Source: Acidimicrobiales bacterium
GTDB lineage: Bacteria; Actinomycetota; Acidimicrobiia; Acidimicrobiales; MedAcidi-G1
DNA length: 40,075 nucleotides
NCBI GenBank assembly: GCA_030748555.1
Contig: JASMLT010000011.1
Coordinates: forward strand, 1 to 40,075
Reading direction: 5' to 3'
How positions within the stretch are numbered: position 1 is the first letter of the stretch; every line of letters begins with the position of its first letter. The notes beneath the pieces are model-generated. The model saw nothing but the letters and a program-made list of their open reading frames with translations, searched no databases and was not told where the DNA came from. Made by a program: the position numbers and the translations under genes. This document shows, one piece after another, positions 1 through 40,075 of this stretch.

Positions 1-242
1 CTGAAGAACCATCGGGACGGATTTTCGGGAAAGGGGCAAACCAGCCTGAAATTAATTCGAATTCTTCAGAAGCTCATTTATTGGGTTTGCAGCCTGGAGA
101 CGATGTTACACATAAAGCGTGGGGAGCAGGCGTAGTAGTAAGTGTGAGCGGAGAAGGGGACAGATCAGAAGCGGTAATTTCTTTTCCTTCTGTAGGAGAA
201 AAACGGCTTTTATTGTCATGGGCACCTTTAGAAAGAGCTTAG
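1..242 (+). CDS. pcrA: C-terminal end of PcrA/UvrD-type DNA helicase (partial)
   Basis: The frame starting at base 3 is open to a TAG at 240-242 and gives about 79 residues. The last 50 carry the typical C-terminal Tudor-like module of PcrA/UvrD helicases: GDDVTHKAWGAGVVV, then an alternating charged and hydrophobic stretch, ending SWAPLERA. This module is known to contact RNA polymerase or DNA in PcrA; the ATPase motor lies upstream of the window. The call rests only on this tail pattern (G-D-x-V-x-H-x-x-x-G-x-G and a final APLE-type end), so another UvrD-family helicase cannot be excluded. Confidence 0.75.
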   Translation, partial: EEPSGRIFGKGANQPEINSNSSEAHLLGLQPGDDVTHKAWGAGVVVSVSGEGDRSEAVISFPSVGEKRLLLSWAPLERA

Positions 243-292
243 AAATACTTTTTTGTCTCATGTCTAAATGTCGATACTAATATTGCATTTGC

Positions 293-365
293 GCCCGTGT
301 AGCTCAGTTGGCAGAGCGGTTCATTCGTAATGAACAGGTCCGGGGTTCAATTCCCCGCGCGGGCT
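293..365 (+). tRNA. tRNA-Thr (anticodon CGT)
   Basis: A complete cloverleaf is visible. The acceptor arm GCCCGTG pairs with CGCGGGC (one G-T pair), the D-arm is GCTC...GAGC, the anticodon stem GTTCA/TGAAC encloses loop TTCGTAA with anticodon CGT, and the T-arm is CGGGG-TTCAATT-CCCCG. The discriminator base is T and CCA is not encoded. It reads threonine codon ACG. A second threonine tRNA (TGT) is at 15640-15713. Confidence 0.96.
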
Positions 366-411
366 CATTAAAAATGTCATCTTTTTTGTCAATTAACGTA
401 AGATTTGTTCT

Positions 412-546
412 ATGAATATTATTGGTGGAGTAATTTGGCACTATTGGTTAGCAGTTCCCTTAGTAGTGGTTGGAGTCGTCTCTTTAATCGCTGCTTTGAT
501 CGGCTATTTAGGGAAAGTCTCTTCTACGCGTTATCCCAAGCGCTAA
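412..546 (+). CDS. Small 44-aa predicted membrane peptide
   Basis: A short ATG-to-TAA frame encodes MNIIGGVIWHYWLAVPLVVV followed by another roughly 16 hydrophobic residues and a basic tail ending YPKR. This is one long transmembrane segment (about residues 5-36) with a positively charged C-terminus. It lies between the tRNA-Thr and the DUF2342 metalloprotease gene, with a 15-nt gap to the latter, so they may be co-transcribed. I see no strong Shine-Dalgarno sequence upstream. I recognise no family. The hydrophobic composition and tight fit between neighbours favour a real gene over a chance frame. Confidence 0.55.
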   Translation: MNIIGGVIWHYWLAVPLVVVGVVSLIAALIGYLGKVSSTRYPKR

Positions 547-561
547 CTTCCAGGGATTCCT

Positions 562-1650
562 GTGGAGAGTTATCAAGCTAGCTCTGTAGAAGGCATGACA
601 GTCGATTGGGTTTTAGCTGAAAAGGTAGCTAACCAAATAGCTAACAGGGCTCCTTTCAATGATGCCAGTTATCTAAAAGGACTGAATGAGTCTTTTAGCA
701 GTTTTACTTCAAGTGCTGAAAAATTAGTAGAAACGTCAACAGGTTTGAAATCTTTTTCGGGTGAAGCAAGGGCAAAAGTTGTTGATAGAAGCGGATGGAT
801 TCGAGCGAACTTTTCCTCTCTGAAACGTTTATTGAAACCTATTTTGGCAGAAAATCATGAAAAAAATAGATCTTCGATTTCTTCACGCATAGCAGCTTTA
901 GAAATAGGAGCAGTTTTAGGTTGGATGTCAACACGAGTTTTAGGGCAATACGATTTATTAGTTTTAGATAATGAAGATTTAAACGATCAAGATTTGGTTT
1001 ATTACGTTGGACCTAACATCTGTGCGATAGAACGTCGTTACGCTTTTGATCCAAACGGTTTCCGTTTATGGCTGGCTATTCATGAGTTAACCCACAGAGC
1101 ACAATTCACGGGTGTCCCATGGATGAGAGAACACTATTTGTCATTGGTAAAAAATCTTCTTCAGGAAGTTCAACTTGATACGAATGAATCGACAAAGAAA
1201 AATAATTCACAAATTAAACTCTCAAAAGGTATCGAATCACCTCGATTATCGGAATTCAAAATATCCAATTTTTTTACGTCGATAGATCAGAAGGATTCAA
1301 TTAATGACATAGCTGCTCTTATGACTCTGCTTGAAGGTCATGGTGATGTCATAATGAGTCGAGCAGGGAAAGGTCATGTCAAGAACCAAGAAAGATTTGA
1401 AAAAGTAGTTACTCAAAGAAGAAAATCTGCCACTGGAGTTACGAGGATTTTTCAGAAACTTATTGGCATCGAGGCAAAATTGGCACAATACGAACAAGGT
1501 GAAGAATTTATTTACACTATTGAAGAATCGGAAGGAATCGATTTTTTGAACTCAGTCTGGGAGCACCCTGACAACTTGCCAAAATTGGAGGAGATTAAGG
1601 ATCCTAATCTTTGGATCTCTCGAATTAAGAAGTTAAAAAATGGGCAGTGA
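562..1650 (+). CDS. DUF2342-type zinc metalloprotease (F420-associated)
   Basis: The 362-aa product carries a HExxH zinc site, HELTH at residues 174-178, with a downstream EGH (258-260) as likely third ligand. This layout fits the actinobacterial zinc-dependent metalloprotease family often annotated as coenzyme-F420 biosynthesis-associated (DUF2342, zincin-like type 2). Its substrate and true role are unknown. The VDWVLAEKVANQIA stretch near residue 14 matches the usual family N-terminus. The GTG at 562 is the first start; the ATG at 595 is an alternative and removes 11 residues. No signal peptide is visible, so it is probably cytoplasmic. The end overlaps tilS by 11 nt, indicating translational coupling, an order common in actinobacteria. 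Confidence 0.82.
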   Translation: MESYQASSVEGMTVDWVLAEKVANQIANRAPFNDASYLKGLNESFSSFTSSAEKLVETSTGLKSFSGEARAKVVDRSGWIRANFSSLKRLLKPILAENHEKNRSSISSRIAALEIGAVLGWMSTRVLGQYDLLVLDNEDLNDQDLVYYVGPNICAIERRYAFDPNGFRLWLAIHELTHRAQFTGVPWMREHYLSLVKNLLQEVQLDTNESTKKNNSQIKLSKGIESPRLSEFKISNFFTSIDQKDSINDIAALMTLLEGHGDVIMSRAGKGHVKNQERFEKVVTQRRKSATGVTRIFQKLIGIEAKLAQYEQGEEFIYTIEESEGIDFLNSVWEHPDNLPKLEEIKDPNLWISRIKKLKNGQ

Positions 1651-2536
1651 TTTACTTTCTGAGCTGCAAGCTCGTTGCGTCTTCCCACCAAGCGGAACCA
1701 AAGTTGATTGCGCAGTATCAGGTGGAGCTGATTCGTTGGCGTTACTTTTACTAGCTGTAAACGCTGGGTTAAAAGTAACTGCATGGCATGTAGACCATGG
1801 GCTTAGAGAAACCTCTAGTCAAGAAGGAAAAATGGTTTTTGAGGTAGCCAGTGATTTAGGTGTTGAAGCGCATTGCATTGAAGCGTTCGTTAATGATGGC
1901 CCAAATTTAGAAGCCCGAGCGCGTGATGCAAGAAGAAAGGTTTTACCATCACAAGTTCTCACAGGTCATACAGCGGATGATCAAGCCGAAACTGTAATTT
2001 TGAACTTACTTAGAGGTTCGGGTGTGCAAGGAACTGCAGGGATCGGAGAGCCTCATAGAAGACCTATATTAGATTTACGTCGCCGCGAGACCAAGGAGCT
2101 TTGTCTTTCAGAGAGATTAGATCCAGTAAATGACCCGATGAATTTGGATCCTAGATTTACTCGTAACAGGGTTCGCAACGAGGTGATTCCGTTGTTAGCT
2201 GAAGTAGCTGGACGGGATCCTGTACCACTATTAACCAGGCATGCAAATTTGGCTGGAGAAGCTTCTGGTATTTTAGATGACTTGATTAAAGATCTCGACA
2301 TAACAGATGTGCGGTCGGTGGATGGTACTCCTGACCCCGTGGTTAAATTTGCGATTCAAGGATGGTTAACATGCAAAATTGGTTCTCCGGCAGATTCTTC
2401 TTCAGTTAACAGAGTTCTACAGATCGTAAGAGGAGAAATTAAAGGAACAGAAATTCCTGGTGGCTTTCGAGTGGATAGGTCTCAGGGAAAAGTTAGATTT
2501 TCAGTTAATACAAAAATTTCGCAAGAAGCAGACTAA
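1640..2536 (+). CDS. tilS: tRNA(Ile)-lysidine synthase TilS
   Basis: TilS uses ATP to attach lysine to C34 of the minor tRNA-Ile (CAU anticodon), switching it to AUA decoding. The PP-loop motif SGGADS is at residues 27-32, followed by the WHVDHGLR segment and TGHTADDQAETV, both typical of the N-type ATP pyrophosphatase domain. RFTRNRVRNEVIPLL is the family's second signature. At 298 aa it lacks the long C-terminal domains of E. coli TilS, as short actinobacterial forms do. It starts at an ATG inside the preceding gene and is followed 37 nt later by hpt, the usual tilS-hpt pair. Confidence 0.95.
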   Translation: MGSDLLSELQARCVFPPSGTKVDCAVSGGADSLALLLLAVNAGLKVTAWHVDHGLRETSSQEGKMVFEVASDLGVEAHCIEAFVNDGPNLEARARDARRKVLPSQVLTGHTADDQAETVILNLLRGSGVQGTAGIGEPHRRPILDLRRRETKELCLSERLDPVNDPMNLDPRFTRNRVRNEVIPLLAEVAGRDPVPLLTRHANLAGEASGILDDLIKDLDITDVRSVDGTPDPVVKFAIQGWLTCKIGSPADSSSVNRVLQIVRGEIKGTEIPGGFRVDRSQGKVRFSVNTKISQEAD

Positions 2537-2573
2537 TTTAGATCTAATTATTTAGAAGATAGGGTCATTATTA

Positions 2574-3125
2574 ATGAGCGAAGAAAAAACAGACAATATT
2601 CCAACCCCTCAACATGTTTTGATAACAGCAGATCAAGTTGCAGAGAAGGTTGATGAATTAGGAAAGCAAATCAGTCAAGACTATTCCAAAGAAGCGCCTC
2701 TTTTGGTAGGCGTTCTAAAAGGGGCATTTGTTTTTATGAGCGACCTGTCGAGATCTATTGATTTACCAATTGAGTTCGACTTTATGGCTGTTTCCTCATA
2801 CGGTCATTCGACTACATCTTCGGGGGTAGTGCGAATCGTTAAAGATCTTGATCTAGATTTAGCTGGTAGGCATGTTCTTTTAGTTGAAGACATAGTTGAT
2901 AGTGGCTTAACTCTCAATTTTTTACGGAAGAACCTTCTTGCTAGAAACCCCGCGAGTTTAGAGATTTGTGCACTTCTTGTCAGAGAAGATTTTCAGTTTG
3001 AAGAAGACACAATAAAATACACAGGTTTTCAAGTGCCAGCTGACTGGCTAGTTGGTTACGGATTAGACGTAGCTGAACGTTACAGGAATTTGCCTGATAT
3101 TTGGGTAGCTGGTTCAGAGAGCTAA
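2574..3125 (+). CDS. hpt: Hypoxanthine phosphoribosyltransferase
   Basis: This enzyme salvages hypoxanthine (and often guanine) with PRPP to give IMP or GMP in the cytoplasm. The PRPP-binding loop VLLVEDIVDSGLTL is at residues 101-114, with the acidic pair E105-D106 and D109. The N-terminal LVGVLKGAFVFMSDL and the SSYG flexible-loop motif (74-77) are both typical. The length of 183 aa is normal for the family. It lies in the conserved tilS-hpt arrangement; ftsH, which often follows hpt, is absent here. Confidence 0.95.
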   Translation: MSEEKTDNIPTPQHVLITADQVAEKVDELGKQISQDYSKEAPLLVGVLKGAFVFMSDLSRSIDLPIEFDFMAVSSYGHSTTSSGVVRIVKDLDLDLAGRHVLLVEDIVDSGLTLNFLRKNLLARNPASLEICALLVREDFQFEEDTIKYTGFQVPADWLVGYGLDVAERYRNLPDIWVAGSES

Positions 3126-3176
3126 TAATTTGAAGAAATTAAAGTGGATTAACTCGCGTTCTATAGTTATTACTCC

Positions 3177-3203
3177 AGTAACCTCCGATCTGATGCAGTT
3201 ACT
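3177..3203 (+). terminator. Weak hairpin after hpt
   Basis: AGTAAC (3177-3182) and GTTACT (3198-3203) form a perfect 6-bp inverted repeat around a 15-nt loop, followed by the T/A-rich TTATTTAATA. It sits in the 128-nt gap between hpt and the next gene. The stem is short and the loop large, so this is only a candidate terminator or processing hairpin. Confidence 0.22.
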
Positions 3204-3253
3204 TTATTTAATACAATTTCAAAATCTTTCTTCTATTAAGTTGAGGTTTGTTG

Positions 3254-3763
3254 ATGAGAGGTAAGTGGGCTCAGGGAATAGAGCCAAGGAAATTTTATTG
3301 GGTGATCAAGGATTCTTTAGCTATCTGTGAAAGGCCAGGAGGCTTTGGTGAAAGTCATAGAAGTGTTCGGCGACAAGAAGAAGTCATTTGGATTAGGCAA
3401 AACAATTTTGATGTGGTTGTATCACTTCTTGCCAATGACGACAATATAAAGGCCTATGAAAGCCAAGGAGTGCGTTGGGTTCAAATGCCTTTCGGAGGGG
3501 CAGAAGAGGGCCTTACAAGATTGACGGCTTTATTCACCCGGCTGAATTCTCTACTGGATGACAATCCAAGGGTGTTGTTACATAGGGAAGAGTTGGGTGA
3601 CCAAATTTGTGGTCTGATTGCAGCGTACCTTTTATGGCGTGAATTAGTTCCAACAGGGCCACGAGCAATTGAAGTTGTTGAACAACTTCTAGAAAAGCAA
3701 ATTGGAAGCGATGGTCGTGAGATAGTTGAACTTATAGAGATTGAAAGTCAAAGTAATTCATAG
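3254..3763 (+). CDS. Dual-specificity phosphatase-like protein lacking the catalytic Cys
   Basis: The 169-aa product resembles the small dual-specificity/tyrosine phosphatase fold. It has an N-terminal FYWVIKDSLAICERPGG, then a strand DVVVSLLAND, a strand VRWVQMPFGG, and after a helix the P-loop-like VLLHREELGDQICGLIAAYL. In active enzymes the P-loop reads HCxxGxxR; here it is HREELGDQ (H110 onwards), so both the nucleophilic Cys and the closing Arg are absent. It would therefore be a pseudophosphatase that may bind phospho-groups or partners. The ATG at 3254 is preferred; a TTG at 3248 is possible. It ends 5 nt before panC, suggesting one transcript. The fold call is by eye from motif order. 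Confidence 0.5.
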   Translation: MRGKWAQGIEPRKFYWVIKDSLAICERPGGFGESHRSVRRQEEVIWIRQNNFDVVVSLLANDDNIKAYESQGVRWVQMPFGGAEEGLTRLTALFTRLNSLLDDNPRVLLHREELGDQICGLIAAYLLWRELVPTGPRAIEVVEQLLEKQIGSDGREIVELIEIESQSNS

Positions 3764-3768
3764 TTTCC

Positions 3769-4626
3769 ATGGAGATAGTTACCTCAGTTAAGGATTTCCA
3801 AAATTTTTTAAACGAAAGACGAAATCTGGGAAAGGAAATAGGTTTCGTCCCCACAATGGGCGCTCTCCACGAAGGGCATACTTCACTGATTGATACTTCA
3901 GTCAGGCAGGGGAAAACTACCGTTGTCTCAATCTTTATAAATCCGCTCCAGTTTTCCGATGAAGAGGATTTGGATGATTATCCTTCAAGTTTAGAAAAAG
4001 ATGAGGAGACTTGTTCAAAGCATAAAGTTGATCTTCTTTTTTGTCCGACACAAAAGGAGATTTATCCAAAGGGGATGCCGGAACCAGAAGAGATTGGTGA
4101 AATTGGAAAAATTCTTGAAGGGAAGAGCAGACCCTCTCATTTTCAGGGCGTTGCAACAGTTGTTGCACGACTATTTGAAATCGTTGGTAAAGCTTGTGTG
4201 TATTTTGGAGAAAAAGACTTTCAACAGATGATGGTTGTAAATGACCTTGTTAGACGTCGTCGATTTCCTGTTGAAATCGTTGCATGTCCAACTGTCCGTC
4301 AAATCGACGGATTAGCTCTTTCAAGCCGAAATGTTTATTTGACAGAAGAGCAACGCGTAGATGCCCCTGTGCTTTACCGTGCTTTGACTGCAGGAGCAGA
4401 GTTGATTTCCGATGGAGAAAAAAACTCCGAAAATTTGAAAAAACTGATAAGCGCCATAGTAGTTAACGAATCAAATGGCGATTTGGATTATGTAGGAATT
4501 GTCGATTCTGAAACTTTTACGCCACTTGATTCATTAAACGATTCTGGTAAGCAGATTCGAATATTAATCGCATGCGATTTCGGAACCGCTCGTTTAATAG
4601 ACAATATTGGTGTTGTTATTCCTTAA
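3769..4626 (+). CDS. panC: Pantothenate synthetase PanC
   Basis: PanC condenses pantoate and beta-alanine with ATP, the last step of vitamin B5 synthesis. FVPTMGALHEGHTSL at residues 26-40 holds the HxGH nucleotidyl-transfer motif (H34, H37). FINPLQFSDEEDLDDYP and YFGEKDFQQ are the other conserved blocks, and LSSRNVYL is the KMSKS-like loop. The length of 285 aa is standard. It follows the phosphatase-like gene by 5 nt, and coaX, the next enzyme of CoA synthesis, lies 177 nt downstream. Confidence 0.97.
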   Translation: MEIVTSVKDFQNFLNERRNLGKEIGFVPTMGALHEGHTSLIDTSVRQGKTTVVSIFINPLQFSDEEDLDDYPSSLEKDEETCSKHKVDLLFCPTQKEIYPKGMPEPEEIGEIGKILEGKSRPSHFQGVATVVARLFEIVGKACVYFGEKDFQQMMVVNDLVRRRRFPVEIVACPTVRQIDGLALSSRNVYLTEEQRVDAPVLYRALTAGAELISDGEKNSENLKKLISAIVVNESNGDLDYVGIVDSETFTPLDSLNDSGKQIRILIACDFGTARLIDNIGVVIP

Positions 4627-4660
4627 AGTTAAAAGTCGACCGCTAGAACCCTCTTGAGGG

Positions 4661-4681
4661 ACTACCCTTAAAACAGGTAGT
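4661..4681 (+). terminator. Candidate terminator after panC
   Basis: ACTACC (4661-4666) and GGTAGT (4676-4681) make a perfect 6-bp stem with a 9-nt loop, followed by TGTTTCACT. A second small stem, CCCT-CTTG-AGGG, lies just upstream. It sits 35 nt after the panC stop in the 177-nt panC-coaX gap, where a transcript boundary is plausible. The U-tract is poor. Confidence 0.35.
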
Positions 4682-4803
4682 TGTTTCACTCCATTAGGAC
4701 TAATAGTTTTTAAAGTGAGTGTTAGCTGATTGGTTTGTCTTATCTTTGTGTGAGACTAAATTTCTACTGGAAAAGCGATTTATGAATTTATGAGAGGAAA
4801 AGA

Positions 4804-5598
4804 ATGCTCTTAACCATTGATGTAGGGAATACTCAGACGGTTATAGGGCTCTACGAGAGTTCTGCAGCAGCTACTGAGGCTGACACAGGCCTGTTGGATT
4901 TTTGGAGAATTGCTACCGACGATGATCGAACTTCCGATGAACATGCAGTAATCATTAGAGATCTGGTTAGGTCTTCTGGTTATAAAGATGAGTTTGACGG
5001 AATCGCAATTTGTTCAGGTGTTCCACGTGTATTAGCAAGTCTTCGTGAGATGGTTGGTAGATATATGGAATTAGAACCAGTGGTTATTGAACCTGGAGTT
5101 CGTACTGGAATGCCCATACTATATGACAACCCTCGCGAGGTCGGTGCAGATCGTATCGCAAATGCTGTTGCAGCTTTCGATTTATATGGTGGCCCATCTG
5201 TAGTTGTTGATTTTGGAACCGGAAATAATTTCGATGTTATCTCTTCAGAGGGGGAATTTCTTGGTGGTGCGATAGCCCCTGGCATTGAGATAAGTCTGGA
5301 TGCTCTTTTCGAACGAGCCGCTGCTTTGAGAGCTATCGAGTTAACTGAGCCACGAAGCGTTATTGGTAAAAGCACAGTCGAATCCCTCCAATCAGGAGCT
5401 ATTTATGGTTTTGCTTCGCAAGTAGATGGGATGGTTGAACGATTTCGAGAAGAATTAAATGATTGCACAGTGATCGCTACTGGCGGTTTAGCACATTTGA
5501 TTGCTCCAGTAGCTACATCAATTGACCATGTCGAACCGTTTTTAACTTTGCATGGGCTGAGACTTGTATACGATCTAAATAGGGGTGATGATGGATAG
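4804..5598 (+). CDS. coaX: Type III pantothenate kinase CoaX
   Basis: CoaX phosphorylates pantothenate, the first committed step to CoA. It is an ASKHA-fold kinase not inhibited by CoA. The phosphate-1 motif IDVGNTQTVIG is at residues 5-15. NPREVGADRIANAVAA and the phosphate-2 region VVDFGTGNNFDVI follow, then GGAIAPGIEISLDALFERAA. The strong Shine-Dalgarno GAGAGGA (4792-4798) fixes the ATG at 4804. The length of 264 aa is typical. It overlaps lysS by 8 nt, implying coupling. Confidence 0.95.
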   Translation: MLLTIDVGNTQTVIGLYESSAAATEADTGLLDFWRIATDDDRTSDEHAVIIRDLVRSSGYKDEFDGIAICSGVPRVLASLREMVGRYMELEPVVIEPGVRTGMPILYDNPREVGADRIANAVAAFDLYGGPSVVVDFGTGNNFDVISSEGEFLGGAIAPGIEISLDALFERAAALRAIELTEPRSVIGKSTVESLQSGAIYGFASQVDGMVERFREELNDCTVIATGGLAHLIAPVATSIDHVEPFLTLHGLRLVYDLNRGDDG

Positions 5599-7000
5599 AG
5601 AAATTCCTTTTCGTTTTGAAGTCACAAATTCAGCTTCTCAACTCCTGTCCGAACATTCAGATTTGACTGAAGGGGGTAGTAGCGGAAAAACGGTTTCGGT
5701 CGCCGGAAGATTGATGTTGCGCCGAGATCAAGGAAAAATAGTTTTTGGCGTTTTGCAAGACTCAACTGAACGTATCCAGTTGTTCGCTTCCGAAAAAAAC
5801 ACTCCTGATTTCGAAATTTTTTCTAATTTGCATTTGGGTGACTGGCTGGGGGTAACTGGGGAAGTAATTAAAACAAAAAGGGGTGAAATTTCTGTTCGTG
5901 TTGATTCATGGGTCCTTTTAGCTGAAGCAAAGCGTTCTTTTCCTGATAAATGGCATGGTATATCTGATACCGATATTCGTTACAGACAAAGATATGTGGA
6001 TCTTTGGGTTACAGAAGAGTCTCGTGAGACATTCAGAACTAGAAGCCGAATCATTTCGTTAATTCGAAATTGGCTTGAGAACCGAGATTTTATGGAAGTA
6101 GAAACTCCGGTCTTTCATCCAATTCCAGGCGGAGCTGCAGCTCGTCCTTTTGAAACTCACCACAATGCTCTCGATATTGATTTATTTTTACGAATTGCAC
6201 CTGAGTTGTATTTAAAGAGACTGGTCGTAGGAGGATTCGAAAAAGTTTTCGAAATGGCTCGTGTCTTTAGAAATGAAGGAATTTCCACACGTCATAACCC
6301 AGAATTCACAATGCTTGAACTCTATGAAGCTTATGCAGACTATGAAGACATCATGAGACTAGTGGAAGACTTGGTTTCCGAACTTGCTTTGGAAATTTGC
6401 GGTTCAACAGTAATTCAATATGACGGTCGTGAATTAGATCTTTCAACTCCGTGGGAAAGATCCAGCATGTTGGATCTTTTAAATGAAAAAATTCAAACCA
6501 ACATTAATTTACAGACTCCAATAGAAGAATTGAGAAAGCTTTGTGGAGATCTGTCAGTTCCATTTAAGGATCATTATGGATCTGGAAAGTTGATTCTTGA
6601 ACTATATGAGAAGACGACTGAACCAGAACTATGGGGCCCAATATTTGTAACTGACTACCCTCAAGAAGTATCACCTCTCTCAAGAGCCCACAGAAGCAGT
6701 CCAGACTTGGTTGAGCGGTTCGAAGCCATTGTCGCTGGTCGAGAGTTATGCAATGCATTTTCCGAAGTTGTTGATCCGGATGACCAGAGATCACGCTTTG
6801 CTGCTCAGGAGAAGAGTCGAGATGCTGGAGATGAAGAGGCGATGGTAGTTGATGAGGATTATTTAAGAGCTTTGGAATATGGGTTACCGCCAACGGGTGG
6901 ACTAGGTATAGGAATAGATCGCCTAATCATGATCCTTACCGACACCCAAGCAATTAGAGATGTGATTCTTTTCCCCACGTTAAGACCTGAGCAGGAATAA
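5591..7000 (+). CDS. lysS: Lysyl-tRNA synthetase, class II
   Basis: LysS charges tRNA-Lys. An N-terminal OB-fold (VAGRLMLRRDQGKIVFGVL) is followed by the class II core: motif 1 (WLENRDFMEVETPVFHPIPG), motif 2 (FEMARVFRNEGISTRHNPEF) and motif 3 (GGLGIGIDRLIMILTD) near the C-terminus. The length is about 469 aa. Three consecutive in-frame starts occur (GTG 5585, ATG 5588, ATG 5591). AGGGG at 5581-5585 best spaces the last one, which I use. The stop at 7000 directly abuts the convergent polyprenyl synthase gene, with no spacer and no obvious terminator. Confidence 0.97.
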   Translation: MDREIPFRFEVTNSASQLLSEHSDLTEGGSSGKTVSVAGRLMLRRDQGKIVFGVLQDSTERIQLFASEKNTPDFEIFSNLHLGDWLGVTGEVIKTKRGEISVRVDSWVLLAEAKRSFPDKWHGISDTDIRYRQRYVDLWVTEESRETFRTRSRIISLIRNWLENRDFMEVETPVFHPIPGGAAARPFETHHNALDIDLFLRIAPELYLKRLVVGGFEKVFEMARVFRNEGISTRHNPEFTMLELYEAYADYEDIMRLVEDLVSELALEICGSTVIQYDGRELDLSTPWERSSMLDLLNEKIQTNINLQTPIEELRKLCGDLSVPFKDHYGSGKLILELYEKTTEPELWGPIFVTDYPQEVSPLSRAHRSSPDLVERFEAIVAGRELCNAFSEVVDPDDQRSRFAAQEKSRDAGDEEAMVVDEDYLRALEYGLPPTGGLGIGIDRLIMILTDTQAIRDVILFPTLRPEQE

Positions 7001-8014
7001 TTATTTTCTAAAGTGGTTGACCTGATTTGCAAGAATGGTGCAAGTAGATTTCAGGATTTCTGCCGTTGGATTATTCGGAAGGTCTTTTAAAGACTGTTGA
7101 GCTTCATGTGTGAAATCCAGAGCGGTTTCTATCGTCGAGACTATGGCTTCATCTGATCTGACAAGAATTAAGGCTTCATCTCTTTTATCACCACTTATGG
7201 GATTACTTAATAGGTCTTTTAAAGCTTCACCATTCGGGCCTTTAAGGGCTCTAATAACCGGGAGAGTGTAAACACCTTCTAGCATGTCGTTTCCTGAAGG
7301 TTTACCAAGCTCTTTTTCACTCGCCATTACATCCAAGAGGTCGTCAACAATTTGGAAAGCAATTCCATAGAGATTCCCGAATTTTGTTACCGCTTTGACC
7401 ACTTCTTCTGGATATACAGAAACAATTGCTCCAACTTTTGCTGAAGCTGAAAGAAGCGCACCGGTTTTACCTGAGATTGAAGACATGTATGCGTCTTCAG
7501 TTCTTGTGATGTCATATGCAGAATTGACTTCACGAATTTGACCTTCACAGAGTGCGGCAATAGTTGAGGCGAGCAAACCCGCGACTTCGGCTCCAAGTCC
7601 AGCAGCGATTTCAGAGGCTCTTGCTAATAAGTAGTCGCCTCCAAGAATCGCTTCGTGATTACCCCATTCCTCGTTTACACTTTTAACGTTCCTGCGAGTT
7701 TTAGCACCATCCATTACATCATCGTGATAAAGAGAACCTTGATGAACCAGTTCTACTGCTACGCCACCAAGAATCACTTCTCGACTTGGAGCAACTGGCT
7801 TGTCTTCAAGAATTTGAGAAGACGCAATAGCAAGACTTGGTCTGATTCGTTTACCCCCCGCGTCGATTAAATGGCGCGAAAGTTTCGTAAGAAGAGGCTC
7901 TTCAGCTTTAACAGCGATTCTTAGTTCTTCTTCCACTCTTTCCAAGGCACTTTTAATACCTGGCAAGGTGAGGAGCGTGTAGGAGTCGTCATCCACGTGC
8001 CGAGGATACGACAT
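7001..8014 (-). CDS. Trans-polyprenyl diphosphate synthase (menaquinone side chain)
   Basis: This isoprenyl chain-elongating enzyme adds IPP units to an allylic diphosphate. The first Asp-rich motif DDVMD is at residues 98-102, within LVHQGSLYHDDVMDGAKTRR. The second, DDLLD, is at 224-228. GGKRIRPSL near residue 53 binds IPP. The small residues before the first Asp-rich motif suggest a long-chain product of the hepta/octaprenyl type, presumably for menaquinone; chain length is inferred. It is 337 aa. It is divergent from clpC across a 123-nt region and converges on lysS. Confidence 0.92.
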   Translation of the reverse strand: MSYPRHVDDDSYTLLTLPGIKSALERVEEELRIAVKAEEPLLTKLSRHLIDAGGKRIRPSLAIASSQILEDKPVAPSREVILGGVAVELVHQGSLYHDDVMDGAKTRRNVKSVNEEWGNHEAILGGDYLLARASEIAAGLGAEVAGLLASTIAALCEGQIREVNSAYDITRTEDAYMSSISGKTGALLSASAKVGAIVSVYPEEVVKAVTKFGNLYGIAFQIVDDLLDVMASEKELGKPSGNDMLEGVYTLPVIRALKGPNGEALKDLLSNPISGDKRDEALILVRSDEAIVSTIETALDFTHEAQQSLKDLPNNPTAEILKSTCTILANQVNHFRK

Positions 8015-8137
8015 TTTTACCCCATCTCGAAACTGTTAAAGAAAGGTTCTTTAAAATAGCTGTTTTCTTTATCGCTGGTACATTACAGAGATAGGTACAA
8101 TTAGTATTAATTAGTTTAATTTTTAGGAGATTACCAG

Positions 8138-10684
8138 TTGTTTGAACGGTTCACAGACAGAGCTCGTCGTGTGGTGGTTTTAGCGCAAGAAGAAGCGCGT
8201 GGGCTAAATCATAATTACATCGGAACCGAGCATATTTTACTTGGGCTTATCCATGAAGGAGAAGGAGTGGCTGCAAAGGCACTTGAATCCTTAGGGATTT
8301 CGCTTGAAGGGGTGCGTGGTCAAGTAGAGGAACTAATTGGACAAGGCGGAAGTTCTCCAAGTGGCCACATACCTTTCACACCGCGCGCGAAGAAAGTTTT
8401 GGAACTGTCCTTAAGGGAAGCGCTCCAATTAGGTCATAACTACATCGGCACCGAGCATATACTTTTGGGCTTGATCCGCGAAGGAGAAGGAGTAGCAGCT
8501 CAAGTATTGGTTAAGTTAGGTGCAGATTTGTCTAGGGTTCGTCAACAAGTGATCCAACTCCTTTCGGGTTATGCCGGATCAGGAGGTCCAATGGGGGCGG
8601 CCTCCGAGAAGGCTGGAGCTACTACTGGCAGCAGAGGAACGGAATCACAGTCCGGTTCGCTTGTCCTGGACCAATTCGGAAGAAATCTAACGCAAGCAGC
8701 AACAGAAAAAACGTTAGACCCAGTAATTGGTCGAAAGCGCGAATTGGAACGTGTGATGCAGGTTCTTTCACGTCGCACAAAAAATAATCCTGTACTTGTA
8801 GGAGAACCCGGTGTAGGTAAGACAGCTATTGTTGAAGGCCTCGCTCAAATGGTTGCCGGAGGAGATGTCCCAGAGACAATTCAAGGGAAGCAAATCTACA
8901 CTCTAGATTTGGGTGCCCTAGTGGCAGGAAGCCGATATAGAGGTGATTTTGAAGAACGTCTCAAAAAAGTCTTAAAAGAAATAAAGACAAGAGGCGACAT
9001 TGTCTTGTTTATTGATGAAATTCATACTTTGGTTGGAGCGGGTGCCGCAGAAGGGGCAATAGATGCAGCGTCGATTTTAAAGCCCATGCTGGCTAGAGGT
9101 GAGCTACAGACAATCGGTGCAACCACTATGGAAGAATATAGAAAACATATAGAAAAAGATGCTGCTTTAGAACGACGTTTTCAACCAATAACTGTTGATG
9201 AGCCTGATGTTGCTCACACTATTGAGATACTCAAGGGTTTAAGAGAACGGTATGAGTCACATCACCGAGTCACAATTACCGATCAAGCTCTTATAGCAGC
9301 AGCTAATTTGGCTGATCGTTACATTTCTGACCGTCATCTTCCAGATAAAGCAATTGACCTAATTGATGAGGCGGGTTCCCGCCTTCGTCTTAGGCGTATG
9401 AACACCCCAGATGATTTAAGAGAACTTGAAGTCGAATTAGCTGAAGTTGTCCAGCGTAAAAAAGCAGCTGTCGAATCTCAAGATTTTGAGGAAGCCGGAA
9501 ACCTGCGTGACCGTGAAAAAGAACTAATCTCGACCAAGTCTGAACGAGAAGAAGAGATTAAATCATCGGGCGTAGACCTCTTTGACGAAGTAGATGAAGA
9601 GTGCATAGCGGAAGTTCTATCTGTATGGACGGGTATACCTGTTTACAAACTCACTGAGGAAGAAACTCAAAAACTTCTTCATATGGAAGATGATCTTCAT
9701 AAGCGAGTAATTGGTCAAGAAGACGCTATCCATGCAGTTAGTCAAGCGATTAGAAGAACTAGGGCAGGTCTAAAAGACCCGAAACGGCCATCAGGTTCTT
9801 TTGTTTTTCTAGGCCCTTCAGGAGTCGGCAAAACGGAATTGGCTAAAACGTTGGCAGAGTTTCTTTTTGGTGATGAACAGGCGTTGATATCTCTTGACAT
9901 GTCTGAATACATGGAAAAGCACACAGTGAGCAGACTCTTAGGTTCACCTCCGGGCTACGTAGGGTATGACGAAGGAGGTCAACTCACTGAAGCTGTAAGG
10001 AGGAAACCATTTTCTGTAGTTCTTTTTGATGAAGTTGAAAAAGCCCACCCTGATGTTTTCAACACGCTGTTACAGATACTTGAAGAAGGCAGACTCACAG
10101 ATTCCCAAGGACGATCAGTTGATTTCCGAAACACTGTATTGATAATGACATCTAATTTAGGGACAGCCGATTTACGTAAAGCTAATTTAGGTTTCACTAA
10201 AGCTGATGAAGCTGTCAGCTATGAACGGATGAAAGAAAAAGTTCAAGATGCTTTAAAACTTCATTTTCGCCCAGAGTTTCTTAATCGAATTGACGAAACG
10301 ATTGTTTTCCATGAATTAAGCATGGAAGAAGTAACAAGAATTGTTGACTTGATGATCGGCCGCTTATCCAATCAATTAGCTGGGCAAGGAATGGGCTTGG
10401 AGTTGACTGACGCGGTTAAACACCACTTAGCCGAACATGGCTACGATCCGACATTAGGAGCCAGACCTCTAAGACGAGCTATTCAAAGACTTATAGAAGA
10501 TCCACTTTCAGAACGCATATTACATAAAGAATTTAAAGCAGGTGAGATCGTAATCGTGGATGTAGAAGATGTTCCAGAGGAGGACGCTGATGATTCTACC
10601 CATGAAGGTAAGAAAGTAGTCTTCCGTTCAACTGCAGGATTTGAACCACCTACCATGGAGATGGTAGCTGAAGTAGTTGAATAG
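8138..10684 (+). CDS. clpC: ATP-dependent Clp protease ATPase subunit ClpC
   Basis: ClpC is a hexameric AAA+ unfoldase that feeds substrates to ClpP. Two Clp-N repeats (from residue 4 and about 80, both containing [13 protein letters not shown]) precede AAA-1 with Walker [14 protein letters not shown]-like coiled coil follows ([20 protein letters not shown]), then AAA-2 with [16 protein letters not shown] and the ClpB D2-type C-terminal domain. The start is TTG at 8138, supported by AGGAGA at 8125-8130 with 7-nt spacing and by the canonical [13 protein letters not shown] beginning. At 848 aa it is full length. No CtsR-like gene is nearby. Confidence 0.98.
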
Positions 10685-10730
10685 AAATTTGCCAGCTATT
10701 TTAACTTCATCAAGGAGTTCCATTTAGCTG

Positions 10731-10757
10731 ATTTGCTAACGTTTAGAATTAGCAAAT
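10731..10757 (+). terminator. 9-bp inverted repeat downstream of clpC
   Basis: ATTTGCTAA (10731-10739) and TTAGCAAAT (10749-10757) are perfect inverted copies around a 9-nt loop. The element lies 47 nt after the clpC stop and 16 nt before the next start. It is AT-rich and lacks a T-run, so it could be a terminator, a processing stem, or an operator for the lipoprotein gene. Confidence 0.35.
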
Positions 10758-10772
10758 TATCTGAAATCTGAT

Positions 10773-12224
10773 ATGAAAAAATTTTTATTCCTGTTTACCT
10801 TCATATTTTTAGTTGCTGCGTGCAAAGTTGAAAGTTCAGTATCTATAAATGTTGAAGATGATGGCACAGGAATTGTGGAGGTTTCGGTTGAACTAGACGA
10901 TGAGGCAAGTCGTCTAATAGGAGATATAGAAAAACAGCTTCGAACAGAAGATCTAGATTCTTCTGGTTGGAAAGTGTCCTTGCCTGAGAACCTTGAAGAA
11001 AAATCTAAAATAGTTGTTTCAGCGTCAAAAAATTTCACAGATGCAGATTCTTTGGTCAACGTTTTAGAAGAGATTGCCGGACCTTCAGTTTTTTCTGACA
11101 TCAGCCTTTTGAGTGAAAAGTCATTTGCTAAGAAACTATGGACAATCGAGGGAAAGATCGATCTTTCAGAGGGGCTTGCTTTATTCTCTGATCCTGCTTT
11201 AGATGAAGTATTGGGAGGGAATCTTTTTGGAAGAAGTTTAGAGGACCTTTCTTTTTTATCCGGATGTGACGAGATTTGTGATCCTGCTGGTTCCTTTTTA
11301 ATGAATTTTTCAGTCTCATTACCAGGCACTAAAGAAAATGAGTTGAATCGTAACGTATGGACAGTTCCTTTGGGTGATCCAACTTCAATACCTTTTTCAA
11401 GTTTCTCTACAGTTGACTATCCAAAACCGAAGGCGTGGAGAACAGTTGCATACGTTTTCTTTGGTGCTGCTTTATTGTTTTTAATTTTTAGAGGTTTTAG
11501 GAATATGACTTCGGTTCCGCGAATTGGAAGAAATTCTGAAAATCCAAAGAAACGCAAAAAAACTTCAGAGATTATCGAAAATTTTCCGACAAAACAGAAC
11601 CAAGAAACTGATACGAGCATAAAACTTGTTGTAGTCGGCGGGAAAGGAGTTATTTGGGATGGAGGAGCTGACCCAGAAGGATTGCTGGTTCCTTTCGTAA
11701 GAGAAAATGGTGGATTAGTTGATGCAGAAGAAATCGCTGATCGTTACAGGTCGGCGAGTTTAGGCCAATTAAGTTCAGAAGAGTTTTGGGAAAGTGTTGG
11801 ACTACAAGGCAATCCAGATGAAATTGATGCTCAGTATTTAAATCTTGTTCGCCTTAGACCTGACGCAGTACCATTTCTGAACCAAATGAAACGGCGTGGG
11901 ATTCCAGTCGCTTGCATCACTAACTCTGTTTTATCGTGGTCTCAGCAATTGCGTGAACGGCTAGGCGTTGAAGACCAGATCCAACACTGGGTTGTTAGTG
12001 GAGAATATGGTGTCAGAAAGCCGAGCAACTCCATATTTGAAGCTCTAAGACGTCTAACAGGTGTTTCTTTTTCAAATATGCTTCTTGTGGATTCTGATAT
12101 AGCGACTTTAGAGGCCGCACGAGGTCTTGGAATGTCAACAGTCTTGATGCAAAGTCAGGTGTCGATCCCAAGTGGTTTCACACATCCAAAAATCGAAGGT
12201 TTCGCTGAACTATTTGGGAAATAA
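10773..12224 (+). CDS. LppM-like lipoprotein fused to a degenerate HAD domain
   Basis: This 483-aa protein has three parts. Residues 1-17 form a lipoprotein signal with lipobox FLVAAC (lipidated Cys17). Residues 18-220 form an extracytoplasmic domain resembling the LppM/DUF3153 type (SINVEDDGTGIVEVSVEL near its start). A single transmembrane helix at about 222-240 and a basic linker lead to a HAD-like domain (about 284-483). HAD motifs II (CITNS, 381-385), III (K416 in GVRKPS) and IV (LLVDSD, D440/D442) remain. Motif I, normally DxDG, reads GGKG (289-292), so both catalytic Asp residues are missing and phosphatase activity is unlikely. The topology is odd, since a lipid anchor plus a TM helix would put the HAD part in the cytoplasm. 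Function unknown. Confidence 0.72.
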   Translation: MKKFLFLFTFIFLVAACKVESSVSINVEDDGTGIVEVSVELDDEASRLIGDIEKQLRTEDLDSSGWKVSLPENLEEKSKIVVSASKNFTDADSLVNVLEEIAGPSVFSDISLLSEKSFAKKLWTIEGKIDLSEGLALFSDPALDEVLGGNLFGRSLEDLSFLSGCDEICDPAGSFLMNFSVSLPGTKENELNRNVWTVPLGDPTSIPFSSFSTVDYPKPKAWRTVAYVFFGAALLFLIFRGFRNMTSVPRIGRNSENPKKRKKTSEIIENFPTKQNQETDTSIKLVVVGGKGVIWDGGADPEGLLVPFVRENGGLVDAEEIADRYRSASLGQLSSEEFWESVGLQGNPDEIDAQYLNLVRLRPDAVPFLNQMKRRGIPVACITNSVLSWSQQLRERLGVEDQIQHWVVSGEYGVRKPSNSIFEALRRLTGVSFSNMLLVDSDIATLEAARGLGMSTVLMQSQVSIPSGFTHPKIEGFAELFGK

Positions 12225-12257
12225 ACTAATTCTTTTTCGTACCAATAAGATCAATAG

Positions 12258-12920
12258 ATGCAAATAACACTTCCGTCAGGTACAAATGCAGTAATCGAAA
12301 AATCTGTTTCCAATAGAAGAGAAATAGGTCTTGTTGTTATTCCGGACGTCATGGGCTTACGTCCTTTGTTTTACGACATGGTTAAGCGCTTAGCAGAAGA
12401 CTGGGATATAAACGTTTGTTCTTTTGAGCTTTATCCAGGGTTAGAGCATTTAAATGTAGAAGAAAGACTTGGAGCAGCTTCCAGACTGGAAGATACCCGA
12501 GTGACAGGTGACGCAATAGAAGCTGCAGACGCGATTCAGAGCGACCAGGTTTCGATTTTGGGGTTTTGCATGGGGGGCATGTACACATTGAAAGCTGTTT
12601 CTTCTCAGAGGTTTTCTAAACATTGTTCTTTTTATGGAATGATTCGAGTGCCAGAAGCTTGGAAATCAGAAAGTCAGGCAGAGCCTATTTCTTGTTTGCA
12701 GAAAGGTAACGCTGATTCTGTTTTAGCGATTGTAGGAAGTGAGGACACTTGGACCCCAAAAGAAGATGTAGATCTTTTGTCTTCAACAGGAGTCACGGTG
12801 GTCAGTTACAAAGGAGCTGACCACGGGTTTGCACACGATTCATCGAGACCTGCCCACCGTCCATCAGATGCTGCAGATGCATGGATGAAGGCGAAAGATT
12901 GGATATTGGGTGACAGTTAG
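12258..12920 (+). CDS. Dienelactone hydrolase family protein
   Basis: This 220-aa alpha/beta hydrolase has the dienelactone-hydrolase nucleophile elbow GFCMGG with Cys104, Asp163 in VGSEDTWTP, and His189 in GADHGF. These form the Cys-His-Asp triad of the family, which hydrolyses dienelactone or related esters. The true substrate is unknown, as no aromatic degradation genes are nearby. There is no signal peptide. It lies 33 nt after the lipoprotein-HAD gene, and its stop overlaps the convergent regulator by 4 nt. Confidence 0.88.
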   Translation: MQITLPSGTNAVIEKSVSNRREIGLVVIPDVMGLRPLFYDMVKRLAEDWDINVCSFELYPGLEHLNVEERLGAASRLEDTRVTGDAIEAADAIQSDQVSILGFCMGGMYTLKAVSSQRFSKHCSFYGMIRVPEAWKSESQAEPISCLQKGNADSVLAIVGSEDTWTPKEDVDLLSSTGVTVVSYKGADHGFAHDSSRPAHRPSDAADAWMKAKDWILGDS

Positions 12921-13588
12921 CGTGACCGTATCGTAAGCTGTTCGCGGTCGGTAATTCTGTATGTGCGGTCGAATTGCTCAATCCACCCGAGTTTAATGAA
13001 CGAAGCTATTGCTTTATTAACCCTTTCTCTCGATGCCCCGACCATTCCGGCCAGTTCTTCTTGAGTTACTGGTAACGAAAATTCATCTTCATTGTCAGAA
13101 ATTTCAAGAAGTCTTTTTGCTGTTCGTCCAGTCACATCTAGAAAAACAGAGTCAGCTAAGACTTCGTCCATATTTCTTAACCGGTCGACAAGCATTGTTA
13201 CTACTTCCCATAGTTGGGATGGGTCTTTTTCGTAGAGTTTTTTTATGGGCTCAAAGGGAACTTCGATCACACATGACTCTTCTAACGCGCGAGCTTCCGC
13301 TGACCTTCCCCTGTTGTCAAATAAGCCCATTTCGCCGAAAAGATCGCCATTTTCCATAAGGGCGACAACAGATTCTTTGCCTATAAATGATTTATTCACT
13401 ATGGCTATTCGACCGGATTCTACGAGAAAAAGAGAATTTGGTTTATCGTTTTCACGAAATAAAACATCTCCTCGTAGCAAGTTTTTTTTATCTGAGGCTT
13501 TTACTATTACTTCAAGTTCTGTTTCGGTTATTTTGCCAAAAAGCATTGATTCAACAAAAAGGGTGCGATCTATCATTTCACAGGTCAT
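12917..13588 (-). CDS. Crp/Fnr family transcriptional regulator
   Basis: The 223-aa protein has an N-terminal cyclic-nucleotide-binding beta-roll. Its phosphate-binding cassette FGEMGLF...GRSAEARAL (residues 84-102) keeps the Glu and Arg-Ser that contact cAMP in CRP. The C-terminal winged helix-turn-helix is at about 174-205 (PVTQEELAGMVGASRERVNK). It is probably an actinobacterial cAMP receptor protein regulating carbon use; targets are unknown. No Cys cluster for an Fnr-type Fe-S centre is seen. The ATG at 13588 is used; an internal ATG at residue 5 is an alternative. It is divergent from ispD with a 74-nt shared promoter region. Confidence 0.9.
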   Translation of the reverse strand: MTCEMIDRTLFVESMLFGKITETELEVIVKASDKKNLLRGDVLFRENDKPNSLFLVESGRIAIVNKSFIGKESVVALMENGDLFGEMGLFDNRGRSAEARALEESCVIEVPFEPIKKLYEKDPSQLWEVVTMLVDRLRNMDEVLADSVFLDVTGRTAKRLLEISDNEDEFSLPVTQEELAGMVGASRERVNKAIASFIKLGWIEQFDRTYRITDREQLTIRSR

Positions 13589-13662
13589 GCTAATACGTAG
13601 AAACTATTTAGACGAAGCAAGGAACTTGTTTAAATTTTATTTCAGCTATAGAGGGTCGGTAT

Positions 13663-14313
13663 ATGAAAACTTGGACGATTTTAGTAGCTGCAGGTGAAGG
13701 ATTCCGTTTTGGGAGCAGGAAACAGCTAGCAGAGCTTGCAGGAATGCCAGTTTTACTTCATTCTACGATTTCTGCTTCTTCTGTATCTGATGGGATAGTC
13801 GTCGTAACTGTAGAGGAAGATATCGAAATAGTGGAAAGTTGCCTTAAAAGCGTTAACCAAGTCCATCAAGTAGTAAAAGGGGGAGCAACTAGATCCGAGT
13901 CTGTTAGATGTGGATTAGAGAGAGTGCCGCATGATTGCGAGATAGTGATAGTGCATGATGGCGCGAGGCCTCTTGCTTCTCAAGAGCTATTTGAATCGGT
14001 TGTCAGAAAAATCAAAGATGGAGCGGAAGCTGCAGTACCTGTAGTGTCAATAGCTGACTCATTGCGGTCTGTTAATGGCAAGCAGATAAATCGAGATGAA
14101 GTGGTTGCTGTTCAGACTCCACAGGCATTCAAAGCATCTTTGTTACGTGAAGCTTATTCAAGTGGTGAAGATGCTACTGACGATTCCGCACTAGTTGAAT
14201 CAGTAGGTGGAACAATTGATTTTGTCGATGGAGATATAAACAATTTAAAGATTACAGTTAGCACAGATTTATTAATTGCTGAACAGTTTTTAATGTCCAA
14301 AAAATCCAATTAG
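13663..14313 (+). CDS. ispD: 2-C-methyl-D-erythritol 4-phosphate cytidylyltransferase IspD
   Basis: IspD is the third enzyme of the MEP isoprenoid pathway and transfers CMP from CTP to methylerythritol phosphate. The CTP-binding glycine-rich N-terminus VAAGEGFRFGSRKQ is followed by GGATRSESVRCGL, IVHDGARPL (about residues 104-112) and DEVVAVQTPQAF, all family signatures. The length of 216 aa is normal for a stand-alone IspD. GAGGG precedes the ATG. It is followed 11 nt later by ispF; the two steps are often adjacent. Confidence 0.96.
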   Translation: MKTWTILVAAGEGFRFGSRKQLAELAGMPVLLHSTISASSVSDGIVVVTVEEDIEIVESCLKSVNQVHQVVKGGATRSESVRCGLERVPHDCEIVIVHDGARPLASQELFESVVRKIKDGAEAAVPVVSIADSLRSVNGKQINRDEVVAVQTPQAFKASLLREAYSSGEDATDDSALVESVGGTIDFVDGDINNLKITVSTDLLIAEQFLMSKKSN

Positions 14314-14324
14314 AGAGGATGGTT

Positions 14325-14801
14325 ATGTCTACTTTTAGAATAGGGCAAGGTTTCGATGTCCATCCTTTTTCCGAAGATTCTGAACGTCCTTTAATCATTG
14401 GAGGGGAAGTCTTGCCTGGCCCAGGCTTAGACGGCCATAGTGATGCCGACCTGTTAGCTCATGCAATAGCTGACGCTCTATTAGGGGCTGCTGGTCTGGG
14501 CGATATAGGCCAACGTTTCCCTGACACAGATCCCTCTTTTTCAAATGCGAATAGCATGGAGTTGCTTAAAAATGTTGTTGAAACGTTGAGCGTAGAAGGC
14601 TGGGAGATATGCAATGTAGATTGCAATGTGATTCTAGAAGTTCCTAAATTGTCACCTTACAAAAATAGTATTCAAGATCGAATATCGAAAATATTAAACG
14701 CTCCTGTCACAGTTAAAGGTCGGAGATCGGAAGGTTTGGGTTTCATAGGAAAAGGGGAAGGGGCTGCTTGTCTAGTAGTTGCTCTTATATCCAAACCATG
14801 A
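14325..14801 (+). CDS. ispF: 2-C-methyl-D-erythritol 2,4-cyclodiphosphate synthase IspF
   Basis: IspF cyclises CDP-methylerythritol 2-phosphate, releasing CMP. The metal ligands DVH (residues 11-13 of FRIGQGFDVHPF) and the GHSDADLLAHAIADALLGA block are clear. KGRRSEGLGFIGKGEG is the CMP-binding C-terminal motif. An earlier ATG at 14319 exists, but the AGAGAGG ribosome site (14312-14318) spaces properly only to the ATG at 14325, giving 158 aa, the usual length. Its stop overlaps the rlmB start as ATGA. Confidence 0.96.
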   Translation: MSTFRIGQGFDVHPFSEDSERPLIIGGEVLPGPGLDGHSDADLLAHAIADALLGAAGLGDIGQRFPDTDPSFSNANSMELLKNVVETLSVEGWEICNVDCNVILEVPKLSPYKNSIQDRISKILNAPVTVKGRRSEGLGFIGKGEGAACLVVALISKP

Positions 14802-15631
14802 ATAAGAAACGTAACTATAAAGGTAATTCAAGAGGGAATAAAGGCCAGAGGGGGACTACTCCCATACGACATCACAGGTCTCAGCAAAAAGTGTTATCAG
14901 GAGATCAGGTTGAAGGTCGACAAGCCGTACGAGAATTACTAATCGCAGGGAATCGTAAAACCCGCGAGGTTTTTTTAGCTGGAGATCTTGATGATGCACC
15001 AATATTGGATGACATCATTGATTTAGCTGATGAAGCAAAAGTGCCAATAAAAGAAATTCCTCGAGGACGTTTTGAATCAATGGCTAAGACGGAATCTCCG
15101 CAAGGTGTTGTTGCTTTAGCGGCACCTTTGCCAAATTATGAAATAGAGGAATTGATTGAGTCGAAAGTAAACGACCCAAAGCCTTTTTTACTTGTTGTAG
15201 ATGGAGTTACCGACCCTGGGAATTTAGGAGCCATTTTACGTTCGGCTGAATGCGCAGGTATTACAGGGGTGATACTTCCACGACATCGTTCGGCCAGAGT
15301 AACTCCAGCTGTAACTAAGACTGCGGCAGGAGCTATTGAACATCTTAGAATTGCTACAGCAAGTGGTATACCAGCTGCGCTTGGACGTTTAAGAGAGTCA
15401 GGAATCTGGTTAGTGGGACTAGATGCGGGAGGATCCACACCCCTTTATGACCTAAAAATTGCAGATCAGCCAATTGCATTGATTTTGGGTTCGGAAGGAC
15501 GCGGTTTGTCAAGATTAACCAGAGAGCGCTGTGATGAATTGGTTCACATACCACTCCAAGGGGTTCTGTCTTCACTGAACGTATCTACAGCAGCAGCTAT
15601 CGCTGCTTTTGAAGTGTCACGACATCGTTAG
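14798..15631 (+). CDS. rlmB: 23S rRNA 2'-O-ribose methyltransferase RlmB (TrmH/SpoU family)
   Basis: This SPOUT methyltransferase probably methylates G2251 of 23S rRNA. A basic N-terminal tail (KKRNYKG...) precedes the substrate-binding domain (EGRQAVRELLIAGNRKTREV). The SpoU motifs are TDPGNLGAILRSAECAG, LILGSEGRGLS and the knot-forming SLNVSTAAAIAAFE. The ATG at 14798 overlaps the ispF stop (ATGA), typical of translational coupling, and gives 277 aa; upstream starts inside ispF are less likely. ispD-ispF-rlmB forms a tight operon, as in many actinobacteria where cysS lies between. Confidence 0.93.
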   Translation: MNKKRNYKGNSRGNKGQRGTTPIRHHRSQQKVLSGDQVEGRQAVRELLIAGNRKTREVFLAGDLDDAPILDDIIDLADEAKVPIKEIPRGRFESMAKTESPQGVVALAAPLPNYEIEELIESKVNDPKPFLLVVDGVTDPGNLGAILRSAECAGITGVILPRHRSARVTPAVTKTAAGAIEHLRIATASGIPAALGRLRESGIWLVGLDAGGSTPLYDLKIADQPIALILGSEGRGLSRLTRERCDELVHIPLQGVLSSLNVSTAAAIAAFEVSRHR

Positions 15632-15639
15632 CTTTTTTG

Positions 15640-15713
15640 AGCCCGAGATCGGATTCGAACCGATGACCTGCCGCTTACAAGGCGGCTGCTCTGGCCAACT
15701 GAGCTACTCGGGC
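15640..15713 (-). tRNA. tRNA-Thr (anticodon TGT)
   Basis: Read on the minus strand, the acceptor GCCCGAG pairs with CTCGGGC, the D-arm is GCTC...GAGC, and the anticodon stem GCCGC/GCGGC holds loop CTTGTAA with anticodon TGT. The T-arm is ATCGG-TTCGAAT-CCGAT. The discriminator is T, as in the other threonine tRNA at 293-365. It reads ACA and probably other ACN codons. It lies 8 nt past the rlmB stop on the opposite strand. Confidence 0.96.
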
Positions 15714-15818
15714 ATTAATTGATCTAGAGCTAAGTTAGCAAACTATCAGGGGGGTACTTGATTATGATCCTTTATCGGAGGATGATTTGGTATAGGTTTA
15801 GATTCAAGAGAGAAGAGA

Positions 15819-15881
15819 ATGGTGATTATAAAAAGTCCTAGTCGTCAGCAGAATGCAATCGATAGAAAAGGCAGACAATGA
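15819..15881 (+). CDS. Possible 20-aa leader ORF before the LytR_C gene
   Basis: An ATG preceded by the purine-rich AAGAGAGAAGAGA opens a 20-codon frame (MVIIKSPSRQQNAIDRKGRQ). Its TGA overlaps the ATG of the next gene (ATGA at 15878-15881). That geometry is typical of translational coupling, so this may be a regulatory leader peptide. The peptide matches no family I know and could be chance. Confidence 0.28.
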   Translation: MVIIKSPSRQQNAIDRKGRQ

Positions 15882-16504
15882 GTATCCAATCACCATTAGG
15901 GGGAAAGGGTATAGCACCCAGTAACGCATCTGCCGCCCCCAGAGCATTTCTACTAATTTTTGTAGCAGTTGTTATCGGTCTCGTAATCTTGTGGAAAGGT
16001 TTAGATGATAACCCACAGAACACCGCTTCAAATGTTTCAGACTCACCCGACCAGACGGCACAGATGACAGAGGAACAACCTGCTGATTTGCCGCCTTTGG
16101 ATGTTCCGGAAATTTCAACAACTACTGCTGCGGTAGTTGAAACAACAACCACAACAAGTCAACCACCACTGCCAACTAAACCCCCAAGTACGGTAAAGGT
16201 TCTTGTGTTGAATGGTTCTGGTGTAGGGGGAGCCGCGGGAGCAGTTACAAACCTTCTCAAACCTCATGGGTATACAACTTTGTCACCCGCTAACGGAAAC
16301 AAAGACGAAAAGTCCTGGGTTTACTTCAAACCTGAATTTTCGCCTGATGCAAAAGGTGTGACTGATATTCTTGGGATAATGCCTGACTTGCTTACTTCCT
16401 TTCCAACTAATGGACTTTCTGTACCTGAAGGAAGTATTGACAGAGTTTCAACCGCAGATGTAATCGTATTTCTGGGATCTGATAAAGAGATTTACGGTTC
16501 GTAA
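15878..16504 (+). CDS. LytR C-terminal domain protein, membrane anchored
   Basis: The 208-aa protein has a short cytoplasmic N-terminus, one transmembrane helix (about residues 22-41), a Thr/Pro-rich linker (TTTAAVVETTTTTSQ) and a C-terminal LytR_C domain starting at VKVLVLNGSGVGGAAG. That domain is found at the end of LytR-CpsA-Psr cell-wall ligases and as stand-alone proteins in actinobacteria. The catalytic LCP domain is absent here, so a cell-envelope role is likely but the activity is unknown. It ends 2 nt before the glycerate kinase start. Confidence 0.8.
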   Translation: MSIQSPLGGKGIAPSNASAAPRAFLLIFVAVVIGLVILWKGLDDNPQNTASNVSDSPDQTAQMTEEQPADLPPLDVPEISTTTAAVVETTTTTSQPPLPTKPPSTVKVLVLNGSGVGGAAGAVTNLLKPHGYTTLSPANGNKDEKSWVYFKPEFSPDAKGVTDILGIMPDLLTSFPTNGLSVPEGSIDRVSTADVIVFLGSDKEIYGS

Positions 16505-16506
16505 AG

Positions 16507-17499
16507 GTGCGGGTTTTAGCCGCTCCAGACAAGTTTCGCGGTTCTTTAACAGCGTTACAAGTTACTGATGCAATCAACAAAGCAGTAGATAGATCCGGCG
16601 GGATTCCTACAAGCGCTCCGATGGCAGATGGAGGTGAAGGCACTCTGGAAGTTCTTGGTGGCCCTAATCGCACAACGACTGTCACGGGGCCTTCAGGTGA
16701 ACCGGTAGACGCAGGATGGAGATTAGCTGAAAAAACAGCAGTAATTGAAGTGGCTAGAGTATCGGGTCTCACGTTAGCAGGAGGGCCTGAAATTAATGAC
16801 CCCTTAGAAGCTACGACAAAAGGTACTGGCGAGTTGATTCGCTGTGCTCTGGAACAAGGCGCTAAACGTATAATCGTTGGTCTTGGTGGCTCCGCTAGCA
16901 CAGATGGAGGACTCGGGGCTTTAAAAGCTATGGGTTCACTTGCTCGCTATAAAGGTATTGAACTTATAGCAGCATGTGATGTACGAACAGACTTCCTTTC
17001 TTCAGCCGAATCTTTCGCTGCTCAGAAAGGAGCCACTTCTACGCAGGTAAAGTTTCTTAACCGGCGTTTGCAACGGCTTGTACAGGTTTATGAAGAGGAC
17101 TATAAAGTTTCTGTTGAAGATGTACCAGGAGGTGGAGCGGCCGGAGGGCTTGCAGGAGGACTACTTGTTGCTGGAGCCAAATTAGTTGATGGGTTTGATT
17201 TTATTGCTCAAGAAATTGGTCTTGATGAAATGATTCTTGAATCTGACATAGTAATAACAGGTGAGGGTCATCTGGATAAGACATCTTTTGAAGGGAAAGT
17301 TGTTTCAGGTGTGTGTCGTTATGCAGATGCAGCTTCAGTTCCAGTTTTTGTAATTGCAGGTGCAATTAGTGCTGAAGTAGCTGAAAAAGTTGACTGTGTT
17401 TCCCTAGTAGAAACTTTTGGTGAAGAGCGTGCTTTTTCAGAAACAGAACTGTGTATTGAGAAACTGGTAACTGAACGTATAGAGCTGTTATCCCGATAA
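16507..17499 (+). CDS. Glycerate kinase (GarK/GlxK family)
   Basis: The 330-aa product phosphorylates glycerate, probably to 2-phosphoglycerate as in class II family members, linking glyoxylate or serine metabolism to glycolysis. Family motifs are the N-terminal APDKFRGSLTALQV, PMADGGEGT (about residue 38), GLGGSASTDGGLGAL, VPGGGAAGGLAGGLL and ITGEGHLDKTSFEGK. The start is GTG at 16507, immediately after the LytR_C stop, so the two genes are probably co-transcribed. The product position (2- or 3-phosphate) cannot be read from the sequence. Confidence 0.92.
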   Translation: MRVLAAPDKFRGSLTALQVTDAINKAVDRSGGIPTSAPMADGGEGTLEVLGGPNRTTTVTGPSGEPVDAGWRLAEKTAVIEVARVSGLTLAGGPEINDPLEATTKGTGELIRCALEQGAKRIIVGLGGSASTDGGLGALKAMGSLARYKGIELIAACDVRTDFLSSAESFAAQKGATSTQVKFLNRRLQRLVQVYEEDYKVSVEDVPGGGAAGGLAGGLLVAGAKLVDGFDFIAQEIGLDEMILESDIVITGEGHLDKTSFEGKVVSGVCRYADAASVPVFVIAGAISAEVAEKVDCVSLVETFGEERAFSETELCIEKLVTERIELLSR

Positions 17500-17504
17500 C
17501 AGCT
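17483..17504 (+). terminator. Terminator hairpin at the end of glycerate kinase
   Basis: AGCTGTTATC (17483-17492) and GATAACAGCT (17495-17504) form a perfect 10-bp inverted repeat around CC; in practice this is a 9-bp stem with a 4-nt loop. TTCTTTG follows. The stem overlaps the last codons and the stop of the kinase gene. It lies before the separately regulated groEL, a logical place for termination. Confidence 0.6.
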
Positions 17505-17587
17505 TTCTTTGAAAAATGTTCAAAAACTTGGTTTTCTAGGTGTTTTGGAGTCAAAAAGGTTGGTTTTTTCTCCTTAACATGGTTGGA

Positions 17588-17614
17588 TTAGCAGTCTAAG
17601 TAGAAGAGTGCCAG
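17588..17614 (+). promoter_or_regulatory. CIRCE-like HrcA operator upstream of groEL
   Basis: TTAGCAGTC, nine spacer bases and GAGTGCCAG match the CIRCE consensus TTAGCACTC-N9-GAGTGCTAA at 15 of 18 arm positions with exact spacing. It lies 51 nt before the groEL start, the usual place for repression by HrcA. hrcA itself is not in the window. Confidence 0.72.
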
Positions 17615-17653
17615 AGCACTTAAAACATGAAATCTGCTTCAATTCTTTGATGA

Positions 17654-19288
<1,635 letters not shown>

Positions 19289-19289
19289 A

Positions 19290-19682
19290 TTGATCTCAGA
19301 TGAACGTTATGTGAGTCTTTCAACTTGGACAAACGATGGAAATCGTAAAAGAACACCGGTTTGGATTGCTTTATTGGATGACGGTCGAGTTTGTTTCACA
19401 ACTGGCAAAAAGACTTGGAAAGTCAAGCGTATTCTTAGAAACCCGAGCGTTGAGCTTCAACCTTGCAATTCTAGAGGTGCGCTTAATAACGATTCACAAG
19501 GTTGCGAGGGTGTAGCGAGCGTAGTTGATGCGGATGAAAAAGAATACATACTGATTGAAGAAGCGATCCGCAAAAAGTATGGGATTCAAGACATGTTGGT
19601 TAGTTTTTTTGGTCAATTTTCAAAAAAATATGGCGAGGGTTGTGGAATAGTTATTTCCTTGGAGAAAGACACATTTTCTTAG
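19290..19682 (+). CDS. PPOX-class flavin/F420-dependent oxidoreductase
   Basis: A split-barrel flavoprotein of about 130 aa. RYVSLSTWTNDGNRKRTPVWIALLDDG followed by VCFTTGKKTWKVKRILRNPSVEL is the pattern of the pyridoxamine-phosphate-oxidase-like family that in actinobacteria often binds F420. Substrate unknown. The open frame extends back into groEL, but that part is the shadow of the chaperonin tail. A TTG at 19290, one base after the groEL stop, is my chosen start; there is no good ribosome site, so coupling to groEL is likely. It overlaps the convergent Fe-S subunit gene by 4 nt. Confidence 0.75.
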   Translation: MISDERYVSLSTWTNDGNRKRTPVWIALLDDGRVCFTTGKKTWKVKRILRNPSVELQPCNSRGALNNDSQGCEGVASVVDADEKEYILIEEAIRKKYGIQDMLVSFFGQFSKKYGEGCGIVISLEKDTFS

Positions 19683-20548
19683 TTTTCTGGATGGGCATGT
19701 TGCCAACCGAATCGACCTTTAATACACAGGTGACCTTCTGTAACAGAGTGATCTGATGGCGATGTCACTTTGACAATCTTTTCATCTTGAGTATGTAATT
19801 CTAAGTTGCAACCAACTCCACAAAAACCGCAAATAGTCTCAGTAACTTTTTGATTGTCCGGATCCCAAGAATTTTCTTCCCGCATATCATGTTCAGTTTT
19901 AAAAACCAGAGCACCCGTAGGGCAAACCCCTATGCAATTACCACAGTAAACACAAGCAGAATCTGGCAACTCGGCATCAAACTCGGTTGAGATGCGTGCT
20001 TCAAAACCACGTCCTGCAGTAGCTATCGCAAAAGTGTGTTGAGCGTCGTCACCGCATGCTTCAACGCATTTGTAACAGAGAATGCATCTTTCATAGTCTC
20101 GAACGTAAAGATCATCTTGAATTTTGACTGGTTGTTTAGATGTTTTAATTTCGCTTGAATTTCCCATACGGTCAGGGTTCGAACCGTAAGAAGTAATCCA
20201 TCCACGGATTTCCTTGTCTGCCCTGTCTAGTTCAACTGATGAAGCCAGTAATTCCAAAACCATCCGCCTGCTGGTATTTACCCTTTCAGAGTCGGTTGAG
20301 ATCACCATGCCTTCTTCTATTGGCCGGGAACATGATGGGACTAGTGCTCTAGATCCTTCCACTTCGACTACGCAAACTCTGCATACGTTAACCGGAGTTA
20401 AATTCTCCGCCCAGCAAAGCGTAGGGGTATCAATATTGGCCTGCTTGCAGGCATCTAAAATTGTTGAGCCTTCAGGTGCTGAAATTTTTTTGTCGTTGAG
20501 GGTGATCTCGACAAGTGTTTCAGAAGGGTTTTTTGCAGGTTCGCTCAT
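19679..20548 (-). CDS. Formate dehydrogenase Fe-S subunit (split-off N-terminus of FdhA)
   Basis: The 289-aa protein corresponds to the N-terminal third of NAD-dependent FdhA. It has a plant-type [2Fe-2S] domain (C45, C56, C59, C73), two ferredoxin-type [4Fe-4S] clusters (C155/158/161/165 and C199/202/205/209), and the Fe4S4 cluster site of the molybdopterin domain (C240, C243, C247, C275) followed by IKGRFGW. It stops after HPEN, exactly where normal FdhA would continue into the catalytic part encoded at 22328-24220. Its job would be electron relay between the Mo/W site and the NuoEF subunit. The ATG at 20548 overlaps the preceding stop by one base (TAATG); an upstream extension in this frame only shadows that gene. 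Confidence 0.87.
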   Translation of the reverse strand: MSEPAKNPSETLVEITLNDKKISAPEGSTILDACKQANIDTPTLCWAENLTPVNVCRVCVVEVEGSRALVPSCSRPIEEGMVISTDSERVNTSRRMVLELLASSVELDRADKEIRGWITSYGSNPDRMGNSSEIKTSKQPVKIQDDLYVRDYERCILCYKCVEACGDDAQHTFAIATAGRGFEARISTEFDAELPDSACVYCGNCIGVCPTGALVFKTEHDMREENSWDPDNQKVTETICGFCGVGCNLELHTQDEKIVKVTSPSDHSVTEGHLCIKGRFGWQHAHPEN

Positions 20549-22335
20549 TATTGGGTTTCCAAAAGTCCTAGATTTAAAGCGGACCGAATCGCCGATGCTG
20601 CAGTATGACCTAAACCACAAATCGAAGCATCAGACATCACGGAAGCTAAGTCATCGAATAATGATATGTCAGCCTCAACTGGATTCTTATCAGCAATTCG
20701 GATTAGTAGTTCTTCCTGTCTGACTGTTCCGACCCTGCAAGGCACACATTGACCGCATGATTCATCACGGAAAAATTCAGCTATGCGTAGAACAGTTTTT
20801 GTCAATTCATCCTCATCGCTAAAAGCCATTATTACCCCTGAACCCAAAGCAACCCCAGCCTCACGAGTATCTTCGAATGTTAGAGGCAGATCAATTGATT
20901 CTGGAGTTACAAAACTACCTGCTGCTCCACCAAGGAGAATTGCTTTGAGAGTCCCAGGCCCCGAGAAACCACCTGCAGCATCCAATATTTCGCCTAGAGT
21001 CGCACCAAATTCAAATTCGTATAGGCCGGGGAGCGCCACTCTTCCACTTAAGCAGAAAAGTCTGGTTCCTGAAGACTGATCGGTTCCTTCAGCAGCGAAA
21101 GTTTCCCCACCATTCAAAATTATCCGAGGAATATTTGCCAAGGTCTCAACATTGTTAACCGCTGTTGGTTCATTGAACAGGCCATTTGTGGTAGGAAAAG
21201 GTGGTTTGTTGCGTGGTTCCCCCCTAAATCCTTCTATTGAGTTAAATAATGCCGTTTCCTCACCGCAAATATAAGCGCCTGCACCGCTTCTAATTTCAAT
21301 GTCAAATTTTCTGCCGGAACCTAAAATATTGTCTCCTAGCAATCCAGACTTTCTAGTTTTCCCAATGGCTGCGGTTAAACGTTGTCTAGCGATTGGATAT
21401 TCACCCCGGATGTAGATCCATCCTTTTTCTGCGCCTATGGCGAGACCAGCTATAGTCATTGATTCGATCAAAGCGAAAGGGTCATTCTCCATCAGAACTC
21501 GATCTTTAAAAGTTCCTGGTTCTGATTCATCAGCATTACAAACTAGATGATGCGCCCTGCCTTTTTCATCTGCTACAGCTTTCCATTTGACTCCTGTTGG
21601 GAAAGCGGCTCCTCCTCTGCCTCTTAAACCCGACTTTGAAACTTCTTCGATTATTTGTTCATCTCCCATTTCAAGAGCTTTTTTGAGAGCCTCATAACCT
21701 CCATGAGACTGATAATCTTCAAGACTATTTGGGTCTAAGACTCCAACTCGAGTAAGCAGACGCAAACTATCAGATCCAGCCTGCGGCAACTTAATCGATT
21801 CTTTTTCTGAATTTTCAGTTAAAAATTTACCGATATGTTTCAGATCAGCGTCAAACACAACAGTATCTTGTGAGGCTATTCGCTGAACAAACACAGCTGG
21901 TCCTCGCTCACACTGGCCTAAACATGGACTTGGTTTAGTTTCGTGTCCTTCTTTTTTCAAGGCATCAATCAGGTCATTAGCCCCATTGAGGCTGCACGCT
22001 ATGTCATTACATACATGGAGTATTTGATCTCCGCTGGGTGGTTGGGAGGAGAAGAGATGGTAGAAAGTTGCCACACCATAAGCTTCAGCAGGTGGAATTT
22101 CCAGGACACGACAGACGTAATCCAGACCACCTGGGCTAATCCAACCGGAAGTATGTTGTAGTGCATGAAGAGCTGGTAACAGAAGGTGTCGACGTTCTTG
22201 AGTACGTTGCCGGCCAGCATAAACAAGCCGCTCTGTTATCTCTAGAGTTACCGGTCCATGCGACTCAATTGTCTCATCTACAGCTTTTTTCTCACTGTCA
22301 GTGGGTAGAGAAGTACCAAACTTTATGTCAGGCAT
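20548..22335 (-). CDS. fdhB: Formate dehydrogenase NADH-binding subunit, NuoE-NuoF fusion
   Basis: The 595-aa fusion begins with a NuoE-like thioredoxin-fold [2Fe-2S] domain (cluster residues in CNDIAC and PCLGQC, about 105-150). It continues as NuoF from about residue 190: GLRGRGGAAFPTGVKW, the NADH/FMN site NADESEPGTFKDR, and AYICGEETALFNSIEG, ending with the [4Fe-4S] site ESCGQCVPCRVGT. It matches the beta subunits of soluble NAD-dependent formate dehydrogenases, which pass electrons from formate to NAD+. It overlaps the catalytic subunit gene by 8 nt and the Fe-S subunit by 1 nt. Complex I genes are absent, which supports the FDH assignment. Confidence 0.92.
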   Translation of the reverse strand: MPDIKFGTSLPTDSEKKAVDETIESHGPVTLEITERLVYAGRQRTQERRHLLLPALHALQHTSGWISPGGLDYVCRVLEIPPAEAYGVATFYHLFSSQPPSGDQILHVCNDIACSLNGANDLIDALKKEGHETKPSPCLGQCERGPAVFVQRIASQDTVVFDADLKHIGKFLTENSEKESIKLPQAGSDSLRLLTRVGVLDPNSLEDYQSHGGYEALKKALEMGDEQIIEEVSKSGLRGRGGAAFPTGVKWKAVADEKGRAHHLVCNADESEPGTFKDRVLMENDPFALIESMTIAGLAIGAEKGWIYIRGEYPIARQRLTAAIGKTRKSGLLGDNILGSGRKFDIEIRSGAGAYICGEETALFNSIEGFRGEPRNKPPFPTTNGLFNEPTAVNNVETLANIPRIILNGGETFAAEGTDQSSGTRLFCLSGRVALPGLYEFEFGATLGEILDAAGGFSGPGTLKAILLGGAAGSFVTPESIDLPLTFEDTREAGVALGSGVIMAFSDEDELTKTVLRIAEFFRDESCGQCVPCRVGTVRQEELLIRIADKNPVEADISLFDDLASVMSDASICGLGHTAASAIRSALNLGLLETQ

Positions 22336-24220
22336 CGATCATTTTCTCCACACGGATTGCTGCAGCTTTGAATTCGGCGGTGCCTGATTTCAGGTCGTAA
22401 GCACTATTTGTCAATTGGTTTACATCTACCAACTCTGGGAAATGAAAGGTTGTGAAGGCGAGACCTAAAGGAAGGTTAGGATCAATTTCGACTGTCATTT
22501 CAACACTTCCCCGACGAGATGAGACTATGACTCTTTCACCTGTTGAGATGCCGAGTTTTTCAGCATCCGCAGTAGAGACTTCTAAAGCTTCTCCAGTTCG
22601 AATTGGAGAGTTGTATTTACCAGTTTGAACTCCCGTGTTATATGAATCCAAAGCTCTACCTGTGGTTAAGCGCAAAGGATAATTGTCATCCAGCGACTCG
22701 ACCGGAGGTCGATCGTCTACACAGGAGAATGGTGCAAGTCGTCCCTCGGCTGGTTGTTTCCAAAGCCGGTCATGAAGAAACGGACTTCCGGGATGGTTTT
22801 CGTCAGGGCATGGCCATTGGATACCACCCTCGTTTTCAATTCTTTCCCAAGACATCCCAGCATGCATAGGTGAGACAGTCCGCAACTCTTCCCAAAGGTC
22901 TTCAGCTGTTGGTTGGCCCCAGCTGTTATCACCTAAATGTCTAGCCAAGTCAGAGATTATTTCAATTTCCTGACGTGCATCACCTGGTGGTTTAATAGCT
23001 GCTCGAGTCCGTTGAACTCGACGTTCACTGTTGGTTACAGTTCCGTCAGATTCCGCCCAACCAAGTGCAGCAGGTAGTACAACATCAGCCATTTCAGCTG
23101 TACGGGTCATGAATACGTCTTGAACCACAAGAATGTCAAGACCTTCCAATGCTTCGCGTGCATGGTTCACATCAGCTTCAGAATCTGCTGGATTTTCACC
23201 GATGACATACAAGGCGCGTAGCTCTCCTCGTCCCATTGCGTTAAACATGTCGGTAAGATGCCAGCCTGGTTCCGGTGGTATTTCAGAGCCCCAGGCGGTT
23301 TCGAATTTGACTCTTATTTCCTCATCAGCCAAATCCTGAAATCCAGCGAGTTTATTAGGTAAAGCTCCCATATCACCGCCGCCTTGAACATTGTTCTGAC
23401 CCCTCAATGGAACCAATCCAGAGCCCCAACGGCCCACGTGGCCAGTCAAAAGAGACAGATTGCAAAGCGCGAGAACATTATCGACTGCCGTATGATGTTC
23501 GGTTATACCCAGAGTCCACATGATCTGAGCTTTTTCAGCATTTGCATAGCCATGAGCTAGATCACGTATTGCTTCTACAGGCACACCAGTTGTCTCGGAA
23601 GTTCTTTTCAAGGTCCATGGTTCAACGTGAGCGGCAAAATCTTCAAAACCCGTAGTTGCATTCGCAATAAATTCTTTATTTTCCAGGCCAGCATCAATTA
23701 TTTCATGAGCTACGCCATTGGCGAGAGCGATGTCACTGCCGACATTAATGCCTAACCACACGTCAGCAAATTTTGCTGAGTCGGTTCTTCTGGGATCCAC
23801 AGCCCACATCCGAGCACCGTTTGACAATCCCTTTAAAAGATGGTGGAAGAATATCGGGTGAGCAGTCCGAGCATTTGAACCCCAAAGAACAATGGCATCT
23901 GTTTCTTCAATTTCTTTATAAGAGGAAGTTCCTCCTCCTGCTCCGAACACTGTCGCCAGACCGACGACACTAGGGGCGTGTCAAGTTCGATTACAACTGT
24001 CGATATTGTTTGAACCGATTACTTTTCTTGCAAATTTTTGTGCTGCGTAATTGACTTCATTGGTTGTTTTGGAACAACTGAACATTCCAAAGGCATTGGA
24101 TCCATGCGAATTAACCACAGATTTAAAACCTTCAGCGGCTTTGCTCAGTGCTTCTTCCCAGGTGCATTCACGAAGTTTTCCGTTTTCTTTAATCCTCGGC
24201 ACAGTAAGACGTTCAGTCAT
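22328..24220 (-). CDS. fdhA: Selenocysteine-containing formate dehydrogenase catalytic subunit
   Basis: Two frames (24220-23984 and 23980-22328) are one 630-codon gene joined by an in-frame TGA at complement 23981-23983, codon 80. The flanking residues NNIDSCNRT-U-HAPSVVGLATVFG match the conserved Sec/Cys active-site region of formate dehydrogenases. A SECIS-like hairpin with a GGUCU loop follows after 11 nt. The rest is the Mo/W-bis-MGD catalytic body (VLWGSNARTAHPIFFHHL, GITEHHTAVDN, LRGQNNVQGGGDMG) and the C-terminal molydopterin-dinucleotide-binding domain (LRLTTGRALDSYNTGVQTGK). It oxidises formate to CO2. The usual N-terminal Fe-S domains are missing and are encoded by the third subunit gene. 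GGGGAAA precedes the ATG. Reading through requires SelB and tRNA-Sec, not in this window. Confidence 0.9.
23951..23983 (-). promoter_or_regulatory. Selenocysteine UGA codon with bacterial SECIS-like hairpin
   Basis: On the minus strand the UGA (23983-23981) is followed by 11 nt and then TGTCGTC-GGTCT-GGCGACA (23969-23951). The two arms pair over 7 bp with one U-G. The GGUCU apical loop and the 11-nt spacing match, from memory, the E. coli fdhF SECIS that binds SelB. Confidence 0.85.
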
Positions 24221-24256
24221 GGTTTCCCCATCTAGATCAAATTAACCTAATTAGTA

Positions 24257-25450
24257 TTACTCATTCGAAGAAGAATTGAGTATTTTTTGTCTATTTCTCC
24301 GTTCAATCATCCGGATAGAAGACCAAAGTTCATCACGTTCTATGTAGCAGCCATAAAGGTGTCTTTCACCAGTAGAAGAATCGAATGAGTCTCTGGCATG
24401 CAATAATCGGCGATTGTCAAAAATTAGACACTCACCTGGCTCCAGTCGAAAACGTAATTTAAAACGGTCATCCTGATTGAGTGTCTCGAACAACTGATAT
24501 GCCCTATACATGGGTTCTATAAGATCAAAATCAACTTGCAGAGGAACACGCAAGAAGTTACCAACTCTAACTTCTTCAATTTTTCCATCTTTATCTAAAT
24601 GAATCATTGGAGTTTTCCAGCGGTAATCAGTGATGGTGCTGCGATTACCAAAGTCCCATGGAACCGAGGTAAGCAATTCAAAGGTTTCAGGTTCTTGTGA
24701 GCGAATTTCCTCAGCTACACGAAAACCATCAACCAGAATTGACTCTCCTCCTATCACAGAATTCTTCAGGCAATGAAGCAGTTGGAGTCCAGGTTGATAC
24801 TCGCGCGTAGGCAGATCGGTATGTGGAGGAAGCTCAATCTCGGTGTAAGCAGCTGTGTCCGGTCCAGTTTTTGCTTCTACGTCAAAGAAAAGACCAAAAT
24901 TAGTTTCCCTAACCACACCTATTCGTTCTGCAACTTGGATTAGACCATTTTTCGAAGGTTCTACATTATGTGTGATACAACATCCAGCTTCAACTATTGA
25001 ACAAAGCCATTCTCTTTCGATTTCCGGGTCGGAAATAATTTCTTTCCAATCGAAGCGATCCGGTCCTTTCTTAGTTTTAGCATCCCACGTAACAGGGTCG
25101 GGAAAAGTTTTTATTGATAAATCCAAACAGTGAGCTCGAAGCCAACCGGGGTGGAAACAACTTGTATGTGATTCTCCTGACCAGATGGTTTCTAAGAAAC
25201 CTTCCTGAGTTGTAGACACAGATGAAATAAGCAGGTCATTCGGAATCGAGACCACATTGAAGATAGGTTCTCGCGTGTCTGGATGAACACAACAGGGGCA
25301 GTTGTCTCTTAACCAAAGAAAGTGAAATTTACTTAGATGGCCGTCATCCCATCTAATTTCGACTTTTTTCCCATCGGTAGAAGAATCAACAATGTGGTGT
25401 TCTACCGGATAGAAATCGAAATCTCCTGTTTCAATCACTTCCTTCATCAT
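24257..25450 (-). CDS. Gamma-butyrobetaine dioxygenase-like TauD/TfdA enzyme
   Basis: The 397-aa protein joins an N-terminal GBBH-like/DUF971 domain (WLRDNCPCCVHPDT, Cys51/53/54) to a Fe(II)/2-oxoglutarate dioxygenase domain. The iron ligands are H210-x-D212 in ELPPHTDLPTREYQPG and a distal His in RRLLHARDSF. This is the architecture of gamma-butyrobetaine hydroxylase, which makes L-carnitine, and of trimethyllysine dioxygenase; the adjacent carnitine dehydrogenase favours the former. The N-terminal Cys spacing is C-x-C-C rather than the C-x-C-x2-C I know from the family. The start is ATG 25450 (ATG 25447 possible), overlapping the upstream gene by 20 nt; a longer frame to 25474 lies inside that gene. 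Confidence 0.83.
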   Translation of the reverse strand: MMKEVIETGDFDFYPVEHHIVDSSTDGKKVEIRWDDGHLSKFHFLWLRDNCPCCVHPDTREPIFNVVSIPNDLLISSVSTTQEGFLETIWSGESHTSCFHPGWLRAHCLDLSIKTFPDPVTWDAKTKKGPDRFDWKEIISDPEIEREWLCSIVEAGCCITHNVEPSKNGLIQVAERIGVVRETNFGLFFDVEAKTGPDTAAYTEIELPPHTDLPTREYQPGLQLLHCLKNSVIGGESILVDGFRVAEEIRSQEPETFELLTSVPWDFGNRSTITDYRWKTPMIHLDKDGKIEEVRVGNFLRVPLQVDFDLIEPMYRAYQLFETLNQDDRFKLRFRLEPGECLIFDNRRLLHARDSFDSSTGERHLYGCYIERDELWSSIRMIERRNRQKILNSSSNE

Positions 25451-26399
25451 TTGTGTCTTTCTCTGAAGTTTCAATATTCAAGTTTTTAATTGTTTGGATG
25501 ATCGCCGTAAGTCCCTTATCACGCTCAATTACCAGGTCAGCTACGGATCTGCCAGCTGCTTCTTCTGAGCAGCCGTCTACAACTGCATTTCTAAGATGTT
25601 CAGTTAATTCTGGAGCCTCTAATCTGGTCCAAGGCGATTGAAGTGAAGGTCCGAAATGGTCAAGCATATGAGCCATGCCACCCTCACCTCCGGCCAAATG
25701 AAATGTAAGCATCGGCCCCATCAAAGCCCATCTCAGGCCAGGTCCGGCAGTGATGGACAGATCCAATTGTTCTACGGTTGCCTCTCCGTTGGCTACCATA
25801 TGCAATGCTTCACGCCACATTGCTTCTTGAAGTCGATCAGCTATAAAACCGTCAATTTCCTTCTCGAGACGCAATACCGTTTTCCCTGAATTCGAATAAA
25901 TACCCTCAGCTCTATCCATAGTGGATACTGATGTTTGAGGTCCTGCCACAAGCTCTACAAGTGGCAGCAGGTAAACAGGGTTAAATGGATGTCCCACCAC
26001 AACTCGTTCCGGTGCAACCGAACAGTGTAAAGCTAGGTCACTTACTAAATAGCCTGAGGTTGATGATGCTATTACACAATCAGTGGTACAAGCTTTGTCA
26101 ATAGTGGAAAGAAGTTCTTGTTTCAATTCAAGTCGTTCAGGAGAGCTTTCTTGAACCAATGAACAGTTTTCAACAGCTTCTTCGATTTTTTTATGGAAAA
26201 CCACAAGATCTGGAGAAGCTCCCTTTGCTAGACCCAGTTTCTCCATCGAAGGCCAGGCCTGTTCGATTGTTCTTTTAAACAGGTCTTCTGATTTTGAATC
26301 AGGATCCCAAGCATGCACTTCGATGCCTTGACCAGAAAAATGTGAAGCCCAACCGCAACCTATTACACCCATGCCAATACAGGCGATTGATTCACTCAT
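25431..26399 (-). CDS. L-carnitine 3-dehydrogenase-like enzyme (3-hydroxyacyl-CoA dehydrogenase family)
   Basis: The 322-aa protein has the NAD-binding GxGxxG (G9, G11, G14 in IGMGVIGCGWASHF), the family's catalytic-His motif VVGHPFNPVYLLPLVELV and a C-terminal 3HCDH domain containing EIDGFIADRLQEAMWREA. PVYLLPLVE and AGPGLRWALMGP are characteristic of the carnitine dehydrogenase branch, which oxidises L-carnitine to 3-dehydrocarnitine, rather than fatty-acid enzymes. It lies 27 nt after the BKACE gene and overlaps the dioxygenase gene. The fused thioesterase domain seen in some carnitine dehydrogenases is absent at this length. Confidence 0.85.
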   Translation of the reverse strand: MSESIACIGMGVIGCGWASHFSGQGIEVHAWDPDSKSEDLFKRTIEQAWPSMEKLGLAKGASPDLVVFHKKIEEAVENCSLVQESSPERLELKQELLSTIDKACTTDCVIASSTSGYLVSDLALHCSVAPERVVVGHPFNPVYLLPLVELVAGPQTSVSTMDRAEGIYSNSGKTVLRLEKEIDGFIADRLQEAMWREALHMVANGEATVEQLDLSITAGPGLRWALMGPMLTFHLAGGEGGMAHMLDHFGPSLQSPWTRLEAPELTEHLRNAVVDGCSEEAAGRSVADLVIERDKGLTAIIQTIKNLNIETSEKDTNDEGSD

Positions 26400-26426
26400 C
26401 AGAAAATTTTGAAAATAACAGTATTT

Positions 26427-27308
26427 TCATTTTAGGTTAAGTGTTTCTCGAGCTTCATCTGGCGACTGGATTGAAGCTCCCATTAGTTCGATGATCTTTA
26501 CAGCTTTTCTAACGAGGTCGGCGTTTGTGGCCAGTACACCTTTTTCCAGGTACAAATTGTCTTCAAGTCCGACTCTTACGTGACCTCCAAGCATCACTGA
26601 TTGTGCGACCATCGGCATTTGCATAGCTCCTAAACCGAAAGAAGTAAATTCTGTGCCTTCTGGTAGCCGATTCACCATTGCATAAAGGATTCCGATATCC
26701 ATAGGCGTTCCATACGGGATGGAGAGACACAGTTGTATCCAGAAAGGAGGGTCAAGTAGCCCTTCAGCGATCATTGTTTCAGCAAACCAAAGATTTCCGG
26801 TATCAAAAACCTCCAGTTCAGGACGTACACCCAGACTCCTGACTTTTTGGGTCATTTCTCTGAGCATCTCTGGTGTTGAGACATAGACCTCATTAGTGTC
26901 ACCAAAGTTCAGTGAGCCGCAGTCCAGTGAACAAATCTCAGGTCGTATTCTTTCTACATGCTGTAGTCTTTCTTGCGGTCCCACAAGATCTGTTCCTTCT
27001 CCAAAATCCATTGGGTCGTTGTTAGGACCGATAACCAAATCTCCACCCATACCTGCGGTTAAATTTATGATCACTTGACTATCTTTTTCTCTTATCCTGT
27101 TAACTACTTCTTCGTAGTAGTCCGGATTTCTTGACCCTTTTCCAGTTTCTGGATCCCTAACATGGCAATGGACAATTGTGGCACCTGCTTTTGCGGCCTC
27201 GATAGCAGAATCTGCGATTTGTTCAGGAGTCACCGGTACGTGTTCACTCTTGTCGGTTGTGTCACCTGCACCAGTGATTGCACACGTGATTATTACATTT
27301 CTATTCAT
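26427..27308 (-). CDS. BKACE/DUF849 beta-keto acid cleavage enzyme, likely for 3-dehydrocarnitine
   Basis: BKACE enzymes use acetyl-CoA to cleave beta-keto acids. The zinc ligands HCH (residues 47-49 in IVHCHVRDPETGKGSR) and the C-terminal GLEDNLYLEKG are diagnostic. Some subfamilies cleave 3-dehydrocarnitine, giving acetoacetate and a betaine-CoA product; adjacency to carnitine dehydrogenase makes that the likely substrate here. The 293-aa start at ATG 27308 is fixed by the strong AGAGGGGG site just upstream; a frame reaching 27437 runs through the promoter palindrome and is rejected. It is the first gene of the six-gene minus-strand operon. Confidence 0.87.
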   Translation of the reverse strand: MNRNVIITCAITGAGDTTDKSEHVPVTPEQIADSAIEAAKAGATIVHCHVRDPETGKGSRNPDYYEEVVNRIREKDSQVIINLTAGMGGDLVIGPNNDPMDFGEGTDLVGPQERLQHVERIRPEICSLDCGSLNFGDTNEVYVSTPEMLREMTQKVRSLGVRPELEVFDTGNLWFAETMIAEGLLDPPFWIQLCLSIPYGTPMDIGILYAMVNRLPEGTEFTSFGLGAMQMPMVAQSVMLGGHVRVGLEDNLYLEKGVLATNADLVRKAVKIIELMGASIQSPDEARETLNLK

Positions 27309-27393
27309 TTTCCCCCTCTGCTTTAATACTTTTAGGCTAAAAACGGAATATGAGCAATTTGCTAGAGAATAGCTTTGAAACGCTGGTATTTGT

Positions 27394-27437
27394 TTGTCAA
27401 AGACATATAAAAAAGTAATTTTATGTGTCTTTGACAA
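27394..27437. promoter_or_regulatory. Large palindromic operator between the carnitine/FDH operon and fdhD
   Basis: TTGTCAAAGACATATAAAA (27394-27412) and TTTTATGTGTCTTTGACAA (27419-27437) are inverted copies, 18 of 19 bp plus one G-T, around a 6-nt centre. Each arm contains its own small dyad: TGTC-AAA-GACA (27395-27405) and TGTC-TTT-GACA (27426-27436). Their centres are 31 bp apart, about three helical turns. Each box also contains an outward-reading TTGACA, a perfect -35 hexamer. The site lies in the divergent promoter region, suggesting a dimeric regulator controlling both directions. Confidence 0.7.
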
Positions 27438-27478
27438 TAGTGTTTATTCAAACATTGCTATCTATTTGGAGGAAAATC

Positions 27479-28264
27479 GTGACCGCTCGTGGCAGAACAG
27501 TCAAAGTTTTTACCGAAAAAATAGAATCTGGAGAAAGCCAGCGGGTTCCAGATGAAGTGATCGTTGAAGAGCCGATCTCTATTCGACTTGATGGAGAACT
27601 CATAGGTACCACTATGCGGACCCCGGGAAATGATTTTGAACTCGCAGCAGGGTTTTGTCTTACTGAAGGTCTACTTCATGAAGCAAAGATTAAATCGATT
27701 CGATATTGCGGGCAGTCAACTGCATCGGAAGCGGAATTTAATGATGTAACCGTAGATACAGATGGTCTTGCTCCGAAGCCAGTTGCAAGACTTGGACCAG
27801 CTTCGTCGTCATGTGGAATTTGTGGAGTCGAAGCTATTGAAAATCTTTTGAAGTCTTTAGAGCCTTTAGTTTCAGAAGCTTTTGACATAGATACTCTTAC
27901 TTCTGTCGCGGACAACATCCAAAAAGAACAAGATCTTTTTGGAGCAACTGGTGCTGTTCATGCCGCAATGGCTTTTGACCGATCTGGTAGGAGCATTGTC
28001 ATTCGTGAAGACATAGGTCGGCATAATGCCGTTGACAAGATTGTAGGACATCTTTATTTGGAGGATTCCCTACCAGCAAACGACATGGGTCTTTGGGTGA
28101 GCGGTAGAGCTTCTTTTGAGATGGTTCAGAAAGCTTGGGCCGCAGGTTTCGCTTGTTTGATTGCTGTTAGTGGACCGTCAGCACTTGCGGTGGACACCGC
28201 AAAGGCAGCAGGATTGCAATTAGGTGGTTTCGCTCGTGAGAACCGGATCAATCTTTATTCTTAG
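27479..28264 (+). CDS. fdhD: Formate dehydrogenase sulfurtransferase FdhD
   Basis: FdhD passes sulfur from a cysteine desulfurase to the Mo-bis-MGD cofactor and is required for FDH activity. Diagnostic parts are PISIRLDGE, TPGNDFELAAGFCLTEGLL, the conserved Cys loop SSCGICGVEAIENLL (about residues 118-132), ATGAVHAAMAF, and REDIGRHNAVDKIVGH. The length is 261 aa. GGAGGA at 27468-27473 places the start at GTG 27479; the longer frame from 27425 begins inside the promoter palindrome. It is divergent from the FDH operon it serves. Confidence 0.95.
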   Translation: MTARGRTVKVFTEKIESGESQRVPDEVIVEEPISIRLDGELIGTTMRTPGNDFELAAGFCLTEGLLHEAKIKSIRYCGQSTASEAEFNDVTVDTDGLAPKPVARLGPASSSCGICGVEAIENLLKSLEPLVSEAFDIDTLTSVADNIQKEQDLFGATGAVHAAMAFDRSGRSIVIREDIGRHNAVDKIVGHLYLEDSLPANDMGLWVSGRASFEMVQKAWAAGFACLIAVSGPSALAVDTAKAAGLQLGGFARENRINLYS

Positions 28265-28300
28265 AGTTAGATACAACTAGCTTCCGTAGACTCTAAGAAT
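28257..28300 (+). repeat. 11-bp inverted repeat spanning fdhD stop and hemQ start
   Basis: ATTCTTAGAGT (28257-28267) and ACTCTAAGAAT (28290-28300) are perfect inverted copies with a 22-nt loop. The left arm covers the fdhD stop and the right arm reaches the AU of the hemQ start codon. No Shine-Dalgarno sequence precedes hemQ, so the fold could control its translation or mark the end of the fdhD message. Confidence 0.5.
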
Positions 28301-28982
28301 GGATTTATCATTGAAACCATCAGAAGGACTAGGGGTACTGCATCTTTTCTGCAAGTATCAAAGTTCAGTAGATTCAGAAGAAGTTAAAAAAACGGTTTCA
28401 GAAACTCTCGATCAAGGTCTACAAGTTGTTGTTGCCGTGGTTCTGGGTCATAAAGCAGATCTGGCATTGATGGTCTTAGGAGAAGATCTTTGGGATCTAC
28501 GTGATTTTCAAAGCTCAGTAGACTCTGCTGGCCTAAAAGTCGTAGATAGCTATTTTTCCTTAACAGAAGTCTCTGAGTATGCCGCAGGCGTTCCAGAAGA
28601 AATGAAGCAAGCCCGTCTTTACCCAAAACTTCCCCCTGAGAACAAAACAGCCTGGTGCTTTTATCCGATGTCTAAACGACGTGACCCTGAGGCTAACTGG
28701 TACACGCTTCCTTATGAACAGCGATCAGCCCAAATGCATGAGCATGGACGTTCAGGTAGAAATTTTGCCGGCCGTGTTTTGCAGGTAGTGACCGGATCTA
28801 CTGGTGTTGATGACTACGAGTGGGGGGTGACGTTATTTGCAGAAAGTCCAGATGATCTCAAAGAAGTCGTGTACACGATGCGATTCGATGAAGCCTCAGC
28901 TGTTTACGCAGATTTTGGTCCCTTTTATGCGGGGATGGTTTCTGACATTGACGACGCTTTGGATCATTTGGCGAATGGGTGA
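28299..28982 (+). CDS. hemQ: Coproheme decarboxylase HemQ
   Basis: HemQ, of the chlorite-dismutase fold, converts coproheme to heme b in the coproporphyrin-dependent pathway of actinobacteria and Firmicutes. The C-terminal half is very typical: CFYPMSKRRDPEANWYTLPY, then RSAQMHEHGRSGRNFAGRV, whose His is the probable heme ligand, and DDYEWGVTLFAESPDDLKEV. The length of 227 aa is standard. No other heme gene is nearby. It starts 34 nt after fdhD without a clear ribosome-binding site and inside an inverted repeat, and it ends overlapping the next gene by 8 nt. Confidence 0.94.
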   Translation: MDLSLKPSEGLGVLHLFCKYQSSVDSEEVKKTVSETLDQGLQVVVAVVLGHKADLALMVLGEDLWDLRDFQSSVDSAGLKVVDSYFSLTEVSEYAAGVPEEMKQARLYPKLPPENKTAWCFYPMSKRRDPEANWYTLPYEQRSAQMHEHGRSGRNFAGRVLQVVTGSTGVDDYEWGVTLFAESPDDLKEVVYTMRFDEASAVYADFGPFYAGMVSDIDDALDHLANG

Positions 28983-29343
28983 AGACAACATTATTGAATG
29001 TGATTTTGACGAAAAAACCTTGAACCCCGTCTCAGTTGCAGCGTTTGTCCCTGATTTAATGGATCAATCAAAATTACGTTTGGCGATGCCGGACATTTGT
29101 TTCGTCAAAGAAGTCTCTGAACTTATTGATATAGAAGTTGACCTTGTGGTAGTCGACTTGTCTAAATCAGAAGTTTTAGAGGTTCTAAATATAATCGATT
29201 CCAAAATTGTGGGCTTTGTTTCACATATTGACAAAGAAGTTATTGCTTTAGCTGAAAAAGCCGGTTGCGAAAAAGTTTTACCAAGATCGAAGTTTTTTCA
29301 CGATTTCCACTCTCTTGTTAACGGCGTATTAAAACTCAACTAA
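28975..29343 (+). CDS. Small receiver-like protein of unknown function
   Basis: The 122-aa product alternates strands and helices like a CheY receiver: VSVAAFVPDL, DICFVKEV, DLVVVDLSKSEVLEVL, IVGFVSHIDKEVIALAEKAG and KVLPRSKFF. The Asp in VVVDL could be the phospho-acceptor and the Ser in FVSH the conserved Ser/Thr position. The paired N-terminal acidic residues and the late Lys are not clearly kept, so it is probably a degenerate receiver. It overlaps the hemQ stop by 8 nt, indicating coupling. The frame extends upstream inside hemQ, but ATG 28975 fits best. Confidence 0.6.
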   Translation: MGEDNIIECDFDEKTLNPVSVAAFVPDLMDQSKLRLAMPDICFVKEVSELIDIEVDLVVVDLSKSEVLEVLNIIDSKIVGFVSHIDKEVIALAEKAGCEKVLPRSKFFHDFHSLVNGVLKLN

Positions 29344-29357
29344 CAGCGTATTAAAAC
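29319..29357 (+). promoter_or_regulatory. Tandem 17-bp direct repeat upstream of amt
   Basis: TAACGGCGTATTAAAAC (29319-29335) and TAACAGCGTATTAAAAC (29341-29357) differ at one base and are exactly 22 nt apart, two helical turns. They end 77 nt before the ammonium transporter start. The 22-nt period resembles that of actinobacterial GlnR sites, though the half-sites do not fit its 11-nt rule. A nitrogen-control operator is a reasonable guess. Confidence 0.45.
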
Positions 29358-29434
29358 ACGTTTTCTTGCGATTTGGCTGAGAAGTTCAAAGTATTCTTTT
29401 TGCAACTTTGTGTTTTTTTGAGAGGAGGTCACAA

Positions 29435-30649
29435 ATGGATTCCGGAGATTATGCATGGATGCTGATATCAACCGCCCTAGTCGTTTTCATGATTCCTGGT
29501 TTAGCACTTTTTTATGGAGGTATGACAAGGAGTAAAAACGTTCTGAATATGTTCATGATGAACATGTACTGTGTGGGTATAGTCCCTATCGTCTGGGTGC
29601 TTCTCGGTTACTCACTAGGAAATAGTCCTGATGGGAGTGGCTTCTTTGGAGGAGAGTGGATAGGGAATTTCGATTCCATTGGTTTGAAGGGACTCAGTGG
29701 AGATGCAGAAAGTCTCATTTTTGTTGCTTTTCTAATGACATTCGCTGCAATAACACCAGCTTTGATATCTGGAGCGGTAGCTGACCGTTTAAAGTTCTCA
29801 GCCTGGGCAGTTTTCGTGCCGATTTGGTTGCTACTCGTTTACTGCCCTGCGACGTATTGGGTTTACAGCGGTTGGCATGATGGCAACGGAGCACTTGATT
29901 TCGCTGGAGGCACAGCTATTCATTTAAATTCTGGAGTAGCGGCTCTAGCTTTCGTATTGGTTTTAGGAAATAGAAGAGGTTGGCCTAAAGAAGCTTCTCC
30001 TCCACACAACATGCCGATGGTTCTAATTGGAACAGCAATTCTTTGGTTTGGATGGTTTGGATTCAATGCAGGCTCTGCAGGAGCCGCAAATGGCCAAGCT
30101 GTTCAAGCTCTTGTAAATACGTTTGTTGCTGCATCAGCAGGATTGATCGGCTGGCTCATAGTAGAAAAATTGAAAGGCGGACATGCCACTTCTTTAGGCA
30201 TGGCTTCAGGAATCGTTGCCGGGCTTGTGGCTATTACACCAGCTGCGGGATTCGTTGGCGGATTGGCGAGTATAGTATTTGGTCTTTCCGCAGGAGCAGT
30301 CTGTTACTTCGCCATCTCGCTGAAAAACCGCTTTGGCTATGATGACAGTCTTGATGTGGTCGGTATACATGGTGTGGGAGGGCTAACAGGAGGACTCCTA
30401 CTCGGACTCTTCGCTGATTCGAGTGCCATTCCCGGCGGGGATTTCGATGACGGGTTGTTCTTTGGCGGAGGCATGGAGCTGCTTCTTGACCAGATAGTGG
30501 CAATGCTGTCAGTGATCGGTTTATCTTTTATTGGCACTTTGGTAATAGTAAAAATCATTGATGCCACAATTGGGCTTAGAGTTGAAAGTGAGATTGAGCA
30601 AACTGGTTTGGATCGAGCTTTACATGCAGAATCGGCTTATAACGATTAG
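29435..30649 (+). CDS. amt: Ammonium transporter Amt
   Basis: A 404-aa polytopic membrane protein with about 11 hydrophobic helices. Signatures are ALFYGGMTRSKNVLNMFMMN near the N-terminus, GWHDGNGALDFAGGTAIHLNSG carrying the first pore His, and VVGIHGVGGLTGGLLLGLF with the second pore His. It imports ammonium. GAGGAGG just upstream fixes the ATG at 29435; the earlier in-frame start at 29408 is rejected. glnD follows 12 nt after, but the PII gene glnK that usually sits between them is absent. Confidence 0.96.
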   Translation: MDSGDYAWMLISTALVVFMIPGLALFYGGMTRSKNVLNMFMMNMYCVGIVPIVWVLLGYSLGNSPDGSGFFGGEWIGNFDSIGLKGLSGDAESLIFVAFLMTFAAITPALISGAVADRLKFSAWAVFVPIWLLLVYCPATYWVYSGWHDGNGALDFAGGTAIHLNSGVAALAFVLVLGNRRGWPKEASPPHNMPMVLIGTAILWFGWFGFNAGSAGAANGQAVQALVNTFVAASAGLIGWLIVEKLKGGHATSLGMASGIVAGLVAITPAAGFVGGLASIVFGLSAGAVCYFAISLKNRFGYDDSLDVVGIHGVGGLTGGLLLGLFADSSAIPGGDFDDGLFFGGGMELLLDQIVAMLSVIGLSFIGTLVIVKIIDATIGLRVESEIEQTGLDRALHAESAYND

Positions 30650-30661
30650 AACTTTCAGTAA

Positions 30662-32959
30662 ATGAAAGGTCTCTTTATTGATGACCTGCTATTGGAAGGC
30701 TCTACCACTGGCTCAATTTTTTGTGCAGAGCTCACGAAACGTGTTGATCAATTTATAGAAGAGATTTTTGAAGCGGCGGGTTCCCCATCTGAAACAGCTG
30801 TCTGTGCGATCGGAGGTTACGGAAGAAAAGAACTGTGTCCAGGAAGCGATATTGATGTCTTATTAATACATGATCAATCAGTTGACGTTCTACCCATAGC
30901 CGAAAAAATCTGGTACCCGTTGTGGGATGCAGGATTAAAACTTGGACATCAAGTAGGCACACAAGAAGAGATTCTTAACCTTGCAGAATCAAGTCTTGAA
31001 ACAGCAACGAGTTTGCTGTCTTCACGGGCTGTCGCTGGAGACAATGAGATTGTTGATTTACTAGCTGAAAGAGCTCAAGAGCAATGGATCGAAAGATTCC
31101 GTAAATATTTGAAAGAGCTTGGGTCAACAGTCGAAGACCGCTACACACAGTACGGAGAAGTTGCTTTCCTTTTAGAACCTGAATTGAAGCAAGGAAGGGG
31201 AGGGTTGAGAGACGCCCACATTTTGCAATGGATGGAGATTGCAGAACCGATTTTGATTACTTCTGAGGCAACAGTTCTTCTCGATGCAGTGGAAACGCTC
31301 TTATCCGTTCGTGTGGAGTTGCACAGAGTAACTGGAAAACGCTCAGATCGACTTTTGTTAGAGCTTCAGGACGAGGTAGCTGAACAACTCAAATATAAAA
31401 ACGCTGACGAATTGATGGGTGCTGTTGCAAATGCAGCGAGAGTAATCACATGGACAGGAGATGGTGCCGCAAGACGTATTGAAAGGATTAGACAGTCAAG
31501 ACCTATAAGAAAATCTCTAGGCAAGTTACGCAACACAGAAATTGCTCCAGATCTTGATTTAGACACCGGTCGGTTAGGACTTACACAAAAAGCTGATACA
31601 ACAGATCCATTTTTGCCTTTGCGAGCCGCTGTTGCTGCAACAAAATGTGGCGCATATTTGGAAAGAGCCTCTTTGGAAAAACTGGCAGAAAGTAAAACAG
31701 AAATTCCACAGATTTGGCCCGAAGAAGCAAGGGAGTTATTCATTGAGCTTTTAATGTCCGGTCCCGATGCAGTCCCAATAATTGAAGATTTAGACCAGTA
31801 CGGATTATTCTCACACCTTATTCCAGAGTGGGAATCTTGCCGTTCAAAACCCCAGCGAAACGCCTATCACATGTTCACAGTTGACCGTCACCTATTAGAG
31901 ACAGTTTCAGTAGCTGCGGGATTAACAGCAACTGTAGATAGACCAGACCTTTTAGTTCTAGGCGCTCTGCTCCATGACATTGGTAAAGGTTTTCCAGGTG
32001 ACCATACGGAAATAGGAATGAATCTAGTTGAGAGTATTGCTAAAAGAATGGGTTATGAAAATAATGATGTTGAATTATTGGTTGGCATGATTGAACATCA
32101 TCTTCTCCTACCAGATGTAGCTACAAGGCGCGATCTCGATGATGACGGGACAATTAAATCTGTTGCAAGCGCGGTGAAAACCCTTTCGCTTCTTTCACTT
32201 TTGGATGCACTCACCGAAGCTGATTCTATTGCAACAGGATCCTCTGCTTGGAGCACTTGGAAAGCTGGTCTTGTCAGGGAATTGGTAGCGCGCGTCCAGC
32301 ACGTCTTATCGGGTGGCAACATCGGTGATGTCGTTGAAACTGCTTTCCCTAGTCGAAAACAACTCGACGTGATGGCTACTGGAGAGGAAGTTTTCTCGGG
32401 TGACAAATTTGAATTAACAGTGATAACCAATGACCGACCTGGTGTATTTTCAAAAATTGCAGGTGTTCTGGCACTCAACGGGCACGACGTAATAGGAGCA
32501 GATGCGTTTTCAGAAGCTGGGAGAGCTTTGTCGGTTTTCTCAGTAGCTGAAAAAACCTATGAGCTTCCGAAATGGGAAGAGATTTCTCTGCAAGTGAAAC
32601 TTGCATTAGATGGTCGCCTGGCTCTAGCAGCTCGGCTTGGTGAACGTTCGCGTATCTACACTTCGGTTTCCACTAGCGCAAAACCTTTTGAACCGAAAGT
32701 TGAGGTAGATAATTTCACGTCTGACTTTGCGACAGTTCTAGAGGTGAGTTGCCCCGATGGGGTGGGGGTTCTTTATCGCATTACAAGGGCTTTCGCTGAA
32801 CTTGATTTGAATATAGTCAGAGCCCGAGTCCAGACTCTCGGTTCAGATGTTGTTGACGCATTTTATGTACTTGATGTGAATGGGAGAAAAATCGAAGACC
32901 CCGATCATCTGGAAGAAATTGAATTGGCAGTTTTGCGATGGTTAACGACTGATTTATAG
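30662..32959 (+). CDS. glnD: PII uridylyltransferase / bifunctional nitrogen sensor GlnD
   Basis: GlnD modifies the PII protein according to the glutamine level. The 765-aa chain has, in order, a nucleotidyltransferase domain with GGYGRKELCPGSDIDVLLIH (residues 51-70), the GlnD-type linker (LEPELKQGRGGLRDAHILQW), an HD hydrolase domain (LVLGALLHDIGKGFPGDHTE) and two C-terminal ACT domains (FELTVITNDRPGVFSKIAG and VLEVSCPDGVGVLYRITRAF). All active motifs are kept. It follows amt by 12 nt, so ammonium uptake and sensing are probably co-transcribed. Confidence 0.95.
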   Translation: MKGLFIDDLLLEGSTTGSIFCAELTKRVDQFIEEIFEAAGSPSETAVCAIGGYGRKELCPGSDIDVLLIHDQSVDVLPIAEKIWYPLWDAGLKLGHQVGTQEEILNLAESSLETATSLLSSRAVAGDNEIVDLLAERAQEQWIERFRKYLKELGSTVEDRYTQYGEVAFLLEPELKQGRGGLRDAHILQWMEIAEPILITSEATVLLDAVETLLSVRVELHRVTGKRSDRLLLELQDEVAEQLKYKNADELMGAVANAARVITWTGDGAARRIERIRQSRPIRKSLGKLRNTEIAPDLDLDTGRLGLTQKADTTDPFLPLRAAVAATKCGAYLERASLEKLAESKTEIPQIWPEEARELFIELLMSGPDAVPIIEDLDQYGLFSHLIPEWESCRSKPQRNAYHMFTVDRHLLETVSVAAGLTATVDRPDLLVLGALLHDIGKGFPGDHTEIGMNLVESIAKRMGYENNDVELLVGMIEHHLLLPDVATRRDLDDDGTIKSVASAVKTLSLLSLLDALTEADSIATGSSAWSTWKAGLVRELVARVQHVLSGGNIGDVVETAFPSRKQLDVMATGEEVFSGDKFELTVITNDRPGVFSKIAGVLALNGHDVIGADAFSEAGRALSVFSVAEKTYELPKWEEISLQVKLALDGRLALAARLGERSRIYTSVSTSAKPFEPKVEVDNFTSDFATVLEVSCPDGVGVLYRITRAFAELDLNIVRARVQTLGSDVVDAFYVLDVNGRKIEDPDHLEEIELAVLRWLTTDL

Positions 32960-33002
32960 ATTTTTATGTGACTAATTGCCCTTATTGCCCTACCTTGGTT
33001 GT

Positions 33003-33704
33003 ATGTCTGAAACACCTTCAGAAATAGCGACCAAACAGGATCTATTGAGATGGGCGGAAACCATTGCAGGTATAGCCCGAACAGGACTTGGATTCACCGA
33101 AGTTTTATTTGAACGTGAAAGGTATGAAGAGATTCTAAAAGTAGCCGCTGACATTAAACAGCATGCTGAAGGCAGTGGTTTAACTTCTGATGAATTATAT
33201 GAAAGTTGGCTTGATTCAGTAATTGAAGGAACACCAGGTTATGTGACACCAAAAGTGACTGTTGGTGCTGTCGTTGGGAATGAGGACGGGGAGATTCTGC
33301 TTATTCAAAGAGCAGATTCAGGAAGATGGCTTTATCCAACTGGCTGGGCCGACGTTGGTTATTCAGCTTCGGAAGTGGTGGTTAAGGAGGTGGCAGAAGA
33401 GACTGGTATCGAATGTGAAGTCATCAAACCTATTTCGATCCTCGACGGTATGAGACTGGGTTTCACCGGGATACCTCTTTATTCGCTTGTTTTTCTCTGT
33501 CGAAAGACTGGAGGGACTTTGAAACCTCACCCTTTAGAGTGTCGTGATGTCGGGTTTTTCAGTGAAGATTCGTTACCCGAAGGAACCGTTTCACCTCAAC
33601 GCTGGGCTTCGCATGCATTTGCAGCTATAAGAGGTGAAAATGTAGAAGTAATGTTCGATGAGCCCCGTGATCCGGTTTGGCTAGACGAGAATAATCAAAA
33701 ATAA
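33003..33704 (+). CDS. NUDIX hydrolase with NUDIX_N domain
   Basis: The 233-aa protein has an N-terminal helical NUDIX_N domain (LLRWAETIAGIARTGLGFT) followed by a NUDIX domain. The Nudix box runs from GWADVGYSAS through KEVAEETGIE. The usual Glu at its seventh position is Tyr, as I recall for this subfamily, while the catalytic EEXG is kept. It probably hydrolyses a nucleotide-sugar or ADP-ribose-type pyrophosphate; substrate unknown. The ATG at 33003 is preferred over 32976 because the NUDIX_N domain starts immediately after it. Confidence 0.88.
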   Translation: MSETPSEIATKQDLLRWAETIAGIARTGLGFTEVLFERERYEEILKVAADIKQHAEGSGLTSDELYESWLDSVIEGTPGYVTPKVTVGAVVGNEDGEILLIQRADSGRWLYPTGWADVGYSASEVVVKEVAEETGIECEVIKPISILDGMRLGFTGIPLYSLVFLCRKTGGTLKPHPLECRDVGFFSEDSLPEGTVSPQRWASHAFAAIRGENVEVMFDEPRDPVWLDENNQK

Positions 33705-33735
33705 CTTTTTAGGCCGTATTTATATTCTAAGAATT

Positions 33736-34611
33736 TTATGTTTGCCCAGTCTGATTTCTCAGAAAGTCTTCAACTTCGCTGACCAGCAATTCAGGATTAC
33801 CATCTTGTTCTTCAACTTCTGATTTATTGTCGAAATCCTCTTCAAGCTGATTCACATACTCAGCAGTATCCATATCCTCTGCAACTAGTTCATTTATTTG
33901 TCTTTCGTAAGCTGCAGAAGCTATCTCCAAATCGGTACAAGCAATTCCTATTTGAAGCACCTCTGCCAACCTCTCAACCAACGCAAGGGCTGCCTTAGGG
34001 GAGTTAGCTCCTGAAACATAGGAAGGGATACCAGCCCACAGCGACATGCTAGGCATTCCTTCTTCACGTAGAACACTGTTTATAACTCCTACTATTCCCG
34101 TCGGCCCCTCATATGTTGAGGGAGGAAGATTCAGTCTCTGTGCTAAATCAGAATCATCGGAGGATCCAAAAACTTTTACAGGCCTACTATGGGGTATATC
34201 AGTAAGAAGTGAACCGACAGTCACCACCATGTGGCTCCTGCTTATTGAGGCAACTTCTATTATCTGATCTGTGAATGTCCGCCAGCGAAGTTGTGGTTCA
34301 TGCCCGACGATAATTACCAGGTCGTGTTTAGAGTCAGACATTTTAGTTGCGTATACCTCTGTCGCAGGCCAGATTATTTCGCGTTGCTCATCAGGAATTT
34401 CGATCACAGGACGAGAAATTGTGAAGTCGAAAAATTCTTCTGAATCAATAGTCCCGATTTTTATTGCATTGAAACGGTCCAAGAAGTATCTCACTGCACT
34501 TGTGGCGGCTTCACCTGCATCATTCCAACCTTCGAAAGCAGCTATTACTACAGGATTTTCGAGATCTTCCAGAAGTTCCTTATTATTCCATTGGATAAAT
34601 TTTGAAGCCAT
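33736..34611 (-). CDS. PAC2 family protein
   Basis: A 291-aa member of the PAC2 (proteasome assembly chaperone 2-like) family common in actinobacteria. It is recognised by NPVVIAAFEGWNDAGEAATSAV near the N-terminus, VIIVGHEPQLRW in the middle and MSLWAGIPSYVSGANSPKAALAL later. Its bacterial role is not established; homologues occur in actinobacteria with proteasomes. The C-terminal 60 residues are strongly acidic. It converges on the NUDIX gene with 31 nt between them and is divergent from the GNAT gene across 66 nt. Confidence 0.88.
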   Translation of the reverse strand: MASKFIQWNNKELLEDLENPVVIAAFEGWNDAGEAATSAVRYFLDRFNAIKIGTIDSEEFFDFTISRPVIEIPDEQREIIWPATEVYATKMSDSKHDLVIIVGHEPQLRWRTFTDQIIEVASISRSHMVVTVGSLLTDIPHSRPVKVFGSSDDSDLAQRLNLPPSTYEGPTGIVGVINSVLREEGMPSMSLWAGIPSYVSGANSPKAALALVERLAEVLQIGIACTDLEIASAAYERQINELVAEDMDTAEYVNQLEEDFDNKSEVEEQDGNPELLVSEVEDFLRNQTGQT

Positions 34612-34677
34612 TGAATCGGAGGCTATCGGCTATGAGCTCGCGCGCGACCCAACATTTGTAATCTAAACTTGTATTAG

Positions 34678-35118
34678 ATGACTGAGAAAAATATTGAAAT
34701 TCACGAAATAGCAAAAGTTGACGATGAACTTGTCGCGGCTATGACCCGTTTGATTCCACAGTTGTCAGACTCTAATCCACCACCAGATCGTTCAACTTTG
34801 GAAGAAGTAGTTGCTTCTGATTCTTCAAAACTTATCGCTGCTTTTATTGACGGAGCAATAGTCGGCTCGTTAACTTTGGTTACTTTTAGTATCCCAACTG
34901 GTAAAAGAGCATGGATTGAAGACGTTGTTGTTGATGAAAAATGTCGAAATAAAGGCATTGGAGAAGCTTTAAATCAAGAGGCAATAAATATTGCTAGAAA
35001 ACTTGGGGCTAAAACCGTGGATTTAACTTCACGACCATCGCGTGAAGCTGCAAATCGTCTTTACAGCCGTTTGGGTTTCGTCCAACGAAACACAAATATT
35101 TACAGGTTCGAAATATAA
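34678..35118 (+). CDS. GNAT family N-acetyltransferase
   Basis: A 146-aa GNAT-fold protein. The acetyl-CoA pyrophosphate loop is at WIEDVVVDEKCRNKGIGEAL (about residues 79-98, R-x-x-G-I-G), and LTSRPSREAANRLYSRLGFV is the C-terminal part of the fold. The acceptor substrate cannot be inferred. It is divergent from the PAC2 gene and is followed by a possible terminator at 35163-35183, so it looks monocistronic. Confidence 0.88.
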   Translation: MTEKNIEIHEIAKVDDELVAAMTRLIPQLSDSNPPPDRSTLEEVVASDSSKLIAAFIDGAIVGSLTLVTFSIPTGKRAWIEDVVVDEKCRNKGIGEALNQEAINIARKLGAKTVDLTSRPSREAANRLYSRLGFVQRNTNIYRFEI

Positions 35119-35162
35119 ACCAGGCTGGAAAGATTTTTCAATTAGCTGATTTGGGAAGCTCC

Positions 35163-35183
35163 ACACCAGTGGGTGTAGTTTTT
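35163..35183 (+). terminator. Candidate intrinsic terminator after the GNAT gene
   Basis: ACACC (35163-35167), loop AGTG and GGTGT (35172-35176) form a 5-bp stem, followed within two bases by TTTTT (35179-35183). It is 45 nt after the GNAT stop and 29 nt before the mycothiol dehydrogenase start. Short stem but a good T-run. Confidence 0.4.
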
Positions 35184-35211
35184 GTGAAAGGAACTATTAA
35201 GGAGTTGTGTA

Positions 35212-36294
35212 ATGGCACATCAAGTAAAAGGGGTTATTGCTAAAAGTAAAGGAGACCCTGTTGCAATCGAAACGATTGAAGTTCCGAATCCTGGCCCAGG
35301 AGAGGTTCTGATTGATGTGAAAGCGTGTGGAGTCTGCCACACAGACCTACATTATAGAGAAGGAGCTATCAACGACGAGTTCCCGTTTCTGCTGGGTCAT
35401 GAAGCCGCCGGTCTCGTGGAAGAAGTAGGTGAAGGTGTCACTGGCCTGGCTGCAGGTGACTTTGTAATCCTCAACTGGCGAGCTGTATGTGGGCATTGCA
35501 GATCTTGCCGAAGAGGACGACCATGGAACTGTTTTTCAACTCATAACGCAACACAGAAAATGAAACTCGACGGCAAGGAACTCTCCCCAGCTCTGGGCAT
35601 CGGAGCGTTCGCTGAGAAAACTCTTGTCGCAGCAGGACAAGCTACAAAAGTAAACCCTGAAGCCAAACCGGAAGTCGCGGGACTCATAGGTTGTGGGGTA
35701 ATGGCTGGCTTAGGTGCCGCAATGAATACTGGGCAAGTCAGCCGTGGAGATTCAGTGGCAGTGTTTGGTTGTGGAGGTGTAGGTGACGCTGCAATTGAAG
35801 GTTCGCGCTTAGCAGGAGCCCATACCATAATCGCTGTTGACATAGACCCAACAAAACTTGAATGGGCCAAAGAGTTCGGAGCCACTCACACTATTGATTC
35901 ATCAAAAGTTGATCCAGTAGAAGCCATTAGAGAAATAACAGATGGCAATGGGGTTGATGTAGCAATAGAAGCTATAGGTCTTCCAATCACCTATGAGCAG
36001 GCTTTTTATTCCCGCGACCTTGCAGGAACAGTTGTACTAGTTGGAGTTCCAAATCCTGAAATGAAAATCGAACTCCCAATGATTGAAATTTTCGGCAGAG
36101 GCGGAACCTTGAAATCTTCCTGGTATGGAGACTGCTTACCTTCACGTGATTTCCCCATGCTTATTGATCTCTATCTGCAAGGACGTCTTGAGCTTGACCG
36201 TTTTGTTTCAGAAACAATTGGCTTAGACGAAGTAGAAGAAGCCTTTCACAAAATGGAACGTGGAGAGGTTCTTCGTTCCGTGGTCATACTGTAG
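35212..36294 (+). CDS. mscR: S-(hydroxymethyl)mycothiol dehydrogenase
   Basis: This zinc-dependent class III-type alcohol dehydrogenase oxidises the formaldehyde-mycothiol adduct (S-hydroxymethylmycothiol) with NAD+, detoxifying formaldehyde. Catalytic zinc ligands are C42 ([11 protein letters not shown]) and H63-E64. The structural zinc uses C93, C96, C99 and C107, in the [20 protein letters not shown] segment that is distinctive for the mycothiol-dependent branch. The NAD-binding [11 protein letters not shown] follows. The length of 360 aa is normal. AAGGAG precedes the ATG. It leads a likely five-gene operon, and its formate product links functionally to the FDH at 19679-24220. Confidence 0.92.
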
Positions 36295-36306
36295 TAATCA
36301 AATCAA

Positions 36307-37287
36307 GTGCGTTGGTTAATGGTTGGTCATGGAAAAATAACTGCGAATTTCATTGAAGCCGCACGTGGAACAGGCCATGAGATCGTCGCTGTTGCAGGAC
36401 GAAATTCTGAAAGAGCTTCAACATTTGCAAATAAAAATGGAATAGAGAAATCTGGAGAAGATTTACTTCTTCTTTCAGAAGGAGTGGACGCTGCTTATAT
36501 AGCAACACCCCACAGTGAACATTGCAATGGAACTACAACTCTTTTAGAAAAGGGAGTGCCTGTTCTCTGTGAGAAACCTTTGGCTGTAAATCATAGACAA
36601 GTCGAAAAGATGGTTAATGCAGCAAAAGAAAGCAACACTTTCCTGATGGAAGCAATGTGGACCAGGCATTTGCCGATTTATGAAGAAGTCATCGATTGGA
36701 TTAAAAAAGGTCTGATTGGCGAACCAAAACTCGTTGACGCGTCTCTTGGATTCGATTCGCCCTATGACCCCGAATCACGGCTATGGAACCCCAAACTTGC
36801 AGGAGGAAGCCTATTAGACGTTGGTATTTATCCGTTAACACTTGCAGATTTGATATATGAGACTACGCCAGAGAACGTTTTCTCATTGGCTGAACTTTCG
36901 CCAGATGGTGTAGACGCACATATTGCTATTACATTGCAGTATCAAAATTCGGCTTTAGCGACACTTGGATCAGCCATTAATCTTTCCTTACCTAACGGAG
37001 CAAGTATTCTTGGTGAATCAGGGTCGATTGAAATACCTTATTTTTGGTGTGCGCAGAAAGCTTTTATTTCACAAGGTTCGGAGAAAAGAGAGACCTTTAG
37101 GCCTCATGAGATAAATGGATTCGAATATCAGATTCGTGAAATGGATAGATGCTTGACAGAAGGGTTGACACAGAGCCCAAAAGTTTCCTGGGAGTGCTCT
37201 CTTTCAATGACTCAGCTAATGGACAGTATTCGATCTGAAATAGGCGTTAGTTATCCGGCAGACGATGAGGATCATGATGGAATATAG
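36307..37287 (+). CDS. Gfo/Idh/MocA family oxidoreductase
   Basis: A 326-aa NAD(P)-dependent oxidoreductase. The Rossmann entry MVGHGKITANFIEAARGTGH is atypical in starting very near the N-terminus. The conserved EKP of VPVLCEKPLAVN is present (about residues 91-96), and the C-terminal domain contains GGSLLDVGIYPLTLADLI. The pattern resembles the dihydrodiol-dehydrogenase branch; the sugar or cyclic-alcohol substrate is unknown. The start is GTG at 36307, 12 nt after mscR; its end overlaps the aldo/keto reductase gene by 11 nt. Confidence 0.9.
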   Translation: MRWLMVGHGKITANFIEAARGTGHEIVAVAGRNSERASTFANKNGIEKSGEDLLLLSEGVDAAYIATPHSEHCNGTTTLLEKGVPVLCEKPLAVNHRQVEKMVNAAKESNTFLMEAMWTRHLPIYEEVIDWIKKGLIGEPKLVDASLGFDSPYDPESRLWNPKLAGGSLLDVGIYPLTLADLIYETTPENVFSLAELSPDGVDAHIAITLQYQNSALATLGSAINLSLPNGASILGESGSIEIPYFWCAQKAFISQGSEKRETFRPHEINGFEYQIREMDRCLTEGLTQSPKVSWECSLSMTQLMDSIRSEIGVSYPADDEDHDGI

Positions 37288-38263
37288 AGAAATTCCAGGA
37301 ATTCGAATCCCCCTGTCACAAATCATTCAAGGAGCCACAACTCTTTTCGGAGATGAAACTGTTTCCCACTGGGAAAATTTGCTTGATGATGTAATGGACG
37401 CTGGCATAAATGCTTTCGATACAGGACTTGTGTATGCAGATCAGGACGGTACTTGTGATGAAAGGCTAGGAAGATGGGTTAATGAGCGAAATGTTCGCGA
37501 CAAAGTCATTGTTATTGGTAAGGGCTGCCATCCTGGACCCCCTAATTGGGAAGAGTCTCGTGTCCTGCCAGAATGTGTCGGAGTAGACATAGAAAAGACA
37601 TTGGATCGTATGGGAACCGACTATTTAGACCTCTGGCTCTTTCACCGTGATAATGAAGAAGTGCCACTTGATGAACTCGTAGATGCAGTAGACAAACAAG
37701 TTGCCGCCGGTTTAATAGACACATGGGGAGTGTCCAACTGGAGTATTAAACGGCTATCAAATGCTTTAGAAGCATCAAAGAAAAATTCTTGGGTTAAACC
37801 AGAAGCTTTCAGTCCACACTTGTCTTTAGTTGTCCAAGAACAACCTCCATGGGAAGCAGTAACGAGCATTGCAGGTGACAGGGCACAAGACGACAGGGAA
37901 TGGTTAAAAGAGAACCAGATTCCAGTTTTGGCATGGTCAACCTTGGCCGGTGGCTATTTGACCTCTTCAATAGAGCTTGAGAATATGCAGACGCCAAACT
38001 CTCGACTGCAGGCCGAGGCATCTCGGTGTTACCACTCAGAGGCAAATTGGTTGAGACGTGAACGTGCAATTGAATTAGCCGGAAAGAAAGACTGCACGCT
38101 TGAACAGATAGCAGTTTCTTGGGTGCTGTATGCGGATTTCCCAACACACGCACTATGTGCTTCACGTAGCAAGACCGAAGCTTTACATAACGCCGCTTCT
38201 TCAGAAATAAAACTTTCTGAAAGTGAAAGAGTTTGGTTAGAAAGTGGTGAGATCATTGAATGA
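37277..38263 (+). CDS. Aldo/keto reductase
   Basis: A 328-aa NADPH-dependent (beta/alpha)8-barrel reductase. The catalytic tetrad is visible as the Asp of NAFDTGLVY, the following Tyr, the Lys of VIVIGKGCH and the His of LWLFHRDN. The C-terminal cofactor part includes CASRSKTEALHNAAS. A longer frame from 37265 exists, but GAGGA (37267-37271) best serves the ATG at 37277. It overlaps both neighbours, so the cluster is tightly coupled. Substrate unknown. Confidence 0.9.
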   Translation: MEYREIPGIRIPLSQIIQGATTLFGDETVSHWENLLDDVMDAGINAFDTGLVYADQDGTCDERLGRWVNERNVRDKVIVIGKGCHPGPPNWEESRVLPECVGVDIEKTLDRMGTDYLDLWLFHRDNEEVPLDELVDAVDKQVAAGLIDTWGVSNWSIKRLSNALEASKKNSWVKPEAFSPHLSLVVQEQPPWEAVTSIAGDRAQDDREWLKENQIPVLAWSTLAGGYLTSSIELENMQTPNSRLQAEASRCYHSEANWLRRERAIELAGKKDCTLEQIAVSWVLYADFPTHALCASRSKTEALHNAASSEIKLSESERVWLESGEIIE

Positions 38264-38672
38264 AAAAAAAGTTCGAGAACGAAACATGGACGTTTTAAAA
38301 ACTGCAATTTCATCTATTGGAACTGGAAACAGTGAAATATTTTCAAATCTTTACACAGAGGACTGGGTTCTTGAACTTCCATATAGCGAACCACCCAAAG
38401 TCCTGAGAGGGGTAAATGAAATTCTTGCTTATTTGAAACCGCAGATGGGCAAACTCGAATTCACTCTCACACTCACAGAAATCTTTGAGTGCCTTGATCC
38501 GAATTTGCTAATAGCAGAATATGTCAGTGAAGGTAGATCCACTATCACCAACAAGCCTTATCAAAATACTTACATAGGTTTGTGGAGGTTCCGTGAAGGC
38601 AAAATTTGTGGAGTTAAAGAATATCTGAACCCGTTAATTGCTACCGAAGCCAACACTCCTTCTGGTATATGA
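38256..38672 (+). CDS. NTF2/SnoaL-like protein
   Basis: About 138 aa with the cone-shaped NTF2/SnoaL pattern: a helical start (MDVLKTAISSIGTGNSEIFS), NLYTEDWVLELPYSEPPKVLRG, and a beta-rich second half (NTYIGLWRFREGKICGVKEYL). Such proteins act as isomerases, hydrolases or dehydratases, or as binding domains; the reaction here is unknown. Start choices are GTG 38244, TTG 38256 (GGTGA 5 nt upstream, my choice) and ATG 38286. The stop overlaps the next gene as ATGA. Confidence 0.72.
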   Translation: MNEKKVRERNMDVLKTAISSIGTGNSEIFSNLYTEDWVLELPYSEPPKVLRGVNEILAYLKPQMGKLEFTLTLTEIFECLDPNLLIAEYVSEGRSTITNKPYQNTYIGLWRFREGKICGVKEYLNPLIATEANTPSGI

Positions 38673-39874
38673 AGATGGAAAATAAATTAGAACGCTTAAT
38701 AAATGGAGACATTTTTGAAGACCTAATTCATGCGTGGAGAAGATTAGGGCGGCTTGTCTACAACGACACAGCAACGGATCCCCAATCATTGGAAAGGGCC
38801 ACAGGTTTGCTGTACATGACCCGTTACCTGACAGCAGGAGCCACACTGGCAATGGAATTAAATGATCCTGATTATCCATATTTTGACCGTTGGGCAGATC
38901 GGTCATACTCATGGGGAATCGACTCCCCAGACGGCTTGTATTCGTTTGCGAGCATTAGAGGAGATTCGACCTACCGTATTTTCGGAAATCGAGGTACAGC
39001 ACACCAATTTGACATTGAGATCCATTCTCCACATTTCGCAAACGCCCCAAATTATACAAGAACCGGGAACTTAGGATTTGCCGACATAAAGACCGAACCA
39101 GATGGAAGCGTGGAAATAATTCTCAGTCCGGATCCACCTCCAGATGACAACAAACATAATTGGATACAACTCACACCTGATGCCGAGTCGATTTGTATAA
39201 GGCAGTTTTTTTATGACTGGGAAAGTGAACAGAAAGCAGAACTGTTAATCGAAAAAGTTGATGCCCAGTATCCACCTCCGCCTGAAAAACCCGAGGCCAT
39301 AGTCGATAAAGCAGAGCTTTTGATCAGATGGCTTGATGAAGCTGGGACATTTTGGGATGAAGTTATCCGCACATTTATGACCGAACCGAATACAGTCACA
39401 TTCTTAAACCCGAAGGAAAGCGACTGGGGTGGTCATGGGGGCCTTTCCTACGGAATGGGTTCGATAGAAATCGGTCAAAATGAAGCAGCACTCCTAGAAG
39501 TAAAACCCCCAGATTGCCATTTTTGGGGTTTTCAACTTGGGAGCATCTACTGGGAGTCAATGGACTGGTGGAGAAGACAGTCCTCATTGAATGGTTTTCA
39601 GGCAAAATGTGATTCCGATGGTGTTTTCCGCTGCATCATTTCAGCCAGAGATCCAGGTGTCCACAACTGGCTTGACACTGCGGGCTATTCACAGTTGACA
39701 ATAATGGGTCGTTGGTTGCACGCCCGAGATTTTCCACAACCGACAATCAAAGTTTTACCCTTTAAGGAAATCGACAGGCATCTCCCAGAAAATACTCAAA
39801 GGGTCAGTGTGAGTGAAAGAAGTGAGATCATCAGAAGACGAAATTTGGCAGTCCAGAAGATTTTGGGGCTTTGA
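38669..39874 (+). CDS. DUF1214 family protein
   Basis: A 401-aa protein of the DUF1214-containing family frequent in actinobacteria. Recognisable blocks are YFDRWADRSYSWGIDSPDGLYSFASIRG (residues about 71-98), GTAHQFDIEIHSPHF, IRQFFYDWESE, CHFWGFQLGSIYWESMDW and DPGVHNWLDTAGY. Biochemistry is unknown; members are often near steroid or alcohol-degradation genes. No signal peptide is seen. The ATG at 38669 overlaps the NTF2-like stop (ATGA); ATG 38675 is an alternative. It ends the five-gene run that begins with mscR. Confidence 0.83.
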   Translation: MKMENKLERLINGDIFEDLIHAWRRLGRLVYNDTATDPQSLERATGLLYMTRYLTAGATLAMELNDPDYPYFDRWADRSYSWGIDSPDGLYSFASIRGDSTYRIFGNRGTAHQFDIEIHSPHFANAPNYTRTGNLGFADIKTEPDGSVEIILSPDPPPDDNKHNWIQLTPDAESICIRQFFYDWESEQKAELLIEKVDAQYPPPPEKPEAIVDKAELLIRWLDEAGTFWDEVIRTFMTEPNTVTFLNPKESDWGGHGGLSYGMGSIEIGQNEAALLEVKPPDCHFWGFQLGSIYWESMDWWRRQSSLNGFQAKCDSDGVFRCIISARDPGVHNWLDTAGYSQLTIMGRWLHARDFPQPTIKVLPFKEIDRHLPENTQRVSVSERSEIIRRRNLAVQKILGL

Positions 39875-39929
39875 TTCCGCCTTGCGGTAGGTCTGCACCA
39901 TCAAGCTAAAGTTCACCAAGGGGGTTATT

Positions 39930-40075
39930 GTGAAAAGTTCATTATTAGCAGCTTGTTGCACTCTGATGTTGCTTTTTTCTGCTTGTGGAGGCGAGGAAGA
40001 AACTGGTTCTTTATCTGCTATTCCGACTACGACTGTTGCTCCTACTACGACTGTTGCTCTGACTACGACTGTTGC
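39930..40075 (+). CDS. Lipoprotein with Thr-rich hexapeptide repeat (N-terminal part)
   Basis: AAGGGGG (39918-39924) precedes a GTG at 39930 that opens a frame to the window end. The first 19 residues (MKSSLLAACCTLMLLFSAC) form a lipoprotein signal with lipobox LFSAC, giving Cys19 as the lipidated residue. An acidic stretch GGEEETG follows, then a repeated PTTTVA unit. This is probably a secreted, lipid-anchored protein with a flexible, possibly glycosylated linker; the functional domain lies beyond the window. Confidence 0.75.
   Translation, partial: MKSSLLAACCTLMLLFSACGGEEETGSLSAIPTTTVAPTTTVALTTTV
40023..40075 (+). repeat. 18-bp tandem repeat encoding (P/L)TTTVA
   Basis: Three near-identical 18-base units (40023-40040, 40041-40058 and 40059-40075, the last cut by the window end) share the core ACTACGACTGTTGC. 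They encode PTTTVA, PTTTVA and LTTTV. The array probably continues beyond the window. Confidence 0.85.

Follow-up and report, generated by a model that had tools for sequence, protein, structure and literature searches.

A split formate dehydrogenase with a predicted UGA-encoded selenocysteine in an Acidimicrobiales genome

The window, by which we mean the whole stretch of 40,075 nucleotides analysed here from an Acidimicrobiales bacterium (contig JASMLT010000011.1), carries the genes of a predicted formate dehydrogenase (FDH) on its minus strand and a maturation gene on its plus strand, with the following features.

22328..24220, minus strand: catalytic (Mo-bis-MGD) part of the FDH alpha subunit, 630 amino acids if UGA is read as selenocysteine (Sec), closing at a TGA stop
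23981..23983, minus strand: in-frame UGA, codon 80, predicted Sec, aligned with Sec140 of E. coli FDH-H, the TGA being conserved
23951..23969, minus strand: SECIS-like hairpin with a 7-bp stem and a GGUCU apical loop, 11 nt past the UGA, supported by near-zero synonymous entropy, compensatory stem changes and absence of the loop in Cys variants
20548..22335, minus strand: NuoE-NuoF fusion (diaphorase; FMN, NADH, Fe-S), 595 amino acids, with a start that overlaps the last 8 nt of the catalytic gene
19679..20548, minus strand: separate N-terminal alpha-subunit protein, 289 amino acids, with 2Fe-2S, ferredoxin-like clusters and a C-terminal Molybdop_Fe4S4 domain bearing the LCIKG lysine
27425..28264, plus strand: FdhD, the sulfurtransferase needed for FDH maturation, assigned by domain matches and divergent from the cluster

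The minus-strand frame from 24220 to 22328 is interrupted by one internal stop only, the TGA at 23983-23981, and closes at a terminal TGA at 22330-22328. It had been proposed from the letters alone that the internal TGA joins two halves of one gene, the first ending in NNIDSCNRT and the second being HAPSVVGLATVFG; when the frame was re-read, the coordinates, both peptides and the length of 630 residues all proved right. The read-through product matches the Molybdopterin and Molydop_binding domain profiles, corresponds in a strong match to positions 51-672 of the Fdh-alpha model TIGR01591 and aligns to residues 59-690 of E. coli FDH-H (1AA6). The UGA of codon 80 is aligned with Sec140 of E. coli FDH-H, with Sec (written X) in 9T1S and with Cys in the HDCR FdhF (7QV7), bearing out the earlier statement that FDHs hold Sec or Cys at this position. 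The motifs UH at residues 80-81 and R273-G274-Q275 are invariant, giving the Sec/Cys-His pair and the RGQ that mark Mo/W FDHs, and the motif set is that of class I of PMC8808070.

The identification as an FDH held for the catalytic part, but not for a whole alpha subunit, the N-terminal Fe4S4 domain being encoded by another gene. This domain lies two genes downstream, past the NuoE-NuoF fusion, in the 289-residue protein, which combines Fer2_4, ferredoxin-type clusters and Molybdop_Fe4S4 (PF04879 at residues 234-285, the domain ending in LCIKG). The C-terminus of this protein corresponds to positions 1-49 of TIGR01591, and against FdsA (6TG9) the 289-residue protein aligns to residues 24-303 and the catalytic chain to residues 317-931. 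The proximal [4Fe-4S] domain and the conserved lysine are thus found in the partner and not in the 630-residue chain, so that only the complex of the two holds the full set. At the level of these domain matches, the predicted split of the alpha subunit is already settled.

The three genes are tightly packed, with the NuoEF ATG inside the catalytic gene and a TAATG junction between NuoEF and the Fe4S4 protein, where the ATG overlaps the preceding TAA. The order catalytic gene, NuoEF, Fe4S4 protein is found in every locus of the split clade with enough flanking sequence, and the layout is common to many bacteria, the loci including metagenome-assembled genomes (MAGs) labelled Gemmatimonadetes, Acidobacteria, Rokuibacteriota, Spirochaetaceae, Archangium and Planctomycetota, labels which can be wrong. 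In the examined enzymes whose identity does not exceed 55%, the Fe4S4 domain is fused, and a fully supported, starred branch of the tree sets all split sequences (a clade of 44 rows) apart.

Within the same GTDB family, 48 genomes yielded 46 full-length copies, the least similar at 73% identity, and every one of these has the TGA, as do 80 of the 80 best loci of a scan of named genomes (97 to 64% identity), for which the Sec column was left out of the search patterns. Among named relatives, Acidimicrobiaceae and Microtrichales MAGs come closest, most of them marine judging by isolate name. At least the catalytic gene is also present in a cultured relative, Ilumatobacter nonamiensis (L141). In one genome of the same genus as that of the window (G006), the Sec gene is present in full twice (G006:C17 and G006:C8), each copy being 97% identical to that of the window, which perhaps reflects two strains in one bin.

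The hairpin was described beforehand as a 7-bp stem with a GGUCU loop starting 11 nt after the UGA, and both structure and spacing are as claimed, the stem being UGUCGUC/GGCGACA with one U-G wobble and GGUCU closing it. The E. coli SECIS stem has a bulged U, which the window hairpin lacks. Among 96 distinct coding sequences, synonymous entropy averages 0.77 over the gene and lies between 0 and 0.04 at codons 85-89 (GTC GTC GGT CTG GCG), and the lowest 6-codon windows of synonymous entropy in the catalytic gene all overlap these codons. Of the 96 sequences, 95 to 96 can form each of the six inner stem pairs, and 95 have the GGUCU loop. Wider sampling yielded compensated stem changes, from C-G to G-C in two loci (L189 and L191) and from G-C to A-U in L162 as well as in L184-L186, Sec enzymes of the fused type that are more distantly related. 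The resemblance to the E. coli fdhF loop, to which the sequence-only reading had pointed, extends to the offset: counted from the first UGA base, GGUCU has an offset of 21 nt in both. The fdhF sequence used for this was verified in E. coli genomes, and the element published for E. coli is ggttgcaggtctgcacc (PMC3834832). The folding energy of the window hairpin is nothing unusual against dinucleotide shuffles (z = 0.58), its stability is not singled out against synonymous shuffles, and an Rfam scan around the UGA returned chance matches only. Since the folding energy alone is unexceptional, the support is evolutionary and not thermodynamic, and it is this comparative evidence which indicates that the hairpin is real.

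Natural variants were found among 396 genomes of the phylum, where the high-identity clade consists mostly of TGA copies and includes four stop-free full-length copies (L179-L182) from one genus with genomes of 6-10 Mb. These encode the split FDH with TGC or TGT at the Sec column and form one nested clade in the tree. None of the four keeps the GGUCU loop, and at least one inner stem pair is broken in each, making them a natural Sec-to-Cys comparison inside one enzyme class. A selA match above the cut-off occurs in one of the four genomes (G416) and not in the other three; G416 retains selA though its split FDH no longer needs Sec.

It had further been predicted that this lineage keeps selA, selB, selC and selD, and this was found for the family, whereas the draft assembly of the window genome itself, about 70% complete, yielded selD alone. 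Across the 48 family genomes, selA was detected in 45, selB above the cut-off in 43 and tRNA-Sec in 42. The selD gene of the window genome (L015, G000:C22:68972-69895) has an in-frame TGA of its own in HGAG(U)GCK, which we take to be the known Sec/Cys position of SelD, so that its product is itself a predicted selenoprotein. No match to selA, none above the cut-off to selB and no tRNA-Sec were found in this roughly 70%-complete assembly, which is best read as assembly gaps.

The eight best tRNA-Sec candidates below the cut-off in the window genome are ordinary tRNAs according to ARAGORN. The best selB-model match there, a 408-residue frame below the cut-off, is probably EF-Tu, since such frames are the second selB match in most family members. 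A second tRNA-Sec match barely over the cut-off (about 49 bits, 88 nt) occurs in nine genomes (G024, G028, G030, G031, G032, G033, G039, G044 and G046) and may be another tRNA.

The interpretation of codon 80 as UGA-encoded Sec, which this comparative evidence supports, has to be weighed against two other accounts of the stop. An error of sequencing or a pseudogene as the source of the TGA, with the gene broken or in truth encoding Cys, would fit with the draft state of the assembly and with the mechanical ORF listing, where the catalytic gene appears just as a 540-residue fragment from a GTG start; yet the protein is otherwise intact and strongly conserved, and the identical TGA in independent family genomes and in the best named loci already refutes this account, to which we give practically no credence. 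Decoding of the UGA as another amino acid, by a suppressor tRNA or a code in which TGA is Trp, could appeal to the missing selA, selB and tRNA-Sec of the window's own assembly. The family genomes do have all three, however, known FDHs have Sec or Cys in this column, the GGUCU loop is gone where Cys replaces Sec, and an ordinary TGA terminates the same frame, making such decoding extremely improbable.

A different objection concerns the partner protein, which might belong to another enzyme, leaving the 630-residue protein to function without a proximal [4Fe-4S] cluster, and the NuoEF gene does stand between the two genes. Against this, the three-gene order is conserved and the genes overlap in the window, the Fe4S4 domain and the catalytic protein match consecutive parts of one single model, TIGR01591, and no second FDH core lies within the window, so that we consider separate enzymes very unlikely. 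Because the two genes co-occur in a conserved order, and overlap with their neighbours in the window, we infer that the Sec/bis-MGD and Fe4S4 polypeptides must form one active site.

We are highly confident in predicting that the window enzyme is a cytoplasmic NAD-linked Mo (or W) FDH with Sec as metal ligand and an alpha subunit split over two chains. SelB on the hairpin would deliver Sec-tRNA-Sec to the UGA, and the Sec would ligate Mo/W, where formate would be oxidised, the electrons presumably passing from the [4Fe-4S] cluster through the ferredoxin-type clusters and FMN to NAD+ in the NuoE-NuoF fusion. The single active site would be assembled from the Sec/bis-MGD chain and the C-terminal [4Fe-4S]/lysine domain of the second chain. 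E. coli FDH-H requires Lys44, a residue close to its [4Fe-4S] cluster, for its active structure (PMC12176258); the split places the lysine and cluster needed there onto another protein, the partner would supply the counterpart of Lys44, and the assembly of an active site from two chains is therefore directly testable. More broadly, it is probable that these enzymes are a monophyletic class of Sec FDH, with an active site made of a Sec/bis-MGD chain and a chain bearing the [4Fe-4S] cluster and essential lysine, a fused diaphorase, a history of spread through Actinomycetota and, going by the labels of MAGs, several further phyla, and a single switch to Cys within an actinobacterial genus with large genomes.

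The domain set of the window enzyme is that of the FdsABG-type NAD-dependent FDHs (Rhodobacter capsulatus, 6TG9, and Cupriavidus), namely 2Fe-2S, ferredoxin clusters, Fe4S4, bis-MGD core and NuoE- and NuoF-like diaphorase, but the division into chains differs: FdsABG has the alpha subunit in one chain and NuoE and NuoF in two, whereas the window has alpha in two chains and NuoE-NuoF in one, with Sec in place of the Cys of FdsABG. E. coli FDH-H (FdhF, 1AA6) shares with the window enzyme the Sec at the aligned position, the distance from UGA to loop and the GGUCU loop itself, but holds the Fe4S4 domain within its one chain and belongs to formate hydrogenlyase.

The closest described system is FDH3 of Actinomycetospora chiangmaiensis DSM 45062, which the main text of its study presents as a cytoplasmic Sec enzyme, predicted to be NAD-dependent, with three subunits of 640, 614 and 316 residues, all seen by proteomics, in an organism whose formate removal depends on selenite (PMC7176365). 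The accessions of the A. chiangmaiensis proteins are WP_084681743, WP_018332443 and WP_018332444. The window subunits have 630, 595 and 289 residues, and the host of FDH3 belongs to another class of Actinomycetota. On these published features the two appear to be of the same type, likened by subunit number, lengths and predicted function and not by sequence, and because subunit number and lengths match, the window system would be a known kind of Sec FDH. The main-text passages covered here make no mention of the Fe4S4 domain being divided off (PMC7176365). It was the only study returned by our literature search for split Sec FDHs, and no paper discussing a split FDH active site was found, most subscription journals lying outside the search. 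The reading of UGA as Sec in FDHs is well known; the split catalytic core is little discussed.

Taken from genome sequences, the results point to selenium-dependent formate oxidation family-wide in a mostly marine group of Acidimicrobiia, encoded by genes that are easily overlooked by gene callers halting at UGA. Acetoanaerobium noterae (L195, NZ_CP154629.1, listed in the plasmid collection at 2.6 Mb) also has a distant FDH that combines TGA with a GGUCU hairpin; the public annotation has no feature in this FDH stretch.

Directly upstream of the FDH genes, at 24257-27437 on the minus strand of the window, lies a carnitine-type cluster encoding gamma-butyrobetaine-dioxygenase-like, L-carnitine-dehydrogenase-like and BKACE proteins, and a cluster of this type is near the FDH in close relatives as well. 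Glycine betaine demethylation could be a source of formate.
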